From positions 1,426,001-1,490,000 of the forward strand of contig NZ_JAHUWZ010000001.1 in assembly GCF_019218755.1 (NCBI RefSeq): a DNA stretch of 64,000 nucleotides. The letters run 5' to 3'. This document shows, piece by piece, positions 1 to 64,000 of this stretch. The number at the start of each line of letters is the position of its first letter. Within the stretch, counting starts at the first letter, position 1. A program made the translations under genes and the position numbers. This DNA comes from Acidovorax sp. sif1233. GTDB lineage: Bacteria > Pseudomonadota > Gammaproteobacteria > Burkholderiales > Burkholderiaceae_C. Under the pieces are notes generated by a model. The model had not been told where the DNA came from. It saw only the letters and a program-made list of their open reading frames with translations, and searched no databases.

Positions 1-27
1 GGCGCGGATTTCTTGAGCGATTTTCAT
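1..27 (-). CDS. efp: Elongation factor P, N-terminal 9 codons (partial)
   Basis: The minus strand reads ATG at 27-25 followed by codons for MKIAQEIRA up to the window edge. This is the characteristic start of betaproteobacterial EF-P, which relieves ribosome stalling at polyproline stretches. Only the first nine residues are inside the window, so the modified arginine is not visible. The gene lies directly downstream of earP on the same strand, the usual arrangement for a modified protein and its rhamnosyltransferase. No strong Shine-Dalgarno sequence is visible before the ATG. Confidence 0.8.
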
Positions 28-182
28 AGCAAGTTGCTTGGGTTGGGGCCGCTCAACGCGCGGGCCGGCAAATTCGCTGGGTGGACCAGCTGGTTTTGCC
101 CTGCCGATGCATGTTCCGCGGCGGGAATGCGCCAGGGCTGGACACCGGTGTGCCGCCCCTGTTTTGCGCAAAGCCCTGGATT

Positions 183-1337
183 TTACCGTTTTTCAGCGAC
201 AAAGCCCAAAAGCTGTGCGACGAGATTGTCCTGCGTCAGCAGCCGTGCACGGGCCGCCTGGATGCACGCGGTCCATTCCGCCAGGGTGGCGTCATCGGGC
301 CACTGCAGCGCAGCCTGGTCCAGTCCGTTCCAGGTGGCATGAAACCGCCGCAGCGAAGGCGGCGCCTGCAGCCAGTCCAGGAACGCCCGCAGCTTGTCGT
401 GGTGCGCGTTGTCGTGCTGGGGATAGATCTGCCAGACCAGCGCCTGCCCGGCCCAGAGTGCGCGCACCAGCGAGTCCTCGCCCCGCACGGCGTTGAAGTC
501 GCAGGCCCACAGCATCTCGTCGAAGGCGGGCTGGGGCCGGTGGGGCAGGTATGAAATGCAGAGCTGCTCGCGCTTGTCGGACAAGGGCTGGCGGTCAATT
601 TGGCTCGTCGTCTTGGCGCTGTCTTCCGCCAGCGCTGCCCGCACGGCGGCGGTGGGGCGACCGGGTGTGACGAGCAACTGCGTGGGCTGTGCCTGGCTGT
701 GGCGCAGCAGCTCAGGCAGGGCGGCGGGTTCGTAGCAGAATAGCGAAACCCAGCGCTGCTCTGGGCCGCCATGGCCCAGGCCGAACGCCGACGCGTGCCG
801 TGCACGCCAGGCGCTGCGGTCAAACACCACGCGCCGTGCCATCAGGCCGGGCTCGCGCAGCAGCCCGCCCGTGCCGGGGGTGAAGCCGGGATAGAAGAAC
901 CAGCGTGTCCAGCCGGCAGCGGGGCCGGACGAGAGGAGCGAGGAGAGCCTGTGATGGCGCTCCACATAGCTTTCAGCCGACAGGTATTCCAGATTGATCC
1001 AGACCGGTTTTGGGTGCTTTGGGCTCATGGCGCTTGATTGGCAAGCGCTGTAAGCTATGAATTCAGGAGCAATATCGCAACCGAACGCTTCCACCATCAC
1101 ATCGGGTGGCGGCTCGCCGGGGCCGGGCGGTGGCGAGCCCCAGGCGCGCAGCTCCACGCCGGGGCAGCCTGTGGGAGCCATCCATTGCAAGGCCGAGGCG
1201 TCGTCCACCCACAGCCGAACGCGGTGGCCCAGGCCGGCCAGCTGCGCCACCAGGCGCCAGCACACGCCAATGTCGCCAAAGTTGTCGATCACGCGGCAGA
1301 ACACGTCCCACTGCAGGGGGGCGGAAGACTGGGTCAT
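183..1337 (-). CDS. earP: EF-P arginine rhamnosyltransferase EarP
   Basis: EarP (DUF2331 family, 384 aa) transfers L-rhamnose from dTDP-rhamnose to a conserved arginine of EF-P in the cytoplasm. The N-terminal DNFGD motif (residues 18-22) carries the two aspartates essential in the family. The C-terminal RGEDS segment followed by a QIYPQ motif belongs to the nucleotide-sugar side. The start at 1337 is chosen because residue 10 onward matches EarP and because its ATG overlaps the stop of the upstream LysR gene (ATGA). Residues about 89-103 are encoded by a copy of the dispersed intergenic repeat (see repeat at 1018-1073), an unusual in-frame insertion. efp follows 156 bp downstream. Confidence 0.95.
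   Translation of the reverse strand: MTQSSAPLQWDVFCRVIDNFGDIGVCWRLVAQLAGLGHRVRLWVDDASALQWMAPTGCPGVELRAWGSPPPGPGEPPPDVMVEAFGCDIAPEFIAYSACQSSAMSPKHPKPVWINLEYLSAESYVERHHRLSSLLSSGPAAGWTRWFFYPGFTPGTGGLLREPGLMARRVVFDRSAWRARHASAFGLGHGGPEQRWVSLFCYEPAALPELLRHSQAQPTQLLVTPGRPTAAVRAALAEDSAKTTSQIDRQPLSDKREQLCISYLPHRPQPAFDEMLWACDFNAVRGEDSLVRALWAGQALVWQIYPQHDNAHHDKLRAFLDWLQAPPSLRRFHATWNGLDQAALQWPDDATLAEWTACIQAARARLLTQDNLVAQLLGFVAEKR
1018..1073 (+). repeat. Dispersed palindromic repeat, copy A, inside earP
   Basis: A core GCGCTT-GATTGG-CAAGCGC inverted repeat is followed by an AGCTATGAATTCAGGAGCAA-type right arm. It aligns over its whole length with copies at 6647, 14908 and 44535. Copy D (44535-44590) shares the exact 12-mer ATTGCTCCTGAA with the minus strand here, then ATAGCT, GCTT and AAT.AAGCGC in register. 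Unlike the other copies it lies within a coding sequence, in frame in earP. Confidence 0.75.
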
Positions 1338-2239
1338 GGGGCGGGGGTGGATGGCGGGGGGCTGCGCAGGTGATCGACCAGCAGCCGGGCGACGCTGGAG
1401 AGCGCCTCTTCCGAGCGCACGCACAGCGCCAGCCGCCGGTGTGCCCAGGGCTCGTTCAGCGTGAGGGTGCGCACGGCCAGCTTGCCCTGGTACAGCGCGG
1501 CGCTGCCGCGCGGCATCACGCCCACGCCCAGGCCGGCGTTGACCATGAGGCACAGCGCGTCGTAGCTGGTCACCTGGATGCGCAGGCGCAGGGGCAGCCC
1601 CGCCGCGGAGGCCGCCCGGGCCAACTGGTTGTTGATGGCGCTGTTGGGGTGGGCACCCACGAAGTCGAACGGGAGGGCATCGGCCAGCCGCACCGCCTTG
1701 CGGCGCGCCAGCGCGTGGCCGGTGGGAACCACCAGCACCAGTTCGTCGGTGCGGTAGGGCAGCAGCGTCACGCGCTCGCCGTAGTGGCCTTCGTTGAGGA
1801 TGCCCACGTCGGCCGCGTTCTCGGCCACGGAATGGGCGATGGCACTGCTGATCTGCTCCTGCAGGCGCACATCCACCTGCGGGTGCAGCGCCATGAAGCT
1901 CTGCAGCTCGGCCGGCAGGAACTGCGTGATGGCCGAGATGTTGGCCACCACGCGCACATGGCCGCGCACGCCCGTGCCGTAGTCATGCATCTGCGTGGCA
2001 ATGCCGTCCAGGTCGTTGAGCACGCCCCGTGCCATGTTCAGCAGCGCAAACGCGGCGGCGGTGGGCTCGGTGCCCTTGTTGCTGCGGGTGAACAGCTCCA
2101 CGCGCAGGGCCGCCTCCAGGTCGGCCAGGCGGCGGCTCACGGCCGAGGCGGCCAGGTGCTCGCGCGCGGCGGCGGCGGCGATGGTGTTTTCTTCCATCAC
2201 GGCCACGAACAGGCGCAGGGAGACGGGGTCGAGTTTCAT
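1334..2239 (-). CDS. LysR-family transcriptional regulator
   Basis: This is a 301-aa LysR-type regulator. The N-terminal winged helix-turn-helix (about residues 3-60, with the SAVSRRLADLE recognition region) is followed by a periplasmic-binding-like effector domain (about 90-295). It is transcribed divergently from the CoA-transferase at 2372, so it probably controls the CoA-transferase/lyase/Bug genes in response to their substrate; this is inferred from the divergent arrangement. Its TGA overlaps the earP ATG by four bases, which couples earP translation to this regulator. The effector cannot be told from sequence. Confidence 0.9.
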   Translation of the reverse strand: MKLDPVSLRLFVAVMEENTIAAAAAREHLAASAVSRRLADLEAALRVELFTRSNKGTEPTAAAFALLNMARGVLNDLDGIATQMHDYGTGVRGHVRVVANISAITQFLPAELQSFMALHPQVDVRLQEQISSAIAHSVAENAADVGILNEGHYGERVTLLPYRTDELVLVVPTGHALARRKAVRLADALPFDFVGAHPNSAINNQLARAASAAGLPLRLRIQVTSYDALCLMVNAGLGVGVMPRGSAALYQGKLAVRTLTLNEPWAHRRLALCVRSEEALSSVARLLVDHLRSPPPSTPAP

Positions 2240-2371
2240 GGACCGTGGATGGTACCCCGCCATGCTGGTTTGCGATGGCAGCTTCGTGCTTGAGCGATTT
2301 ACGGCGCCGCGCGTGCTGCGCATGATTCGCGCACACCGGCCCGGAGCGAGGCCGCAGGAGACTGTATTTCC

Positions 2372-3577
2372 ATGGATTCCGTTGCTTCCCCCGCCGCGCT
2401 GCAAGGCGTGCGCGTCATCGAAATGGGCCAGCTCATCGCCGGGCCCTTCTGCGGCAAGACGCTGGGCGAGTTCGGCGCCGACGTGATCAAGATCGAGGCC
2501 CCCGAGACAGGCGACCCCCTGCGCAACTGGCGCCTCATCAAGGAGGGCACCTCCGTCTGGTGGCAAGTGCAGTCGCGCAACAAGCGCTCGGTGGCACTCG
2601 ACCTGCGCCAGAAGGAAGGCCAGGACATCGCCCGCCAGCTCATCGCCGAGGCGGACGTGCTCGTCGAGAACTTCCGCCCCGGCACGCTCGAAGGCTGGGG
2701 CATGTCGCCCCAGGAGCTGCACGCGCTCAACCCCGGCCTGGTCATGCTGCGCATTTCGGGCTACGGCCAGACGGGGCCGTACCGCGACCTGCCCGGTTTT
2801 GGTGCCATTGGCGAGGCCATGGGCGGCCTGCGCCACCTCACGGGCGAGCCCGGCCGCGTGCCGGTGCGCGTGGGCGTGTCGATCGGCGACACGCTGGCGG
2901 CGCTGCACGGCACCATCGGCGTGCTCACGGCGCTGTACCACCGCAAGGTCAACGGCGGCAAAGGCCAGGTGATCGACGTGGCGCTGCACGAGGCGGTGTT
3001 CAACGTGATGGAAAGCCTGATCCCCGAATACAGCGCCTTCGGTGCCGTGCGCGAGGCCGCGGGCAGTGCGCTGCCGGGCATCGCGCCGTCCAATGCCTAC
3101 CCCTGTACCGACGGCTGGGTGCTGGTGGCGGGCAATGGCGACAGCATCTTCAAGCGCCTGATGGACGCGATTGGCCGGCCCGACCTGGGCGCCGCGCCCG
3201 ACCTGGCCAACAACACCGGCCGCGTGGCCCGCGTGGAAGAAATCGACGCCGCCATCGGCGCCTGGAGCGCGCAGCGCACGGTGCAGCAGGTGCTGGACGC
3301 CCTGGGCGCTGCCCGCGTGCCCGCCGGCAAGGTCTACACCGCCAAGGACATTGCGCAAGACCCGCACTACCGCGCCCGCGACATGCTGCTCACGCAACAG
3401 ACGCGCGACGGCTACACCGTGGAAGTGCCGGGCATCGTGCCCAAGCTCTCGGCCACGCCGGGCAGCATCCGCAGCAGCGCGCCCCACCTGGGCGACGACA
3501 CGAATGCGGTGCTGGCAGAGGCAGGCCTCACGGCCGAACAGATCGCGCTGCTGCGCAGCAAGGGGGTGATTCAATGA
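2372..3577 (+). CDS. CaiB/BaiF family III CoA-transferase
   Basis: This 401-aa family III CoA-transferase moves CoA from a donor such as succinyl-CoA to a carboxylic acid. The predicted catalytic aspartate is Asp173 in the VSIGDTLAALHG segment, matching the Asp that forms the glutamyl/aspartyl-CoA anhydride in formyl-CoA transferase. The N-terminal VIEMGQLIAGPF and LGEFGADVIKIE motifs are typical. An AGGAG lies about 12 nt before the ATG. Its TGA overlaps the ATG of the lyase gene (ATGA), so the two are translationally coupled. The likely job is activating the acid that the lyase cleaves. The acid is unknown; 3-hydroxy-3-methylglutarate or a related branched dicarboxylate is a reasonable guess. 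Confidence 0.93.
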   Translation: MDSVASPAALQGVRVIEMGQLIAGPFCGKTLGEFGADVIKIEAPETGDPLRNWRLIKEGTSVWWQVQSRNKRSVALDLRQKEGQDIARQLIAEADVLVENFRPGTLEGWGMSPQELHALNPGLVMLRISGYGQTGPYRDLPGFGAIGEAMGGLRHLTGEPGRVPVRVGVSIGDTLAALHGTIGVLTALYHRKVNGGKGQVIDVALHEAVFNVMESLIPEYSAFGAVREAAGSALPGIAPSNAYPCTDGWVLVAGNGDSIFKRLMDAIGRPDLGAAPDLANNTGRVARVEEIDAAIGAWSAQRTVQQVLDALGAARVPAGKVYTAKDIAQDPHYRARDMLLTQQTRDGYTVEVPGIVPKLSATPGSIRSSAPHLGDDTNAVLAEAGLTAEQIALLRSKGVIQ

Positions 3578-4554
3578 GCGCATCCAATACCGTGTGGCAG
3601 GGCGCGAACCAGCGCATCCACATGCAGGAGGTCGGCCTGCGCGACGGCTTGCAGATGGAAAAAGCCTTCGTGCCCACGGCCGACAAGATCGCACTGTGCA
3701 ATGCGCTGTCGGCAGCGGGCCTGGCCAAGATCGAGGTGACCTCGTTCACCTCGCCCACGGCCATTCCTGCGCTGAAAGACGCCGAGATCGTGATGCGCGA
3801 GATCACGCGCCGCCCGGGCACGGTCTACACCGCACTGGTGCCCAACCTGCGCGGGGCCGAGCGCGCCATCGAGTCGCGCACGGACGAGCTGAATCTCGTC
3901 ATGTCGGTGAGTACCACGCACAACCTGGCTAACCTGCGCATGACGCAGGAACAGTCGTTCGCGGCGTTGGCGCAGGTGGTGTCCCTGGCGCAGGGCGCCA
4001 ACGTGGCGGTGAATGTGTCGCTGTCCTGTGTGTTTGGCTGCCCCATGGAGGGTGATGTGGCCCAGGCCGATGCGTTCGGCTGGGTGCAGCGTTTTGTGGA
4101 TCGGGGCGTGCGTGGCATCACGCTGTGCGACACCACGGGCATGGCCTACCCCACGCAGGTGCACCAGCTCACGGCGGCCGCCCGCGCGCGCTGGCCGGGC
4201 GTGGAGTTCACCCTGCATTTCCACAACACGCGTGGCATGGGTTTGGCCAATGTGCTGGCGGCCATCGGCGCAGGCGCAGACCGGTTCGATGCCTCGCTGG
4301 GCGGCCTGGGCGGCTGCCCCTATGCGCCGGGCGCCAGCGGCAATGTGTGCAGCGAGGAGATCGTGCATGCGCTGGCGCTGATGGGTTATGACACCGGGGT
4401 GGATCTGGCGCAGCTCGTGGCGGTGGCGCAGCAACTGCCTGCGCTCATCGATCACGACATTCCCAGCCAGATCGCCAAGGCGGGTCCGCGCCTGGCGCTG
4501 CACCCGGTGCCTGCCGATTTCGAGGCGATCCGCGAAAGGGCGCTTGCCCGCTGA
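3574..4554 (+). CDS. Hydroxymethylglutaryl-CoA lyase family protein
   Basis: This 326-aa protein of the HMG-CoA lyase family splits a 3-hydroxyacyl-CoA to acetyl-CoA and a keto acid. Visible hallmarks are EVGLRDGLQ near residue 20 (catalytic Arg/Asp, metal ligand), SCVFGCPMEG, HFHNTRGMG (metal-binding histidines) and the cysteine loop GGCPYAPGASGN. The start at 3574 is set by the four-base overlap with the CoA-transferase. Together the pair can activate an acid and cleave it. Family members also act on citramalyl-CoA-like substrates, so the exact substrate is open. Confidence 0.93.
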   Translation: MSASNTVWQGANQRIHMQEVGLRDGLQMEKAFVPTADKIALCNALSAAGLAKIEVTSFTSPTAIPALKDAEIVMREITRRPGTVYTALVPNLRGAERAIESRTDELNLVMSVSTTHNLANLRMTQEQSFAALAQVVSLAQGANVAVNVSLSCVFGCPMEGDVAQADAFGWVQRFVDRGVRGITLCDTTGMAYPTQVHQLTAAARARWPGVEFTLHFHNTRGMGLANVLAAIGAGADRFDASLGGLGGCPYAPGASGNVCSEEIVHALALMGYDTGVDLAQLVAVAQQLPALIDHDIPSQIAKAGPRLALHPVPADFEAIRERALAR

Positions 4555-4601
4555 ACACGGGTGAGCCCGCATCACCCCAATAACACGAGGAGACAAACGC
4601 C

Positions 4602-5582
4602 ATGACATTTCACACCCCGCTGTCCCGCCGCATCTTTACCGTCGCCGTGCTGTGCTCCGCCGCCTTGGCCGCGGGCGCGCAGGACAAGTACCCCTCCAAG
4701 CCCATCACCGTGGTGGTGCCCCAGGCGGCGGGCGGCGCCAACGACGCCATTGCGCGCGTGGTGGCGCAAAAGCTCGGCGAGCAACTGGGCCAGAGCGTGA
4801 TCGTGGACAACCGCCCCGGCGCGGGCGGCACGCTGGCCACGGGCGCCACGGCCCGTGCGCGCAACGATGGCTATACCTTGCTGCTCACGGCCGACAGCGC
4901 CCATGTGATCGGCCCCGCGCTGTACAAGAACCCGGGGTTCGATCCCGTCAAGGATTTCGCGCCCGTGGCGCCCGTGGCCACGGCGGGCTATGTGTTGGTG
5001 GCACACCCATCCTTCCCCGCCAGCACGGTGGCGGAACTGGTGGCCTTGGCCAAGGCCAGCCCCGGCAAGTATTCGATCGCCTCGGCCGGCAATGGCACGC
5101 TGAACCACCTGATCGGCGAGATGCTGCAGAAGGCCGCCGGCATCCAGCTGCAGCACATTCCCTATAAGGGCTCGGCGGCGGCGGCCACCGACGTGGTGGG
5201 CGGACAGGTGCCGCTGTCGGTGCAAAGCCTGCCGTCGGCCATTGCGTTCATCAAGGCGGGCAAGCTCAAGGTGCTGGGCGTGGTCAATGAAAAACGCGTG
5301 GCGGCCTTGCCGGATGCCCCCACCATTGGCGAAACCCTCAAGGGCTTTGGCCAGGCGCCCTGGTACGCGCTGTTTGCCCCGGCCGGCACGCCCGCGCCCA
5401 TCGTGGCGCTGCTGCAGGCCGAGGTGGCCCGCGCGCTGGAGCACAAGGACGTGGTGGACAAGCTGGCCACCGTGGGCTGCGAGCCCTTCAAGGGCACGGC
5501 GGCGCAGCTGGCCGCGCTGGTGCAATCCGATCTGCCCAAGTGGAGCCGTGTCGTCAAGGACACGGGGGCGACGGTCGATTGA
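4602..5582 (+). CDS. Bug-family (TctC-like) periplasmic substrate-binding protein
   Basis: This 326-aa exported receptor of the Bug/TctC family (tripartite tricarboxylate receptor) binds carboxylates in the periplasm. A signal peptide of about 26 residues ends at AAGAQ. It is followed by the family core: YPSKPITVVVPQAAGGAND, the NRPGAGG loop, and the IPYKGSAAAATDVVGGQV segment around residue 190. GGAG precedes the ATG by about 9 nt. No TctA or TctB membrane subunit is in the window, as is common for the many orphan Bug proteins of Burkholderiales. Location behind the CoA-transferase and lyase suggests it brings in their acid substrate. Confidence 0.92.
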   Translation: MTFHTPLSRRIFTVAVLCSAALAAGAQDKYPSKPITVVVPQAAGGANDAIARVVAQKLGEQLGQSVIVDNRPGAGGTLATGATARARNDGYTLLLTADSAHVIGPALYKNPGFDPVKDFAPVAPVATAGYVLVAHPSFPASTVAELVALAKASPGKYSIASAGNGTLNHLIGEMLQKAAGIQLQHIPYKGSAAAATDVVGGQVPLSVQSLPSAIAFIKAGKLKVLGVVNEKRVAALPDAPTIGETLKGFGQAPWYALFAPAGTPAPIVALLQAEVARALEHKDVVDKLATVGCEPFKGTAAQLAALVQSDLPKWSRVVKDTGATVD

Positions 5583-5617
5583 GGGGCGGCCGCCGCCCCT
5601 TTCGGCTTTTCACTTTT
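5582..5617 (+). terminator. Terminator-like hairpin between the two Bug genes
   Basis: An 8-bp GC-rich stem (AGGGGCGG / CCGCCCCT, loop CCG) starts just past the stop codon of the first Bug gene. It is followed by a T-rich stretch including TTTT and TTTTTT. It should stop or attenuate transcription before the second receptor gene. Confidence 0.6.
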
Positions 5618-5664
5618 TTGGGGGTCAAACCCTTCGCAACAACGACAACGGAGACATCGCGTTC

Positions 5665-6645
5665 ATGAACACAACCCGCAAACAATTCACCATCCTGGCC
5701 CTCGCGGCCCTGGGCACCTGCTGTGTCGGCAGCGTGGGGGCGCAGGGCGCTTACCCGTCCAGGAACGTGACCCTGGTGGTGCCCACCGCCGCTGGCGGCA
5801 CCACGGACCTGTCGGCCCGCATGCTGGCGCAGGCGCTGGCGCCCGTGCTCGGCCAGTCGGTGGTGGTGGACAACAAGGGCGGCGGCAACGGCAACATCGC
5901 GGCATCCGCCGTGAAGCGCGCCGAGGCCGATGGCTACACGCTGCTGATGCAGTACTCCGGCTACCACGTGATCTCGCCCCACATCACCAGGCAAAAGCAG
6001 TGGGAGCAAGGCGACTTCCAACCCGTGGCCAACGTGATCTCGGCCCCGCAGATCATCGTGGTGCGCAACGACCTGCCCGTGAAGACGCTGGCCGAGCTCA
6101 TCGCCTACGCCAAGGCCAACCCGGGCAAGCTCAACTACGCCTCGTCGGGCAATGGCTCGCTGCAGCATGTGACCGGCGCCATGCTGGAGCAGCAGGGCGG
6201 CGTGAAGATGGTGCACGTGCCCTACAAGGGCACGGGCCCCGCGCTGCAGGACCTGCTGGGCGGCCAGGTGGACCTGACCTTCGGCACCGCGCCCCCGTTC
6301 ATGCCCCACATCGCCAGCGGCAAGCTGCGCGTGCTGGCCGTGACCGGCAAGCAGCGCCTGCCCAGCCTGCCCGACGTGCCCACCACCGCCGAGGCGGGCT
6401 ACCCCAAGGTCGATGCCACCTCGTGGTTCGCGGTGTTCGCCCCGGCCGCCGTGCCCAAGGCCGTGGTGGACAAGCTCACGGCCGACATCCGCACCGTGGT
6501 GCAGAACCCGGCCTTCCAGCAGAAGGCCCAGGAGCAGGGCGCCACGGCCGACTACCAGTCGCCCCCGCAGCTGGGCGAGAAGGTCAAGGCCGACCTGGCC
6601 AACTGGGCCTCGGTGGTGAAGACCTCGAAGATCGAAGCGGAATAA
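5665..6645 (+). CDS. Bug-family (TctC-like) periplasmic substrate-binding protein
   Basis: This is a second 326-aa Bug receptor, a paralogue of the one at 4602. It has a signal peptide ending near SVGAQ, then YPSRNVTLVVPTAAGGTTDLS, the DNKGGGNGNIA loop and the VPYKGTGPALQDLLGGQVD segment. GGAGAC lies just before the ATG at 5665, which is preferred over upstream in-frame codons because it gives a proper signal peptide. The two receptors may bind different acids or be differently expressed, given the terminator-like hairpin between them. Confidence 0.92.
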   Translation: MNTTRKQFTILALAALGTCCVGSVGAQGAYPSRNVTLVVPTAAGGTTDLSARMLAQALAPVLGQSVVVDNKGGGNGNIAASAVKRAEADGYTLLMQYSGYHVISPHITRQKQWEQGDFQPVANVISAPQIIVVRNDLPVKTLAELIAYAKANPGKLNYASSGNGSLQHVTGAMLEQQGGVKMVHVPYKGTGPALQDLLGGQVDLTFGTAPPFMPHIASGKLRVLAVTGKQRLPSLPDVPTTAEAGYPKVDATSWFAVFAPAAVPKAVVDKLTADIRTVVQNPAFQQKAQEQGATADYQSPPQLGEKVKADLANWASVVKTSKIEAE

Positions 6646-6646
6646 G

Positions 6647-6705
6647 GATCAAATTGGCCTTCAGCGCTTGATTGACAAGCGCCAGTAGCTATTATTTCTG
6701 TAGCA
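6647..6705 (+). repeat. Dispersed palindromic repeat, copy B
   Basis: The copy begins GATCAAATTGGCCTTC, continues with the AGCGCTTGATTGACAAGCGC inverted repeat and ends AGCTATTATTTCTGTAGC. It sits between the second Bug gene and uvrC. It is the most complete copy in the window and was used as the reference for the others. Confidence 0.8.
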
Positions 6706-6757
6706 TGCCGGGTGGAGGTGGCTGTGCGCTGTCCTGCGCGCAGCCACAATATGCGGC

Positions 6758-8767
6758 ATGTCTGATGTGCATTCCGAAGAACTGCTGGCGCAGGTGGCTG
6801 CGCTGCCCGCGCTGCCCGGTGTCTACCGCTATTTCGACGCCCAGGGCGCGCTGCTGTATGTGGGCAAGGCGCGCCACCTCAAGCGCCGCGTCTCGAGCTA
6901 CTTCACCAAGAACCATGGCGGCACGCGCATCGGCCACATGGTCGGCAAGATCGTGCGCATGGAGACCACGGTGGTGCGCTCCGAGGCCGAGGCGCTGCTG
7001 CTCGAAAACAACCTGATCAAGACGCTGAACCCCAAGTTCAACATCCTGTTCCGCGACGACAAGAGCTACCCCTATCTCAAGATCACCGGCACGCCGGGGG
7101 CTGCCGGGGCGGGCCGCGGGGATTCGCCCTCGCAGGTTTTCCCGCGCATGGCGTACTACCGGGGCGCCGTGGACAAGAAGCACCGCTACTTCGGCCCGTA
7201 CCCCAGCGCCTGGGCGGTGAAGGAGTCCATCCAGCTGCTGCAGAAGGTGTTCCGCCTGCGCACCTGCGAGGACACGGTGTTCGCCAACCGCACGCGGCCC
7301 TGCCTGCTGTACCAGATCAAGCGCTGCACGGGGCCGTGTGTCAACCTGATATCGCCCGAAGCCTATGCCGCCGACGTTGCGCATGCCGAGGCCCTGCTGC
7401 GCGGCGAGACGCAGGAGGTGCTGCAGGCCATGGAGGCGCGCATGATGGCGCACTCCGGCCAGCTTGAGTTCGAGCAGGCCGCAGAGGTGCGCAACCAGAT
7501 CCAGGCGCTGTCGCGCGTGCTGCACCAGCAGTCCATCGAGACCGCTCATGACAAGGACGTGGACATCCTGGCCGTGCGGGTGTTGGGCGGCCGTGCCTGC
7601 GTGAACCTGGCCATGGTGCGTGGCGGGCGGCATCTGGGCGACCGCCCGTACTTCCCCGTGCATGTGGAGGACGCCGCGGCCGTGTTCGAGGAAGAGGGGG
7701 GCGAAGGCGCCGACGACGCCACCCCCAACCGCGTCGCCCGCCGCGTGGAGGTGCTGGTGCTCGAGGCCTTCATTGCACAGCACTACATCGGCGTGCCCGT
7801 GCCCCCGGTACTGGTCACCAGCGAGCCGGTGGACAAGGCGCTGCTGGAAGCCCTGGGGGACCAGTGCGGCCTGCGCGTGACCGCCGTGCACCAGCCCCGC
7901 GAGCAGCGGCGCGCCTGGCTGGACATGGCGCAAAAGAACGCCGACCTGCAGCTGGCGCGCCTGCTGGCGGAAGAGGGCTCGCAGCAGGCGCGCACGCGCG
8001 CCCTGGCCGAAGCGCTGGACCTGCCGCCCGAGGACCTGGACCAGCTCACCATCGAGTGCTTCGACATCTCGCACACGGCCGGCGAGTCCACCCAGGCCTC
8101 GTGCGTGGTGTTCCACCACCACAAGATGCAGAGCAGCGAATACCGCCGCTACAAGATCGAAGGCATCACCGGGGGCGACGACTACGCCGCCATGCGGCAG
8201 GTGCTCACGCGCCGCTACAGCAAGGTGGCCGAAGCCGCGCGCGAGGCGGGGGGCATCGACTTTGCGGCCAACCCGGCGCCAGGGGCCGGCGAGCCCGTTC
8301 AGCCCCGGGGCGTTGCCCGCCTGCCCGACCTGGTGCTGATCGACGGCGGCAAGGGCCAGGTGGGCGTGGCACGCGAGGTGTTCACCGCGCTGGGGCTGGA
8401 CCTCACCCGCATCGTGGGCGTGGAAAAGGGCGAAGGCCGCAAGGTGGGGCTGGAGGAGCTGGTGTTCGCCGACGGGCGCGAGAAGGTCTACCTGGGCAAG
8501 GACTCGGCCGCGCTGATGCTGGTGGCCCAGATCCGCGACGAGGCCCACCGCTTCGCGATCACCGGCATGCGCGCGGCGCGCGCCAAGGTGCGCGTGGGCG
8601 GGGGCCAACTGGAGGAGATCGCCGGAGTGGGCCCCAAGAAGCGCGCCCGGCTGCTGCAGCGCTTTGGCGGTGTGCGGGGCGTGGCATCGGCCAGCGTGGA
8701 AGACCTGGCCACGGTGGACGGCATTTCGCGCGAGCTTGCCGAGGAAATCTACCGCGCATTGCGCTAG
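6758..8767 (+). CDS. uvrC: Excinuclease ABC subunit C
   Basis: UvrC makes the dual incisions of nucleotide excision repair in complex with UvrB. An N-terminal GIY-YIG nuclease domain (about 18-96: GVYRYF...LLYVGKA) is followed by the UVR helical-hairpin segment (about 220-255), the RNase H-like 5' nuclease domain ([12 protein letters not shown]) and a C-terminal helix-hairpin-helix pair ([11 protein letters not shown]...). At 669 aa it is longer than the usual about 610. The extra length sits in Glu/Gly- and Pro-rich loops around residues 110-125, 305-330 and 500-525, common in high-GC betaproteobacteria. pgsA follows. Confidence 0.97.
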
Positions 8768-8827
8768 ACGCCGTGCTGATCGCGGCGCACCCGGAGTTCC
8801 CCGTGCCGCCGTGACACAATCGCCGCC

Positions 8828-9394
8828 ATGTTCTGGACTATCCCCACCTTGATGACCTGGACGCGCATCGTCGCGATACCTTTGATCGTGGGGGTGTTCT
8901 ATGCGCCGCTGGACCCCGCCACGCGCAACCTGATCGCCACCGTGATGTTCGTGGTGTTTGCCGCCACCGACTGGCTGGACGGCTATCTGGCCCGCAAGCT
9001 GAACCAGACCTCGTCCTTTGGCGCCTTCCTGGACCCGGTGGCCGACAAGTTCCTGGTCTGCGCGTCGCTCCTGGTGCTGGTCCATCTGCAGCGCGCCGAT
9101 GTGTTCGTGGCGCTCATCATCATCGGGCGCGAGATCGCCATCTCGGCCCTGCGCGAGTGGATGGCGCAGATCGGCGCGAGCAAGAGCGTGGCCGTGCACA
9201 TGATCGGCAAGGTCAAGACGACGGTGCAGATGATCGCCATCCCGTTCCTGCTGTATGACGGGCGTCTGTTCGGAATGATCGACACCGGGGTGTGGGGCAC
9301 CTGGCTGATCTGGGCATCCGCCGTGCTCACGGTCTGGTCCATGGTCTACTACCTGCAAAAGGCATTGCCCGAGATCCGCGCGCGCGTGAAGTGA
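8828..9394 (+). CDS. pgsA: CDP-diacylglycerol--glycerol-3-phosphate 3-phosphatidyltransferase
   Basis: PgsA (188 aa) is the inner-membrane enzyme that makes phosphatidylglycerol phosphate, the committed step to phosphatidylglycerol and cardiolipin. The CDP-alcohol phosphatidyltransferase signature DxxDGxxAR...GxxxDxxxD is present, from DWLDGYLAR to GAFLDPVADK (about residues 39-65), with several hydrophobic segments. It lies 60 bp after uvrC on the same strand, the widely conserved uvrC-pgsA order. Confidence 0.97.
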   Translation: MFWTIPTLMTWTRIVAIPLIVGVFYAPLDPATRNLIATVMFVVFAATDWLDGYLARKLNQTSSFGAFLDPVADKFLVCASLLVLVHLQRADVFVALIIIGREIAISALREWMAQIGASKSVAVHMIGKVKTTVQMIAIPFLLYDGRLFGMIDTGVWGTWLIWASAVLTVWSMVYYLQKALPEIRARVK

Positions 9395-9679
9395 CATGGA
9401 ACCGTGGGCCGCAGGCGCCATGGCCTGGGCCAGGCCCGACTTTTCGCCCCCTTTCGGCGCGCACCCTGGCCGGGGCGCCGGCTCCCTGGGGGGCGGGGGC
9501 CGCGTACTTCTTGTCACCCCGCCGACGCCCTGCATTCCGGTGCGCGGCAACGTGTTTCAGCCCGCCGTGCAGTGCTGGAACTGGGGTGTCAATACGGAAT
9601 GCTGCCCATACGGCATGTTTGAGACAAAAACGCCCCACAAGCCCTGTCGCAGCGTGAAATACGACTAGAATTCGACGCA

Positions 9680-9699
9680 ACGCTGCTCCAAAGCAGCGT
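9680..9699. repeat. Inverted repeat upstream of the HU promoter
   Basis: A perfect 8-bp inverted repeat (ACGCTGCT, 4-nt loop, AGCAGCGT) ends 6 nt upstream of the -35 box of the HU promoter. No T-run follows, so an operator is more likely than a terminator. Confidence 0.5.
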
Positions 9700-9705
9700 G
9701 TTGTA

Positions 9706-9734
9706 TTGACACCCGGAAACTCGATGGCTTTAAT
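9706..9734 (+). promoter_or_regulatory. Sigma-70 promoter of the HU gene
   Basis: A perfect -35 box TTGACA (9706-9711), a 17-bp spacer and a -10 box TTTAAT (9729-9734, 5 of 6) are present. Transcription would start near 9741. A strong promoter fits a highly expressed nucleoid protein and the tRNA behind it. Confidence 0.75.
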
Positions 9735-9869
9735 CTGATGCAGCAGCCACTGCTGTGTATGCCAGTCATTCCCCCGTCTGTTTTCAACCAGCCCTTGGCT
9801 GTGCTTTCGGACGTGTGAAGACCAGATATCCGCGAGACATTCCATCAACTCTTTTCCGAGAGGCTTCTT

Positions 9870-10142
9870 GTGAACAAAACCGAACTGATTGAGCACATCG
9901 CTACCAACGCCGACATCTCCAAGGCCGCTGCTGCTCGTGCCCTGGAATCCACGATCGAGGCCGTCAAGAAGACCCTGAAGAAGGGCGGCACCGTTTCGCT
10001 CGTCGGTTTCGGCACTTTTGCGGTCGGCAAGCGCGCTGCCCGCACGGGCCGCAATCCCCGCACGGGCGCAACGATTAAAATCAAAGCTGCTAAAGTTCCG
10101 AAGTTTCGTCCTGGCAAGGCATTGAAAGATGCCTTGAACTGA
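9870..10142 (+). CDS. hupB: DNA-binding protein HU (beta type)
   Basis: This is a 90-aa HU-family nucleoid protein that binds and bends DNA as a dimer. The sequence is a full HU fold: [10 protein letters not shown] start, the GFGTF signature near residue 47, and the RNPRTG beta-arm with the intercalating proline. The start codon is GTG at 9870, preceded by GAGAGG. tRNA-Val lies 15 bp downstream and the shared terminator is at 10243, so both are probably one transcript. Confidence 0.96.
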
Positions 10143-10157
10143 GGATCAGTTTAGGTG

Positions 10158-10233
10158 GGGTCCTTAGCTCAGTTGGTAGAGCGGCTCCTTTACACGGAGT
10201 AGGTCGGCGGTTCGAGACCGTCAGGACCCACCA
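10158..10233 (+). tRNA. tRNA-Val (UAC anticodon)
   Basis: A complete 76-nt cloverleaf: acceptor GGGTCCT pairs with AGGACCC, the anticodon loop TTTACAC gives anticodon TAC, the T-loop is GTTCGAGAC, and CCA is encoded. It sits between the HU gene and a strong terminator. Confidence 0.97.
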
Positions 10234-10242
10234 TCACCGAAC

Positions 10243-10275
10243 AAAGGCGAACGCAAGTTCGCCTTTTGTTTTTTG
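10243..10275 (+). terminator. Rho-independent terminator after HU gene/tRNA-Val
   Basis: A perfect 10-bp stem (AAAGGCGAAC / GTTCGCCTTT) with a stable GCAA tetraloop is followed by TGTTTTTT. It ends 19 nt before the ppiD start codon. Confidence 0.92.
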
Positions 10276-10293
10276 CCTTCTGAAAGATCGACC

Positions 10294-12222
10294 ATGTTTG
10301 AATCCATCCGCAAGCACTCCAAGATCGTCATGGTCTTATTGTTCTTGCTGATCATTCCATCGTTTGTGCTGGTGGGCATTGACAGCAACTACTTCTCTGA
10401 AAAGAGCCCTGTGGTCGCGCGCGTCGATGGCAACAAGATCAACCAGACCGACTGGGACAACGCACATCGCATGGAGACTGACCGCGTGCGCGCGCAGTCT
10501 CCCTCGGTCGATCCCAAGCTCCTGGACTCGCCGCAGGCCCGCTATGCCACGCTGGAGCGGCTGGTGCGCGACCGGGTACTGGCCGCCGCCGCGAAGGACA
10601 TGCATCTGGTGACGAGCGACTCGCGCCTGGCCCGCAGCCTGCAGGAGATCCCCGCGATCGCCGGGCTCAAGCGCGCGGACGGCACGCTCGATGCGGAGGC
10701 CTACCGGGCCCTGGTGGGTACGCAAGGCCTGACACCCGAAGGCTTCGAGGCGAACGTACGGCGTGATCTTTCCACCAGCCAGGTCCTTGGCGGCGTGATG
10801 GGTTCGGTGTTCGGCACCAATGCCCAGGTCAAGGTCGCGCTGGATTCGCTGTACGAGCAGCGCGAAGTCCAGGTGGCCCGTTTCAAGTCCACGGACTTCG
10901 CCGGCAAGGTGGTGCCCACGGATGCGGACCTGGAGGCGTACTACAAGACCCACTCCGCCCAGTTCCAGCAACTGGAGCAGGCCGCGGTGGAGTACGTGGT
11001 GCTGGACCTCGACAGCGTGCGTTCCGGCATCACGCTCAATGAGGATGATCTGCGCACCTACTACAAGGAAAACGTGGCGCGCATGGCAGGCAAGGAAGAG
11101 CGCCGTGCCAGCCACATCCTGATCAATGCCCCCAAGGAGGCCTCTTCGGCCGACCGCGAGAAGGCCAAGGCCCGCGCCACCGAACTGCTGGCACAAGTGC
11201 GCAAGGCGCCCGCCACGTTCGCGGAGGTTGCCAAGAAAGCTTCGGACGACAAGGGCTCGGCCACGGGCGGCGGCGACCTGAATTTCTTTGGGCGTGGCGC
11301 CATGGTCAAACCGTTTGAAGACGCGGCCTTTGCGCTCAAGAAGGGCGACATCAGCGATGTGGTGGAAACAGACTTCGGCTACCACATCATTCAGCTGACC
11401 GACATCAAGGCGCCCCGCCAGCCTTCCTTCGAAGAGCTGCGCCCCGCCATGGAGGCGGAGCTCAAGCAGCAGCAGGCCCAGCGCAAGTTCGCGGAAGTGG
11501 CCGAAGCGTTCACCAATGGTGTGTACGAGCAGGCTGACAGCCTCAAGCCGGTGGCCGACAAGCTCAAGCTGAAGGTGCAGGCGGCATCCGGCATCACCCG
11601 CACGCCCGCGCCCGGTGCGGCTGGCCCGCTGGCCAATGCCAAATTCCTCGAAGCCCTGTTTTCTTCGGACTCGCTGCAGAACAAGCGCAATACCGAGGCC
11701 GTGGAAGTCGGGCCCAGCCAGATGGCAGCCGGCCGCGTGGTGCAGTACACCCCCGCCAGGACACTGCCGCTGGAAGAGGTTCGCGCCCGCGTGCGGGAGC
11801 TTTACATTGGGCAGAAGGCCTCGGAGCTGGCGCGCAAGGAAGGCGAAGCCAAGCTGGCAGCGTGGAAGGCGACTCCGTCCAGCGCCAGTGGCTTGAGCGC
11901 CCCTGTCCAGATTTCACGCGAGCAGGTGCAGGGCCTGCCCCGGCCGGTGATTGATGCCGCGCTGCACACACCCACGGAACCCCTGCCGGCCTGGACTGGC
12001 GTGGACCTGGGGGCTGAAGGCTACGCGGTGGTGAAGGTCAACCGTGTTGTGCCACGCCAGGCCCCCGATGCGCAGCGTGCCCAGCAAGAACGTCAGCAAT
12101 ACCTGCAATGGTGGGCATCGGCCGAGGGCCAGGCGTACTACGAGATGCTGAAGAAGCGCTTCAAGGCAGAGATCAAGGCGCCTCGTCCGTCCGCCCTGGC
12201 ACAAGCTACCGCAGAAAATTGA
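10294..12222 (+). CDS. ppiD: Peptidylprolyl isomerase PpiD
   Basis: This 642-aa membrane-anchored periplasmic chaperone sits at the SecYEG exit. A single N-terminal membrane helix (about 11-29) is followed by a SurA-like chaperone region, one parvulin (PpiC-type) domain at about 270-365 (RRASHILI... to GYHIIQLTDIK) and a helical C-terminal part. The ATG at 10294 is chosen over the TTG at 10273 because the MFESIRKHSK start matches the family and the earlier codon lies in the terminator T-run. A strong terminator directly upstream leaves almost no room for a separate promoter. Confidence 0.95.
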   Translation: MFESIRKHSKIVMVLLFLLIIPSFVLVGIDSNYFSEKSPVVARVDGNKINQTDWDNAHRMETDRVRAQSPSVDPKLLDSPQARYATLERLVRDRVLAAAAKDMHLVTSDSRLARSLQEIPAIAGLKRADGTLDAEAYRALVGTQGLTPEGFEANVRRDLSTSQVLGGVMGSVFGTNAQVKVALDSLYEQREVQVARFKSTDFAGKVVPTDADLEAYYKTHSAQFQQLEQAAVEYVVLDLDSVRSGITLNEDDLRTYYKENVARMAGKEERRASHILINAPKEASSADREKAKARATELLAQVRKAPATFAEVAKKASDDKGSATGGGDLNFFGRGAMVKPFEDAAFALKKGDISDVVETDFGYHIIQLTDIKAPRQPSFEELRPAMEAELKQQQAQRKFAEVAEAFTNGVYEQADSLKPVADKLKLKVQAASGITRTPAPGAAGPLANAKFLEALFSSDSLQNKRNTEAVEVGPSQMAAGRVVQYTPARTLPLEEVRARVRELYIGQKASELARKEGEAKLAAWKATPSSASGLSAPVQISREQVQGLPRPVIDAALHTPTEPLPAWTGVDLGAEGYAVVKVNRVVPRQAPDAQRAQQERQQYLQWWASAEGQAYYEMLKKRFKAEIKAPRPSALAQATAEN

Positions 12223-12259
12223 TCAAATTGGCCGTGGGATGAAAATCCCAGGCTATAAT
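12220..12259 (+). promoter_or_regulatory. tRNA-His promoter region with perfect -10 box
   Basis: TATAAT at 12254-12259 lies 10 bp before the tRNA 5' end, placing the start of transcription almost at the tRNA. No clear -35 box at 17 bp is seen. Directly before it is a 6-bp stem TGGGAT-GAAA-ATCCCA (12235-12250). The left flank GATCAAATTGGCC is identical over 13 nt to the left end of dispersed repeat copy B, so the promoter may sit in a diverged copy. Confidence 0.6.
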
Positions 12260-12269
12260 ACAAAGCTAC

Positions 12270-12346
12270 GGTGGCTGTAGCTCAGTTGGTAGAGTCCAGG
12301 ATTGTGATTCCTGTTGTCGTGGGTTCGAGCCCCATCAGCCACCCCA
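12270..12346 (+). tRNA. tRNA-His (GUG anticodon)
   Basis: A complete 77-nt tRNA with the histidine-specific extra G(-1) opposite C73. The acceptor GTGGCTG pairs with CAGCCAC, the anticodon loop is TTGTGAT, the T-loop GGTTCGAGC, and CCA is encoded. It follows ppiD. Confidence 0.97.
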
Positions 12347-12353
12347 AACATGC

Positions 12354-12387
12354 AAAAGCGCTGCAACGATAGTTGCAGCGCTTTTTT
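12354..12387 (+). terminator. Rho-independent terminator after tRNA-His
   Basis: A perfect 14-bp stem (AAAAGCGCTGCAAC / GTTGCAGCGCTTTT) with loop GATA runs into a six-T tract. Confidence 0.93.
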
Positions 12388-12526
12388 GCTTTTGAGGCCC
12401 GCAACGGAGTTTTCGGTCACCAGCTCGCCCCAGGCGGGGGCATCTTGGTGGCTGAAGGCCTCAGTGGTTGCCGCAGATCTTGTGGCACAGCGCATACTGT
12501 GCCTTCATTCCTTTTCGGAGCCTTCC

Positions 12527-12730
12527 ATGAGCCTTGTGATCCGCGATGCGTCGCCCAGTGAAAAGCGTGGCAACGCCATGTCCGCAGCCCTTGCCAAGGA
12601 GCAACTGGAGTACGCGGTCCAGATCGTGCGCGAGGTTCTACCCCAGAGCGCGGGAGATGGCGCCTTGATCGGAGCGGTGGTGCAGGCCATTGCCATGAAC
12701 TACGCGGCAGTTCCTCAGCCCAACCGATAG
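12527..12730 (+). CDS. Small conserved-looking hypothetical protein
   Basis: This is a 67-aa protein I do not recognise. It is predicted helical (SAALAKEQLEYAVQIVREVL, then ALIGAVVQAIAMNYAAV), without a signal peptide or membrane segment. The ATG at 12527 is preceded by CGGAG at a good distance; earlier in-frame starts lie in the tRNA and terminator. It stands alone between tRNA-His and the opposing tRNA-Arg. Codon use is like that of its neighbours, which supports a real gene. Confidence 0.6.
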   Translation: MSLVIRDASPSEKRGNAMSAALAKEQLEYAVQIVREVLPQSAGDGALIGAVVQAIAMNYAAVPQPNR

Positions 12731-12857
12731 TGGTTCCCGCTGTCCGGGGCATGGGGCTGCCCGGGCAGGTGGGTGCGAAACCGCATGGATGCCTTTGTGG
12801 CCTGTGCCTTGCTTTTTGCAGAGGGGCTTGGTACAGCGCCTGGCCTGTAAAGGAAGC

Positions 12858-12934
12858 TGGCCTGCCCGGAGGGACTCGAACCCCCGACCTATAGCTTAGA
12901 AGGCTATTGCTCTATCCAGTTGAGCTACGGGCAG
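12858..12934 (-). tRNA. tRNA-Arg (UCU anticodon)
   Basis: A complete 77-nt cloverleaf on the minus strand: acceptor CTGCCCG pairs with CGGGCAG, the anticodon loop CTTCTAA gives anticodon TCT, the T-loop is GGTTCGAGT, and CCA is encoded. It is convergent to the small gene at 12527. Confidence 0.97.
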
Positions 12935-13149
12935 ATAGATGGAGATGGGCTTTTGGCGCACGGGGGCCTACTTGCCTTGCGGAAATCTTCCGCAACCGCG
13001 CGATTGCGCAGAACGTGGATCATAACCCGTGGCCAGTGCTGCCCTGGACAGCCCCGCCCGCGCTGATGCGGTGGTAGCAGGGGCAAGGCGGATGCGGTTA
13101 TAACGAGGCCACACGCGCTCGCCATCCATTTCCTCGATCTGGCCACACC

Positions 13150-14901
13150 ATGCCCCACAGCGTCACGCTCATACACACCATTGCTGCTGCGCTGGGGCTT
13201 GCTTTGGCGTTGGGTTTCGTGGCCGCGCGGTTGCGGCTGCCCGCGCTGGTCGGGTATCTGCTGGCGGGGGTGGTGATCGGACCTTTTACACCCGGTTTTG
13301 TGGCGGATGCAGCGATGGCCAGCCAGCTGGCAGAAATTGGTGTGATGCTGCTGATGTTTGGCGTCGGCCTGCATTTCTCCCTGGGGGATCTGCTGGCCGT
13401 GCGAAAAATCGCCGTGCCCGGGGCTGTGGTGCAGATGATGGTGGCCACCGCGCTCGGCATGGCGCTGGCCACCTGGTGGGGATGGGGGCTGGGCGGTGCC
13501 CTGGTGTTTGGCCTTGCGCTGTCGGTGGCCAGCACGGTGGTGCTTTTGCGTGCCCTTGAAAGCCTGGGTATTCTGGACAGCCACACAGGCCGCATTGCCG
13601 TGGGCTGGCTCGTGGTGGAAGACCTGGCCATGGTGCTGGTGCTGGTCTTGCTGCCGCCACTTGCCGGCTGGCTGGGCGGCAGCGGACCCGATGGCGCCGC
13701 GGCGAAGGATGTGGATGGCGCGGCACTGTGGCAGGCCCTGGGATGGACGCTGCTGCAGGTGGGCGGCTTTGTCGCGTTGATGCTGCTGGTGGGGCGCCGC
13801 CTGTTTCCGTGGGTGCTCTGGCAGGTGGCACGCACGGGCTCGCGGGAGTTGTTCACGCTGTGCGTGGTGGCGGCCGCCGTGGGCATTGCCTTTGGCTCAG
13901 CGGCCCTGTTTGGGGTTTCGTTTGCGCTGGGGGCCTTTTTTGCCGGCATGGTGATGCGTGAATCAGAGTTCAGCCACCGGGCCGCGCAAGAATCCCTGCC
14001 GTTGCGCGACGCTTTTGCCGTGCTGTTCTTTGTCTCCGTCGGCATGCTCTTCAACCCGGCCGTGCTGTGGGACCGCCCGGTGCAGGTGCTGGCGGTGGTG
14101 GCGATCATCATGCTGGGCAAGACGCTGGCCGCGGCCGCGCTGGTCCTGGCATTTCGCTATCCGCTCAATACCGCCCTCACGGTGTCCGCGAGCCTGGCCC
14201 AGATCGGGGAGTTCTCCTTCATCCTGGTGGCGCTGGGTTCTTCGCTGGGGCTGCTGCCACCTGAAGGGGCCAGCCTCGTGCTGGCGGGGGCACTGATTTC
14301 GATGGCGCTCAACCCCATGCTGTTCCACGCCATCGCTCCCTTGCAGACCTGGCTGCGCGCTCGCTCGGAGCTGGCGCGGCGGCTGGAGCAGCGGGACGAT
14401 CCGCTCGCGGAGCTCCCCATGAGCACCGACGCCCGGTATCTCGCTCGGCAGGTGGTGCTGGTGGGCTATGGCAGGGTGGGGCGCCGCGTGGCACAGGTGC
14501 TGGTTGCCAATGACATTCCATTCGTCGTGGCGGAGCAGAACCGTGAACTGGTGGAGTCATTGCGGGAAGCGGGCATTGCGGCGGTCTTTGGCGACGCCGT
14601 GGACCCCGCGGTGCTGATACAGGCCCACATCGCACGGGCCGCGATGCTGGTGATCGCAACACCGGACACGCTCAATGTGCGCCAGATCATCACTACCGCG
14701 CGCACCCTCAATCCCCACATCGAAACCGTGGTGCGCAGCCATAGCGGGGACGAGGCCCGCAGACTGGCGCAGGAATGCGACAGCACGGTGTTTCTGGCCG
14801 ACGAGGCACTGGCGCAGGCCATGGCCCGCCATGTGCTGGAACGCACGGAGGCCCGCCTTGCACGCCACACCAGCCCGGCATCGCTGCACAGCCGGGTCTA
14901 G
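13150..14901 (+). CDS. CPA2-family cation:proton antiporter (KefB/YbaL type)
   Basis: This 583-aa inner-membrane protein has about 12 hydrophobic segments (residues 5-400) of the Na+/H+ exchanger fold, including GYLLAGVVIGPFTPG, and a cytoplasmic RCK-N (TrkA-N) domain from about residue 429. That domain carries the nucleotide motif GYGRVGRRVA. It should exchange potassium or sodium for protons under control of NAD(H) bound at the RCK domain. The C-terminal RCK-C domain is absent, as in YbaL-like members. Single gene, no ancillary KefF/KefG seen. Confidence 0.92.
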   Translation: MPHSVTLIHTIAAALGLALALGFVAARLRLPALVGYLLAGVVIGPFTPGFVADAAMASQLAEIGVMLLMFGVGLHFSLGDLLAVRKIAVPGAVVQMMVATALGMALATWWGWGLGGALVFGLALSVASTVVLLRALESLGILDSHTGRIAVGWLVVEDLAMVLVLVLLPPLAGWLGGSGPDGAAAKDVDGAALWQALGWTLLQVGGFVALMLLVGRRLFPWVLWQVARTGSRELFTLCVVAAAVGIAFGSAALFGVSFALGAFFAGMVMRESEFSHRAAQESLPLRDAFAVLFFVSVGMLFNPAVLWDRPVQVLAVVAIIMLGKTLAAAALVLAFRYPLNTALTVSASLAQIGEFSFILVALGSSLGLLPPEGASLVLAGALISMALNPMLFHAIAPLQTWLRARSELARRLEQRDDPLAELPMSTDARYLARQVVLVGYGRVGRRVAQVLVANDIPFVVAEQNRELVESLREAGIAAVFGDAVDPAVLIQAHIARAAMLVIATPDTLNVRQIITTARTLNPHIETVVRSHSGDEARRLAQECDSTVFLADEALAQAMARHVLERTEARLARHTSPASLHSRV

Positions 14902-14907
14902 CTTGGT

Positions 14908-14966
14908 CTTTGAGGCCTGTAGCGCTTTGGTGGAAAGCGCTGAATGCTATGAATTGAATAGCAAAT
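14908..14966 (+). repeat. Dispersed palindromic repeat, copy C
   Basis: TTTGAGGCCTGT, then the AGCGCTTTGGTGGAAAGCGC inverted repeat, then TGCTATGAATTGAATAGCA. It lies between the convergent antiporter gene and the M14 peptidase gene and touches the stop of the latter. Confidence 0.78.
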
Positions 14967-16852
14967 CAGTCGGTTTCTTCAAATACCAGTGCTGGAGGCG
15001 CCATGATGCGCGCCGTATTCCCCAGCTCTTCGATCAGGTGGTTGGCGAAATAGCTGTTTTGCGTGTCCGGCTCCAGCGCGGCAAGGGCCAGGTTGGCGCG
15101 GGGCTGGTTCAGCGGCACGTAGAAGCTGCCCGCGGGCACGTCGATGGCGCTGCGCACGGGCGACACCTGTACACGCACGATTCCTGCGCCACCCGCGATG
15201 GTGCCGATCACATCCTGGCGGTCGCCTGCCTCGCGGGCGGTTTCACGGTAGATGTCGGCCAGCGCGGAGCCCGGCTCGGCCACGCGCATGACCTGCAGGC
15301 CCAGCAGCCTCAGGCGCTCGACGGCGGCGGTGGAGCTGGCCGAAAGCCAGTAGCCGCAGGGCCGGGCCCGGGTCTTGGTCGGGCGCAAGGTAAGGGAGGA
15401 GTTCCAGTCCACGCGGATGGGGCGGTCTGCCCCTGTCTCCGGGTCGAGGAAGTCCAGCTCCCGCTGGGTGGGCGTGGCGGCGGCCTCGATCACGGCCTGG
15501 TCGCGGCAGGCGAGGGCACTCACATCCCGCGCGACAAAGGAGCGGACCTGCTCCAGGTTGCCGGCGCGCTCGGCCGTGCTGCGCAGCGCGCTGGCGATGG
15601 CCGTGACCTGCGAATGCACGCGGCGCTGGATGTGCATGCGCCCGATGCCCACGCCCCGTGTTTCGATCAGCAGGCTCACCGTGTTCTTCAGGCCGTTCAC
15701 GTTGCGGCCCGTGTCGGGCTGTGTGCCGCCCATGGAGATGCGCTTGTCCTCCGGATTGGTCGAGGTGGTGTAGTACCAGTCGCTCGTGAGGCCCTGCGCC
15801 TTGAGCGCTGCCACCATCGGCTGGTGGTACCACTCCTGCGAGGCCTTGGTCAGGAACTCGGGGTAGTTGGCGGTGGTGGTGTATTGCAGCAGTGCGTCGT
15901 AGCGCTGGATGGCATTGAATTTTTGCAGGTAGCGGCCCACCACGGTGTATTCGTGGGCGTCCACGACGAGGATGGGGCGGTAGTCATTGACCACCTTGGC
16001 CAGCGCGCGGGCCTCCGGGGTGTTGAGCAGCAGGTGGTCGCGGTTCATGTCCACGCCATTGGCCGTGACACGCGTACCCACGGCCGCGCCGTCGGGATTG
16101 GCCCGGGGCACCACCACCACATTGATGCGGTCGAGCAGGGGCTCGAGCAGCCCCTGCACCAGTTCGCGGCTGATCACCAGCAGGGCCTCGCTGCCCGCAG
16201 GTTCGTCGCCATGCTGTTGCCCGACCAGAACGACCGTCGGCCGGCCACTCGTGTCCAGGTTGGCGGGCTCGGTGCCAGCGGCACGGGTGACCAGCAGCCC
16301 CTGGATGGGCTCCCCGCGTTGGGACGTGCCCAGATGGAGCAACTTGGCGCGCGTGGAGCCGCGGGGGGCCGGTTCAGCCAGCGAGAGCAGCCATTGGCCG
16401 AGTTCGGCATTGGTGGTGAAAGCCCGGCGGTCCGGGCCCAGGCCAGGCGTGCTGTAGGCCACGGCGGGGTCGGGGAAGCGGGCTGCCACGGCTGCGCCAT
16501 AGGGCGGTGCCATGGGGCCTTCGTTTTGGACCACCAGCGCGGCGGGTGGTGGCAGGGGGCTGGCGATGGCCCCTTGACGTTGCGCCTGCGATGCCTGGCC
16601 CAGCGGCGTGGGCACCACGGTGCCCTGCTGCACACGCGGCAGCGGGGCCGGTGCGGTGGTCCTGGCGGCAGGGGTGGACGGCCAGGGGGGCAGGGGCGTG
16701 CTGGAGCAGGCCGTCAGCAGCACGGCGACCAGCAGCGCCGACGCGCGCAAGGGCATCCGCCTTGTCGAAAAGGCGGGCGCAACCAGGGCGGCAGGGGCGT
16801 CCGTTGGGTGGCGGAGAAAAGGGGAATGCATGGTCATGGTGGTTTCTGCCAT
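14966..16852 (-). CDS. M14-family metallocarboxypeptidase lipoprotein
   Basis: A zinc carboxypeptidase-like protein. QQHGDEPAGSE supplies the HxxE zinc ligands, VVDAHEY the third histidine, and LLIETRGVG the catalytic glutamate. The lipobox LLTAC occurs after a hydrophobic stretch, so it is probably a lipid-anchored periplasmic or outer-membrane enzyme trimming peptides or murein stems. The listed start gives 628 aa; the ATG at 16756 would give a standard short lipoprotein signal (17 residues to Cys) and may be the true start. A Pro/Ala/Thr-rich linker of about 60 residues precedes the enzyme domain. Confidence 0.85.
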   Translation of the reverse strand: MAETTMTMHSPFLRHPTDAPAALVAPAFSTRRMPLRASALLVAVLLTACSSTPLPPWPSTPAARTTAPAPLPRVQQGTVVPTPLGQASQAQRQGAIASPLPPPAALVVQNEGPMAPPYGAAVAARFPDPAVAYSTPGLGPDRRAFTTNAELGQWLLSLAEPAPRGSTRAKLLHLGTSQRGEPIQGLLVTRAAGTEPANLDTSGRPTVVLVGQQHGDEPAGSEALLVISRELVQGLLEPLLDRINVVVVPRANPDGAAVGTRVTANGVDMNRDHLLLNTPEARALAKVVNDYRPILVVDAHEYTVVGRYLQKFNAIQRYDALLQYTTTANYPEFLTKASQEWYHQPMVAALKAQGLTSDWYYTTSTNPEDKRISMGGTQPDTGRNVNGLKNTVSLLIETRGVGIGRMHIQRRVHSQVTAIASALRSTAERAGNLEQVRSFVARDVSALACRDQAVIEAAATPTQRELDFLDPETGADRPIRVDWNSSLTLRPTKTRARPCGYWLSASSTAAVERLRLLGLQVMRVAEPGSALADIYRETAREAGDRQDVIGTIAGGAGIVRVQVSPVRSAIDVPAGSFYVPLNQPRANLALAALEPDTQNSYFANHLIEELGNTARIMAPPALVFEETD

Positions 16853-17126
16853 TGGGAGCCTCGCGGGCGGCTTGTTACGGTGATGTTACCTGCCTGCCCC
16901 CGCCATACCGTGTCAGCGTACATCCCGTTGCAAACGCAGGGTTGACACCCGGATTGCCGCTTTTCCACGCAGTTTCACCGGCGACTCTCGAAGGCGCCTT
17001 GCCGCCCAGGCTGGGTGATCGCAGCCCCTGGGGGCTCAGCGCCGTCCCCCCCGCGAGCGCGGGCACGGGCTGTGCCATCCCGCAACCGCCGAATGCGCGC
17101 CGGGCCGCGGTGTGCCCTGCCCGCGC

Positions 17127-18236
17127 TTACATGCCCGGGCCGGAAGCGAGCGGGCTGGATGGAGGCTCCGCCGCCGCATGCGCGGCCGCTGGCGCCCCGG
17201 GTGCAGCCGTGGTCGCCGGCATCATTTTCAGCCGCAGCAGCGCGCGCACGAACCCGTGGTCCGAACGGGTGCGGTCGCGCCCTTCATGCAGGTGGTCATT
17301 GAAGTAGTCCACCCGCCGCACGTCGCCGATGCTGTTTCGGCCGTTGTGCACGAACTCCTCGCTCACCAGGATCTGGTCGAGCACGCTGGGCGAGCCCTGG
17401 TGGATGTGCGAGTACGCCACATCCTTCTTCAGCGCCGCGTCGCCCTGCAGGTCGTAGGCATTGAACAGGGCCACATCGCGGGCGGAGCGGTCGTAGGCGA
17501 TCTCGTTCGTGGCGCAGATGAGCTGCGTTGTCACGCTGTCGGGCGTGTCGTTGAAATCCCCCATCACCACCAGCGGCACGCTGGTGCGGTGCAGCAGATC
17601 GATCACCAGGCAGCGCAGCGCCATGGCCTCCGCGCCCCGCATGATCAAGGAACGCAGGGAGGCCAATGCCATCACCTTGCGGTCGTCCCGGTCTTCCGTC
17701 GGGTTGCCCTGCGCATCCTGCAGGAATTTGGGGCGCTTGGACTTGAGGTGCGCGGTCAGCACATTCAGGCGCTGACCATGCTTCATGCGCAGCGTCAGGA
17801 CCAGTGGCGGCCGCTCAAAGCGCGCATGCACCGCCAGCCCTGGTACATCCACGTGAAAGCCCGGCGGGAATTCCGGGAACGACTGCAAGGCTTCCACCTG
17901 GAGCCTCGTGGCGATGCCCACGCGTGGCGTGCCCTGTGCACCGCCATGCGTGGCGTCGTTCTCCGCCCCGGGCACGGCCACGAAGTCGTAGCGCAGGCCG
18001 CTGCGGCCGATGGCCCCCTTGAAGGCCGCGTCGTCCCATACCTCCTGCACCGCCAGCACATCGGCATTGAGCATGCGGAAGCGGTCGCCCAGCCAGGTGA
18101 GCTTGCGATCAAACTCGGCCTGGGTGTACGGATCCTGGTTCTCATAGAACAGGCGGCCCGGGTTGGCCAGGTTGAGCACGTTGCAGGTGGCCACCATCAG
18201 GGTGGCCAGGGGCTGGGGTGGGTCGTTGGGGCGCAT
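17127..18236 (-). CDS. Endonuclease/exonuclease/phosphatase (EEP) family protein
   Basis: A 369-aa EEP-fold phosphodiesterase with the family motifs in order: ATCNVLNLAN at the N terminus, AVQEVWD (metal-binding Glu), VVMGDFNDTP (catalytic Asp/Asn) and RSDHGFV (catalytic Asp-His). No signal peptide is evident with the ATG at 18236. An Ala/Pro-rich low-complexity tail of about 35 residues follows the domain. The substrate (nucleic acid, phospholipid or inositol phosphate) cannot be told. It lies 55 bp after the SDR gene on the same strand. Confidence 0.88.
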   Translation of the reverse strand: MRPNDPPQPLATLMVATCNVLNLANPGRLFYENQDPYTQAEFDRKLTWLGDRFRMLNADVLAVQEVWDDAAFKGAIGRSGLRYDFVAVPGAENDATHGGAQGTPRVGIATRLQVEALQSFPEFPPGFHVDVPGLAVHARFERPPLVLTLRMKHGQRLNVLTAHLKSKRPKFLQDAQGNPTEDRDDRKVMALASLRSLIMRGAEAMALRCLVIDLLHRTSVPLVVMGDFNDTPDSVTTQLICATNEIAYDRSARDVALFNAYDLQGDAALKKDVAYSHIHQGSPSVLDQILVSEEFVHNGRNSIGDVRRVDYFNDHLHEGRDRTRSDHGFVRALLRLKMMPATTAAPGAPAAAHAAAEPPSSPLASGPGM

Positions 18237-18290
18237 GGGCAGAGCATCGCACAAGGATGCCGCGGCTGCGGTCCGCACCGGCTGGCAGGG

Positions 18291-18986
18291 TCAGAAGGCC
18301 CGCAGCGCGTCGCCCGCCAGCACATGCAGTCCGGCAGGGCCTGACCGCACGGCCCGCACGAGCGCCCGCGCCACATCGGTGCCCGGACGGGCGCGGTACT
18401 TGGCGGGAATGACCGGATCCAGCCACCTGAACAACTTGATGGAGATGGATTCGGCGGGGCGCGCTGCCTGTTGCAGGGCCTGGCGTTCCCCGATGAGCAG
18501 GGAAGGGCGCGCGATCACCAGCGTGGCAAAGCCCAGGCTCTGAAGGTCGCGCTCGACCTCGCCCTTGACGCGGTTGTAGAAGATGCCCGACTGCGCGTTG
18601 GCGCCCATGGCGGTGACCACGCCGCAGCGGGTGGCCCCGGCGGCACGCGCTGCGCGGGCGGTGGCCAGCACGGCGTCATGGTCCACGGCGCGAAAAGCGC
18701 TCTGGCTGCCCGCGGCAGCCATGGTCGTGCCCAGCGTGATGTAGACCTCGTCAATGGGCGGCAGGGCGGGCAGGGCGGCAAAGTCCACCGCGTGCAAGTG
18801 CAGGCGGGGGTGGCTCGTGGCTGGCGCGCGCCGTCCCTTGGCGTGCAGCACATGCACGGCTGCCACGCGGGGGGCGCCTGGAGCGCCCCCCGCCTCATCC
18901 GTCTCAGCGGTTAAAAGACCCGCGAGAACCGCCTGGCCCACGAGACCCGTTGCCCCGGCCACCAGAACCACCCGTGCCTCCGCCAT
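18291..18986 (-). CDS. Atypical SDR (NAD(P)H-binding) family protein
   Basis: A 231-aa Rossmann-fold protein of the HTATIP2/YwnB-like SDR group. [16 protein letters not shown] (residues 5-20) is the nucleotide loop and [13 protein letters not shown] carries a Tyr and a Lys in YxxxK spacing. The glycine motif can only be reached from a start inside the preceding rhlE gene. The ATG at 18986 lies 83 nt upstream of the rhlE stop in another frame, so the N-terminal beta strand and nucleotide loop are encoded by the same bases as the Gly/Arg-rich tail of RhlE. Function unknown. Confidence 0.82.
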
Positions 18987-20736
18987 AGCCGCCACCTCCA
19001 CCGTTGCCGCCACGATAACCGCCACCACCACGGCGACCGCCGCCGCCCATGCTGTCCACGCTGGTGCGCATCGGATCAGGCTGGCCGCCCGCGCCGCCGC
19101 CGGCATGGCCGGAACTGCGGTGGCCCGGGTTGGCGTGGCCCATGTGCGTGCCCAGGTGGGCATTGGCGCGTGGAGGTTGCGAGTCGTCATAGCGGTTGCC
19201 GCCTTCGTAGCCGCCGCCACCACCACCGCCGCCGGAGCGGCCGCGTGCAGGGGCCTGGCCACCAGCGCGTGCGCTGCCGCCCTGGCCGCCACCACCGCCG
19301 GCACGGGCGCCGCGCGGGCTGTTGCTGCCACCGCCGCCGCCTGCTGCTGCGCCACCACCGGCGCGGCCGCCACGGCCGCCGCCATTGCCACCGCCGGCTG
19401 GGCGGGGGCCACGGTCACCGCCGCCGCCACCGCCGCCAGCACCCTGGCCTGCCTTGTTGGTGCGGATGCGTTCCATCATTTCGCTGCGCGCCGCCTTGGC
19501 GGCGGCCTGCATCACTTCGCGGCTCGGGGGCTTGCCGGCGCCACCCCAGATGGTCTGGCGGCCCATGGCGATGGGCTCGGCCTTCTCGCCTGGCTCGGGC
19601 CCAAAGCCTTCGATGATCTGCACCGGGATCTGCTGCTTGGTGAAGCGCTCGATGTCCATCATGAAGCCCTCTTCGTCCATGCAGACCAGGCTCACGGCTT
19701 CGCCGGTGGCGCCAGCGCGGCCCGTGCGGCCGATGCGGTGCACGTAGTCTTCCGAGACGTTGGGGATTTCATAGTTGACGACGTGGGGCAGGTCGTCGAT
19801 GTCGATGCCGCGCGCGGCAATGTCGGTGGCCACCAGCGCGCGGATGTCGCCGCTCTTGAAGCCAGCCAGGGCCTGCGTGCGGGCGCTCTGGCTCTTGTTG
19901 CCGTGCAGGGCCATGGCCTGCACGCCGTTCTTGGTCAGGAACTCGGCCACGTTGTTGGCGCCGAACTTGGTGCGCGTGAACACCAGCACCTGGCTCCAGT
20001 TGTGCTGCTGGATGATGTGCAGCAACACCTGCTTCTTCTTGCCGCGGCCCACGGGGTGGATCACTTGCGAGATGCGCTGCACGGTCGTGTTGCGCGGCGT
20101 GACCTGGATGCTCTGCGGGTTCTTGAGCAGCGTGCCCGCCAGCTCGCGGATCTCGTCGCTGAACGTGGCGGAGAACAGCAGGCTCTGCTTGTCCTTGGGC
20201 ACCAGGGCCAGCACCTTCTTCACGTCGTGGATGAAGCCCATGTCCAGCATGCGATCGGCTTCATCAAGCACCAGGACCTGCACGGTCGACAGATCCAGGA
20301 AACCCTGCTGCTGCAGGTCCAGCAGGCGGCCCGGGGTGGCCACCAGGATGTCCACGCCGCGCTTGATGCGGTCGATCTGCGGGTTCATGCCCACGCCGCC
20401 GAAGACCACGGTGGAGTTGATGTCGAGGTACTTGCCGTATTCGCGCACGGACTCTTCCACCTGGGCGGCGAGTTCGCGGGTGGGGGTCAGCACCAGGGCG
20501 CGGATGCCCTTGCCGCCGAACTTGTTCTTGGGTGCGGCGCTTTGCGAGAGGCGGTGCAGCATGGGCAGGGTGAACGCGGCGGTCTTGCCGGTGCCAGTCT
20601 GCGCGCCGGCCAGAAGATCGTGGCCTTCCAGAACGGCGGGGATGGCCTGGGCCTGGATGGGCGTGGGGGTTTCATAGCCCGTTTCGTGCACGGCCTTCAG
20701 GATGGCAGGAGCCAGGTTCAGTTCGTCAAATGTCAT
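18904..20736 (-). CDS. rhlE: DEAD-box ATP-dependent RNA helicase RhlE
   Basis: This 610-aa RNA helicase carries all core motifs: Q motif ([12 protein letters not shown]), motif I (AQTGTGKT), Ia (PTRELAAQ), II (VLDEADRML), III (FSATFSDE), and [10 protein letters not shown] (VI). The core ends near residue 385. The last about 190 residues are a Gly/Arg/Ser-rich RGG-type tail, probably disordered and RNA-binding. The 3' end overlaps the SDR gene by 83 nt in another frame. Divergent from ettA across about 240 bp that must hold both promoters. Confidence 0.95.
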
Positions 20737-20978
20737 GTCGTTGATTGCGCCCGTCCGGGGCGCTGGGTATCAACCTGTCGTGCAACCGGGGGGTTGCCGA
20801 GCCAGTCTCAGGCTGATGAGGTTCAGGATTGGGAGCCCGGAAGCGTTGCTTCTTTCGTCCCCAGCAGTGTGCTGATGTGACGGGCAACTGGAGCCCGCTA
20901 CGGTGGGTATTGTCGCATGGCCCGATAATCTCGGTTTGCACGCAGAATTTCTGCTCACTTTTGCAGGTTTGACATTCA

Positions 20979-22640
20979 ATGGCCCAATACGTTTTCTCCA
21001 TGAACCGCGTCGGCAAGATCGTGCCGCCCAAGCGGCAGATCTTGAAAGACATCTCCCTGAGCTTCTTCCCGGGCGCCAAGATCGGCGTGCTGGGAACCAA
21101 CGGTTCGGGCAAGTCCACCCTCCTGAAAATCATGGCGGGCCTGGACAAGGAAATCGAGGGCGAAGCCATTCCCATGGCGGGCCTGAACATCGGCTACCTG
21201 CCCCAGGAGCCCCAGCTGGATCCCACGCAAACCGTGCGGGAGAGCGTGGAAGCGGGCATGGGCAAGCTATTTGCCGCCAAGGCCCGCCTGGAGGAGGTCT
21301 ACACCGCCTACGGCGCCGAAGACGCCGACTTTGATGCGCTGGCCGCCGAACAGGCCGAGCTGGAGGCCATCATCGCCACCGCCGGCACCGACTCCGAGCA
21401 CCAGCTTGAAATTGCCGCCGACGCGCTGCGCCTGCCCCCGTGGGATGCCAACATCGGCGTGCTTTCCGGTGGTGAGAAGCGCCGCGTGGCCCTGTGCCGC
21501 CTGCTGCTCTCCAAGCCCGACATGCTGCTGCTCGACGAACCCACCAACCACTTGGACGCGGAATCCGTGGACTGGCTGGAGCAGTTCCTGCAGCGCTACT
21601 CCGGCACCGTGGTGGCCATCACCCATGATCGCTACTTCCTGGACAACGCGGCCGAGTGGATCCTGGAACTGGACCGTGGCTCCGGCATTCCCTACAAGGG
21701 CAATTACTCCGACTGGCTCACGCAAAAGGGCGCACGCCTGGAAGCCGAGCAAAAGGGCGAAGAAGCCCGTGCCAAGGCCCTGAAGAAGGAACTGGAATGG
21801 TCGCGCCAGAACCCCAAGGCCCGCCAGGCCAAGAGCAAGGCCCGCCTGGCCCGCTTCGAGGAATTGAGCGACTACGAATACCAAAAGCGCAACGAAACGA
21901 ACGAAATCTTCATTCCCGTGGCCGACCGCCTGGGCAGCCAGGTGATCGAGTTCAAGAACGTCACCAAGTCCTTTGGCGACCGGGTGCTGATCGACAACCT
22001 GAGCTTCAACATTCCCGCGGGCGCCATCGTCGGCATCATCGGCCCCAATGGCGCAGGTAAATCCACGCTGTTCAAGCTGATTGCCGGCAAGGAAAAGCCG
22101 GATTCGGGCGAAGTCGTCATTGGCTCCACCGTCAAGATGGCCTTCGTGGACCAGCACCGCGATGACCTGTCCAACGACAAGACGGTGTGGGAAGACGTGT
22201 CCGGCGGACTCGACATCCTCAATGTCGGCAAGTTCCAGATGGCGAGCCGCGCTTACTGTGGCCGGTTCAACTTCAATGGCGGCGACCAGCAAAAGAAGGT
22301 CGGCATGCTTTCCGGCGGCGAACGCGGCCGCCTGCACCTGGCCAAGACGCTGATTGCTGGCGGCAACGTGCTGATGCTCGATGAGCCGTCCAACGATCTG
22401 GATGTGGAAACTTTGCGGGCTCTGGAAGATGCGCTGCTGGAATTCGCCGGCACGATGTTGGTAATCAGCCACGATCGCTGGTTCCTGGACCGGATCGCCA
22501 CGCACATCCTGGCCGCCGAAGGTGACAGCCAGTGGACGTTCTTTGACGGCAATTACCAGGAATACGAGGCGGACAAGAAGAAACGCCTGGGTGAAGAGGG
22601 TGCAAAGCCCAAGCGGATGCGTTTCAAAGCCCTCAAATAA
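20979..22640 (+). CDS. ettA: Energy-dependent translational throttle ABC-F protein EttA
   Basis: This 553-aa ABC-F ATPase acts in the ribosome E site and gates elongation by ADP/ATP ratio. It has two soluble ABC domains with Walker [10 protein letters not shown] and GPNGAGKST, two LSGGE signatures, and Walker B motifs ending [11 protein letters not shown] and [11 protein letters not shown], joined by a basic helical linker rich in Lys/Arg (about 240-310). No membrane segments. There is no clear Shine-Dalgarno sequence before the ATG. It is followed 58 bp later by the DUF1631 gene on the same strand. Confidence 0.95.
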
Positions 22641-22698
22641 GGCGTCAGGTCAAGTAGCATTGCATCTGGAAACTTGTCGTCCGATTCCTTCCCCCACC

Positions 22699-25158
22699 AT
22701 GTCCCAGACTGCGTCTCGCTCGAGAACCGTTTTCCGTGCCTGTGTCGTCAACGCCGTGCGCGGGGGCGAGGCGCTGATGCAGCAACTGGTCAAGGTCACG
22801 CAGGCGGCCTTGACGGAGGAAGAGTCGGCCAACCGCAACATCCAGCAGCGCAACCTGGTCAGCGACAGCCTGCGGCTGCTGAACCAGCATGAGGCTGCGC
22901 TGGTCAAGGGCTACCCCATGGCCTTGCTGGAGATCTTCGCCGAAGGGCCGGGCATCGCCAAAGGCCGCAGTTCGGCGGAAGACACGGGCATGGACTTCGG
23001 CGAACTCTCGCTCATGGATGAGAGCGAGATGCAGGCGCAGGTGGAACTCTCCAAGGCGCAGCAGTCGGCACTGCACGCCACCGACGCGGTGCTGGCCGAA
23101 CTCAATACCCTGGTCAGTTCGGCGCAAGGCCTGCGCAGCGTGCAGCCCGAGCGCAACCCCTTGCGCCCTGAAAGCTACATCCGCGCCCTCCAGCAGGTCG
23201 TGGGCGACACCGGTGTCTCGCCCGAGGTGCGCCAGCTGTGGATGCAGCACATGCGCGATCTGCTGGGCAAGCTCCTGGTCGATGAATACAAGAAAACCGC
23301 TGCGAGCCTGAGAGAGCACGGCGTGCAGCCGGTCGGCTATGCGGTGCTGGGCACGCCTTCCGGAAACTCGGGGCGCGGCGGAGGATACGGCGGCCCTGGC
23401 ATGAACACCGGCATGGGGACGGGCTATGGCGGGGGGTATTCCGGCTACGGAAACTCCATGGCAGCACCGATGGGAGACTATGGCACCACCGGCTATGGCC
23501 GGGGAATCGGCCCGTCGACCGGCTGGAGCGGCGATTCCATGCAGTCGCCCATGGCGCCCGCCGCGGAAGAGGCCCTGTTGACCGTGGGCATCCTGCGCCA
23601 GATGCTGGCGGGTGGCGACCCCTTCGATCCGCGTGCGTACGGGGCGGCGATGCCCTCGCAGCCGGTGGCGCTGCAGCCTGCGTGGGTGGCGTCTCCTCAA
23701 GTGGGGGGCGCCGTGGCCGGAGCACAGGCGATGCCCCATGGCGGTGGCTATTTCCCTGCGGGCGCCGCGGCGGAGGCCATCGAGGACATGGCCCAGCTTG
23801 AACGCCTGGTGGGCCGCCTTGCAAGTGGCAGCCAGTCGGCTTCGCTGTCGGCCCCGCTGTCGGGATGGCGGGGCCCCGGGGTGGCGCCGGTGGTCTATGC
23901 GGCCATGCCGATGGAGGCCGCCACGCAGTCCACGGCCATGGCCATCGAAGTGGTCGGCCGCATGATGGAGAACATTGCGCAAGACTCCCGCCTGCTGCCG
24001 CAGGTCCAGCAGGCCGTGAAGAGTCTGGAGCCTGCGCTCAAGCAACTGGTGCGGCACGATGGGCGGTTCTTCTCCGACGGAACCCATCCCGCCCGGCGCC
24101 TGCTCGATGAGCTGACGCAGCGCAGCCTCGCTTTCACCGCGGAATCCACGCCCGGGTTCAGCCGCTTCATGCGCCTGCTCAATGGGGCGGTGGAGCACCT
24201 CACCACCAACGAAATCAAGGATGCGGGGCCCTTCGACACGGTGCTCAAGGCCCTGCAATCCGCCTGGGAGGCGCAGGAGCAGAAGATCAAGGCCCACCAG
24301 GAGGCGCAGCAGAAAGCCCTGTTGCATGCCGAACAGCGCGAAATGCTGGCCGAGAAGATTGCGGCGGACATCCGCAAGCTGCCGGATCTGGAGAATGTCC
24401 CTGCCGACGTGCTCGATTTTGCGGCAGGTCCCTGGGCCGATGTGATCGCGCTGGCGCAGGTATTGAAGGCGGACGACAGCCGGGATGAAGATCCTGGTGG
24501 CTATCTGGCGCTGGTTCCAGTGCTGCTGTGGAGTTCGCAGCCAGACCTGACGCGCAAGGAGCCTGACCGCCTGAATGAGGCGATTCCCGGCTTGCTGGCC
24601 AAGCTGCGCAAAGGTCTCAAGACCGTCAACTACCCTGCCGTCCAGACCAGCGCCTTCTTGCAGCGGCTGGTGGGCCTGCACCAGTCTGCCTTTGAAAAGC
24701 CCGCGCCCGCCCCCGTGGCGGCAGCGCCTCAGGCAGAGCCAGAGCCGGAGGCCGATGCTCCGCCGCCGGCGCCGCAGCCTGCCGAAGCCGCATCCTCCGC
24801 CCCGGTACCGGAGGACAGCGCACAGGCGCCTGTCGAGGCAGCCCCCGATCCCTATGCCGATTTCGTGATCGGTGCCTGGGTCGAGCTCATCACCAATGGT
24901 CGGCTGGTGCGCACCCAGCTCACCTGGGCCAGTCCGCATGGCACGCTGTTCCTGTTCACGGCGCCCGATGCGAGCACGCAGTCCATGACGCGGCGCATGC
25001 GCGACAAGCTGGCCGCGGAGGGTTCGTTGCGCGTCGTGCCAACCCTGCCGGCCACCACCCGTGCCCTGGATGCCGTCGCCGCAGGAGCGGCCCGCAAGGG
25101 TTCGGGCGGATCCGGGTCGATATCGGGCTCCAGGTCTTCCTCTTCCAAGACGCGCTAG
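22699..25158 (+). CDS. DUF1631 domain-containing protein
   Basis: This 819-aa protein is recognised as DUF1631 from its overall architecture. An N-terminal helical region is followed by a Gly/Tyr/Met-rich low-complexity stretch (about 220-290) and helical repeats. A Pro/Ala/Glu-rich linker (about 675-715) leads to a small C-terminal beta domain (VIGAWVELITNGRLVRTQLTW..., PilZ-like in appearance). No signal peptide or membrane helices. The ATG at 22699 follows a CCTTCCCCC stretch without a clear Shine-Dalgarno. The role of the family is unknown; the PilZ-like tail hints at cyclic-di-GMP or surface regulation, which is only a guess. Confidence 0.82.
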   Translation: MSQTASRSRTVFRACVVNAVRGGEALMQQLVKVTQAALTEEESANRNIQQRNLVSDSLRLLNQHEAALVKGYPMALLEIFAEGPGIAKGRSSAEDTGMDFGELSLMDESEMQAQVELSKAQQSALHATDAVLAELNTLVSSAQGLRSVQPERNPLRPESYIRALQQVVGDTGVSPEVRQLWMQHMRDLLGKLLVDEYKKTAASLREHGVQPVGYAVLGTPSGNSGRGGGYGGPGMNTGMGTGYGGGYSGYGNSMAAPMGDYGTTGYGRGIGPSTGWSGDSMQSPMAPAAEEALLTVGILRQMLAGGDPFDPRAYGAAMPSQPVALQPAWVASPQVGGAVAGAQAMPHGGGYFPAGAAAEAIEDMAQLERLVGRLASGSQSASLSAPLSGWRGPGVAPVVYAAMPMEAATQSTAMAIEVVGRMMENIAQDSRLLPQVQQAVKSLEPALKQLVRHDGRFFSDGTHPARRLLDELTQRSLAFTAESTPGFSRFMRLLNGAVEHLTTNEIKDAGPFDTVLKALQSAWEAQEQKIKAHQEAQQKALLHAEQREMLAEKIAADIRKLPDLENVPADVLDFAAGPWADVIALAQVLKADDSRDEDPGGYLALVPVLLWSSQPDLTRKEPDRLNEAIPGLLAKLRKGLKTVNYPAVQTSAFLQRLVGLHQSAFEKPAPAPVAAAPQAEPEPEADAPPPAPQPAEAASSAPVPEDSAQAPVEAAPDPYADFVIGAWVELITNGRLVRTQLTWASPHGTLFLFTAPDASTQSMTRRMRDKLAAEGSLRVVPTLPATTRALDAVAAGAARKGSGGSGSISGSRSSSSKTR

Positions 25159-25198
25159 AAACCAACCGGCCCCGGCTCCGGCGGCATTCCAGGCACTG

Positions 25199-25219
25199 GC
25201 CCCGCGGCTGCGACGGGGC
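25199..25219. terminator. Possible hairpin between convergent genes
   Basis: A 6-bp GC stem (GCCCCG / CGGGGC, 9-nt loop) followed by GCCTTT sits between the convergent DUF1631 and TAXI genes. Weak; it may help end transcription. Confidence 0.3.
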
Positions 25220-25253
25220 GCCTTTCCCCGCCATGGGGGTCAAGCCCCGTGGG

Positions 25254-26576
25254 TCATGCGCGCAGCAGCTTCTTGCGCACCAGGTGAATATGGTTGCGCA
25301 GCGCGTACAGCTCGTCGGCGTAGGACAGCGGCACGCTCACCTTTTCGGCCTGTGCCTCCAGCGTGTTCAGGGCCTTGAGGAGTTCGGCCGAATCCGCCTT
25401 GCCCGCTTCCATGTCGTTCTCGATCTCGCGAAGCCGGCCATACCAGCGGAACACGCGTGAACGCACCCGGAACTGGTACAGCGGCGGCACGATGCGCGAC
25501 AGTGGCAGCATGATCGCCAGCAGGATGCCCAGCACGAGCCACATGCGCTCAATCAGATTGGCCATCCAGAACGGCAGGTAGCGCTGCAGCATGGGGACGG
25601 GCTCGTTCATGGCACGGTCGCCTTCCTTGGCGATGGGCAGTTCGCTGCTGCGCGAGTTGGGGAACTCCCGTGCGCGGTTGAACCAGCCCGAGCCGCCGTG
25701 CAGCTTCTGCGCGTTCTGTGCGAACAGGGTCAGCAAAGCGGGGTGCGTGCCCTCGCGCGCCAGCAGCGAGGTGGTGGAGGCGACCAGGCGCACGTCCCGT
25801 GTGGGCACATTGGCGGCCAGGTCCACCACGCCACGTGGCAGGGTCACCGGCGTCAGGAACGGAAAGCGCCTCGCATAGGCCTCATGCTGGGCGAAGTCGA
25901 GCAGTTGCACGCCTGGCGTCTGCAGCAGCATCTGCACCATCAGCGATTCAGGGGCGGAGGCAAAAACCAGCGCATCGAGCTTGCCCGCCAGAAAATCCAT
26001 GGTGGCAGGCGTCTGCTCCAGCCGCGACATCTTCACCGCGCCGGGCTCCACCTTGTTCGCGTCGAGCAGGCGTTCCATCAGCTTGGGCACGCCACTGCCT
26101 TCGGACCCCACATTCACACGCCAGCCGCGCAGCTGGCGCAGGCTGTCGAGCCTGGGTACGTTGTAGGCACGCTCGGCGGATTCCGTCCGGTAGAACAGCC
26201 ACACGGGCTCTACAAACAGGCTGCCCAGCGATACCAGCGCGTCCGCATCATCAGGCTGCAGTTCGGCCGTGCCGCCCTGCACGAATGCCACGTCGGCCTT
26301 CCCCTCGCGCAGCAGCTGGAGGTTGTGCGAGGACCCGTCGCTGGGCAGCAGCACGACCTCGATGCCGTCCACCGCCAGCGCTTTCTGGTAACGCTTGCCA
26401 AACTCTTCATACGCACTCTGACCGGGGCCGGTGGCCAGCGTCACCGTCTTGGGCGGGTTGGGGTTGAGCCACCAGTACGCCACCATCAGCAGCCCCACCG
26501 CCAGAAAGGCAAGCGGGCCGGCCGACACGATCAGGTCGCGCAGGGAAAGCAGGGTGTTGCGAAAGGCCTGGGACAT
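25254..26576 (-). CDS. TAXI-family TRAP transporter solute-binding protein, membrane-anchored
   Basis: A 440-aa protein with an N-terminal membrane anchor (about 17-36), a TAXI-type binding domain starting KTVTLATGPGQSAYEEFG (about 43-330), and a second hydrophobic helix (about 340-362, MWLVLGILLAIMLPLS). A cytoplasmic tail with coiled-coil character follows. The double-anchored layout differs from free periplasmic TAXI receptors. No TRAP permease (DctQM) is nearby, so the transport partner is unknown; a sensory or structural use is possible. Confidence 0.85.
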   Translation of the reverse strand: MSQAFRNTLLSLRDLIVSAGPLAFLAVGLLMVAYWWLNPNPPKTVTLATGPGQSAYEEFGKRYQKALAVDGIEVVLLPSDGSSHNLQLLREGKADVAFVQGGTAELQPDDADALVSLGSLFVEPVWLFYRTESAERAYNVPRLDSLRQLRGWRVNVGSEGSGVPKLMERLLDANKVEPGAVKMSRLEQTPATMDFLAGKLDALVFASAPESLMVQMLLQTPGVQLLDFAQHEAYARRFPFLTPVTLPRGVVDLAANVPTRDVRLVASTTSLLAREGTHPALLTLFAQNAQKLHGGSGWFNRAREFPNSRSSELPIAKEGDRAMNEPVPMLQRYLPFWMANLIERMWLVLGILLAIMLPLSRIVPPLYQFRVRSRVFRWYGRLREIENDMEAGKADSAELLKALNTLEAQAEKVSVPLSYADELYALRNHIHLVRKKLLRA

Positions 26577-26876
26577 GTGATCGGTGTGGAGTGCAAAGGG
26601 TGGACGGCGGGGGCTGCGAGAAGGGAGCGGGTACGGGTCTCACGCCTGAGGCGGTTGAATCAGGGCGGATGGCCGGCCGCGGTGCTGGCGATGCTCCCTG
26701 CGGGGCCGGGGCACGCTGATTATCAGTGCATGCGCGGCCGCGCCAGGGGAGCAAACGTATCCGTTGGTGCGGTATGTGCCGGGCCTCGCCCCTGCGGCCC
26801 CGTGCGCAGGACGGGGGCAGCATGGCAAACTGTCTGCTGCTTCATCTTCCGTGCCCACCCTGGCGCCGTCGCTCCC

Positions 26877-27539
26877 ATGACGATCCTGACCCGCGAGAAC
26901 CTCGGCAACGGCAGCTTTCGCAGCCACCTGGCCATGCCGGAACATGCCTCATGGACGGATGCACGGCTCGATCAGTCCTTTGCAGAGACCTGGGCCCAGC
27001 GCCCCCGCGGCCCTGTCTGGGTCTTCGGGTATGGCTCGCTCATCTGGAACCCGCTCATGGTCTTCGAAGAACAGCGCACGGCCACGCTGCGGGGCTGGCA
27101 CCGCAGCTTCTGTCTGCGCTCCATCTCGGGGCGGGGCAGTCCCGGGCAACCTGGCCGCGTGCTCTCCCTGCTGTCCGGCGGCGAGGTCCAGGGGGTGGCG
27201 CTGAGGCTTGCCGCACCCACTGCCCGCGACGAAGTCCGCCTGCTGTGGACGCGCGAGATGACGGGCGGCAGCTATGTGCCGCGGTGGTTGCCGGTGCAGC
27301 TGGCCGGGGGCGGTACGGTCCATGCCATTACTTTCGTGGCCAATACCGAGCACCCACAGCACGAGCAGGACGCGTCAGCCTCCACCGTGGCACGGCTGGT
27401 CGCCCGCGCCCGTGGCGTGTTTGGCCCCAATATTGACTACGTGCTGGCGCTTGATCGTGCGCTGCGGGAGCACGGGCTGCATGATCCCTACATCGAGGCG
27501 ATCATGGCCAGGATGCGGGAAGCGTCCGAGGCGCCGTAG
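26877..27539 (+). CDS. ChaC-like gamma-glutamylcyclotransferase
   Basis: A 220-aa cytoplasmic protein of the ChaC/GCG family that cleaves the gamma-glutamyl group of glutathione to 5-oxoproline and Cys-Gly. VFGYGSLIWNP (residues 49-59) is the substrate-binding loop, and the predicted catalytic Glu127 lies in TREMTGGSYVPRW. The ATG at 26877 is chosen because the family core starts 48 residues later. It stands alone and divergent from the TAXI gene; the 300 bp between them show no other gene. Confidence 0.9.
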   Translation: MTILTRENLGNGSFRSHLAMPEHASWTDARLDQSFAETWAQRPRGPVWVFGYGSLIWNPLMVFEEQRTATLRGWHRSFCLRSISGRGSPGQPGRVLSLLSGGEVQGVALRLAAPTARDEVRLLWTREMTGGSYVPRWLPVQLAGGGTVHAITFVANTEHPQHEQDASASTVARLVARARGVFGPNIDYVLALDRALREHGLHDPYIEAIMARMREASEAP

Positions 27540-27570
27540 CCTACGCCGCATCCCGGGGCTCCCACGGCAT

Positions 27571-28074
27571 CTACGGCTTGCTGCTGCGCCGCTGGCGCTC
27601 GTAGGCCACGCATTCCTGCAGCGACAGCTCGTCATTCTGGTCCGTGTCCGCGGCTTCGAAGTAGGCCATGCGGGTTTCCACAACCTCCTTGAACGAAAGC
27701 CTGCCGTCACCGTCCTTGTCGGTGGCCGCCAGCCGCTTCAACCGGCCCTTGCCCATGCGGGGCACGTTCGCCAGGCCGGAGAGCGGGACATAGCCGTCCG
27801 CGTCAGGGCCCAGGCTGTGCCAGCTGCGCACGATGTCCTGGTGAAACTCATCCAGCGAGACGCTGCCATCGTGGTTGAGATCGGCGGAGGAGCAGATGGC
27901 CTGGAGCCGGTTGGCGAGGGGCTTGGGTGCGGGTTTCTGGCCGGCAGCGGCAGGCCTGGGCGGCGTGGCGGGCGAGGACACGGGGGTGTCGGCTGCGTGG
28001 CCCGCTGCCACCAGCGCCAGCGTGCAGGCGGCAGCGCCAAGAAGGCGAAGGGCGGGATTCGTCATCGTCGTCAT
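27571..28074 (-). CDS. Exported EF-hand calcium-binding protein
   Basis: A 167-aa periplasmic protein with a signal peptide ending about AAGHA, a Pro/Ala-rich linker, and three EF-hand loops: DLNHDGSVSLDEF, DKDGDGRLSFKEV and DTDQNDELSLQEC. The start at 28074 gives the signal peptide. The gene begins 10 bp after the stop of the DUF3011/ricin gene, so the two are very likely one transcript. It probably binds calcium; the partner is unknown. Confidence 0.85.
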   Translation of the reverse strand: MTTMTNPALRLLGAAACTLALVAAGHAADTPVSSPATPPRPAAAGQKPAPKPLANRLQAICSSADLNHDGSVSLDEFHQDIVRSWHSLGPDADGYVPLSGLANVPRMGKGRLKRLAATDKDGDGRLSFKEVVETRMAYFEAADTDQNDELSLQECVAYERQRRSSKP

Positions 28075-28084
28075 CTCGGGCTCC

Positions 28085-28882
28085 TTACCACCACCAGCGC
28101 TGGCTGGGGCTGCGGTTGCATGGCCACACCATGGTGGGCGCTCCCTGGCGGACCCGGCCGTCTTCCACGTCCAGGCACTTGCCATTGAGCTGGCTCACGA
28201 TCTGCCCACCCCGTGTGGACCAGCTCTGGCTGCGGGAGCCGGAGCACGACCACAGCACCACGCGCGCGCCGTCGCGTGGATCGCCACGGTCCACATCCAC
28301 GCACAGGTCACGCACGCGGATTTCGCCGCTCCGGCCCACGCTGAAGCGCTGGGATGCCGTGCCGTTGCAGTCATACACCTGCAGCGGGGTGCCAGGCCGG
28401 ATGTTGCCCTTGGTCACGTCCAGGCACAGGCGGCCGTCCACACGGATCTCGCCGCCACGGCCACCGTAGTCGGGATAGTCCGGGTACTCGGGCCTCCGGT
28501 CGTCGTCATGCCGGTTGTGGTTGGCCAGCAGGGCAATGCCTGCGATGGCGGCGACGGCAGCCACGGCCGCGCCGGCATTGGAGCCGCTCTGGCTGTTGCC
28601 GGACGCGTAGGCCCGGGTGACCTTGAAGCGGCCGCCGCAGCCACCGTTGGTCCACAGCTCGCGGCGGGTCAGGTCATAGCCCCAGGTTCTGTTGAAGCGG
28701 CAGGCGCCTTGCGTCTGTTCGCTCAGGTCCACCTGGGTGGTGTCGTCCGGCAGGCGGTAGGAGGCATAGCCTCCGTTCGACTGCAGGTCCACGAACTGGT
28801 CCTGGGCCATCGCGGCCTGGGCGTTCACCAGAAGAGGCAGGCACAGCAGCCAGGCGCGCCGTAGACGGGTCGGGTCTTTCAT
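28085..28882 (-). CDS. Exported DUF3011 and ricin-B-lectin-like protein
   Basis: A 265-aa secreted protein with a signal peptide ending NAQAAMAQ. Next comes a DUF3011-like part (about 28-95: Cys-containing, WGYDLTRRELWTNGGCGGRF), then a short hydrophobic Ala-rich segment (about 103-120). The C terminus is a beta-trefoil lectin-like part with repeated C-L-D-V and QxW-type units (RLCLDV...SQRFS; LCVDV...SQSWS; KCLDV...SQRWWW). GGAGAA lies before the ATG. It probably binds sugars at the cell surface. Paired with the EF-hand gene. Confidence 0.8.
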   Translation of the reverse strand: MKDPTRLRRAWLLCLPLLVNAQAAMAQDQFVDLQSNGGYASYRLPDDTTQVDLSEQTQGACRFNRTWGYDLTRRELWTNGGCGGRFKVTRAYASGNSQSGSNAGAAVAAVAAIAGIALLANHNRHDDDRRPEYPDYPDYGGRGGEIRVDGRLCLDVTKGNIRPGTPLQVYDCNGTASQRFSVGRSGEIRVRDLCVDVDRGDPRDGARVVLWSCSGSRSQSWSTRGGQIVSQLNGKCLDVEDGRVRQGAPTMVWPCNRSPSQRWWW

Positions 28883-29211
28883 GGGTTCTCCTCGTTGCAA
28901 TCGGAACTGTGGTGCTCGAAGCGCGCCGCGCGGCCGGGCCGCACTGCACGGCTGCCGGAAGCCCGGCGCATGGGGGCCGTCCGGCGTATGCATCATAGGG
29001 GCTTCCGGGGGGCTTGCCGTGTCGGCTGTTCCAGCCGCCGTGCCTGGAATCCTCTGGCGAGGGGCGCCGTTGCGCCGGGCCGGCGGGGGGCAATGCGCAC
29101 GCCTTCTTCGGCGCTGGCCTGCCGTGCGGTGGCCCGCGCGGGAAGCCCCAGCGGCAGTGCCTGCATCGGCGTCAACCGGGCAGGCGTGGCCGGCCAGGGA
29201 TCAGGGAGGCG
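28883..29211. other. Gene-free stretch
   Basis: This 329-bp, very GC-rich stretch lies between the NylC-like gene and the lectin-like gene, both on the minus strand. It should hold the promoter of the lectin/EF-hand pair. I see no convincing reading frame, hairpin or repeat. Confidence 0.6.
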
Positions 29212-30222
29212 TCATCCCAGGTCGCCCGCCCAGGGCAGGTGCAGTCCCTCCGCCGTGGTGATCGCGCGTGCTGCCCGTGCCGCCCGCGCCGTGGCGATGG
29301 CCGTGGCTTCCGCGGCCATGGTGGCCAGGACCATCATGCCCAGGCTCTTGTTGGCGCGGCCGGTGCCCAGGCTGAAGATCGTGTCGCCATCCGACATGGT
29401 GTGCACGGGGTTGATGCTGCGGGCCAGCCCGTCGTGGGCGGCAACGGCCAGGCGATGGGCCTGGACCTTGGTGATGGCAGCGTCGGTGGCGACCACGCCG
29501 ATGGTGGTGTTGGTGCCCGCCAGCAGCGGCTGTGGCGGGTCGCCGCGCAGCAGGGCGCGGCGGGTGTCGCGCAGGCGCAGGCCGTCGTCGGTGCGGGCGC
29601 CGGCGATCACCTGGGCGGTGTCCGGGTCCACCACGTCGCCCAGCGCATTGCAGGCAATGAGGGCCCCCACGGTCACGCCATCGACCATGACCGAGGCGGT
29701 GCCGATGCCGCCCTTCATGGCGCGCTGGATGCCAAAGATCTTGCCCAGGGCCGCGCCGGTGCCAGCGCCCACATTGCCTTCCGCGGGGTCTGCGGTGGAG
29801 GCCGCATCGCACGCCGCATACCCCGCCGCGGCATCCGGGCGGATGCGCATGTCTCCCACCAGCAGATCGAACAGCACGGCGGCGGGCACGATGGGCAGGC
29901 GACCCACCGCCACGTCGAAGCCGATGCCGCGCTCTTCGAGCCAGCGCACGGCGCCGGTGGCGGCATCCAGCCCCCAGGCACTGCCCCCGGCCAGCATGAT
30001 GGCGTGCACCTTGTCCACCAGATTCGACGGGTCGAGCAGATCCGTCTCGCGCGTGCCGGGCGCGGCGCCGCGCACGTCCACGCCTGCCACCGCGCCCTCG
30101 CGGGTGATGATGACGGTGCAGCCCGTGGGGCGACGGGTTTCTGTGAAGTGGCCGACTTCGATGCCGGCCACGCGGGTGATGCTGCCGGCGCTGCCGGCCA
30201 GGACGTGGGGGGATGAACTCAT
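29212..30222 (-). CDS. P1-family (DmpA/NylC-like) N-terminal nucleophile hydrolase
   Basis: A 336-aa protein of peptidase family S58/P1. These enzymes cut themselves to expose an N-terminal Ser or Thr nucleophile. The site here is GTNTTIGVVATDA, so cleavage between Asn238 and Thr239 would give Thr239 as nucleophile, as in the nylon-oligomer hydrolase NylC rather than DmpA (Ser). AIMLAGGSAWGLDAATG and EGNVGAGTGAALGK are further family motifs. No signal peptide. It may release N-terminal residues or hydrolyse amides of unknown origin. A hairpin at 30244 separates it from the copper operon. Confidence 0.88.
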   Translation of the reverse strand: MSSSPHVLAGSAGSITRVAGIEVGHFTETRRPTGCTVIITREGAVAGVDVRGAAPGTRETDLLDPSNLVDKVHAIMLAGGSAWGLDAATGAVRWLEERGIGFDVAVGRLPIVPAAVLFDLLVGDMRIRPDAAAGYAACDAASTADPAEGNVGAGTGAALGKIFGIQRAMKGGIGTASVMVDGVTVGALIACNALGDVVDPDTAQVIAGARTDDGLRLRDTRRALLRGDPPQPLLAGTNTTIGVVATDAAITKVQAHRLAVAAHDGLARSINPVHTMSDGDTIFSLGTGRANKSLGMMVLATMAAEATAIATARAARAARAITTAEGLHLPWAGDLG

Positions 30223-30243
30223 GGCTTTGATTATGTGCCCGGG

Positions 30244-30266
30244 CACCGCGCTGTCCTTGCGCGGTG
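30244..30266 (-). terminator. Hairpin at the end of the copper operon
   Basis: An 8-bp perfect stem (CACCGCGC / GCGCGGTG, 7-nt loop) lies between the last copper gene and the NylC-like gene. No T-run follows, so at best it is a pause or a Rho-linked terminator. Confidence 0.4.
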
Positions 30267-30287
30267 TCAGGGCTCCGGGCGATCCTG

Positions 30288-30656
30288 TCAGGGCGCTTTT
30301 TCGAGGCGCGTGACGTGGTAGGCCCCGCCCACCTGTTCGGCCCTGAAACGCACCTTGTCGCCGGGTTTCAGGTCGCCCACCACGCTGGCGTCCTGCACGC
30401 GAAAGACCATGGTCATGGGTGGCATGTCCAGGTTTTTGATCTCTCCGTGGCGAAGGGTGACGCGCAGCGTGCGCGCGTCCCAGCGGGTGATCTCGCCTTC
30501 GCTGAGCGCATCCTGGCCACCGGCGTGCGCGGACGCTGCTTGGGCGGGGGCGGCCGCAGGCACCTGGGCCACGGCGTGCTGCGCCGCTGCAGCCAGCGCG
30601 AGCGCGGCCAGGACCGGAAGGAGGGTGGAGGCGGTGATGGCTTGCAAGGATTTCAT
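30288..30656 (-). CDS. CusF-like periplasmic copper-binding protein
   Basis: A 122-aa exported small OB-fold-like protein with a signal peptide ending AQHAVAQ. The metal loop follows the CusF pattern: His70, Met81 and Met83 fall at the spacings of CusF His36, Met47 and Met49. The position of CusF Trp44 is Met78 (in LDMPPMTM), so the copper-capping tryptophan is replaced. The ATG overlaps the DUF411 stop (ATGA). Last gene of the copper operon; likely a periplasmic Cu(I)/Ag(I) chaperone. Confidence 0.85.
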   Translation of the reverse strand: MKSLQAITASTLLPVLAALALAAAAQHAVAQVPAAAPAQAASAHAGGQDALSEGEITRWDARTLRVTLRHGEIKNLDMPPMTMVFRVQDASVVGDLKPGDKVRFRAEQVGGAYHVTRLEKAP

Positions 30657-31231
30657 GGGGTGCCTTTCGCTGTGGTGGCGTGGTAGCTGTTGAAGACGCG
30701 GGTGGTGCCGTCGCGGGCGACCAGCAGCACGTCGTAAGGGTCGCGGCGGTTGCCATAGGCGGCGCCATCCATTCCGGGCGAGCCGATGGGCATGCCCGGC
30801 ACGGTCAGCCCCAGGGCCGGGGGCTTTTGCCGCAGCAAAGTGCGCACATCGCTGGCGGGAACGTGCCCCTCGATGAGGTAGCCGCCCACCAGCGCGGTGT
30901 GGCACGAGCCCAGCTTTGGCGGCAGGCCGAGGCGGGCGCGCACGGCGTTGTTGCCGGTCTCGTGCACCGTCAGCTTGAAGCCGCTGGCTTGCATGTGGTC
31001 CACCCAGTCCTTGCAGCAGCCGCAGCTGGGGTCTTTCCACACTTCCACCGGGGTGGCGGTGCCCGTAGCGGCCCGGGCCAGCCCCGGCAGCGTGGCGGTT
31101 GCCAGCGCGGTACCCAGCAGGGGCAGCGTGGTGGCCAGCCATTGGCGGCGGCTGGACTGGCCTGCGGATGTTGTCGTGCCCGTGGCTTGGGGCAGGGCGG
31201 CGCCGTGCGCGGCCGTGGTGTATCGGTTCAT
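30653..31231 (-). CDS. DUF411 domain-containing exported metal-binding protein
   Basis: A 192-aa DUF411 protein. The N-terminal SSRRQWLATTLPLLG looks like a twin-arginine-type signal. The mature part starts with VEVWKDPSCGCCKDW (Cys cluster, thioredoxin-like) and continues with SCHTALVGGYLIEGHVPASDV and GMPIGSPGM, all family hallmarks. DUF411 genes usually sit next to copper-resistance genes, and here it lies between a cupredoxin and a CusF-like gene. It probably binds copper in the periplasm; mechanism unknown. Confidence 0.88.
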   Translation of the reverse strand: MNRYTTAAHGAALPQATGTTTSAGQSSRRQWLATTLPLLGTALATATLPGLARAATGTATPVEVWKDPSCGCCKDWVDHMQASGFKLTVHETGNNAVRARLGLPPKLGSCHTALVGGYLIEGHVPASDVRTLLRQKPPALGLTVPGMPIGSPGMDGAAYGNRRDPYDVLLVARDGTTRVFNSYHATTAKGTP

Positions 31232-31257
31232 GGGTTCTCCTGGGGTGCGGGGCGGTA

Positions 31258-31755
31258 TCACGGCTTGCGGGGCAGCACGGTGATGGTGCCGGTCATGCCC
31301 GCCTGGTAGTGGCCCGCGATGAGGCAGGCAAAGTCGAACTGGCCCGCGCGGTTGAACTGCCACACGATGTCGCCTTTCTTTCCCGCGCCCACATGGGCCA
31401 TGTAGGGCTCGTCGTGCTCCATGCCGGGGTGTTTGGCCATCATCTCGGCGTGGGCGTCCAGGTCGGCCTTGGTGCCGATCACGACCTCGTGCAGCACCTG
31501 GCCCTTGTTCTCGGCGCGCAGCCGCACGGTTTCACCCTCGCGCACTTCGATGTGGCTGGGGGTAAAGCGCATGTCGTCCGTCATGCGCAGGGTGATGGTG
31601 CGGGCCACGGCCTGGGTGTCGCCCGCGATGCCCCATGCCTTCTGTTCCTTCACCGCCGCTGCGCGGGCACCGGGGTGCGGCATGTTTTCATGGGAAAAAC
31701 TGCTGGTTGCGGATGCCAGTAGAGCGATGGCTGCTATGGATTTGATAGTATTCAT
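31258..31755 (-). CDS. Cupredoxin (type 1 copper) periplasmic protein
   Basis: A 165-aa exported blue-copper-like protein. The signal peptide ends SSFSHE, and the plastocyanin-type fold starts at ITLRMTDDMRFTPSHIEVREGE. Candidate type 1 copper ligands are the His in VLHEVV and the Cys, His and Met in FDFACLIAGHYQAGM near the C terminus. It lies 44 bp behind the multicopper oxidase gene and may carry electrons to or from it or buffer copper. The signal-peptide coding region is less GC-rich than its surroundings. Confidence 0.88.
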   Translation of the reverse strand: MNTIKSIAAIALLASATSSFSHENMPHPGARAAAVKEQKAWGIAGDTQAVARTITLRMTDDMRFTPSHIEVREGETVRLRAENKGQVLHEVVIGTKADLDAHAEMMAKHPGMEHDEPYMAHVGAGKKGDIVWQFNRAGQFDFACLIAGHYQAGMTGTITVLPRKP

Positions 31756-31799
31756 GATGGGTGATTCCTTTTCAATGGGGATGGTGCTGGCCGTGGATG

Positions 31800-33182
31800 T
31801 CAGTGCCGATGTCCGCTGGCCGGGGGCTTGCGCGCGGAGGCCGCGCCGGTTGCTGTGCCTGGCGTGTCGCCGCGGGGCGGGTGCGGGGTGCTGGCCGCGA
31901 GGCCCTTCCATTCCTGGGCCTGGGTGCCGGGCGGCTGCGGGTAGTCGCCCGGGTCCCGGTAGTCGCCCGCCGCCTGGCCGGCGCGCACCTTGAAGGTGGT
32001 GAACATGCCGCCCATCTCCAGCGGGCCATAGGGGCCGGTGCCGGTCATCATGGGGAAGGTGTTGTCGGGCAGGGGCATTTCCATCGCACCCATGTCGGCC
32101 ATGCCGCGCTCGCCCATCACCATGTAGTCGGGCACGATCTTCTGGATCTTGCCGACAAGGCCCTCGTGCTGAACGCCGATCATGGTGGGCACGTCGTGCC
32201 CCATGGCACCCATGGTGTGGTGGCTCTTGTGGCAGTGCAATGCCCAGTCGCCGGGCTCGTCGGCGATGAGTTCGATCTGGCGCATCTGGCCCACGGCCAC
32301 GTCGGTGGTCACCTCGGGCCAGCGCGCGCCTTTGGGCACGGGGCCGCCGTCGGTGCCGGTCACCTCGAACTCGTGGCCGTGGAGGTGGATGGGGTGGTTG
32401 GTCATGGTGAGGTTGCCCACGCGGATGCGCACGCGCTCGCCCTGGCGCGCCACCAGCGGGCTGATGGCGGGGAACACCCGGCTGTTCCAGCACCAGATGT
32501 TGTGGTCCAGCATGGTGTTGACCTTGGGCGTGCGGCTGCCAGGCTCCACGTCGAACGCGTTGAGCAGGAAGGCGTAGTCGCGCTGCACGGGGGCAATGTG
32601 CGGGTGCGCCGCCTTCGGGTGCGTGATCCACAGACCCATCATGCCCATGGCCATCTGCACCATTTCGTCCGCATGCGGGTGGTACATGAAGGTGCCCGGG
32701 CGGCGTGCCGTGAATTCGTAGACAAAGGTCTTGCCCGGCTGGATGGCGTTCTGGTTGAGCCCGCCCACGCCGTCCATGCCGTTGGGCAGGCGCTGGCCGT
32801 GCCAGTGGATGGTGGTGTGCTCGGGCAGCCGGTTGGTGACGAAGATGCGCACGCGGTCGCCCTCCACCACCTCGATGGTGGGGCCGGGGCTCTGCCCGTT
32901 GTAGCCCCACATGTTGACGACGAAGCCCGGCGCGACCTCGCGCACCACGGGTTCGGCCACCAGGTGGAACTCCTTGACGCCCGCGTTCATGCGCCAGGGG
33001 GTGGTCCAGCCGTTGAGGGTGACCACGGGGTTGTAGGGGCGGCCCGTGGGCGGGTGCAGCGGCGCGGACGTATCGGCGCTGCCTTGCATGGCGGGCTCGG
33101 GCAAGGCGGCCAGGGCCGCGCGGCTGACGGAAACAGCGGCCACGGCCGTGGCGGCGCCGGAGAAGAAATGGCGTCTTTGCAT
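31800..33182 (-). CDS. Multicopper oxidase (CopA/CueO-like)
   Basis: A 460-aa periplasmic multicopper oxidase probably exported folded by Tat (QRRHFFSG start). The copper ligand motifs are all present: HWHG (126-129), HPH (168-170), HPIHLHGH (263-270) and HCHKSHHTM (316-324). The last contains the type 1 Cys317 and the T2/T3 His pair. The C-terminal part is Met/His-rich. It should oxidise Cu(I) to the less toxic Cu(II). The stop of the upstream efflux-factor gene is only one base from the ATG. Confidence 0.93.
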   Translation of the reverse strand: MQRRHFFSGAATAVAAVSVSRAALAALPEPAMQGSADTSAPLHPPTGRPYNPVVTLNGWTTPWRMNAGVKEFHLVAEPVVREVAPGFVVNMWGYNGQSPGPTIEVVEGDRVRIFVTNRLPEHTTIHWHGQRLPNGMDGVGGLNQNAIQPGKTFVYEFTARRPGTFMYHPHADEMVQMAMGMMGLWITHPKAAHPHIAPVQRDYAFLLNAFDVEPGSRTPKVNTMLDHNIWCWNSRVFPAISPLVARQGERVRIRVGNLTMTNHPIHLHGHEFEVTGTDGGPVPKGARWPEVTTDVAVGQMRQIELIADEPGDWALHCHKSHHTMGAMGHDVPTMIGVQHEGLVGKIQKIVPDYMVMGERGMADMGAMEMPLPDNTFPMMTGTGPYGPLEMGGMFTTFKVRAGQAAGDYRDPGDYPQPPGTQAQEWKGLAASTPHPPRGDTPGTATGAASARKPPASGHRH

Positions 33183-33183
33183 G

Positions 33184-34644
33184 TCAGTGGCCTTGTGGGG
33201 ATGAGGAGGGGGCAGCGCTGGCTGCCAGGTCTTGCAGCGCGCCCGGCGACGTGCCGGTGAGGGTGAGCTGCAGGTCGGTCTCGGCCAGCCAGAAATCGCG
33301 CTGGGCTTCGATGGCGTTGGCCACCGACTGCGTGCTGGCGCGCGCCTCGGCCAGCAATTCCCAAACGCTGGCGAGCATGCCGTTGTAGCGCAGGGTGGTC
33401 TCCTGGGTGATGAGCTGGCGCAGGGGCACCACCTCGTCGCGCTGCTGGCGCGCCAGGTCGAGCGCGGTGCGGTAGGTGAGCCAGGCGGCGCGCACTTCGC
33501 CACGGGCGCGCACGGCGGTCTCCTGCAGCTGGGCAGCGCTTTGCTCCACCTGGGCCTGGGCCCGGGTGCGGGCGGCACCGCCCCAGTCGAACAGGGGAAG
33601 GGGCGCATCGATCTCCCAGCCGCGCGTGATCTCGCGGTGGCCGGAGCCGCGCTCGGTGGCGGTGTTGCGGCTGTAGGCCAGGCCCACGTCGCCAAACACG
33701 GCCCCCGCGCGGCTCCAGCCCTGGCGGGCCGCCTGGGTGTCGAGCTGGCGGCGTGCGGCCTGCACATCCAGCCGCTCGCGCAATGCGATGGATTCGATGC
33801 CGTCCGCGGGCAAGGCGCCGTCTGGAAGGGGTGGAAGCGCGTCCGCCAGGCGGTACTGCGCCTGCAGTCCCCACAGGCCCATGCGGCGGTTGAGCTGTTC
33901 GCGCTCGGTGGCGGCGGCAAGCCGGGCGCGGGAACGCAGGCGGATGGCCTCTTGCAGCACCGCCTGTTCACGGGCGTGCTGCAGGCGGCTCCAGTTGCCT
34001 ACGCGCGCCATGCGGCGGGCCAGTTCGGCCCCGGCTTCTGCGGCTTGCACCATGCGGTCGTGCGTGGCGCTGACCTGTTCGGCAGCCACGGCGCGCAGCC
34101 AGGCGCGCCGTGTGTCGGCGGCCAGCGCCACCACCTCCTGCGCGGCTTGCAGCGTGGCGATCTGCATGCGCTCTTCCTGGCGCTGGCTGCGCCATGGCAG
34201 GGTGATGAGATCCAGCAGGCTGAAGGCCAGGGTGCGCTCGATTTCACGCTCCTGGCTGTTGGTGAAGCGCCCCAGGGCCAGGTGTGGGTTGGGCAGCGTG
34301 ATGGCCTGCACGCGTTCGGCATCCGCCACGCCCAGGGCAGCCAGCCGCGCCTGCAGGCCGGGGTTGTTGAGCAAGGCGATGCGCACGGCGGCATCCTGCG
34401 TGAGGGGCTGGGCCAGCCACCCCTGCAAGGACTGCTCCGCCTTGGCCCGGGCTGCCGTGTCGTTGGCGGGCAGGGCCGCGGCCTGCGTGCTGCCCGTTCG
34501 GCCCGCGGTGAGCGCGGCCACGTCGCCCCGCAGGCCGTCGGGCGAGACGCTGGCGCAGCCCGCGAGCACGGCCGCAGCGGCCAGCACGGACAGGCGTGCG
34601 GGACGGCGGCGTGCCGTTGAAGAAAGGAACTGCGGCGCGCTCAT
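33184..34644 (-). CDS. TolC-family outer-membrane efflux lipoprotein (CzcC/CusC type)
   Basis: A 486-aa outer-membrane factor with lipobox VLAGC near residue 30 and long heptad-rich helices (residues 150-240 and 370-470) typical of the TolC fold. No RND pump or membrane-fusion gene is beside it, so it must work with partners elsewhere or act in another way within the copper operon. The start overlaps the stop of the small exported-protein gene (ATGA). Confidence 0.88.
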   Translation of the reverse strand: MSAPQFLSSTARRRPARLSVLAAAAVLAGCASVSPDGLRGDVAALTAGRTGSTQAAALPANDTAARAKAEQSLQGWLAQPLTQDAAVRIALLNNPGLQARLAALGVADAERVQAITLPNPHLALGRFTNSQEREIERTLAFSLLDLITLPWRSQRQEERMQIATLQAAQEVVALAADTRRAWLRAVAAEQVSATHDRMVQAAEAGAELARRMARVGNWSRLQHAREQAVLQEAIRLRSRARLAAATEREQLNRRMGLWGLQAQYRLADALPPLPDGALPADGIESIALRERLDVQAARRQLDTQAARQGWSRAGAVFGDVGLAYSRNTATERGSGHREITRGWEIDAPLPLFDWGGAARTRAQAQVEQSAAQLQETAVRARGEVRAAWLTYRTALDLARQQRDEVVPLRQLITQETTLRYNGMLASVWELLAEARASTQSVANAIEAQRDFWLAETDLQLTLTGTSPGALQDLAASAAPSSSPQGH

Positions 34645-35093
34645 GGTCGGCTCCCGGGCGCGTGGTGGTGGCCATGCGGGGAGGGTTGCGGGGTTGCGGA
34701 ACCGCCCTGGCTTCCGTGGAGGCCGTGGGAGTCGCCGCGTCCGGCGCGGGGCCCCTGTGGCGTCGGGGCGCTGGGGGTGGGAAGCTGGGCGCCCTGCCGG
34801 GCCTCCCAGGCCAGGATGTCGGCATGGCCGCGGGGAAAGGCGGCCACCGCCCTGTGCGCATCACGCCATGCATGGGGTGCGGGCGCCTCCTGCGCCAGCG
34901 CAGGCTGGGGCCCGGTGGCGCGGTGGACCAGCGACGCCGTGGGCGCATCGGGGTCCGCCGCAGGGAAGGGCAGGGATCCCGTGCCCGGGGATGCGGTGCC
35001 GTTGGCGAGTGAAAGTGCCGGTGCGAGCAGCACCAGGCAGGCTGCTCGCCGGAGCGGCGGTAAAGACAGGAAAAGTGAAATGGGGGCGCGCAT
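34641..35093 (-). CDS. Small exported protein of the copper operon
   Basis: A 150-aa protein I do not recognise. The signal peptide (MRAPISLFLSLPPLRRAACL...) ends about SLANG. The mature part is Pro/Ala/Gly-rich with a His-rich C terminus (HGLHG, PHGHHHAPG) that could bind metal. The ATG at 35093 gives the signal peptide. Its stop overlaps the start of the outer-membrane factor gene, so it belongs to the operon. Confidence 0.65.
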   Translation of the reverse strand: MRAPISLFLSLPPLRRAACLVLLAPALSLANGTASPGTGSLPFPAADPDAPTASLVHRATGPQPALAQEAPAPHAWRDAHRAVAAFPRGHADILAWEARQGAQLPTPSAPTPQGPRAGRGDSHGLHGSQGGSATPQPSPHGHHHAPGSRP

Positions 35094-35196
35094 GGCGATC
35101 TCCAGACAACAGACGAACAGGGCATGGCGCTGCCGCCCCGCCACCCGATGGCGGGTGGCTGTGGGGCTCGGGCAGACGCACTTCGGGCGTCAGAGG

Positions 35197-35670
35197 TCAG
35201 GCGATGGGTGGCTTGATGGCCAGTGCCGCGGGAGCACTGTCAAACTGTGCGGAGGCGACGGGCAGCATGGCGCCCGTGGGGGGGTGATCCGGTGCTGGCG
35301 CCATGGGTGCATCCAGCATCGCGGAATGGCAGATCTCGCACGCCGAGCAAGCGGCGGAGTGGTGCTCGTGCGCCGCGCAGCCGGCGCTGGTGCCGTCGCA
35401 CCCGGCGGAGGCAGCGGCCAGCATGGCATGGCCAGGGGCGTGGGCAGGGTCCTGTCCGTCCCCGCCCTCTCCGGCAGGCAGGCCCTGGTGGCGCTCCTGC
35501 CCCGCCATGCCGATGGAGTCGCCGCCAGCGGCATGGTGATGGGAATGTTCCTGCGGGTGCGACGTGCCCGCGGGGAGCAGCGGCGGCAAGACGCCCGCGG
35601 CCATGGCCGTGCCGGTGAGGCCCCGGAGGACCAGCACCAACATCAACACGAAATAGAGGCCGCGACGCAT
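35197..35670 (-). CDS. Small exported His/Cys-rich protein, first gene of the copper operon
   Basis: A 157-aa protein. A strong signal sequence (MRRGLYFVLMLVLVLRGL..., ending AMAAG) is followed by a His-rich segment (EHSHHHAAGG) and a Cys cluster (AGC..AACSACEICHSAM) fit for copper binding. It resembles the small exported proteins (DUF2946/CopL-like) found before copper operons, but I cannot assign it to a family with certainty. An ATG at 35718 would add 16 residues before the signal. Confidence 0.65.
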   Translation of the reverse strand: MRRGLYFVLMLVLVLRGLTGTAMAAGVLPPLLPAGTSHPQEHSHHHAAGGDSIGMAGQERHQGLPAGEGGDGQDPAHAPGHAMLAAASAGCDGTSAGCAAHEHHSAACSACEICHSAMLDAPMAPAPDHPPTGAMLPVASAQFDSAPAALAIKPPIA

Positions 35671-35757
35671 CCACCAATGATACGGCGGCGGGCCCCAAGG
35701 TTCCCGGCGCCTTTCCATATTGTCATCTGGCGGCCATCGCCGGGCCGCCCAGGCTGC

Positions 35758-36408
35758 TCATACCGCCATGTAGCGCCCCGGGCGGTGGTTCATGGCCAGC
35801 ACCAGGTTCAGCGCCACGGCCCCGGCGATGGACCAGGCGACGCGAAGGGGTTCCACCGTCCACAGCGCCAGCAGCACGATGCCGCAATCCACGGCCATCT
35901 GGATCTTGCCCGCGCGCCAGCCATAGCGTTCCTGCAGGTAGAGCGCGGCGATCCCCACGCCGCCCAGGCTGCACCGGTGGCGAAACAGCACCAGGAACCC
36001 CGTGCCCGTGATAAGCCCCCCCGCGATGGCCGCATACGGCGGCTGCAGCTGCGCAAACTGCAGGAACTGCGCCTGCAGTTCGGTCAGCAGCGACAGCAGC
36101 AGCACGGCGGCAAAGGTCTTGACCGTGAACGCACGCCCCAGCTTGCGCAGGGCCAGCCAGTAGAAGGGCAGGTTGAGGACGAAGAAAATCTTGCCGAAAC
36201 CGATGCCCGTGGCGTAGTGCAACAGGAAGGCAAGGCCTGCCGTGCCCCCGGTGAGCAATCCCGCATTGGTGAAAAACGCCACGCCCACGGAGATCAGCAG
36301 CACCCCCGTGAAGATGGCCACCGCGTCTTCCGTGAGCGTGTGGGGCGCTGCGGCGGCAGCGGGCGTGGGGGTGGAGGGCATGGGAGGAACAGCGGGAGAA
36401 CTCGGCAT
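35758..36408 (-). CDS. YitT family membrane protein
   Basis: A 216-aa inner-membrane protein with five or six hydrophobic segments. It contains the YitT-like LLTGGTAGLAFLLHYATG segment and the GTGFLVLFRHRCSLGGVGIAALYLQ segment. It lacks the C-terminal DUF2179 domain of longer YitT proteins. The start at 36408 has a second in-frame ATG at 36381. It lies about 90 bp upstream of the first copper gene on the same strand and could be co-transcribed, but family function is unknown. Confidence 0.85.
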   Translation of the reverse strand: MPSSPAVPPMPSTPTPAAAAAPHTLTEDAVAIFTGVLLISVGVAFFTNAGLLTGGTAGLAFLLHYATGIGFGKIFFVLNLPFYWLALRKLGRAFTVKTFAAVLLLSLLTELQAQFLQFAQLQPPYAAIAGGLITGTGFLVLFRHRCSLGGVGIAALYLQERYGWRAGKIQMAVDCGIVLLALWTVEPLRVAWSIAGAVALNLVLAMNHRPGRYMAV

Positions 36409-36718
36409 GGTGCGCAGCGACGGGCCGTGGGGGGAGGGACAACCGCCGGATTGGACCATGCAATCCCCGTGCCCGGCTTGAGCGGCGTCAAGGCTTGCGC
36501 GCGCGGGGAAGGAGGTGGGGAGGCGCTCCCGCCGGCACGGGCCCCTGGCCAGGTTTTTGCCTTGGACCAGATGTAACACCTGCAACCTCGGGCCCGGCGC
36601 GGCAGGGCGGCCCGCGGTTCCTGCGAAAATAGCTGGTTTTGCCCACTGGGGACCGGTTCCCTGATGCCCCCGCCCTCCGGGAGGGCGGCAAGAAGCGCAG
36701 TGAAATGGTTTTCCAGGG
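36409..36718. other. Divergent intergenic region before the motor-like operon
   Basis: These 310 bp lie between the YitT gene (minus) and the DUF3348 gene (plus). No gene is seen. It must carry both promoters; the clearest element is the inverted repeat at 36670-36688, 31 bp before the DUF3348 ATG. Confidence 0.6.
36670..36688. promoter_or_regulatory. Inverted repeat upstream of DUF3348
   Basis: CCGCCCTC-CGG-GAGGGCGG, a perfect 8-bp stem with a 3-nt loop, ends 30 nt before the start codon. It may be an operator or a leader hairpin controlling the motor-like operon. Confidence 0.45.
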
Positions 36719-37489
36719 ATGTATCCGCACCACAGACTCAGCAGCTCAGGACTGGTTGTCCTGCTCCAGCAATGGATGCAGGCCGATGCGGGTGCGGCCG
36801 CGCGCGCCGACGTGGCGCAGGAGCTGGGCCAATGGCTGAGCACGGTGGACGCCGTCACGCTGAGCCGTTCGCTGCATGCCATCGACGCCTTCCCGCAGGG
36901 GGAGGTGGCGGGCGCGGACGGGGCGGACCTGCAGGCACTGCAAGCGCTGTTTCAGCGCACCCAGGCAGAGCTGACGGCGCTGGCGTCGTCCAAGCCCGCA
37001 CCCGCCAAGCCGGCCCGCGAGCGCGCCGACAACACGCGCGCCCAGGCGCCGGACCCGCAGGCCGAGGCCGAGTACGGCTTTCATGCGCCGCGCTACCTGG
37101 GCCTGCAAAAGCAGATGGATGCGAAGTTGCTGGGCTTGCGCGCGCAGGTGCGCCACGGGGTGTCGCAAGGCTCCCGGGGCCTGAGGCAACTGGCGGCACT
37201 CGATGCCGTGATGGAACAACTGAGCTTTGTGCGCGAACAGCGCCTGTGGGCATCCCTGTCCGCGCACCTGGACCGGCGCCTGGTGCAATTGCGCCGCGCC
37301 CACCAGGAGCGGCTTTCGGCCCAGGGGCTGCCGGATGACCCGCAGCGCTGGCGCCTGCCCGGCGGGTGGCTGCACGCGTTCGAGCGCGACATGCAGGCGC
37401 TGCTTCTGGCCGAGATGCATGTGCGGCTGCAACCGATCCTGGGCCTGCTGGAAGCAGCCCGCAACGAGAACTTGGAACGACACGAATGA
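36719..37489 (+). CDS. DUF3348 domain-containing protein
   Basis: A 256-aa predicted cytoplasmic, mostly helical protein recognised as DUF3348. The N-terminal HRLSSSGLVVLLQQWM is followed by a Lys/Pro/Ala linker (about 93-115) and a helical C-terminal half ending in VRLQPILGLLEAARNE. No membrane helix. Its stop overlaps the start of the channel-like gene (ATGA). The family is known from the gene order DUF3348-DUF802-OmpA-DUF2894 in Burkholderiales. It probably is a cytoplasmic partner of the motor; function unknown. Confidence 0.85.
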   Translation: MYPHHRLSSSGLVVLLQQWMQADAGAAARADVAQELGQWLSTVDAVTLSRSLHAIDAFPQGEVAGADGADLQALQALFQRTQAELTALASSKPAPAKPARERADNTRAQAPDPQAEAEYGFHAPRYLGLQKQMDAKLLGLRAQVRHGVSQGSRGLRQLAALDAVMEQLSFVREQRLWASLSAHLDRRLVQLRRAHQERLSAQGLPDDPQRWRLPGGWLHAFERDMQALLLAEMHVRLQPILGLLEAARNENLERHE

Positions 37490-40167
37490 ACAAGAGTGTG
37501 ATGGCCGCCGTATTTGCCCTGGGCCTGGCGGCAGTGGGATGGGTCGGTTGGGGATTCGTGGGGTCGAGCCCGCTGGCACTGGCGATGACGGTGGTGATCG
37601 GCGCGGTCTATGTGCTGGGTGCGCTGGAGCTGGTGCAGTTTCGCCGCGGCACCGTGGCATTGGCCACGGCGCTGGCGGATGGCGCGCAGCAGCCCCTGGT
37701 GGACCTGGGCTCCTGGCTCGACCGCCTGCCCGCCGCGCTGCGCCACCCGGTGCGCCAGCGCATCGAGGGGGAGCGTGCCGTGCTCCCGGGGCCGGCCCTC
37801 ACGCCGTATCTGGTGGGACTGCTGGTCATGCTGGGCATGCTCGGGACCTTCCTCGGGATGGTGGTCACCTTCAAGGGCGCGGTGTTTGCCCTGGAAACCT
37901 CGGGCAGCCTGGAGGGCATCCGCGCCGCCCTGGCCGAGCCCATCAAGGGCCTGGGCCTGTCGTTCGGCACCTCGGTGGCGGGCGTGGCGGCCTCGGCCAT
38001 GCTGGGGCTCATGTCCGCGATCGCCCGTCGTGAGCGGCTGGTGGCGGTGCGGCAGCTCGATGCGCACATTCCCACCGTGTTCCGCCCGTTCTCTGCGAGC
38101 CATCGCCGCGAGGAGACCTTCCAGGCGCTGCAGGCCCAGGCACAGGCCATGCCGCTGATCGCCGAGCGCCTTCAGGGCCTGGTGGAAGGGCTGGAACGCC
38201 GCCACGACAAGCTGGCCGCGCAATTGCTGGCGCAGCAGAAGGATTTCCATGGTGAGGCGTCGTCGGCCTACACCCAGCTGGCGGGCGCCGTGGGCGCATC
38301 GCTGCACGACAGCCTGGGCGCCAGTGCCCGCATGGCCGGCGAAACGCTGCGGCCCGTGGTCGAGCAGGCCATGGCCGAACTGGCGCAGGAATCACAACGC
38401 GCGCACCAGCGGCTGGCCGATGCCACGGCGGCCCAGATGCAGGCGCTTTCGGCCCAGTGGGAGGGCACGGCCCGCCAGGTCTCGGACACCTGGACATCGG
38501 CCCTGGACAAGCACACGCAAGTGCAGGACCGCCTGATGGGCGGGTTCGATGGCGCGCTGCAGTCGGTGACCCAGTCGTTCGAGCAACGCTCCGCGGCGCT
38601 GCACGCGGCGCTGCAGGACACGGCGGCGCAGTCGCACGCCGCCCAGAAGGCGGCCGACGAACAGCGCCTGGCAGGGTGGACGCGGTCGATGGAGGGCATG
38701 GGCCAGACGCTGGCGGCGCAGTGGGAGCGGGCGGGCACACGCGCCGTGGAGCAGCAGCAGGGCATGCGCGACGCGCTGGAGGGCGCCACGGCGCGCCTGG
38801 ACCAGTCCCTGCTAGCGGCCACCCAGGCTTTCGAGCAGCGCTCCACGGCCCTGGTCGCGTCGCTGCAGGACACGGTGGCGCACACCCACGCGGCCCAGGC
38901 AGCGGCCGACGAGCAGCGCATCGCCGGCTGGCGCGCATCGATGGAAGACACGGCCCGCTCACTCGCCGCCCAATGGGAGCGCGCGGGCGAGCAGGCCGCA
39001 GCCCAGCAGCGGGGCGTGGCGCAGGCGCTCGCAGGTGCTGGCGCGCAGCTGGGCGAGTCGCTGCAATCGGCCACGCAATCGTTCGACCAGCGCTCCAGCG
39101 CGCTGCTGTCGTCGTTGCAGGACACGGTGGCGCAGTCCCACACGGCCCAGATGTCGGCCGACCAGGCGCGCCTGGCCGGCTGGAACGCGTCCATGGAGGG
39201 TATTGCGCAGTCGCTGACGGCCGAATGGCAACGCGTGAGCACCCAGACGCTGGAGCGCCAGCAGGCCGTGTGCGATGCCCTCGAGACCGCGGTGACCGGG
39301 CTCACCGGCCGCATGGGCGAGCAGGTGGCCAAGACCCTGGACGGCACCGCGCGCCTGATGGACCAGTCCGAAGCCTTGCTGCGCACCCGCACCGACGCGG
39401 AGGCCCAGTGGCTGCAGGCGCAGGGCGACCGCATGGATGCGCTGGCAGGCGTGTGGCGCACCGAGCTGGCGGCGCTGCGCGATGCCGAGGCTGAGCGCGG
39501 GCGTGCGGCGGTCGACCGCCTGGAGGCCTTGCAGGAGGCCGTGGCCCAGCACCTGGCCACGCTGGGGTCGGCGCTGGAAGCACCGCTCACGCGCCTGCTG
39601 CAGACGGCGTCCGACGTGCCGCAAGCGGCTGCGGAGGTCATCGCCCAGCTGCGCCATGAGATGACGCAGCTGAGCGAGCGCGACAACGTGGCGCTGGCCG
39701 AGCGCACGGCCATGATGGAGCAGCTGGGTACGCTGCTCCAGTCCGTCAACGAGGCCGCTGTAGAGCAGCGCGGTGCCATCGAATCCCTGGTGGGCACGGC
39801 CGCTTCGGTGCTGGAGCAGGCGGCATCGCAGTTTGCACAGGCGCTGGACAGCCAGGTCGGCAAGGCGGACGAAGCGGCCACCCACGTGGCCGCCAGCGCG
39901 GTGGAGCTGTCGAGCCTGGGCGAGGCCTTTGGCCACGGCGTGGGGCTGTTCACCGCCAGCAACGAAAAGCTCATGGACAGCCTGCAGCGCATCGAAGGCG
40001 CCATCGGCCAGTCCCTGTCGCGCAGTGACGAGCAACTGGCCTACTACGTGGCGCAGGCACGCGAAGTGATCGACCTGAGCATCGCGTCGCAGCAGGGCAT
40101 TGTGGAAGACCTGCGCCGGCTCAAGGGCAGGGCGGTGGCCGCTGCCGAACCGGAGGTGGCCGGATGA
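37486..40167 (+). CDS. DUF802 protein: MotA/ExbB/ZorA-like channel with long coiled-coil tail
   Basis: An 893-aa protein. Two N-terminal membrane helices (about 5-25, 30-50) precede a short cytoplasmic part, then two more helices at about 105-128 (VGLLVMLGMLGTFLGMVV) and 157-180 (LGLSFGTSVAGVAASAMLGL). These last two carry the glycine- and small-residue-rich pattern of TM3/TM4 of proton-channel proteins (MotA, TolQ, ExbB, ZorA). The remaining about 700 residues are an almost uninterrupted Ala/Gln/Glu-rich helical tail with three tandem 84-residue repeats (362-613). Topology plus tail match ZorA of Zorya. The next gene encodes the matching MotB/ZorB-like partner. Overlaps both neighbours by four bases. 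Confidence 0.85.
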   Translation: MNKSVMAAVFALGLAAVGWVGWGFVGSSPLALAMTVVIGAVYVLGALELVQFRRGTVALATALADGAQQPLVDLGSWLDRLPAALRHPVRQRIEGERAVLPGPALTPYLVGLLVMLGMLGTFLGMVVTFKGAVFALETSGSLEGIRAALAEPIKGLGLSFGTSVAGVAASAMLGLMSAIARRERLVAVRQLDAHIPTVFRPFSASHRREETFQALQAQAQAMPLIAERLQGLVEGLERRHDKLAAQLLAQQKDFHGEASSAYTQLAGAVGASLHDSLGASARMAGETLRPVVEQAMAELAQESQRAHQRLADATAAQMQALSAQWEGTARQVSDTWTSALDKHTQVQDRLMGGFDGALQSVTQSFEQRSAALHAALQDTAAQSHAAQKAADEQRLAGWTRSMEGMGQTLAAQWERAGTRAVEQQQGMRDALEGATARLDQSLLAATQAFEQRSTALVASLQDTVAHTHAAQAAADEQRIAGWRASMEDTARSLAAQWERAGEQAAAQQRGVAQALAGAGAQLGESLQSATQSFDQRSSALLSSLQDTVAQSHTAQMSADQARLAGWNASMEGIAQSLTAEWQRVSTQTLERQQAVCDALETAVTGLTGRMGEQVAKTLDGTARLMDQSEALLRTRTDAEAQWLQAQGDRMDALAGVWRTELAALRDAEAERGRAAVDRLEALQEAVAQHLATLGSALEAPLTRLLQTASDVPQAAAEVIAQLRHEMTQLSERDNVALAERTAMMEQLGTLLQSVNEAAVEQRGAIESLVGTAASVLEQAASQFAQALDSQVGKADEAATHVAASAVELSSLGEAFGHGVGLFTASNEKLMDSLQRIEGAIGQSLSRSDEQLAYYVAQAREVIDLSIASQQGIVEDLRRLKGRAVAAAEPEVAG
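38569..39324 (+). repeat. Three tandem 252-bp (84-residue) repeats in the DUF802 gene
   Basis: The copies are 38569-38820, 38821-39072 and 39073-39324, with no spacer. Each starts TQ(S/A)F(E/D)QRS.AL and contains SLQDT.A..H.AQ..AD..R.AGW..SME followed by L.A.W.R. The third is the most diverged. Part of a further unit is visible just before (ALSAQWEGTARQV, with a 4-residue length difference). Because 84 is 12 heptads, copy number can change without breaking coiled-coil phase. Confidence 0.9.
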
Positions 40168-40823
40168 TGGGCCTGGACGACGCCCTCGACGAGGGGACCG
40201 AGCAGACCGCGCCGGTATGGGCCGTGTTCGGCGATCTCATGGCCGGCCTGCTGGGCGCCTTCGTGCTGATCCTGGTGGGCGTGCTGGTGGTACAGATCGA
40301 TCTGGTGGCCAGCCTCAGGCAGGAGGTGGAAAAGCGCCAGCAGGAAGAGCAGCGCCGCATGGCCCTGGAGAAGGCGCTGGCCATCCCCTTGGCCAGCGGC
40401 CGTGTGACGGTGAATGACGGCCGCATCGGGATCAGCGGCAGCGTGCTGTTCGCCACGGGCTCCGACGAGTTGCGGCCCGAAGGCCGCCAGCTTCTCAGAA
40501 GCCTCGTGCAGCCCCTGCAGGTGTACCTGCGCGAACGCGACGAGATGCTGATGGTGAGCGGGTTCACCGACAACACCACACTGCTGCGCGGCAGCCAGCA
40601 GCGCTTTGCCGACAACCTCGAGCTGTCCGCCCAGCGGGCGCTGACGGTCGCGCGGGCGCTGATCGACGAAGGCATGCCGTCGTCGCAGGTGTTCGCCGCA
40701 GCGTTCGGCGCGGAGCAGCCGGTGGCCTCCAACGCGGATGAAAAAGGCCGCGCGCAGAACCGCCGCGTGGAAATGGCTCCCGTGCCCAAGGCATCGGGTG
40801 CAAAGCCTGCGCGGCATGAGTGA
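40164..40823 (+). CDS. OmpA-domain protein, MotB/ZorB-like
   Basis: A 219-aa protein. A short cytoplasmic N terminus is followed by one membrane helix (about 19-46, WAVFGDLMAGLLGAFVLILV) bearing Asp24. This is the position and context (F.DLM..L...F) of the proton-carrying aspartate of MotB and ZorB. A coiled-coil spacer (50-75) leads to an OmpA/MotB peptidoglycan-binding domain: SVLFATGSDELRPEG, SGFTDN, NLELSAQRALTVARAL and AQNRRVEM. It should pair with the DUF802 protein as an ion-driven stator anchored to the cell wall. The start overlaps the DUF802 stop (ATGA) and its end overlaps the DUF2894 start by 8 nt. Confidence 0.92.
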   Translation: MMGLDDALDEGTEQTAPVWAVFGDLMAGLLGAFVLILVGVLVVQIDLVASLRQEVEKRQQEEQRRMALEKALAIPLASGRVTVNDGRIGISGSVLFATGSDELRPEGRQLLRSLVQPLQVYLRERDEMLMVSGFTDNTTLLRGSQQRFADNLELSAQRALTVARALIDEGMPSSQVFAAAFGAEQPVASNADEKGRAQNRRVEMAPVPKASGAKPARHE

Positions 40824-41409
40824 ACCCACGCTCGAATCCCTGCGCGCCGAGGGCGCGGACCGCCACGACCCCGTGCGCTACCGCTACCTGGAGGTGCTGG
40901 CCGCGCGCCTGCCCGCACAGCCCCCCGCGGTGCAGCAGATACTGGAACAGCGGCTGCGGCGGGCCGTTGGGGCCTATGCGGACGGAGCCCGCGCGGCCGG
41001 CGGGCCGGCCCCCGGCGCGGTCGAGCCACCGGCGGCATCACCCCTGGCCCGGCTCAACCGCGACCTGGATGCACGGGCGCAGGCCGATGCGGAACGGGTG
41101 CGCATCGAAGGCGGTGCCAGCGCGTCGGACATGAAGAGCGTGCGCCAGTTCGGCGAGGTGTGGTCCCGCATTGCCGCGGAGCAGCAGGTGGTGCAGGCGC
41201 TGGACCGTGGACCGGAGAACGCGGGGCCGCTCAACCCGCACAAGCTCATGCTGCGGTCGCTCAGCCTGATGCGGGGCCTCTCGCCCGACTACCTGCGGCG
41301 CTTCCTGTCGCAGATGGACTCGCTCCTGTGGCTGGAACAGGCGAATGCAGCACGCCCGAGAAACCTGGGCCCCGCAGCCCGCGGGGGGCGAAGCCGGCCC
41401 AGGGCATAA
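40816..41409 (+). CDS. DUF2894 domain-containing protein
   Basis: A 197-aa protein recognised as DUF2894 by composition and by the conserved C-terminal region GPLNPHKLMLRSLSLMRGLSPDYLRRFLSQMDSLLWLEQ. The N-terminal half begins TLESLRAEGADRHDPVRYRYLEVLAARL. It is soluble, with an Ala/Pro/Gly linker around 60-75 and a basic tail. The ATG at 40816 overlaps the OmpA gene. It closes the four-gene operon; function unknown, probably another cytoplasmic component. Confidence 0.87.
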   Translation: MSEPTLESLRAEGADRHDPVRYRYLEVLAARLPAQPPAVQQILEQRLRRAVGAYADGARAAGGPAPGAVEPPAASPLARLNRDLDARAQADAERVRIEGGASASDMKSVRQFGEVWSRIAAEQQVVQALDRGPENAGPLNPHKLMLRSLSLMRGLSPDYLRRFLSQMDSLLWLEQANAARPRNLGPAARGGRSRPRA

Positions 41410-41499
41410 GAAGTCCCTGTCGAATCCGGCGGGCCTGCCCAGGGCGGGCCAGGCGCCGCACAGGCCGCCCCAGGGTTGCCTGGCCTGCGGCCATGCCCC

Positions 41500-41775
41500 T
41501 CACTGGGGCTTGGCCGCGATGTGGCGTTGCAGCAGCGCGTTGGACTGGTCGAGTGCCTCGGCGGTGTCGCTCAATTGCTGCTCGAGCTGATCCGTGCGCT
41601 CCACCGCCGCCTGCAGGTCCCCTTGCAGGGCGTCGGTGGGAATTTGTGTCGTGAGCACCGCGTGCACGACATCGAGCTCGTTGGCCGTGGCCTTGATCTG
41701 CTCGGCCGTTTCCAGGTTGCGGTTCAGTACCTCATCGATCTCGGAGGGCTGGGGCTGCTTCGTTGCGCTGGGCAT
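41500..41775 (-). CDS. Small coiled-coil hypothetical protein
   Basis: A 91-aa acidic, helical protein I do not recognise. Heptad-like sequence DLQAAVERTDQLEQQLSDTAEALDQSNALLQRH fills the C-terminal half, and no signal peptide is present. It is convergent with the motor-like operon and divergent from the receiver gene at 41903. The ATG at 41775 was chosen for its compact product; an ATG 57 nt upstream would add 19 basic residues. Confidence 0.65.
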   Translation of the reverse strand: MPSATKQPQPSEIDEVLNRNLETAEQIKATANELDVVHAVLTTQIPTDALQGDLQAAVERTDQLEQQLSDTAEALDQSNALLQRHIAAKPQ

Positions 41776-41902
41776 AGGTAAGTCTCGCTGAGTATGAAGA
41801 ATCAACTTCTGCCATCGGGGACGCGGCGCCATCGCCTACAGGCCGGGAGGTCGGATCAGGCGACATTGTAGGCAGCATCACAACAGAAAACGCAGCTTCC
41901 AG

Positions 41903-42349
41903 ATGCCCCTCAACACCATCCTTGTCGAAGACAGCAAAACCATCCAGGAAACTCTGGTGCCCGCGCTGGAGGAACTGGCGGACGCGCGCGTCCTCGCCAT
42001 CGCCGAAACCGCCAGCGACGCCACGGAGGCCGTCGCGCACTGGCGGGAAGACTGGCAGCTCATGGTGGTGGACCTGTTCCTGCGCGAAGGCTCCGGGATC
42101 GAGGTGCTGCAGGCCCTGCAGCGCGGGGACCGGCTGCGCGCAACGCCTGGCGCACGGCAGGGCAGGCCCGGACAGCATGTCTACGTGTTGTCCAACTATG
42201 CGACGGCGGACATGCGCCGCCGGTGCGAGGAGTTGGGCGCCGATGGGGTGTTCGACAAGTCCACCGAGCTGGACGCCTTTTTCGAGCGTTGCAGCGAGCT
42301 GCCGCGCCGCGCAGGCACCGGCAGTTCCGCCGCAGCGGATCGCCGGTAG
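41903..42349 (+). CDS. Stand-alone response-regulator receiver protein
   Basis: A 148-aa single-domain receiver. The acidic pair is Glu9/Asp10, the phosphoacceptor is Asp57 in QLMVVDLFL, the switch residue lies in VYVLSNYA, and the conserved Lys is in GVFDKS. The last about 20 residues are a disordered tail and there is no output domain. No histidine kinase is adjacent. It may act through protein contacts, as CheY-like proteins do. Confidence 0.88.
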   Translation: MPLNTILVEDSKTIQETLVPALEELADARVLAIAETASDATEAVAHWREDWQLMVVDLFLREGSGIEVLQALQRGDRLRATPGARQGRPGQHVYVLSNYATADMRRRCEELGADGVFDKSTELDAFFERCSELPRRAGTGSSAAADRR

Positions 42350-42357
42350 CCCCCGGG

Positions 42358-43242
42358 CTACCGGACGGCCGGGCCGGGACGGCTGGCTGTGCCATCCTCC
42401 AGCGCCCGTTCGATGAGCGCAGCCACCGCGGGGTCCGGTGCCATGGGCCGGAAGGCGCTGACGTGCGCGCGTCCGATGTTCCCGGCGGGCAGGCGGGCCA
42501 GCAGGTGGCCCAGTGGTACCAGCGCGAGCCGCGCCATCTGGCCGGCGGCCTCGTGCGAATCCCGCAGCTGCAGCGCGTAGCGCAGCATCGCGCAGTGCGA
42601 TCTCCAGTGCAGGGGCAGGGAAGACTGGCCCAGCACATGCGCTGCCTCCAGCCACCGCCAGCGCACCGCCGGGGGGGCCTCCGGCTGGCCCGCAAAACCG
42701 GCGAGCAGATGCTCGAACGCTCGGCGTTTGTGTTGCGCACAGGAGGGCGCTGCATGTTCTGCCGCCCGCAGCCCCGCGTGCTGTTCCGCCAGCTTGCGCC
42801 AGCGGCGCTGGCGATGCCGGTAGAACACCTGGGCGAATGCCGTGCTCAACGGCGTCATCAGCCAGGGCAGGTGGCGGGCCACGACCTTCACGTCGTCGGT
42901 GTACAGGGTCGTGCCGTCCGGCAGGGGCTCGAGCGTGATGCGGTGGTCCCAGCGGCGCATGAGCAGGCCGTCGCCGTTGTCGCGCAGCGTGGGCCAGCCG
43001 CCAGCCTGCGGTGGCGGCTCGATGGAAATGCGCACGGTCTGGGGGCCCATGGGCAGCACGCCCAGCAGCCGCATGTCCAGCGCGAACTCGCCCTGTTCCC
43101 AGTGCGCGGGCCATCGCGCGCCTTGCACGGGCCGGAACCGCATGAGGGGCGCGGTGATGTGGCGAAAGACGGCGGTGCTTTGCAGCTGCGTGGCCACCCA
43201 CTCGGGCGGCGCGTTCAAGCGGGTGGACAGGTGCACGCGCAT
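42358..43242 (-). CDS. SRPBCC-like domain fused to DUF3703
   Basis: A 294-aa protein with two parts. Residues 1-150 look like a START/SRPBCC-type ligand-binding fold (MRVHLSTRLNAPPEWVATQLQST, DHRITLEPLPDGTTLYTDDV). Residues about 185-285 are DUF3703 (WLEAAHVLGQSS..LHWRSHCAMLRYAL, LLARLPAGNIGRAHVSAFRPM). DUF3703 is usually a small separate protein near metal-efflux genes. Here it is a C-terminal fusion, and the gene follows the CDF exporter by 3 bp in the same operon. Function unknown; a link to cadmium/lead/zinc handling is inferred. Confidence 0.8.
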   Translation of the reverse strand: MRVHLSTRLNAPPEWVATQLQSTAVFRHITAPLMRFRPVQGARWPAHWEQGEFALDMRLLGVLPMGPQTVRISIEPPPQAGGWPTLRDNGDGLLMRRWDHRITLEPLPDGTTLYTDDVKVVARHLPWLMTPLSTAFAQVFYRHRQRRWRKLAEQHAGLRAAEHAAPSCAQHKRRAFEHLLAGFAGQPEAPPAVRWRWLEAAHVLGQSSLPLHWRSHCAMLRYALQLRDSHEAAGQMARLALVPLGHLLARLPAGNIGRAHVSAFRPMAPDPAVAALIERALEDGTASRPGPAVR

Positions 43243-43245
43243 GGC

Positions 43246-43905
43246 TCAGTGCCCTTGCGGCTGCGGGCGGGCAGCACCACCCGCCAGTTCCTGGCGTGCC
43301 TGGCGGATCACGCTCCAGCCCCCTGTGATGGCCAGCCATGCCATGACGGCAGCCACCGCCAGGTCCGGCCAGGCCGTGCCCGTGCCGAACACCCCCAGCG
43401 CCGCGCCCATCACCGCGAGGTTGCCCAGCACGTCATTGCGCGTGCACAGCCACACGCTGCGCATGTTGGCATCGCCTTCGCGGTAGGCGTACAGCAGCAC
43501 CGCCACGCCCAGGTTCGCGGCCAGGGCCAGCAAGCCCACGCTGCCCATCGTCAGGGGTTCGGGCGCAATTCCCTGCCAGGCGCCCCAGGCCACGCGTCCC
43601 ACCACCACGAGGCCGAACACCAGCATGCTGGCCCCCTTGACCAGCGCAGCGCGTGCGCGCCATGCCAGGGCCATGGCCAGCACCCACAGCGAGAGTGCGT
43701 AGTTGGCCGCATCGCCCAGGAAGTCGATGGCGTCGGCCAGCAGCGATGCCGAACCGGACTGCAGGCCCGCTCCGATTTCGAGCAGGAACATCGCGGCATT
43801 GACGATGAGCGCCACCCAGAGGATGCGGCGGTAGCGCGGGTCCGCGCTGGTGGGGGCACCGTGGTCGTGGCCGTCGTTGGAATGGTGATGGCAATGTGCG
43901 GACAT
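43246..43905 (-). CDS. Cation diffusion facilitator metal exporter
   Basis: A 219-aa CDF-family protein with a His-rich N terminus (HCHHHSNDGHDHG) and about six membrane helices. Candidate metal-site residues are in LLADAIDFLGDAANY (TM2) and TRNDVLGNL (TM5). The C-terminal cytoplasmic domain of CzcD/YiiP is missing, giving a short form. It should export Zn, Cd or Co in exchange for protons. Transcription is probably activated by the divergent CadR-like regulator through the operator at 43951. Confidence 0.88.
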   Translation of the reverse strand: MSAHCHHHSNDGHDHGAPTSADPRYRRILWVALIVNAAMFLLEIGAGLQSGSASLLADAIDFLGDAANYALSLWVLAMALAWRARAALVKGASMLVFGLVVVGRVAWGAWQGIAPEPLTMGSVGLLALAANLGVAVLLYAYREGDANMRSVWLCTRNDVLGNLAVMGAALGVFGTGTAWPDLAVAAVMAWLAITGGWSVIRQARQELAGGAARPQPQGH

Positions 43906-43950
43906 GGCGGTTCTTCTTTCTCCCGGGAGGGTTTTCAATGTGATGGCATC

Positions 43951-43981
43951 ATTGGAAACCTTGAAGTCACTTGAAGGTCAA
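43951..43981 (-). promoter_or_regulatory. MerR-type promoter/operator of the CDF operon
   Basis: On the minus strand: -35 TTGACC, a 19-bp spacer and -10 TCCAAT. The spacer holds an imperfect dyad CCTTCAAG-TGA-CTTCAAGG. An overlong 19-bp spacer with a dyad in it is the hallmark of MerR-family activated promoters. The -35 end lies only 3 bp from the regulator's ATG. Confidence 0.75.
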
Positions 43982-43984
43982 GCG

Positions 43985-44455
43985 ATGGCACAGCCGGTTG
44001 CACAAACTCCCCAGTACCGCATCGGCGAGGCAGCCCGGCAATCGGGCGTGTCCGCCGCGAACATCCGCTACTACGAAAAGGAAGGGCTGCTCGCGCCCGG
44101 TGTCCGGGAGGACAACAGCTATCGCCTGTACAACGCGGACGATGTGCACCGCCTGCGCTTCATCCGCCTGTGCCGCGCGATGGACATGTCGCTGGACGAG
44201 GTGCGCACCCTGCTGGCGCTGGACTGGACCCGCAAGCAGGACTGCGACGCCGCGCGCGACACGCTGGATGAGCACCTTCAGCATGTGCGTGGCCGCCTGG
44301 CGGAACTGCTCACGCTGGAGGCCGACCTGCTCGCGCTGCGCAACCGCTGCGACGGGTCGGACACGCACTGCCACATCATCGAGGCCCTGCATGCGCGCGC
44401 GGATGAGCAGTCTGCCGTGGCTGCCTCGGCCGGCGTGGGAAAGCGCCATGTGTAG
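43985..44455 (+). CDS. MerR-family Cd(II)/Pb(II)-responsive regulator (CadR/PbrR-like)
   Basis: A 156-aa MerR regulator. The N-terminal winged helix (YRIGEAARQSGVSAANIRYYEKEGLL) is followed by a dimerisation helix and a C-terminal metal loop. Cys87, Cys122 and Cys129 keep the 35- and 7-residue spacings of the metal-binding cysteines of CadR/PbrR (CDGSDTHCHI). It should twist the divergent CDF promoter to activate it when cadmium or lead is bound. An ATG at 43943 is possible but would place the operator inside the gene. Confidence 0.92.
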   Translation: MAQPVAQTPQYRIGEAARQSGVSAANIRYYEKEGLLAPGVREDNSYRLYNADDVHRLRFIRLCRAMDMSLDEVRTLLALDWTRKQDCDAARDTLDEHLQHVRGRLAELLTLEADLLALRNRCDGSDTHCHIIEALHARADEQSAVAASAGVGKRHV

Positions 44456-44534
44456 GCCAGCCGGGCGGCCCGCCGGCGGCACGGCCATGCCGGGTGGCCG
44501 CGAGGATGTGAAGAGCTGTTTCCTCCGTGCAGCC

Positions 44535-44590
44535 TATTGCTCCTGAAATGATAGCTGTTGGAGCTTATGAATGAAGCGCTGGAGGCCAAA
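44535..44590 (-). repeat. Dispersed palindromic repeat, copy D (reverse orientation)
   Basis: Reads on the plus strand ATTGCTCCTGAAATGATAGC, then TGTTGGAGCTT, then AAGCGCTGGAGGCCAAA. Its reverse complement aligns end to end with copy B. It lies between the CadR-like gene and the MlaE-like gene. Confidence 0.8.
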
Positions 44591-44657
44591 AATACTCGCA
44601 ATGGCCCTGGCGGCTCGTGGCCGGTGCGGGCCCGGGTCACGCCGCTATGATCCGGCC

Positions 44658-45458
44658 ATGATTTCGCGCTTGCCCGGCCTCTCCCTGCCCGAACGCGTGT
44701 GGAATACCGCGCGGCGCTGGGCGGTCGCGTGGTGGCGCATCCTGTACCTGGGCGCCGTCGTGCTCGTGCTGGTGCTGTCTCCGTCCAGTTACGGCAAGGG
44801 CACGCGCAGGGCGCTGGCGCGCCATCTGTACCTCGATACGGCACCCGTGCTGCTGGGGTTCACGGTGCTGGCGGCGCTGATCAGCCTGGTGCTGACGCGC
44901 ATCGTCGTGGTCACGGCGCTCAGCTATGGCCTTTCGCGCTATGCGCTGGAGATGGTGATCCGCGTGCTGGTGCTCGAGCTGATCCCGCTCACGGCCGCGC
45001 TGTTCGTGGCGATGCGCTGCACCATTCCCAACGGCACGCAGATCACCCGCCTGCGGCAGAACGGCCGGTTCGACGCGCTGCGCGCCCAGGGCTCGGACCC
45101 GGTGCGCATCGAGCTTCTGCCGCGGGTGATCGCGGGCGTATTCGCGTGCATCACGCTCGCCGCGCTCAGCTGCGTGGTGGCACTGGTGCTGGCCTATCTG
45201 GGGGTGTATGGTTTCAACTTGGCGGGGGCGCCCAGCTACACGCGCATGTTCGGCCAGGTGTTCACGCCCAGCGTGACGATGGTGTTCGTGCTCAAGACGG
45301 TGTTCTTTAGCCTGGCCGTGGCGCTCATTCCCATGGCGGCGGGCCTGTACGACACTGGCGACCGCACCCAGCCCGATTCGGAGCTGGGAGGCCTGGCCCG
45401 CATGTTCGCCGTCCTGCTGCTGATCGAGGTCGCCTCGCTCATGGGCAACTACTACTGA
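44658..45458 (+). CDS. MlaE-family ABC transporter permease
   Basis: A 266-aa membrane protein with five to six helices and MlaE-family segments (ALEMVIRVLVLELIPLTAALF, LLPRVIAGVFACITLAALS, TPSVTMVFVLKTVFFSLAVALIPM). It should be the permease of a lipid-trafficking (Mla-like) ABC system in the inner membrane. MlaD and a lipoprotein follow on the same strand, but no MlaF-type ATPase is adjacent. The start at 44658 leaves repeat copy D upstream. Confidence 0.87.
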   Translation: MISRLPGLSLPERVWNTARRWAVAWWRILYLGAVVLVLVLSPSSYGKGTRRALARHLYLDTAPVLLGFTVLAALISLVLTRIVVVTALSYGLSRYALEMVIRVLVLELIPLTAALFVAMRCTIPNGTQITRLRQNGRFDALRAQGSDPVRIELLPRVIAGVFACITLAALSCVVALVLAYLGVYGFNLAGAPSYTRMFGQVFTPSVTMVFVLKTVFFSLAVALIPMAAGLYDTGDRTQPDSELGGLARMFAVLLLIEVASLMGNYY

Positions 45459-45515
45459 CTCCAGCCTGCCGACATCCGCCAGACCCTTACACCCCGCGAC
45501 CCACGCCCGGCATCC

Positions 45516-46559
45516 ATGAACGACGAGAACCCCCACCACCGCCCCACACCGCCCCCCGGGCCCGCGCCAGCGCCGGCACCTGCGCCCGCCGAGGTGCCGC
45601 CGGTGGAAACCTTGCGCCCGGTAGCCTACCTGGAGCTCAAGGCGGCGGCGCTGCTGCTGTTCACGCTGGCGCTCATCGTGGGATCGGGCCTGTACCTGCT
45701 GTACGCGCGCGGTGCGTTCGAGCCCACGCAGACCCTGGTGCTGACCGCCGACGACTCCGAAGGCGTGGTGGTGGGCATGGACATGACCTTCTCCGGTTTC
45801 CCCATTGGCCGCGTGCGCCGCATCGAACTGGCCGAAACCGGCAACGCCCGCATCATCGTGGACGTGCCGCGCAAGGACGCCCACTGGCTGCGCGAATCCA
45901 GCGTGTTCACACTGGTGCGGGGCATCGTGGGGGGCACCAACATCCGCGCCTACACGGGCATGCTGAACGACAAGCTCCTGCCGGACAGCTCCGTGCGCCC
46001 TGTGCTGCGCGGTGATGCCACCGCCGAGATCCCGCAGCTCATGGCCTCGGCCCGCGAACTGCTGTCCAACCTCAATGCCCTCACCGCGCAGGACGCGGCC
46101 CTGGGCGGCAGCCTGGCCAACGTGCGGGCGCTGACCGACCGCATCAACGGCCCGGGGGGCGTGCTGGGCGTGCTGATGGGCAACGAGGCCGACGCGAAGA
46201 AGATCGTGGCCACGCTGGAACGCACCAACGCACTGCTCGCGCGCCTGGATGGCATGGCGGCACGTGCCGACAAACAGGTGTTTGGGGCCGATGGCAGCAA
46301 GGACGCGCTGGTGCCCGAAGTGCGGGCCACGGTGGCCCAGCTGGGGGGCCTGCTGGCCGACACCCGCGCGAGCCTGCAGAAGGTAGACGCGGTGCTGGTG
46401 GAGGCGCAGGCCATCGGTGCCAATGCGCGGGAAGCCACGACCGACCTGGGCGCATTGCGCGCCGAGGTGGAAAGCAACCTGCGCAAGGTGGAGAGCCTGG
46501 TCAATGAGATCAACCGCAAATGGCCTTTCGCGCGGGACACGGAGCTCAAGCTGCCATGA
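45516..46559 (+). CDS. MlaD-family (MCE domain) lipid-binding protein
   Basis: A 347-aa protein. A Pro/Ala-rich cytoplasmic N terminus (1-35) is followed by one membrane helix (about 44-66), an MCE domain (about 75-155, DDSEGVVVGMDMTFSGFPIGRVRRIEL) and a long helical periplasmic part (170-340). It binds lipids in the periplasm as an oligomer with the MlaE permease. Its TGA overlaps the start of the following lipoprotein gene (ATGA). Confidence 0.92.
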   Translation: MNDENPHHRPTPPPGPAPAPAPAPAEVPPVETLRPVAYLELKAAALLLFTLALIVGSGLYLLYARGAFEPTQTLVLTADDSEGVVVGMDMTFSGFPIGRVRRIELAETGNARIIVDVPRKDAHWLRESSVFTLVRGIVGGTNIRAYTGMLNDKLLPDSSVRPVLRGDATAEIPQLMASARELLSNLNALTAQDAALGGSLANVRALTDRINGPGGVLGVLMGNEADAKKIVATLERTNALLARLDGMAARADKQVFGADGSKDALVPEVRATVAQLGGLLADTRASLQKVDAVLVEAQAIGANAREATTDLGALRAEVESNLRKVESLVNEINRKWPFARDTELKLP

Positions 46560-47257
46560 AGCGTCTTATCCCCACGCCCGCTGCTGTGCTGCGGCGGCAC
46601 CTGACCCATGCCGCGCTCCTGGCGGCGGTGCTGCTGCTGTCCGCCTGCTCCGGCAAGCCCCGGGTGCCCGACTGGCAGATGAACGCCCAGGCCTCCGCGC
46701 AAAAGGCGCTGGAAGCCTATCTGTCAGGCAATGACCGTGTCGACAGGCTGGAGTGGGACCGCGCCCGCGCGGAGGTCGCCCGCACGGGCCGCCCGGATCT
46801 GCTGGCCCGCCTGGAGCTCATGCGCTGCGCGGCGCAGGTCGCCAGTCTGGTGGCTGGCCCGTGTGAACGCTTTGAGCCATTGCGCGCGGATGCGGCGGCG
46901 CCGGAGCGTGCCTATGCCGACTACCTGGCCGGCAGCTTGCCGCCGCAAGGGGCAAGCCTGCTGCCCGAAGCGCAGCGCAAGGTGGCCGTGTCGGGGGATG
47001 GGGCGGCCTTGTCCGCCATCGAGGATCCGCTCTCGCGCCTGGTGGCGGCCGGGGTGCTGTTTCAGGCAGGGCGTGCCAGCCCGGCCGTGATTGGCAACGC
47101 CATCGATGCCGCGTCCACACAGGGCTGGCGGCGGCCTTTGATGGCCTGGTTGACGCTGCAGGCGCAGCGCGCTGACGCTGCAGGAGACGCGGAGTCGGCA
47201 TCGGCGCTGCGGCGGCGCATTGCCATCGTGGAGCAGGGCGCCGCAGGCTTGCGCTAG
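46556..47257 (+). CDS. Lipoprotein of the Mla-like operon
   Basis: A 233-aa predicted lipoprotein with lipobox LLLSAC at about residue 30 and an Ala/Arg-rich helical mature part containing TPR-like helices (SAQKALEAYLSGNDRVDRLEWDRARAEV). I do not recognise the family. The start overlaps the MlaD stop, so it belongs to the same operon. It may be an outer-membrane partner, in place of MlaA, but there is no sequence evidence for MlaA homology. Confidence 0.75.
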   Translation: MKRLIPTPAAVLRRHLTHAALLAAVLLLSACSGKPRVPDWQMNAQASAQKALEAYLSGNDRVDRLEWDRARAEVARTGRPDLLARLELMRCAAQVASLVAGPCERFEPLRADAAAPERAYADYLAGSLPPQGASLLPEAQRKVAVSGDGAALSAIEDPLSRLVAAGVLFQAGRASPAVIGNAIDAASTQGWRRPLMAWLTLQAQRADAAGDAESASALRRRIAIVEQGAAGLR

Positions 47258-47282
47258 CGGGCCGGGACTCCAGGGGCGATTC

Positions 47283-47666
47283 TCAGCGCAACCGTGCCTG
47301 CAGCTGTGTTTCGATGTGGTCCCGCTCCGAGGCAAACTGCTGGGCGCTGATTTCATTTGCCTCGTATTTGCGCGCCGTGGAAAGCAGAAGCACGGTGTTC
47401 TCCAGCCGTGTGTCTTGCTGCAATGAAGGGGGCAGGGCCGTCAGGCGGTCGAAGCTTTGTTTGTAGAGTTCGCTCCAGCTCAGCGTCCCTGCCTGGGCCT
47501 GGGCGCGGGCGCCATCATGCCAGCGGGCGAACTCTTCGAGGGAGCTGTCGCGCGGGCTCGTGCAGCCCAGGAGGCCCGCGATCAGCGCCAGGGCGGACCA
47601 ACGCCATGCGATGGCGTGAGAGGAAGAGGAATTCAGGCCTGCAGAGATTCGAAAACGTGTGGTCAC
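47283..47666 (-). CDS. Small lipoprotein
   Basis: A 127-aa protein with a signal-like hydrophobic segment and lipobox GLLGC near residue 35, followed by a helical mature domain (SLEEFARWHDGARAQ..., YEANEISAQQFASERDHIETQLQARL). Not recognised. Convergent with the Mla-like operon. An inverted repeat lies 22 bp upstream of its ATG. Confidence 0.7.
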   Translation of the reverse strand: MTTRFRISAGLNSSSSHAIAWRWSALALIAGLLGCTSPRDSSLEEFARWHDGARAQAQAGTLSWSELYKQSFDRLTALPPSLQQDTRLENTVLLLSTARKYEANEISAQQFASERDHIETQLQARLR

Positions 47667-47688
47667 GATCGTCCTCCATTCTTGAATG

Positions 47689-47707
47689 ACAACGGAAATG
47701 CCGTTGT
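47689..47707. promoter_or_regulatory. Inverted repeat upstream of the small lipoprotein gene
   Basis: ACAACGG-AAATG-CCGTTGT, a perfect 7-bp dyad with 5-nt spacer, lies just upstream of the start at 47666 in an AT-richer patch. Candidate operator. Confidence 0.45.
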
Positions 47708-47823
47708 GCAGCGCCAGATGGTACTCCGATGCTATGATTTTTTCTACTTTGCCAAAAAAGTGCAGAAGCGCGCACCGGATGTGGGCAATCTACGTGCCCT
47801 GGCAACCCAGTGCCGGCAGTCCG

Positions 47824-48006
47824 CTACTGGAACAGGCTCGTGGGCAGGAGCTGGTCCAGCCCATGGGGCAAGAGCGACATGGAGTCCACCGACTGCACCG
47901 CCACATCGGGCATCAACAAGGATGCCGCTGCAAGTACCGCAAGCACGACCGTACCGGCAAACGCTGCAAGTGCGCGGGCTCCGGGGGGCAAAGGGTGGCG
48001 TTTCAT
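47824..48006 (-). CDS. Small single-span membrane or exported peptide
   Basis: A 60-aa possible protein. MKRHPLPPGARALAAFAG leads into a hydrophobic stretch (TVVLAVLAAASLLM) that could be a membrane anchor or signal, then a short tail. The start at 48006 is preceded by AAAGGAACC. There are no homologues I can name; it could be spurious, but the basic-then-hydrophobic layout and ribosome site support translation. Confidence 0.45.
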   Translation of the reverse strand: MKRHPLPPGARALAAFAGTVVLAVLAAASLLMPDVAVQSVDSMSLLPHGLDQLLPTSLFQ

Positions 48007-48419
48007 GATGGTTCCTTTGTCAAAAAAGGTGGGAGTCGCAATGACCTCCCGGGCCAGCCTCAATGGCTGATAGCGGAGATTTCAGCAAAGCAACCGGTGT
48101 GCGTCTGTCAGACAACTGCGATACCGGGCGCTGGCTGGACGCTGTTGCCTTTGGTTGCAATTGCTGGGATGAAGAAGAGCCCCCGGGTGTCCGGGTGCTC
48201 GCAGGGGTGAATCTGTAGGACCCGGCCCATGGCGGATGGGCAAGGCTTCCGACCTGCCGGCCGGGCAACGCACTCCCACAATCACCGCAGCCCGGCAGGG
48301 CCCTTCATGCGAGGGCTGGCGCGACCGGGCTTTCCCCTTGGCTGCTTGCAGGCCGTGCGCTGCGGATCGGCGGCGGCAGCCCTCCGGCCCTTGACCAGTC
48401 AGCAAGAAAGGAAGTCCCC
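48007..48419. other. Gene-poor stretch before the iron-permease gene
   Basis: These 413 bp have no convincing reading frame on either strand. The promoters of the small gene at 47824 and the permease-like gene at 48420 should be here. No strong hairpin or repeat was seen. Confidence 0.55.
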
Positions 48420-49013
48420 ATGAAAGAGCCACTACTGCAGCAGGGCGAGGGCACGGATGCGATGGGTGCCATGCCTTCGACCAGCAGCCCGTCTTACGCC
48501 ACCCGTACCTCCGTGCAGGCGGCCTTTGACCATTTCGCATCGCATGTCACGCGGTGGGCCGGATCTCCCGGCATGTTCTGCGCCGCGCTCCTCATGGTGC
48601 TGGCCTGGGCCGTCACCGGGCCGATCTTTCACTTTTCCGAAAACTGGCAACTGGTCATCAACACGGGAACCACCATCGTGACGTTCCTGATGGTGTTTCT
48701 CATCCAGCAAAGCCAGAACAAGGACAGCGTGGCCATTCACCTCAAACTCAATGAGCTGCTGGCGGCCAATCGGCATGCGAGCAACCGCATGATCGGTATC
48801 GAGGACCTGGACGAACAGGACCTGCGCGAGGTCGCGAGCTTCTATGTGCGCTTGGCCGAACGGGCCAGACAGGCCGGCAGGGACAAGTGCGCGCACTCCA
48901 TTGACGAAGAAGGCATGTCCGCTTCGGCCATGGACGCGCATCGCCCCGCCCATGCGCGCGAGGCCGTTGCGGTTCTCGGCGCAGGCTGCAGTGGGCGGGA
49001 AGGGGCTTTGTGA
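48420..49013 (+). CDS. Low-affinity iron permease family membrane protein
   Basis: A 197-aa protein with two hydrophobic helices (about 52-70, FCAALLMVLAWAVTGPIFHF; about 76-98, LVINTGTTIVTFLMVFLIQQ) followed by the diagnostic QSQNKDSVAIHLKLNELLAA. This matches the low-affinity iron permease family, though actual iron transport in bacteria is unproven. The C-terminal about 45 residues are of low complexity. AAGGAAGT precedes the ATG. Confidence 0.85.
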   Translation: MKEPLLQQGEGTDAMGAMPSTSSPSYATRTSVQAAFDHFASHVTRWAGSPGMFCAALLMVLAWAVTGPIFHFSENWQLVINTGTTIVTFLMVFLIQQSQNKDSVAIHLKLNELLAANRHASNRMIGIEDLDEQDLREVASFYVRLAERARQAGRDKCAHSIDEEGMSASAMDAHRPAHAREAVAVLGAGCSGREGAL

Positions 49014-49061
49014 GTTGGGGGCGCGGATCCTGCACGCCCACCTTGAAAACGTCCGCAGGTG

Positions 49062-49385
49062 CTAGGAATCCAATGTCGTCCGTGTCGCATCGCGTTCCAT
49101 GCGGCAGCTGTCCAGCGAGGGCAGCCAGTCGGGAATGATGGAGCCGGAAGACAAGGTGGAAGTGAACCTGAAGGCGTGGTGGGGATAGGCTTTTGCCAAT
49201 GCCGCGCGACCTTGCTGGGAAATGCCGAAGACCTCCGCCACCTGGTCGCGGGCCCCCACATCCGGGAGCCGGACGTCAACAAGCTGCGCGGCCGCCAGCA
49301 CCCGAAGCTTGTCCACGTCGCAAGGCTTCTCGACGGTCTTGGGCAACTCGGTCTGTGCAAGGGCGAACAGTAGCTCCATGGGCAT
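49062..49385 (-). CDS. Hypothetical protein with structured 5' leader
   Basis: A 107-aa protein I do not recognise. The middle part (KLRVLAAAQLVDVRLPDVGARDQVAEVFGISQQGRAALAKAYP) could form a helix-turn-helix-like unit, so a small regulator is possible. The start at 49385 (MPMELLF) is followed by family-like sequence; an alternative ATG at 49397 adds MECN. The ribosome-binding GGAG lies in a hairpin (49390-49411). The upstream region is AT-rich. Confidence 0.6.
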   Translation of the reverse strand: MPMELLFALAQTELPKTVEKPCDVDKLRVLAAAQLVDVRLPDVGARDQVAEVFGISQQGRAALAKAYPHHAFRFTSTLSSGSIIPDWLPSLDSCRMERDATRTTLDS

Positions 49386-49389
49386 GTTG

Positions 49390-49411
49390 CACTCCATAGG
49401 GGGGTGGAGTG
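49390..49411 (-). promoter_or_regulatory. Leader hairpin covering the ribosome-binding site
   Basis: In the mRNA of the gene at 49062, CACTCCA and TGGAGTG form a 7-bp stem with an 8-nt loop. The GGAG Shine-Dalgarno lies in the 3' arm, 5 nt before the start codon. This could block translation until the stem opens. Confidence 0.45.
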
Positions 49412-49470
49412 ACTTATTGTGAATAGAGCAGATTCGCATGACAACAGATCGCACTTTTTGAAATAAATTC

Positions 49471-49490
49471 TGCAATTTGTTGCAATTTCG
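49471..49490. repeat. Direct repeat with 10-bp period
   Basis: TGCAATTTGT followed at once by TGCAATTTCG. The identical 8-mer recurs on the same face of the helix, in an AT-rich patch about 90 bp upstream of the gene at 49062. Candidate binding site. Confidence 0.4.
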
Positions 49491-49660
49491 GTTGTGTTGC
49501 CACGACCACGTGTCCGACTGGCGGGCAGGCATATGACTGACATCCGCGCACGAACGCGGGGCATTCAATGAAGCTTGCATGACGGGCCCGTGGGGCGATT
49601 GCCAGCGCTGGAGACAGCACCGAGAAACGGGCCCCTTGGCGATGAGAATGCGAGGTTGAA

Positions 49661-50035
49661 ATGCAAAATGACCTGTTGAATCAAGCGCATGTCCGGGAAT
49701 CCATTGCCGGGGAGGAGGATCCGGGCGCCGCGCTGGACGTGGTAAGGGCCATGGTGGGCCGAAATCCTGATGAGGCGCATTCCCCGCATGGGGTCAACGC
49801 AAAAATCAATTTCAGCTGCAGTGATGGCAAGGAGAACATCGCCGTCGACGTGGTCTGGCCGCGGCACCATGCAAAGGAAGATGTCGCAAAGCTGCTGGGG
49901 CTTGTGATGGCCCACCATGGCGCCATCGCGGACACGGCCTGGTCCTTGTTTGCCGCCACCGGAAAGAGCCCCATGGAGCTCGAGGTGGACGAGGGACAGG
50001 ACGGCGTCTTCTATATCAATCGCAGAGATGCGTGA
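49661..50035 (+). CDS. Hypothetical protein
   Basis: A 124-aa soluble acidic protein, not recognised. Sequence such as VNAKINFSCSDGKENIAVDVVWPRHHAKEDVAKLLGLVMAHH looks like an alpha/beta fold, and the C terminus ends DGVFYINRRDA. GAGAATGCGAGG precedes the ATG. It is convergent with the ligD gene. No signal peptide. Confidence 0.65.
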   Translation: MQNDLLNQAHVRESIAGEEDPGAALDVVRAMVGRNPDEAHSPHGVNAKINFSCSDGKENIAVDVVWPRHHAKEDVAKLLGLVMAHHGAIADTAWSLFAATGKSPMELEVDEGQDGVFYINRRDA

Positions 50036-50133
50036 GGCGAAAGCAGGGGCGGTCGATGACGTTCCTGGCGGAGTTTTCATCGATTTTTGAAGCGGCGTGT
50101 CTTCGTCGAATGGAGTTTTAGGGTGGCGCGGCT

Positions 50134-52623
50134 TCAGTCCAGCGCTTTCAGAGCGCTGGATATCGACACCGCAGCCTGCCCATAGCCCTCCCAGGCGCCG
50201 TTGCCCACGGGCAAACGTGGCCCTACGTTCTGGATATTCCAGTGCGCACCGCTGCCCAGCATGTCCAGTTCCGGCCACGATACCGGGACCGATATGCCCA
50301 TCCCGGGGCGTGCGCGGGCCGTCCAGGCGCTTGCTGTCGTCGCTCCGAAACCATTGCGAAGGTAGTCCACGAAGACCTTGCCCACGCGGTTTTTGGGCCC
50401 GCTCTTGGCCACGAACCGCTGTGGAATCGTCTGTGCCAGATGCCGCACCACCGCCTGGCTGAATCCCTTGACCGTTTCCCAGTCATGAAGCCGCTTGATC
50501 GGCACGACGATGTGCAGGCCTTTGCCTCCGCTGGTCTTGAGAAAGGCGGGCAGGCCCAGCTCGGTGAGCATCAGGCGCACCAAGGTCGCTGCTTCCTGCA
50601 CGTGGGTCCAGGGCACTCCCTCGCCGGGGTCCAGGTCAAAGGTCATCCGGTCCGGTCGCCCTATCCTGTCCTTGCGGGCATTCCATGTATGCAACTCGAC
50701 CGTGTTCATCTGCGCGGCCGACAACAGCCCTTGCGGGCCCGCGATTTCAAGCAGAGCAGGGTGCCCGGGAAAAAGGCTCTCCGCGAGCTGCCGCACGCCC
50801 TCCATGCGGCCAGTCTCCAGGTGCTTCTGAAAGAACAGTTCACCGCTCACCCCGTCTGGTGCACGGACGAGGGAAGCCGGGCGGCCTTCCAGGTGGGGCA
50901 TCAGCAGCGGCGCCACGGTGGCGTAGTAGCGGATGAGGTCGATCTTCGTGGTGCCGGTGGATGGGTCAACGACCCGCTCGGGATGCGATACGCGCAACGA
51001 ACCGATCCCGGAGCTGGCGGCGGCCGGGTGTTTCGCCCACTGCTTCGGCCTTTCCTGGACAATGGCCTGGGGGGGCTTGTCATCGCGCAGGCCATGAAAC
51101 ACGGAGTGCCGGATTCTGCCTTCCTTTGTCCATTCTCCAAACGAGACTTCGGCGAGGAGCTTCGGCTCGACCCAGTGGGCTTTTTTCCCGATGGCGCGCG
51201 GATTGGCGAACGGGCTCGCGCTGGCGCGCAGCGCACGGAGCCTTCGGCTCAGATCGGCCAGGACGCGTTCACTGAACCCCGTACCCACATTGCCCGCATA
51301 GCGCAGTGCGCCGGTGTCGTCGTGGACACCGAGCAGCAAGGACCCAATCCCCGTGCGAGATCCCTGCGGGTCGGTGTAGCCGCCGATCACGAATTCCTGG
51401 CGGTGGGTGCACTTGAGCTTGATCCACTCCGCGCTGCGCCGAGAAGCGTACCCGCCCGCCTTGAGTTTTCCGATGACCCCTTCAAAGCCCAGCTTGCAGG
51501 CCGAGGAAACCAGGTCGGCCGGCCGCGCTTCAAAGGCCTCGCTGAAGCGCACCCGGTCGGTGGGTGCCCCTTCCACGACCTTGCGAAGATGCTCCCGCCG
51601 CTCCACGAGAGGAAGCGCACGAAGGTCATGGCCATCCGCGTAGGGCAAGTCGAACACATAGAAAACCAGTGCTTGCGTGGACTGGCCATCGAATGCATTT
51701 TGCAGCGCCTGAAAGTCTGGGACGCCATGGGCATCGAGCATGAGCACTTCACCGTCGATCCAGCCGGACTTCAACGCAAGCCTGGCGATGGCCGTCGCCA
51801 GGTCCGGCATCCTGGCCGTCCAGTCATTGCCGTTGCGGGTGAACAGCCGCGCCTTGCCTCGTTCCACGCGGACCAGGAGGCGGTAGCCGTCGAACTTCAG
51901 CTCCCAGATCCAGCCCGTGGTGTCATGGGGTGGACCGTCCACCAAGGTGGCGAGCTGGGGCGACAGCGTCTCCGGGAGCGGCGCTCTGGGCGCCGTCATC
52001 GCGCTCGCCTGGCGCTTGGCGGACGGCACCACGCCGCCGGACCTTGCCGGGGCCTTTCGGGGCGCGGAGACCGCGGGCGCCGCCGCGACGCTGTCGGGCA
52101 TTTCATCCACCACGCTGAACTCGTGGCCGGGGCGTTCCAGCCCGTCGTGTTCCTTGATGAGCAGCCAGGGTGGCTGCTTTTCGCCTGCACCGCCGTGCAT
52201 GCGCACCAGCGTCCAATCGCCCTGGAGCTTGTGCCCGTGAAGCTCGAACTTCAATTTCCCCTTGCGGTAGCCCTCGTGGGGGTCCCCGACCGGCACCCAG
52301 TAGCCGCGATCCCAGATGATGACCCGGCCGGCACCATACTGCTTTGCCGGAATCTGGCCTTCGAAGCGGTTGTAGGCGATGGGATGGTCTTCCACCTGCA
52401 CGGCCATGCGCTTGTCGGCCGGATCGTAGCTCGGCCCTTTGGGCACGGCCCAGCTCTTCATCGTGCCGTCCAGTTCAAGCCGCAAGTCATAGTGCAGGCG
52501 GCTGGCCCAGTGCTTCTGGATCACGTACTGCAGGGCATCGCCGCCCGGCACACCGCCTTCCGCGGGCTCCGGCGTCAGCGCAAAGTTGCGCTTCTTCCTG
52601 TACTGGGCCAAGGGCTCCTTCAT
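50134..52623 (-). CDS. ligD: Multidomain non-homologous end-joining DNA ligase LigD
   Basis: An 829-aa LigD with the order phosphoesterase, ligase, polymerase. The 3'-phosphoesterase part has His38, His44, Asp46 and His80 at the spacing of Pseudomonas LigD (HWASRLHYDLRLE). The ATP ligase has its nucleotidyl lysine at Lys243 in ELKFDGYRL, and the OB-fold includes SFGEWTKEGRIRHSVF. The primase-polymerase has metal aspartates 663/665 in FDLDPGEG. It repairs double-strand breaks with Ku, which is not in this window. A DUF3606 gene lies 77 bp upstream on the same strand. Confidence 0.95.
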   Translation of the reverse strand: MKEPLAQYRKKRNFALTPEPAEGGVPGGDALQYVIQKHWASRLHYDLRLELDGTMKSWAVPKGPSYDPADKRMAVQVEDHPIAYNRFEGQIPAKQYGAGRVIIWDRGYWVPVGDPHEGYRKGKLKFELHGHKLQGDWTLVRMHGGAGEKQPPWLLIKEHDGLERPGHEFSVVDEMPDSVAAAPAVSAPRKAPARSGGVVPSAKRQASAMTAPRAPLPETLSPQLATLVDGPPHDTTGWIWELKFDGYRLLVRVERGKARLFTRNGNDWTARMPDLATAIARLALKSGWIDGEVLMLDAHGVPDFQALQNAFDGQSTQALVFYVFDLPYADGHDLRALPLVERREHLRKVVEGAPTDRVRFSEAFEARPADLVSSACKLGFEGVIGKLKAGGYASRRSAEWIKLKCTHRQEFVIGGYTDPQGSRTGIGSLLLGVHDDTGALRYAGNVGTGFSERVLADLSRRLRALRASASPFANPRAIGKKAHWVEPKLLAEVSFGEWTKEGRIRHSVFHGLRDDKPPQAIVQERPKQWAKHPAAASSGIGSLRVSHPERVVDPSTGTTKIDLIRYYATVAPLLMPHLEGRPASLVRAPDGVSGELFFQKHLETGRMEGVRQLAESLFPGHPALLEIAGPQGLLSAAQMNTVELHTWNARKDRIGRPDRMTFDLDPGEGVPWTHVQEAATLVRLMLTELGLPAFLKTSGGKGLHIVVPIKRLHDWETVKGFSQAVVRHLAQTIPQRFVAKSGPKNRVGKVFVDYLRNGFGATTASAWTARARPGMGISVPVSWPELDMLGSGAHWNIQNVGPRLPVGNGAWEGYGQAAVSISSALKALD

Positions 52624-52700
52624 GGTGGCTCGAGGCGACTATGCCGCAGAACGGCGTCCGGGGTGGGCGCGTTGCCTTGGGGGCGCCATGGCAGGCCCCA

Positions 52701-52856
52701 CTACCGCGAAACCAGGTACTCGCGGACCTTGTCGGCGGCCGGGCCGGCCGGGGCTTCCGCGACGCCCAGGCTATAGGTCCAGTCGCGCACTTCACAGGGT
52801 TCGCTGAGGTTGATGAAACGGCGGTCCTGTACCGTCTGGCTTTTGTCATCGCTCAT
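52701..52856 (-). CDS. DUF3606 domain-containing small protein
   Basis: A 51-aa protein of the DUF3606 family: RRFINLSEPCEVRDWTYSLGVAEAPAGPAADKVREYLVSR has the I-x-L-x-E-x-x-E-V-R-x-W-x-x-x-L-G-V pattern. A ribosome site (AGGAG) lies before the ATG at 52856. These small proteins are often linked to DNA-repair or stress genes, fitting the neighbouring ligD. Function unknown. Confidence 0.8.
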   Translation of the reverse strand: MSDDKSQTVQDRRFINLSEPCEVRDWTYSLGVAEAPAGPAADKVREYLVSR

Positions 52857-52982
52857 TGCCGGCTCCTTGAATGAACGGCCAAAGCTATCACGGGGCTGGC
52901 CTGCACGGTGTAGGACAAGACTTCTATGAAGCAGTGCGCGACACACCCGGCCTTCTGAACGGCATCCACTGAAGAAGCGGGC

Positions 52983-53016
52983 CTGTCGGGTGCTTTCCAC
53001 TGTCGGGTGCTTTCCA
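52983..53016. repeat. Perfect 17-bp tandem duplication
   Basis: CTGTCGGGTGCTTTCCA occurs twice back to back (52983-52999, 53000-53016) just beyond the stop codon of the aldehyde dehydrogenase gene. It looks like a recent replication slip. Confidence 0.85.
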
Positions 53017-53021
53017 AACCG

Positions 53022-54467
53022 CTACCAAGGCAGCGTGAACGTCTTGCAGTTGGTGAACGATTTGATCGCCTCCTGCACCCCTTCCTTGTAGCCCAGACCG
53101 GAGTCCTTGATGCCACCGAACGGGGTCAGCTCGATGCGGTAGCCCGGCACCTCCCAGAGGTTCACGGTACCGACCTGCAGTTCCTTGGCAAAGCGGGTCA
53201 CGTCGTCCAGGCGGTTGGTGCAGATGCCCGACGACAGGCCGAAGGCCGTGCCGTTGGAGATGCGGATCGCCTCGTCGATGTTGCGAAAGGTCAGGATGGG
53301 CGAAACGGGGCCGAAGGTCTCCTCGCGCACCACGGTCATCTCCGGGCGCACCCGGTCCAGCACCGTGGGGGAATACAGCGCGCCCTCGCGCACATTGCCC
53401 GCCAGCAGGCGCGCGCCCTGGGCGATGGCCTCGGTCACCACCTTCTCGAAGTGGCGGGCCGCGGCCTCATCGATCACCGTGCCCATCTCGTTGGCCTTGT
53501 CCATCGGGTCGCCATGGCGCCATGCCTTCGTCTTGGCCACCACGCGCTCGGTGAACTCGGCCGCCACCTTCTCATGCACCAGCATGCGCTTGACCGCCGT
53601 GCAGCGCTGGCCCGAGTTCTTGTACGAGCCCTGCACCGCCAGGTCGCTGGCCTTGTCCAGGTCGGCATCGTCCATCACGATCAACGGGTCGTTGCCACCC
53701 AGCTCCAGCACCATGCGCCGGTAGCCGGCCTTCGACGCAATGTACTTGCCGATGGCCACCCCGCCGGTGAAGGTGACGAGATCCACATGGCGGTGGGTCA
53801 GCAGCTCGTCGGCGATCTCTCGCGGATCGCCGGTCACCACCTGCAGCATCTCCACGGGCAGACCGGCCTCGTACAGCAGATCGGCAAAATAGTAGGCCGA
53901 CAGGGGTACCCTCTCCGAGGGTTTGAGCACCATGCGGTTGTTGGTGGCCACGGCTGGCACCACCTTGTGCGCCACCTGGTTCATGGGGTGGTTGAAGGGC
54001 GTGATGGCCGTGATGACACCCAGCAGCGGTTCGCGCGTGGTGATCACCTTGCGTTTCTTGCCGTGCGGCGTGAGGTCGCACGAGAACACCTGCCCATCGT
54101 CGCGCAGGGCCTCGTTGGCGCCGAAGTTGAGCACGTCGGCCACACGCCCGATCTCGTAGGTGCTGTCCTTCTTGCACAGGCCCGACTCGGCGGTGATGAT
54201 GTTCGACGCCTCGTCGGTGCGCTCGCGCAGCAGCGCCGCCGCACGGTTCAGGATGGCCGAGCGCTCGTAGCGCGACAGCGTGGGCACGTAGGCATGGGCG
54301 ATGTCCATCGCCCGGCGCACGTCCTCCACGCTGGCCATGCCCACCGTGCCCACGCGCTCGCCGCTGTAGGGGTTGACGACGTCGATGTTGCGCTCCGTGC
54401 GCACCCTGGCGCCGCCGATGCGCAGGGCCTCCGCGCGGAAGTCCACGCTTTCCATGATGCAACTCAT
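53022..54467 (-). CDS. phnY: Phosphonoacetaldehyde dehydrogenase
   Basis: A 481-aa aldehyde dehydrogenase. ITPFNHPMNQVAHKVVPA is the NAD-binding region, LELGGNDPLIV holds the general-base Glu, and NSGQRCTAVKRML the catalytic Cys. Its place as last gene of the phn operon, with phosphonoacetate hydrolase, supports oxidation of phosphonoacetaldehyde to phosphonoacetate. The start at 54467 overlaps the stop of the iron alcohol dehydrogenase gene (ATGA). ATG at 54455 is an alternative. Confidence 0.9.
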   Translation of the reverse strand: MSCIMESVDFRAEALRIGGARVRTERNIDVVNPYSGERVGTVGMASVEDVRRAMDIAHAYVPTLSRYERSAILNRAAALLRERTDEASNIITAESGLCKKDSTYEIGRVADVLNFGANEALRDDGQVFSCDLTPHGKKRKVITTREPLLGVITAITPFNHPMNQVAHKVVPAVATNNRMVLKPSERVPLSAYYFADLLYEAGLPVEMLQVVTGDPREIADELLTHRHVDLVTFTGGVAIGKYIASKAGYRRMVLELGGNDPLIVMDDADLDKASDLAVQGSYKNSGQRCTAVKRMLVHEKVAAEFTERVVAKTKAWRHGDPMDKANEMGTVIDEAAARHFEKVVTEAIAQGARLLAGNVREGALYSPTVLDRVRPEMTVVREETFGPVSPILTFRNIDEAIRISNGTAFGLSSGICTNRLDDVTRFAKELQVGTVNLWEVPGYRIELTPFGGIKDSGLGYKEGVQEAIKSFTNCKTFTLPW

Positions 54468-55573
54468 GCTGCCTCCTTGATTGCTGCCGTGTTGGCTCCG
54501 ATGAAGTTCTTGCCGCGTGCGCCGGTCAGCGCATGGGCCACCATCTGCTGCGCCTGGGCGTCGCTCACGCCGTAGTCGGCAAAGCGCGTCTTCACGCCCA
54601 GTTCCTCGATGAAGCGGGCCAGCAGGGCCGGCGCGCCGGCCAGGTTTCCCAGCGCGCTTTCCAGCACGGCGTCGCGCTCCGGGTTCTGGCCAATGGCGCG
54701 CTCCAGCACCATGGGCAGCGGAAAGCTGCAGGCAATGCCGTGCGGCAGCCCGTAGCGCAGCGTCATCTCGTAGGAGATCGAGTGCGCCAGCGCCGTGCGC
54801 GTGTTCGAGAAGGCCATGCCGGCCTTCAGGGCCGCCAGGGCCATGCGGCCGCGCAGCGTCGCGTCGTCCAGGTGTTCCATCAGCTGCGGCAGAGCCTCCA
54901 GGATCTCATGCACCGCCGCCACCGCGAAGGTATCGGACACAGGGTTGGCATTCACGTTCCAGATCGACTCCAGCGCGTGCGACAGCGCGTCCAGCCCGCT
55001 TTGCAGCGTGACCGAGGCGGGCAGCGACAGCATGAGCTCGGGGTCGATCAGCGCGATGCTGGGCCAGGTCTCGGGCAGGTGCAGCGAGTACTTCTTCTGC
55101 GCGCCGCGGTCCCATACCGTGGCCCAGGGCGTCACCTCGCTGCCGGTACCGGCCGTCGTCGGCACGGCGATGAGCGTCTTGGTCCGCGCTGGCGTGAAGG
55201 CCTTGCCGGACGCCAGCAGCGCCACCAGCTCGGAGAAACGCCCGCTGGGCGTGGCCACCATCAGCGCCTTGGCGGTATCGATGGCACTGCCACCGCCCAC
55301 CGCAATGATCACCTCGGCACTGGCGGCCTCGCCGGACCAGAAGGCGTCGTAGACCGCCGCAAGCTCCGCGACATCCGGGTTGGGCCGCACATCGTCGATC
55401 ACGCCGGCCAGCTGCTCGCCCAGCAGGCCCTCGATGCGGGCCACGAGGCCCAGCTGGCGGGCCTCCGGAAAGGTGACCAGCAGTGCCCGCCGGCCATCCA
55501 GCAGCTTTGGCAGGGACAACAGTTCCCCTGCCCCGTAGACACTGCGTACGGGGTTCAAGTATTCATGTGGCAT
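54464..55573 (-). CDS. Phosphonate-linked iron-containing alcohol dehydrogenase
   Basis: A 369-aa group III (Fe/Zn) alcohol dehydrogenase. GGGSAIDTAKAL binds NAD(P), VPTTAGTGSEVTPWATV is the family signature, and metal ligands lie in GLDALSHALE and GLPHGIACSF. It sits between phnA and phnY and matches the phosphonate-associated Fe-ADH type. The most economical role is oxidation of 2-hydroxyethylphosphonate to phosphonoacetaldehyde, the substrate of PhnY. That role is inferred from the operon. The gene starts 10 bp after the phnA stop. Confidence 0.88.
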   Translation of the reverse strand: MPHEYLNPVRSVYGAGELLSLPKLLDGRRALLVTFPEARQLGLVARIEGLLGEQLAGVIDDVRPNPDVAELAAVYDAFWSGEAASAEVIIAVGGGSAIDTAKALMVATPSGRFSELVALLASGKAFTPARTKTLIAVPTTAGTGSEVTPWATVWDRGAQKKYSLHLPETWPSIALIDPELMLSLPASVTLQSGLDALSHALESIWNVNANPVSDTFAVAAVHEILEALPQLMEHLDDATLRGRMALAALKAGMAFSNTRTALAHSISYEMTLRYGLPHGIACSFPLPMVLERAIGQNPERDAVLESALGNLAGAPALLARFIEELGVKTRFADYGVSDAQAQQMVAHALTGARGKNFIGANTAAIKEAA

Positions 55574-55583
55574 GGAAAGACCT

Positions 55584-58457
<2,874 letters not shown>

Positions 58458-58461
<4 letters not shown>

Positions 58462-59333
58462 TTCATGGCCCTCAGGTCGAGGTTCAGGATCTTGGCCGTC
58501 TCGCGGATGATGTCGTAGGCCTTGTCGTTCGTGGGATGAAAGCCGTTGAGCATGCCCTGGTCCGACCAGGGGATGTCCTTCACGTCCAGGAAGGCGGCCT
58601 GCACGCGCCTCTTGAGGTCCGCATCCAGGTCCTTGCGCCAGACGGTGGGCGACTCGGGGATCGGGTCCGACTTCCACACCACCACCAGGTCCTCGCGCTT
58701 GGCCAGGCCCTTGGCGATGGCGGCATCGAGGATGCGGTCGGCAATCGCCACGGCCTCGATCTTCTTGTTCTGCACCGCCACGGCATTCGAGTCGTGCGAG
58801 CCGGAGAAGATCACGCGGCCGAAATCCTTGTCGGTGTTGAAGCCTTCCTTCATCAGCCCGGCCTTGGGGAACAGGTGGCCCGAGGTGGACGTCGGGTCCA
58901 CGAAGGCGAAGGTCTTGCCCTTGAGGTCGGCCACGGTCTTGATGCCGCTGTCCTTGTGGGCCACGATGAGGGAGTGGTAGAAGGCCCGGCCGGCCTTCTT
59001 GGTCTCGGCCACGGCAAAGGCCTCGATGGGCGCCACGGTGGTGCCCATCACGTACGAGAAGGGGCCGAGGTAGGCAACATCCAGCCGCTTGGAACGCAGG
59101 GCCTCGATCACGCCGTTGTAGTCCGCCGCCACGAAGGGCTTGACCGGCATGCCCAGCGACTTGGACAGCATGTCCATCATGGCCTGGCTGTTGGCGATCA
59201 TGGCCCGCGAATCCTCGGAAGGGATCAGGCCTACCGTGAGGACGTTGGCAGCCCTGGCAGGGTTGAGGCCGGCAAGCGGCGGGGTTAGCAGCACGGATGC
59301 GCTGGCCAACAGAGATCGGCGCGTGAGTTTCAT
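58458..59333 (-). CDS. phnD: Phosphonate ABC transporter substrate-binding protein PhnD
   Basis: A 291-aa periplasmic receptor. The N-terminal MKLTRRSLLASASVLL is a signal peptide with a twin arginine, ending about NPARA. The binding core includes VAYLGPFSYV, TFAFVDPTSTSGHLFPKAGL (phosphonate-binding Ser/Thr loop) and SGSHDSNAVAVQNKKI. First gene of the operon phnD-C-E-A-ADH-phnY and divergent from the LysR gene. Confidence 0.94.
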
Positions 59334-59498
59334 CGATGTCTCCTGTCTGGTGGGTTTGAACCTCTTTTTGCACTGCCTACCAAGCACAGTGCATGGGGCA
59401 ACTGTCGGTGGTGCGGGACTATCTTGCAAATTCAAGTTTTTTTACCGATCCATTCATTTAATCTATAGTTGGCCCGGGATAACACGGAGGCGACTGTC
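59334..59498. promoter_or_regulatory. Divergent control region of the phosphonate operon
   Basis: These 165 bp lie between phnD and the LysR gene. A strikingly AT-rich core (about 59420-59470, with a run of seven T and TTTAATCTATAG) should contain both promoters and the LysR binding site. I could not fix individual -35/-10 boxes with confidence. Confidence 0.55.
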
Positions 59499-60362
59499 AT
59501 GCGGTTGACGCAATTGAGGTCTTTTCATGCGGTGGCGACCGAAGGGAGCTTTACCCGCGCAGCGCAGGCCTTGCACGTGAGTCAGCCCACCGTGACCACG
59601 CAGGTTCAGCAACTCGAGGAGCTGTACAAAGTTGAACTTTTTCACCGAACGGGGCGCCGCATTCGCCCGACAGAAATCGGAGAGCGATTGCTCCAGCTTT
59701 CGCGCCAGATGTTCGACCTTGAGCAAGAAGCCGTGCAAATTCTTCGAGACGCAGGCGAACTGCGTTCGGGGCATTTGCGTGTTGCGGCCGTGGGCCCTTC
59801 ACATGTGACGAAGATGCTGGCGGCGTTTAACCAGAGATACCCGGAGATCCAGATTTCGGTAGGAACCGGCAACTCGGAAGATGTGTTGAGCCGGCTGCTG
59901 GACTACCGGGCGGACGTCGGTGTTCTGGCGCAGGTGCTCAAAGACAAGCGTTTCGTGTCGGTTCCGTACAGCGAACACCCCATCGTGATTTTCTGCAATG
60001 CAGACCATCGGTTCGCCCGCCGCCGCAGCATCCGCACCGCAGAGCTGCAAGGCGAAAAATTGATATTGCGCGAGCAAGGGTCCACCACGCGCAAGGCCAT
60101 AGAACTGGCGCTCAAGGCTGCGGATGTGCAGCCGACAGTCGTCATGGAGGTTGCCAGCCGGGAGATCATCCGGGAGGCCGTGCTCCAAGGACTGGGCGTC
60201 GCGGCGGTCTCGGAGGTGGAGTACGTGCCCGGTTCAGGTTTGCACGCGGTGCGAATCAGCGATGCGCAAATCAGGACCTATGCACACGTCGTGTGCCTGG
60301 CCGAGCGCAGGGACACGCGTCTCATCCGGGCGTTCTTCAACATCATCGGACGTGACTCTTAG
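59499..60362 (+). CDS. LysR-family regulator of phosphonate use (probable)
   Basis: A 287-aa LysR-type regulator with the winged helix-turn-helix RLTQLRSFHAVATEGSFTRAAQALHVSQPTVTTQVQQLEE (residues 2-41) and an effector-binding domain from about 90. GGAGG lies 8 nt before the ATG. Divergent orientation from phnD suggests it switches the operon on in response to a phosphonate, rather than through phosphate starvation. No Pho box was recognised. Confidence 0.9.
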   Translation: MRLTQLRSFHAVATEGSFTRAAQALHVSQPTVTTQVQQLEELYKVELFHRTGRRIRPTEIGERLLQLSRQMFDLEQEAVQILRDAGELRSGHLRVAAVGPSHVTKMLAAFNQRYPEIQISVGTGNSEDVLSRLLDYRADVGVLAQVLKDKRFVSVPYSEHPIVIFCNADHRFARRRSIRTAELQGEKLILREQGSTTRKAIELALKAADVQPTVVMEVASREIIREAVLQGLGVAAVSEVEYVPGSGLHAVRISDAQIRTYAHVVCLAERRDTRLIRAFFNIIGRDS

Positions 60363-60461
60363 TCTCTTGGTCGCGCAGCTGCGTACGGATGGAGGGACAG
60401 GCTGCGTGTCGCTCGCCAGCGAGGCTGACATGGAGCGATTCCTGGGCCGGGTGCCTGGCTA

Positions 60462-61616
60462 CTAGCAGGCGGGGGCCTTGCGCAGCTTCTTGTCCTCGTA
60501 CATCCTCATGTCGGCATTGCGCAGGATGTCCCTGGAGCTCTCACCGTCCTGGGGCCAGACGGCGCCTCCGATACTGACCTTGATTTCGATGGGCTGGCTG
60601 TGGCCCAGCAGGGCGAAGCCGTTGAGGTGCGGCTTCAGCCTGTCGACGATGAAATGCAGGTTCTTTGCATTCTCAGCATCGCGAATGATCATCACGAATT
60701 CATCGCCTCCAAGCCTGGCCACAAAATCCGTGTTCCTCGCGTGCTTCTTCAAGCGCTGCGCGAATTCCACCAGCACCTGGTCTCCCACGGAGTGTCCATG
60801 GCGATCATTGATCTGCTTGAACTCATCGAGATCAATCAAGGCCAATGCGAACCTGTGGGTCTCGCGTTTCGCACGCTCGATGGACTCATTCAGGATGACG
60901 TCAAAGGACCTGCGATTGGGCAGGCTTGTCAGTGGATCGGTATTGGCGATGCTGTCCACTTTCTTGTGGGCGCTTTCCTCGCACACGAGAATGATGCAGC
61001 AGTTCCAGGCAATCGTGAACGAGATCAGGACCAGGTATAGATACGCGTGATACGGACTCTGGATGACCGCCGCGCGGTCTTCCGCGAAGAAAATGAAACT
61101 CCAGCGCAAGCAGAATGCGATGGAGAGCGATGTGAGATACAGCGCGGAGAGATTCTGTGCGGAGAAGCGCACCGGCCAGTTCCAGTGAGCGATGTGGTAG
61201 GCCATGCCCAGGGTAAAGGCCACGACCACAGCGTCAAGAATGAGGTACCTGGCGGCATCCTTGCCGTAGACAGCTGCCATGGTGACGATCATCACCACGG
61301 CAAACCACGGCATTGCCAGGAAGGTGATCCTGGCCAGTTTCGTTTTGCCGCGAAAATGCAAGGTGCCATGGAGCATGAAGGCCAGCGCCATGATGCCGAA
61401 GAAGTCATTGATGAAGCGTGCCGCAGGCGCCTTCAGTTCCACGAATATCGGGATCGAGAAGCCGATCATTGTGGATACCGACCCAGCAATCCACCAGTTG
61501 ACGCCTTTGACGTCCTTGTTGCCTTTCCAGATCAAGGCAACAATAGGAGCGAGCGTCAACTCGGCGACTGCCAGGACGACACGCAAGGTGTCTCTGTCCA
61601 GCAGGTCAAGATTCAT
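60462..61616 (-). CDS. Membrane diguanylate cyclase (GGDEF)
   Basis: A 384-aa protein. Seven or eight hydrophobic segments fill residues 10-215, followed by a GGDEF domain (about 225-380). The catalytic motif is intact (VARLGGDEFVMI), and an RxxD inhibitory site (RNTD) lies exactly five residues before GGDEF, so the enzyme should make cyclic-di-GMP and be product-inhibited. DPLTSLPNRRSF and DLDEFKQINDRHGHSVGD are the nucleotide and metal motifs. The N-terminal membrane part is probably the sensor. Confidence 0.92.
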   Translation of the reverse strand: MNLDLLDRDTLRVVLAVAELTLAPIVALIWKGNKDVKGVNWWIAGSVSTMIGFSIPIFVELKAPAARFINDFFGIMALAFMLHGTLHFRGKTKLARITFLAMPWFAVVMIVTMAAVYGKDAARYLILDAVVVAFTLGMAYHIAHWNWPVRFSAQNLSALYLTSLSIAFCLRWSFIFFAEDRAAVIQSPYHAYLYLVLISFTIAWNCCIILVCEESAHKKVDSIANTDPLTSLPNRRSFDVILNESIERAKRETHRFALALIDLDEFKQINDRHGHSVGDQVLVEFAQRLKKHARNTDFVARLGGDEFVMIIRDAENAKNLHFIVDRLKPHLNGFALLGHSQPIEIKVSIGGAVWPQDGESSRDILRNADMRMYEDKKLRKAPAC

Positions 61617-61861
61617 GATGCCCTCTAGTGACTTACCGCTCGTTTGTAACTTTATGTTCGCTGTTATATCCCTTCCCATCCGTGGGCGCCCTAGGGATAG
61701 TGCTGGGTAGCGAAGGGGTGCCCGCCGCGTCTCATGCTGGGTGCATTGAGACAGGACGCAGGGCCGTTGGCTTGCCGCGCCCTTGCCGCCGCGCTCCTGC
61801 CCCGTTCTGACGAAGTCGATGAGCTCTTGGATGCGAAAGAACGCGTCTTGCGGGAAGGCCT

Positions 61862-62590
61862 TCAGGCACGGGGTCCATGGGGTCGAAATTCCACCGTGGC
61901 TCCCAGCGCCTGCAAGTGGTCTTGGGAGCGGCGCAGGTGCACAAGATAGCCCTCCGCAACGGCAATTTCGGGTTGCATCGCCAGGGCCAGCGCTTCTTGT
62001 GGCGACAAGCCAAACGTCTGCTTGAGGAATTGCACGACCTTCATTTTCTGCGGACCGATGCCGCAGATGACCAGGGTGCCGTGCTGCCAGGCCGTGGTAT
62101 CGGGCGGGAACGCAGGTTCCTTTGCCGTGTCCGCGCGGTTCTGGCGGTTCTCGAGCACCTCCCGCCAGAGCCGGGTTCCCAGGCTGGCCTCGGCTTCGAC
62201 CACGTGTTGTGCAGCCGTGGCGTCGTCTTCCAGCCCGCGCAGCACCGCCAGCATGTCACCCAATTGCTGCAGACTGGGTGCGGCCTGCTCCGCCTCCCAC
62301 CGCCCCGCTCCATGCGGCGCATAGTAGACGGGAAAGCCTTTCGCCTCCTGGTTGAGATCGATGAAGAACGGATCGCCGAACCCATTGAGAGCGACCACGT
62401 ACCAGCCCGGCTGCCATTCGCCCGGTGCGGTGCCGACCAGGCTTTCGCCGGTGATGCCGTGGTGGCGAAAGCCGCTTTGCCAACCCTCCCATTGCCCGGG
62501 CTGGGGGTAGTGGAAAGGCAAGGCCATGTCGCCCGCGACGATGGCGGCTTCGATGAACTGGCGTGCCGCGTCCGGCAAGATGGATGTCAT
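61862..62590 (-). CDS. SUKH (SMI1/KNR4)-like protein with L7/L12-like C terminus
   Basis: A 242-aa soluble protein. Residues about 1-130 resemble SMI1/KNR4 (SUKH) proteins, with GWYVVALNGFGDPFFIDLNQE as the diagnostic strand-turn. Residues about 172-238 (LVICGIGPQKMKVVQFLKQTFGLSPQEALALAM...LQALGATVEF) follow the alternation of the ribosomal L7/L12 C-terminal domain. SUKH proteins are often immunity proteins to polymorphic toxins, but no toxin gene is seen here. Stand-alone gene. Confidence 0.75.
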   Translation of the reverse strand: MTSILPDAARQFIEAAIVAGDMALPFHYPQPGQWEGWQSGFRHHGITGESLVGTAPGEWQPGWYVVALNGFGDPFFIDLNQEAKGFPVYYAPHGAGRWEAEQAAPSLQQLGDMLAVLRGLEDDATAAQHVVEAEASLGTRLWREVLENRQNRADTAKEPAFPPDTTAWQHGTLVICGIGPQKMKVVQFLKQTFGLSPQEALALAMQPEIAVAEGYLVHLRRSQDHLQALGATVEFRPHGPRA

Positions 62591-62781
62591 GGCTGCCTCC
62601 TGGACGGCGTGCGGGGCCTTTGTGCTGCCGCCAGCGCGGCCTGTGTCTGTGACAGCGCGAGCAGACCGGAATGCTCATGCTGCCCTTGCATGGGTCCGGT
62701 GATTGCGGGTGCCGGACTCCTGGCGATGGACTTGAGGTGGTAGCAGGTCATGGTCAGCGTGCAGCCAGGCTGCATGTCGTC

Positions 62782-63282
62782 ATGCAGAATAATGTACCGA
62801 TCTACTTCTTGCGCTCTGCGAACGCCATGACGGTTGCCTTTGCATTGCATCACCCGGAGGGCCTGCACATCGCGTGCGGGCTGCAAGAGGCAGTCCTGGT
62901 GGACCGTCATGCGGCACTGATCGTGGTGCCGCGCGTACCCCGGGCGGTGCAGGGTTCGGACTGGACCTGGCATCGTCTCAAGGCCTGGAGTGACGGCGGT
63001 TTCATGGTGGGCATCGAGCTGGCGTTCTTCCAAGGTTCCTTGTCCGAATGCTGGCTCTTCCACGATGACGACAGCCGCTATGGCAGGGATTGGAGCGATT
63101 GGTCCGAACGCAAGGAGCGTCGGCGCGCCAAGGCTTTGCGCGACTGGCTGGGCGCGCGGGGCTGGGCTTCTGGGCACCATGCCTGGGGCGAGGTTTGGGT
63201 GGGGTACGACCCGCGCACCGGCTTTGGGTGTGGCGGGGTGCGCTACGGCAGCGCAGATTCGCCCGCGGCCATGCGGGTGTGA
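62782..63282 (+). CDS. Hypothetical protein
   Basis: A 166-aa soluble protein, not recognised. It is Trp-rich (DWTWHRLKAWSDGG, DWSDWSERKERRRAKALRDWLGARGWASGHHAWGEVWVGYD) with a charged middle. An in-frame ATG at 62830 is an alternative start. Divergent from the SUKH-like gene by 191 bp. The plus-strand reading is preferred over the long opposite-strand frame because its composition is protein-like. Confidence 0.6.
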   Translation: MQNNVPIYFLRSANAMTVAFALHHPEGLHIACGLQEAVLVDRHAALIVVPRVPRAVQGSDWTWHRLKAWSDGGFMVGIELAFFQGSLSECWLFHDDDSRYGRDWSDWSERKERRRAKALRDWLGARGWASGHHAWGEVWVGYDPRTGFGCGGVRYGSADSPAAMRV

Positions 63283-63307
63283 AACCCCGATGTCACCGCG
63301 CCCGGCC

Positions 63308-63748
63308 TCAACGGCGTTCTGGCGCCCCGTGAAGAGGGCCCGGCTGGGCTCTGAGTTGCTGCTTGTTGCGGGCACGCGGCCGGTTTTCGCCCATGTCCCA
63401 TTCCTGTACGTGGCCGCTAGGGCGGTGCAGCCCGAAATACCCTATCAGGCTGCTGCCCGTCCAGGTGCCGGCGTACCCCTGCGGTGCGGGTGAGAGGCTG
63501 TGCACACCGACCACGGTGTAGTGCGCCGATCGCTCATGGAGCGTACAGCGCAGTTTGCCGGCCTGGCCAGGGTAGAGGGATGCCGCCACGGCGAGAATGC
63601 GGGCGCACTCGCGCTGGGGTACCTCCGGTACCTTGTCCGCCGCCCCAGCGAGAGCTGATGCAAGCGCGCAAGCCAGCGCCAGCAGGGCGTGAAGGCCCAA
63701 ATCGATGGCCCGGTCTTGCGCGCCCAACTGGCTGGAATGTCCGAACAT
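63308..63748 (-). CDS. Small exported hypothetical protein
   Basis: A 146-aa protein with an unusually long polar lead (about 17 residues) before a hydrophobic segment (LGLHALLALACALASALAGA) that is likely a signal peptide or anchor. The mature part contains QRECARILAVAASLYPGQAGKLRCTLHERSAHYTVVGV with two cysteines that may form a disulfide. Not recognised. The start is uncertain; longer in-frame starts exist upstream. Confidence 0.5.
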   Translation of the reverse strand: MFGHSSQLGAQDRAIDLGLHALLALACALASALAGAADKVPEVPQRECARILAVAASLYPGQAGKLRCTLHERSAHYTVVGVHSLSPAPQGYAGTWTGSSLIGYFGLHRPSGHVQEWDMGENRPRARNKQQLRAQPGPLHGAPERR

Positions 63749-63960
63749 GGCGTTTTGCCCTCTCCCATGAGGAGGGGCCAGAGAAGGTTTTTGGAGGCCG
63801 GCGAAGGCCGGTGTCATGCACTCCACATGCCCGATGCGCGAGCCGGGACGGAACAATACGATGGGATTGTCGTTTGCCATGGTGCGTGGGGTGTCGCGGC
63901 AGGGCAGTGCGTCTGCATCCGAAGCGCTGGATGCTGGCGAGGTGGAGCAGAAAGAAGAGG

Positions 63961-64000
63961 CTACGGAAGGTCCTGTGCGCGGGTGCCCAACTTGAGGCTG
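63961..64000 (-). CDS. Possible C-terminal end of a gene running off the window
   Basis: From the right edge the minus strand reads SLKLGTRAQDLP and then TAG at 63963-63961. It could be the tail of a gene entering from the right. Thirteen codons are too few to judge; it may be chance. Confidence 0.25.
   Translation of the reverse strand, partial: SLKLGTRAQDLP

What the first reader, a model, noticed from the sequence alone, without database searches (positions are those of the whole stretch)
36719..41409. Four-gene operon for a Zorya-like, ion-driven membrane motor of unknown function
The DUF802 protein has the four-helix layout and TM3/TM4 small-residue pattern of MotA/ExbB/ZorA channels. 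It also has a cytoplasmic tail of about 700 residues. The next gene has one membrane helix with an Asp (Asp24, FGDLM context) and an OmpA/MotB peptidoglycan-binding domain. That is the stator pair of MotAB, and the long tail is like ZorA in Zorya anti-phage systems. DUF3348 and DUF2894 flank the pair with overlapping genes in place of ZorC, ZorD or ZorE. The order is conserved in Burkholderiales from what I know of these families, so this may be a core motor (cell-wall, envelope or signalling) or an unrecognised defence-type machine.
Basis: partly seen in the sequence, partly recalled or inferred. Interest (0 to 1): 0.85.

Follow-up and report, generated by a model that had tools for sequence, protein, structure and literature searches.

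The report
Zorya type III anti-phage motor operon
The four genes are an intact Zorya type III system, an ion-driven membrane motor already reported to protect bacteria against phages, so the motor was read correctly but it is not an unrecognised machine; what its two partner proteins do is still unknown.

Summary
In detail: four overlapping, intact genes at 36719-41409 encode DUF3348, a MotA-like protein with a long tail (DUF802), a MotB-like OmpA protein and DUF2894. The reading "Zorya-like but unrecognised" is half right. This is Zorya type III, named in 2021 from exactly this gene set, with phage protection reported for a relative. All four proteins hit the PADLOC type III models (best E 9e-56 to 1e-265). 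Asp24 of ZorB and the ZorA Thr/Ser ring are conserved in about 120 relatives. Every relative not cut by a contig end keeps the four-gene order.

New here: (1) the ZorA tail is built of exact 84-residue repeats, one to five copies in Acidovorax, so tail length changes in fixed steps with the hydrophobic stripe kept in phase; (2) 86% of good Acidovorax genomes carry one copy, but at six or more chromosomal settings, and a clean empty site is visible, so it moves and is lost as a unit; (3) the two partner proteins are helical with no solved relative or nuclease fold, so they probably do not copy the type I/II effectors; (4) those partners diverge fastest. Ordinary member; the type III mechanism is the open question.

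The parts
36719..37489 (+). DUF3348 protein, 256 aa (ZorF in Payne 2021; labelled ZorG3 in PADLOC-DB v2). All-helical, no predicted membrane helix, no known catalytic fold.
   Evidence: Pfam PF11828 1.3e-46; PADLOC PDLC00658 8.9e-56; AlphaFold2 pLDDT 84, pTM 0.80, eight helices; no PDB fold match better than E 0.77
37486..40167 (+). ZorA type III, 893 aa: membrane motor part (about residues 1-200), long cytoplasmic helical tail
   Evidence: PADLOC ZorA3 1.2e-265; profile hits solved ZorA 8vvn_C 2e-5; Thr121 (37846-37848) and Ser163 (37972-37974) invariant in the motor alignment
38515..39261 (+). three tandem 84-residue tail repeats (the DUF802 unit); 252-bp tandem repeat in the DNA
   Evidence: units at residues 344-424, 425-508, 509-592; 50-55% identical to each other; TRF period 252 at 38555-39197
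39583..40125 (+). conserved distal part of the ZorA tail (about residues 700-880), proposed docking end
   Evidence: conservation returns after the variable repeat region; docking role is inference
40164..40823 (+). ZorB type III, 219 aa: one membrane helix plus OmpA/MotB peptidoglycan-binding domain (40446-40763)
   Evidence: PADLOC ZorB3 9.1e-108; OmpA 5.5e-19; solved ZorB 8vvn_B, 8qyd_F
40233..40235 (+). codon of Asp24, the ion-carrying aspartate
   Evidence: invariant in 41/41 and 80/80 homologues; aligns with the Asp of Shewanella ZorB, reported as D24 in PMC11890865
40816..41409 (+). DUF2894 protein, 197 aa (ZorG in Payne 2021; labelled ZorF3 in PADLOC-DB v2). Helical, family mean pI 10.3
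   Evidence: Pfam PF11445 2.6e-51; PADLOC PDLC00652 4.8e-60; AlphaFold2 pLDDT 76, pTM 0.37; no PDB fold match; pI
36493..42398 (.). segment missing from the same chromosomal site in relatives (empty site of about 150 bp between YitT and DUF3703 genes): operon plus two extra genes
   Evidence: blastn of empty sites L224, L225, L227, L226 against the window; gene-by-gene comparison

Best explanation
The operon is a Zorya type III phage-defence system. Five ZorA and two ZorB form an inner-membrane ion-driven motor. ZorB anchors in or senses peptidoglycan through its OmpA domain. When a phage disturbs the cell wall, ZorB engages, ions pass through the Asp24/Thr121/Ser163 path, and the ZorA ring turns or shifts a pentameric helical rod of up to about 100 nm (675 residues at 1.5 A) that reaches into the cytoplasm. 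The rod contains a stack of 84-residue units, so its reach is set in fixed steps. Its conserved far end most likely holds or releases DUF3348 and DUF2894, the type III replacements for ZorCD and ZorE. Because neither looks like a nuclease, they probably act as helical adaptors or as nucleic-acid- or membrane-binding effectors, not as a recognisable DNA-cutting enzyme. Shown here: gene set, motor residues, tail repeats, lack of a known fold, movement as a unit. Shown by others: phage protection by a type III relative, 5:2 assembly and rod in types I/II. Inferred: 5:2 assembly in this system, ion flow, trigger, docking and effector action.
For: All four proteins match type III models. The order DUF3348-ZorA-ZorB-DUF2894 holds in 40/40 fetched loci (in one, the DUF3348 gene was missed by blast but found by its Pfam model) and in 72/72 named loci not cut by a contig end. 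Asp24 and the ZorA Thr/Ser are invariant or nearly so and align with solved ZorAB. Type III from Stenotrophomonas nitritireducens lowers phage plaquing in E. coli. Types I/II form 5:2 motors with a cytoplasmic rod needed for defence. Patchy in the family, moves between sites, transferred between genera. The two partner proteins are the fastest-changing parts (about 60% mean identity within the genus, against 88.7% for ZorB), as expected of parts facing phage or a changing target.
Against: No phage experiment exists for this locus or, in the literature held here, any Acidovorax copy. The published type III test used induced plasmid expression in E. coli. The 86% prevalence in the genus, the single copy and the lack of clear defence-gene neighbours are unusual for a defence system. 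The 5:2 assembly of type III is not shown. The DUF2894 model is of low confidence, so a hidden enzyme fold is not excluded.
Confidence: 0.72

Rival explanations
1. A housekeeping envelope motor of beta-proteobacteria (like Tol-Pal or MotAB), whose phage effect in E. coli is a by-product of overexpressing an ion channel.
For: Present once in 37/43 good genomes of the genus; common in two other genera sampled (9/12 and 6/11); ZorAB of 19 Acidovorax form one clade and follow rpoB distances (r 0.44, p 0.001); flanks carry no other clear defence genes; absent from phages, and on plasmid records only of 366 kb or more.
Against: Cleanly absent in complete relatives, present in only 30% of family and 3% of class genomes; at least six chromosomal settings in one genus; almost no rpoB agreement at family level (r 0.14) and near relatives with foreign copies; partner proteins diverge much faster than neighbouring genes.
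Confidence: 0.15
2. A type III Zorya whose DUF3348 or DUF2894 protein is a hidden nuclease, so that it works exactly like types I/II (recruiting a DNA-damaging enzyme to the rod).
For: PMC11890865 proposes one shared mechanism of nuclease recruitment for all subtypes. The DUF2894 family is strongly basic (mean pI 10.3).
Against: No sequence or fold match to any nuclease. Invariant columns are mostly hydrophobic, Gly, Pro or Arg, with no Asp/Glu/His/Lys cluster typical of nucleases.
Confidence: 0.1
3. A decayed or recently acquired, non-functional copy.
For: One relative (L061) has a frameshifted ZorA tail, so decay may happen.
Against: All four window genes are intact with the motor residues kept; the same-species genome has 99-100% identical proteins.
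Confidence: 0.03

Closest known systems
Zorya type III (Payne et al. 2021, PMC8565338; DUF3348 + ZorA + ZorB + DUF2894)
   Same: Same four families, same flanking arrangement; all four proteins hit the PADLOC type III models.
   Different: No difference in kind. The tail has three 84-residue repeats where relatives have one to five.
Zorya type I (Shewanella ZorAB, PDB 8VVN; E. coli 8QYD)
   Same: ZorA motor core, Thr/Ser ring, ZorB helix with Asp and OmpA domain, long tail.
   Different: No ZorC or ZorD (helicase/nuclease); DUF3348 and DUF2894 instead. PADLOC ZorA1 only 4e-15 against 1e-265 for ZorA3.
Zorya type II
   Same: ZorA/ZorB core (ZorA2 6e-7, ZorB2 3e-10).
   Different: No ZorE HNH nickase; longer tail.
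MotAB / ExbBD / TolQR stator family
   Same: A subunit with several membrane helices, one-helix B subunit with the ion-carrying Asp, peptidoglycan-binding domain as in MotB.
   Different: No MotA_ExbB Pfam hit and no MotA/ExbB/TolQ chain found by the motor profile; about 690-residue tail; DUF3348 and DUF2894 partners, which I do not know from flagellar, Ton or Tol loci (own knowledge).

Membership tests
Zorya type III | ZorA and ZorB flanked by DUF3348 and DUF2894 genes | tested here: met
Zorya type III | gene set and order conserved across relatives | tested here: met
   72/72 named loci not cut by contig ends; 40 fetched loci
Zorya type III | protects against phages | not testable with these tools
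   reported for S. nitritireducens type III in E. coli; not for this locus
Zorya (all types) | ion-carrying Asp in the ZorB helix and polar Thr/Ser in ZorA helices 3 and 4 | tested here: met
Zorya (all types) | OmpA/MotB peptidoglycan-binding domain in ZorB | tested here: met
   PF00691 5.5e-19, residues 95-200
Zorya (all types) | long helical cytoplasmic ZorA tail | tested here: met
   about 690 residues, hydrophobic period 3.66, power 23.7 against a shuffle maximum of 11.4; pentamer not shown
Zorya (all types) | 5:2 ZorA:ZorB assembly | not testable with these tools
   only single chains can be predicted here; shown for types I/II
Zorya type I | zorC and zorD genes | tested here: not met
   no ZorC/ZorD hit among the operon proteins; neighbouring genes are efflux, YitT, response regulator, MerR and MlaE
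Zorya type II | zorE (HNH nickase) gene | tested here: not met
   no ZorE or HNH hit in the operon or its neighbours
MotAB/ExbBD/TolQR proper | MotA/TolQ/ExbB family signature in the A subunit | tested here: not met
   no MotA_ExbB Pfam hit; only solved ZorA found by the motor profile

The most novel reading that the evidence does not exclude
Type III is a nuclease-free Zorya: the same ion motor turns a rod whose length is set by whole 84-residue units, and its far end drives two helical proteins that stop phage by a way unlike ZorCD or ZorE (for example holding, threading or blocking incoming DNA, or disturbing the membrane). Rod length would be a selectable setting of the machine, changed in steps by unequal recombination of a 252-bp repeat.
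Probability: 0.35. Interest if true: 0.65.

Novelty: already known. Interest (0 to 1): 0.33.

Why it matters
Zorya type III is one of the more numerous Zorya types in genomes (6,401 instances against 7,742 of types I and II together in the 2021 count) yet has no worked-out mechanism that I could find. The data here make two points testable: that its effectors are not recognisable nucleases, and that natural strains already carry rods of one to five repeat units, a ready length series to ask what the rod does. The clean empty sites and near-fixation in Acidovorax also give a natural comparison of strains with and without it.

Tried and rejected
(1) 'Unrecognised system': rejected by the literature and PADLOC models. 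(2) A conserved fifth gene (missing nuclease) near the operon: none recurs across 40 loci. The response regulator and small coiled-coil-like gene downstream occur only in some genomes that use the same site. (3) Defence-island neighbourhood: 105 flanking proteins of 20 loci gave only four with any hit at 1e-20, to mad3 and RtcR-like models that I take as generic kinase/regulator matches. (4) Fold search for DUF3348 and DUF2894: nothing. A weak sequence match of DUF2894 to PscE (E 0.006) was judged a helical-hairpin chance match. (5) The first rpoB tree was spoilt by antisense ORFs picked as the longest; redone. (6) ZorA type I prevalence in the family with NF033914 as a control: no hit over the curated cut-off, so uninformative. 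(8) The main structure paper on type I (PMC11946911) is not held.

Full report
WHAT IS THERE. The window (from an Acidovorax genome; named relatives, genus sample) holds four overlapping genes on the + strand at 36719-41409: DUF3348 (256 aa), an 893-aa membrane protein with DUF802 repeats, a 219-aa OmpA-domain protein with one membrane helix, and DUF2894 (197 aa). All four frames are intact.

WHAT IT IS. PADLOC models name all four: ZorA3 1.2e-265, ZorB3 9.1e-108, DUF3348 8.9e-56, DUF2894 4.8e-60. Payne et al. 2021 (PMC8565338) defined Zorya type III from Zorya motor-gene pairs flanked by DUF3348 and DUF2894, counted 6,401 of them, and reported that the three new subtypes tested, among them the Stenotrophomonas nitritireducens type III copy, each significantly lowered plaquing of at least one phage in E. 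coli. [quoted passage not shown] The locus is therefore a member of a named system. The paper texts call DUF3348 ZorF and DUF2894 ZorG; PADLOC-DB v2 has the two labels the other way round, so Pfam names are safer.

MOTOR PARTS. The profile of the ZorA motor part finds one solved chain, Shewanella ZorA (8vvn_C, E 2e-5), and places Thr121 and Ser163 on its Thr and Ser in helices 3 and 4. ZorB finds Shewanella and E. coli ZorB as well as MotB chains, and its N-terminal part alone finds Shewanella ZorB with the Asp aligned; that Asp is D24 in the paper too. In 41 homologues Asp24 is invariant; all 80 named homologues keep it. The Thr and Ser are invariant in the 27-sequence motor alignment and kept in nearly all named loci; in three of the hits one or both search patterns were not found. 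Pfam's MotA_ExbB model does not hit, so by sequence this is ZorA and not MotA, ExbB or TolQ.

TAIL. Conservation in ZorA falls in two blocks, about residues 1-290 and 700-880, with a variable middle. The middle of the window protein is a tandem repeat of exactly 84 residues (252 bp), three copies 50-55% identical to each other. Within Acidovorax the number of units is one to five, and protein length follows: 724, 807-812, 889-901, 978-979 and 1057 residues, leaving aside the frameshifted L061. Outside the genus units are more diverged and harder to count. The hydrophobic pattern of the whole tail has a period of 3.66 residues (power 23.7; maximum of 2,000 shuffles 11.4), and most homologues peak at 3.65-3.66, the rest at 3.56-3.67. 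84 residues are 23 such periods (3.652), so adding or removing a unit keeps the stripe in phase. This period is close to 11/3, the pattern of a straight or slightly right-handed helical bundle (general knowledge). The 2025 paper says that component size is well conserved within each Zorya family it studied (types I and II); here the type III rod varies strongly in fixed steps. I found no earlier mention of this in the held literature, which lacks the main type I structure paper.

PARTNER PROTEINS. AlphaFold2 gives DUF3348 a confident all-helical fold (pLDDT 84, pTM 0.80) and DUF2894 a less certain helical one (75.7, 0.37). Neither matches any solved structure by fold (best E 0.77 and 3.3) or convincingly by profile. 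Their invariant columns contain no cluster of acidic or His residues. The DUF2894 family is basic (mean pI 10.3). No fifth gene recurs nearby. So the type I/II theme, in which the motor recruits a nuclease, has no obvious counterpart in type III.

SPREAD. The operon is all or nothing: 40/40 fetched loci (in one the DUF3348 gene was missed by blast but found by its Pfam model) and 72/72 named loci not cut by a contig end keep the order DUF3348-ZorA-ZorB-DUF2894. DUF3348 is found in 37 of 43 good genomes of the genus, 45 of 149 in the family, 8 of 273 in the class, and in 9/12 and 6/11 of two further genera chosen because they contain it. No phage record carries it, and only 27 of 72,556 plasmid records do, all of 366 kb or more.

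MOVEMENT. Within Acidovorax at least six chromosomal settings occur (six changes of site on either tree). At the window's site, YitT and MlaE genes flank the operon in twelve or more genomes, but they lie within about 0.3-2.4 kb of each other, without the operon, in genomes that carry it elsewhere and in four genomes that lack it. DNA comparison puts the inserted segment at about 36493-42398, in place of a gap of about 150 bp. ZorAB of 19 Acidovorax genomes form one clade and track rpoB (r 0.44, p 0.001), but at family level the agreement almost vanishes (r 0.14, p 0.04), and near neighbours of Acidovorax by rpoB carry distant copies. The neighbours of 20 family loci are mostly not defence genes. 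The picture is a module that is kept often, lost sometimes, relocated, and exchanged between genera.

RATES. Within the genus mean identity is 60.5% for DUF3348, 59.8% for DUF2894, 78.8% for the ZorA motor, 88.7% for ZorB, 88% for the neighbouring MlaE and 97.8% for rpoB. The partner proteins change fastest, which fits target-facing parts but is not proof.

VERDICT. Observation confirmed; interpretation half right; system already known. The 84-residue step rod, the lack of a nuclease-like partner and the clean empty sites are the useful additions. Defence is the best reading (0.72 including the outline of the mechanism). A core envelope motor is a live but weaker rival.

Noticed in passing
window 38515-39261: The ZorA tail contains an exact 84-residue (252-bp) tandem repeat; Acidovorax relatives have one to five units, giving stepwise tail lengths with the hydrophobic stripe kept in phase.
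   Followed up: yes
window 36493-42398: The insert at this site includes, besides the operon, a 110-aa coiled-coil-like gene (41503-41832, -) and a response regulator (41903-42349, +); both occur only in part of the genomes that have the operon at this site and in none of the other sites tested.
   Followed up: partly
L061 about 13450: In one relative (G171) the ZorA tail frame is broken near its end; pseudogene or assembly error.
   Followed up: partly
PADLOC-DB v2 models PDLC00652-00658: The labels ZorF and ZorG are swapped relative to the text of the paper that named them (paper: ZorF = DUF3348, ZorG = DUF2894).
   Followed up: no
window 35200-35718: A 173-aa gene between an outer-membrane efflux protein and YitT has no Pfam family and is mostly 32-62% identical to the window copy in other species of the genus although its neighbours are conserved.
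   Followed up: no
L080, L092, L089 (genomes G004, G005, G080): By rpoB these three sit in or next to Acidovorax but carry type III operons from a distant clade, pointing to transfer between genera.
   Followed up: partly

Follow-up and report, generated by a model that had tools for sequence, protein, structure and literature searches.

One gene in the stretch of Acidovorax sp. sif1233 DNA that was analysed (the window, 64,000 nucleotides) encodes a protein of 242 aa that combines a predicted SUKH domain with a relative of the L7/L12 C-terminal domain. We consider this protein, here called SUKH-L12, to be an orphan (poly)immunity protein whose second binding module derives from L12, a reading to which we assign a probability of roughly one half. 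We infer that the SUKH half would bind a toxin sent by a rival cell, most probably an HNH/WHH-type nuclease, and block it. The L7/L12 C-terminal domain, attached through a flexible stretch of acidic linker, would have been taken over as a separate second module for binding, and it would most likely offer a further toxin-binding or target-binding surface and not act as a working ribosome-stalk domain. An earlier note, made from the letters of the sequence, had proposed the combination of the two domains, and this observation was confirmed, well above chance.

The open reading frame is intact and runs from ATG to stop at 61862-62590 on the minus strand. It belongs to a family of 17 full-length members, which were placed in one alignment with each species counted once. 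The SUKH domain covers about residues 1-126 (62213-62590, minus strand) and was delimited by the AlphaFold model, by VIA-align and by a Pfam match to SMI1_KNR4 below the cut-off. It is followed by a helical and low-confidence acidic linker (residues 127-168; 62087-62212, minus strand), which was defined by the helices and pLDDT values of the model and by conservation. The L7/L12 C-terminal-domain-like module (residues 169-237; 61880-62086, minus strand) is supported by hhalign, by a structural match to 1ctf and by a profile that retrieves rplL in whole genomes. In the AlphaFold2 model the linker has helices at 124-134 and 140-155 and a pLDDT below 50 at 157-159, and residues 121-156 are the least conserved stretch of the protein in the family alignment. 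The model of the whole protein has a mean pLDDT of 88.6, with tail blocks at 88-97, and a pTM of 0.62, so that the placement of the two halves relative to each other is uncertain.

When the window protein was scanned as a single sequence with Pfam, SMI1_KNR4 (E=0.0038; 18.2 bits vs a cut-off of 25.4) and Ribosomal_L12 (E=0.16) both stayed below the cut-off. Scanned in the same way, 12 of the 17 full-length members matched Ribosomal_L12 (best 3.1e-7), and 12 of 17 matched SMI1_KNR4 at E<=0.1 (best 1.6e-4). The window protein had no match to defence-system, PHROG or NCBIfam models; the NCBIfam L12 model found the L070 member with E 5.1e-5, below its cut-off. A search of the window protein against solved structures by sequence alone gave one chance match and nothing else, and the DNA repeats around the gene were short chance-like pairs only.

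The front half, when modelled alone with AlphaFold, reached a pLDDT of 89.4 and a pTM of 0.87. VIA-align, which was run on a Foldseek candidate list, gave RhsPI as the best match (8bd1_B, Z 7.5, 106 residues), followed by YobK (Z 6.5), five entries of Knr4 (Z 5.4-5.3) and Syd (Z 4.8). After these top eight rows the scores dropped to 3.9 (an uncharacterised Salmonella protein) and 3.2. All Z-scores of this half are below 8 and not strong alone, and Foldseek returned no significant E-value for it. YobK, Knr4 and Syd are, as we take it, members of the SUKH superfamily; the top eight structural rows then all belong to this superfamily, and for that reason the N-terminal half was read as a SUKH domain. 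The SUKH-type domain of the earlier note is thus borne out by these matches together with the Pfam matches in the family.

RhsPI is the immunity protein of a WHH toxin, which argues for the immunity reading. SUKH-L12 shares its fold with the SUKH immunity proteins RhsPI and YobK and the dual-SUKH protein I2 of Bacteroidales, the last as described in PMC12247911. It differs from all of these in carrying an L12 C-terminal domain, in having no recognised cognate toxin adjoining it and in matching SMI1_KNR4 only weakly. According to that paper, effectors are neutralised by direct binding of SUKH immunity proteins, and orphan SUKH genes have been shown to protect gut Bacteroidales (PMC12247911).

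For the tail, a profile was built from 16 family tails, with no rplL included, and searched against 91 loci. All 20 rplL proteins were retrieved, with E-values between 4e-10 and 7e-6, and at E<=0.1 not one of the 14 ClpS loci was. The real rplL sequences (n=20) scored 26.5-40.2 bits, as against 8.7 at most among 1000 shuffles of L12. In hhalign, the tail family matched 20 rplL tails with 95.0% over 71 columns (P 9.9e-9), while the controls gave 0.04% (ClpS), 0.06% (reversed L12) and 0.16% (the family's own SUKH half). A profile of 18 rows, two of which were diverged tails, was used to scan 299 whole genomes and matched 260 of them. Among the matches listed were six SUKH-L12-type proteins and the rplL of the Acidovorax genome itself; nearly all others listed were frames of about 124-150 aa, which is the length of rplL.

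The modelled structure agrees with these comparisons. The tail model superimposes on the C-terminal domain of E. coli L7/L12 (1ctf) with Z 10.0 and an rmsd of 1.7 Å over 67 residues, and L7 was the top rank in Foldseek (E 3.8e-3). Its predicted elements follow the order strand-helix-helix-strand-helix-strand (E170-177, H182-193, H197-204, E209-215, H216-228, E232-237), the same beta-alpha-alpha-beta-alpha-beta pattern that had been noted before. A C-terminal structure unrelated to L7/L12 was the outcome named beforehand as speaking against this identity, and the fold comparison came out as L7/L12. We therefore hold residues 169-237 to be a true relative of the L7/L12 C-terminal domain. The next fold match was ClpS of M. 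smegmatis (Z 8.4, rmsd 3.9, 75 residues), and the fold common to L12 and ClpS would allow the tail to be a ClpS-like adaptor that passes bound toxin to a Clp protease. The profile results given above rule out a ClpS identity of the tail and make such an adaptor highly improbable.

Compared with bL12, the tail has the same C-terminal domain fold, belongs to the same sequence family and sits on an acidic, poorly ordered linker, as the real L12 C-terminal domain sits on its hinge. The protein, however, lacks the N-terminal dimerisation and L10-binding domain, in place of which it has the SUKH domain, and a separate authentic rplL is present in the same genome (G000:C22:211016-211216). L12 residues K65, K70, R73 and K84 presumably are the positions that contact EF-Tu and EF-G. 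In the alignment, position 65 is K or R in 17/17 members and position 73 in 10/17, but K is found at position 70 in only 2/17 and at position 84 in none of the 17, so that the factor-binding set is not retained as a whole. The hydrophobic positions 66, 68 and 69 are kept, and a basic residue that is new relative to L12 stands at position 67 in 17/17 members. From the retention of K65 and part of R73, the loss of K70 and K84 and the new basic residue, the tail may be a domain whose ligand has changed, and we read it as a second toxin-binding or target-binding module.

These residues also bear on a translation-docked role, in which the tail would still bind EF-Tu, EF-G, IF2 or RF3 and so place the SUKH half at the translation machinery, where this half would either act as a shield against a toxin or trap toxins that work there. 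The L12 homology, the conserved part of the contact face and the binding of the L7/L12 C-terminal domain to helix D of EF-Tu, reported in PMC5770553, argue for it. The tail may dock on translation GTPases, but this is made less probable by the loss of K70 and K84 and the only partial retention of R73. Moreover, the new basic residue at 67 and the missing N-terminal domain for attachment to the stalk speak against it, and no translation factor genes were seen beside SUKH-L12 at the copies inspected. We thus regard both the recruitment to translation factors and the protection there as unlikely. The translation-linked protection suggested earlier from a SUKH domain with an L12 tail stands as to its two domains; for the link, the contact face is only partly kept, and no translation-factor neighbours were seen at the copies inspected.

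The preferred reading, an L12-derived binding module, also has to be weighed against a scaffold role, in which the L12-like domain would let the SUKH protein oligomerise or would hold it in a larger complex. Such a role has been suggested for L12/ClpS domain insertions in vWA conflict-system proteins of bacteroidetes, where the domain is termed multimerizing (PMC7159879). These proteins resemble SUKH-L12 in that an L12-type domain is reused in a conflict protein; they differ in the host protein and in their restriction, in that text, to bacteroidetes. L12 domains are reused elsewhere too, with tandem copies in putatively exported proteins. On the other hand, the L12-like domain is unrepeated in the SUKH-L12 family, and the dimerisation of L12 resides in its N-terminal module (PMC5770553), so that we find a scaffold quite improbable.

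The tandem copies occur in long frames at L101 and L104 (G069 and G175; also G1517), each with two L12-CTD-like domains. The C-terminal motif VPEPSTAALxGLALLGxLRR suggests by eye an exported protein of PEP-CTERM type, which would place an L12 domain outside the cytoplasm.

The spread of the fusion is wide but sporadic across distant taxa. Matches were found in 11 of 250 genomes sampled from the same family, 4 of them full length with the Acidovorax genome included, at genus level in 2 of 47 genomes, which belong to one species, and in 1 of 369 genomes of a class sample, again that genome. Full-length members were also found in Pseudomonas MRCP1333, Leminorella, Superficieibacter and Chitinophaga; for this set, 90 candidate stretches yielded 5 confirmed loci, one of which has no tail. 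Seven of 298 Pseudomonas genomes carry full-length members, 3 of 195 Chitinophaga-family genomes carry the fusion (a further match is SUKH-only), and among Enterobacterales 6 of 345 genomes matched, with only Leminorella full length. E. coli gave no DNA match to the Superficieibacter gene. Spread by phages or plasmids was considered and rejected: there was no phage record, no copy was confirmed in viral contigs, and a Phyllobacterium plasmid is the sole plasmid with the complete fusion. This plasmid copy is annotated as "ribosomal protein L7/L12", which should serve as a warning in annotation work.

The fusion is stable. Pairwise identities of the two domains correlate (Mantel r 0.73, a value reached in 0 of 5000 permutations), with a mean of 57% for the SUKH half and 43% for the tail. 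The gene is under purifying selection: between the window copy and L003, the SUKH part has dN 0.13 and dS 0.53 (dN/dS ~0.25) and the tail dN 0.16 and dS 0.91 (dN/dS ~0.17). A SUKH half this strongly conserved does not give the picture of a fast arms race. In the tree, neither Pseudomonas nor the home family forms a single group, a topology that would agree with horizontal transfer, though good support was obtained for only 4 of the 14 inner branches.

Two genomes encode a further SUKH-like protein that has diverged and bears a related tail of L12-like type (L006:1174-1968 and L009:1231-1977; G079 and G215). In hhalign these tails gave 87.7% to the SUKH-L12 family and 31.7% to L12. Two adjacent genes of a Spirochaetes MAG (L017:4867-6462) have the same SUKH type behind a different N-terminal part, without an L12 tail.

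The immunity role is supported indirectly by a third domain and by the neighbouring genes. Pfam finds a C-terminal DUF7716 in 3/17 members, namely L013, L014 and L015 (E 5.6e-13, 5.2e-14 and 4.1e-9), and the sole further Pfam family among the 17 members is one stray match. A protein of this domain family is the immunity protein of an S. Tennessee T6SS DNase and protects against this HNH enzyme (PMC13224477); it is stand-alone with 103 aa, and the window copy has no DUF7716. Polyimmunity proteins join SUKH to unrelated immunity domains, and their operons usually contain no toxins (Zhang et al. 2012, PMC3482391). L013, L014 and L015 resemble them with SUKH and DUF7716, and thus at least two immunity domains, on a single chain and with no toxins recognised beside them. 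In the first 300,000 of the 357,715 characters of that text the terms "L12" and "ClpS" do not occur, and its passages on fused domains list no L12-type module. The window copy would be a polyimmunity protein only if the L12-like module is itself an immunity domain.

SUKH genes also lie nearby. A SUKH_6/SUKH-1 gene (330 aa, E 5e-18; L025:11106-12098) of the same orientation is found 1.1 kb beyond the end of the window, and G003 has a homologue of it. This SUKH_6/SUKH-1 gene adjoins a gene for a 277 aa protein, whose homologue borders the SUKH-L12 gene in L023. At L074 the lengthened fusion measures 781 aa, and a SUKH-1 gene (E 1.1e-7) comes directly after it. The surrounding cluster of this Chitinophaga-family locus (L074:1106-11918) looks polyimmunity-like, with several proteins that share a strand-rich region by eye; SUKH alone was recognised there by Pfam. 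In L068 a gene of the DKNYY family overlaps the region just upstream and the start of the SUKH-L12 gene. A MazE/PemK pair in L014 ends 86 bases upstream of the SUKH-L12 gene and has its own antitoxin.

The earlier note had further proposed a search for genomes in which the gene adjoins a toxin. With gene calls and Pfam on selected neighbours, no polymorphic toxin was recognised beside any SUKH-L12 copy, and a search for RHS repeats in the Acidovorax genome found none at E<=0.001. The neighbourhood gene calls in GC-rich loci came from a custom procedure and include shadow ORFs; an antisense frame was picked in L021 by one caller, and in L069 the SUKH-L12 gene was missed by the caller and its frame was taken from other results. 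The missing toxin fits both polyimmunity genes and orphan SUKH genes, but immunity is not thereby proven, and it counts against the immunity reading along with the lack of DUF7716 in the window copy. Some SUKH proteins, yeast Knr4 among them, are not known to confer immunity, and the domain exists outside immunity. Together with the purifying selection, these points would suit a housekeeping or regulatory SUKH protein. Given the sporadic spread in distant taxa, the DUF7716 fusion and the SUKH or immunity-like neighbours, we think this improbable and prefer an orphan (poly)immunity protein.

Immunity proteins have mostly been recognised by folds found beside toxins. That the stalk domain recurs in a SUKH protein, and in some copies precedes a domain for which an immunity function has been proven, points to the cell's own translation machinery as a source of modules for immunity or docking. 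A tentative, rather unlikely extension would be a three-headed immunity protein (SUKH, L12 tail and, in some members, DUF7716) that covers nuclease and translation toxins, with the tail as a stalk mimic that intercepts toxins at the contact of EF-Tu or EF-G with L12. If true, a ribosomal protein would here have supplied an immunity domain. We found no description of the fusion in the literature, in a search that covered few subscription papers and in which "L7/L12" was unsearchable with the slash.

Upstream of SUKH-L12, a divergently transcribed gene for 151 aa (62827-63282, plus strand; start codon picked by eye from the conserved region) falls into a homology cluster. It is conserved beside SUKH-L12 in L021 and L013, and it is shared with G003 and Pseudomonas MRCP1333. 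Its product had no Pfam, PADLOC or PHROG match, and no relatives were found in plasmids. Elsewhere in the window, the minus strand at 53022-59435 holds what by eye appears to be a cluster for phosphonate uptake and breakdown, with genes for an aldehyde dehydrogenase, an iron-type alcohol dehydrogenase, a phosphonoacetate-hydrolase-like protein and a PhnE/PhnC/PhnD-like transporter.
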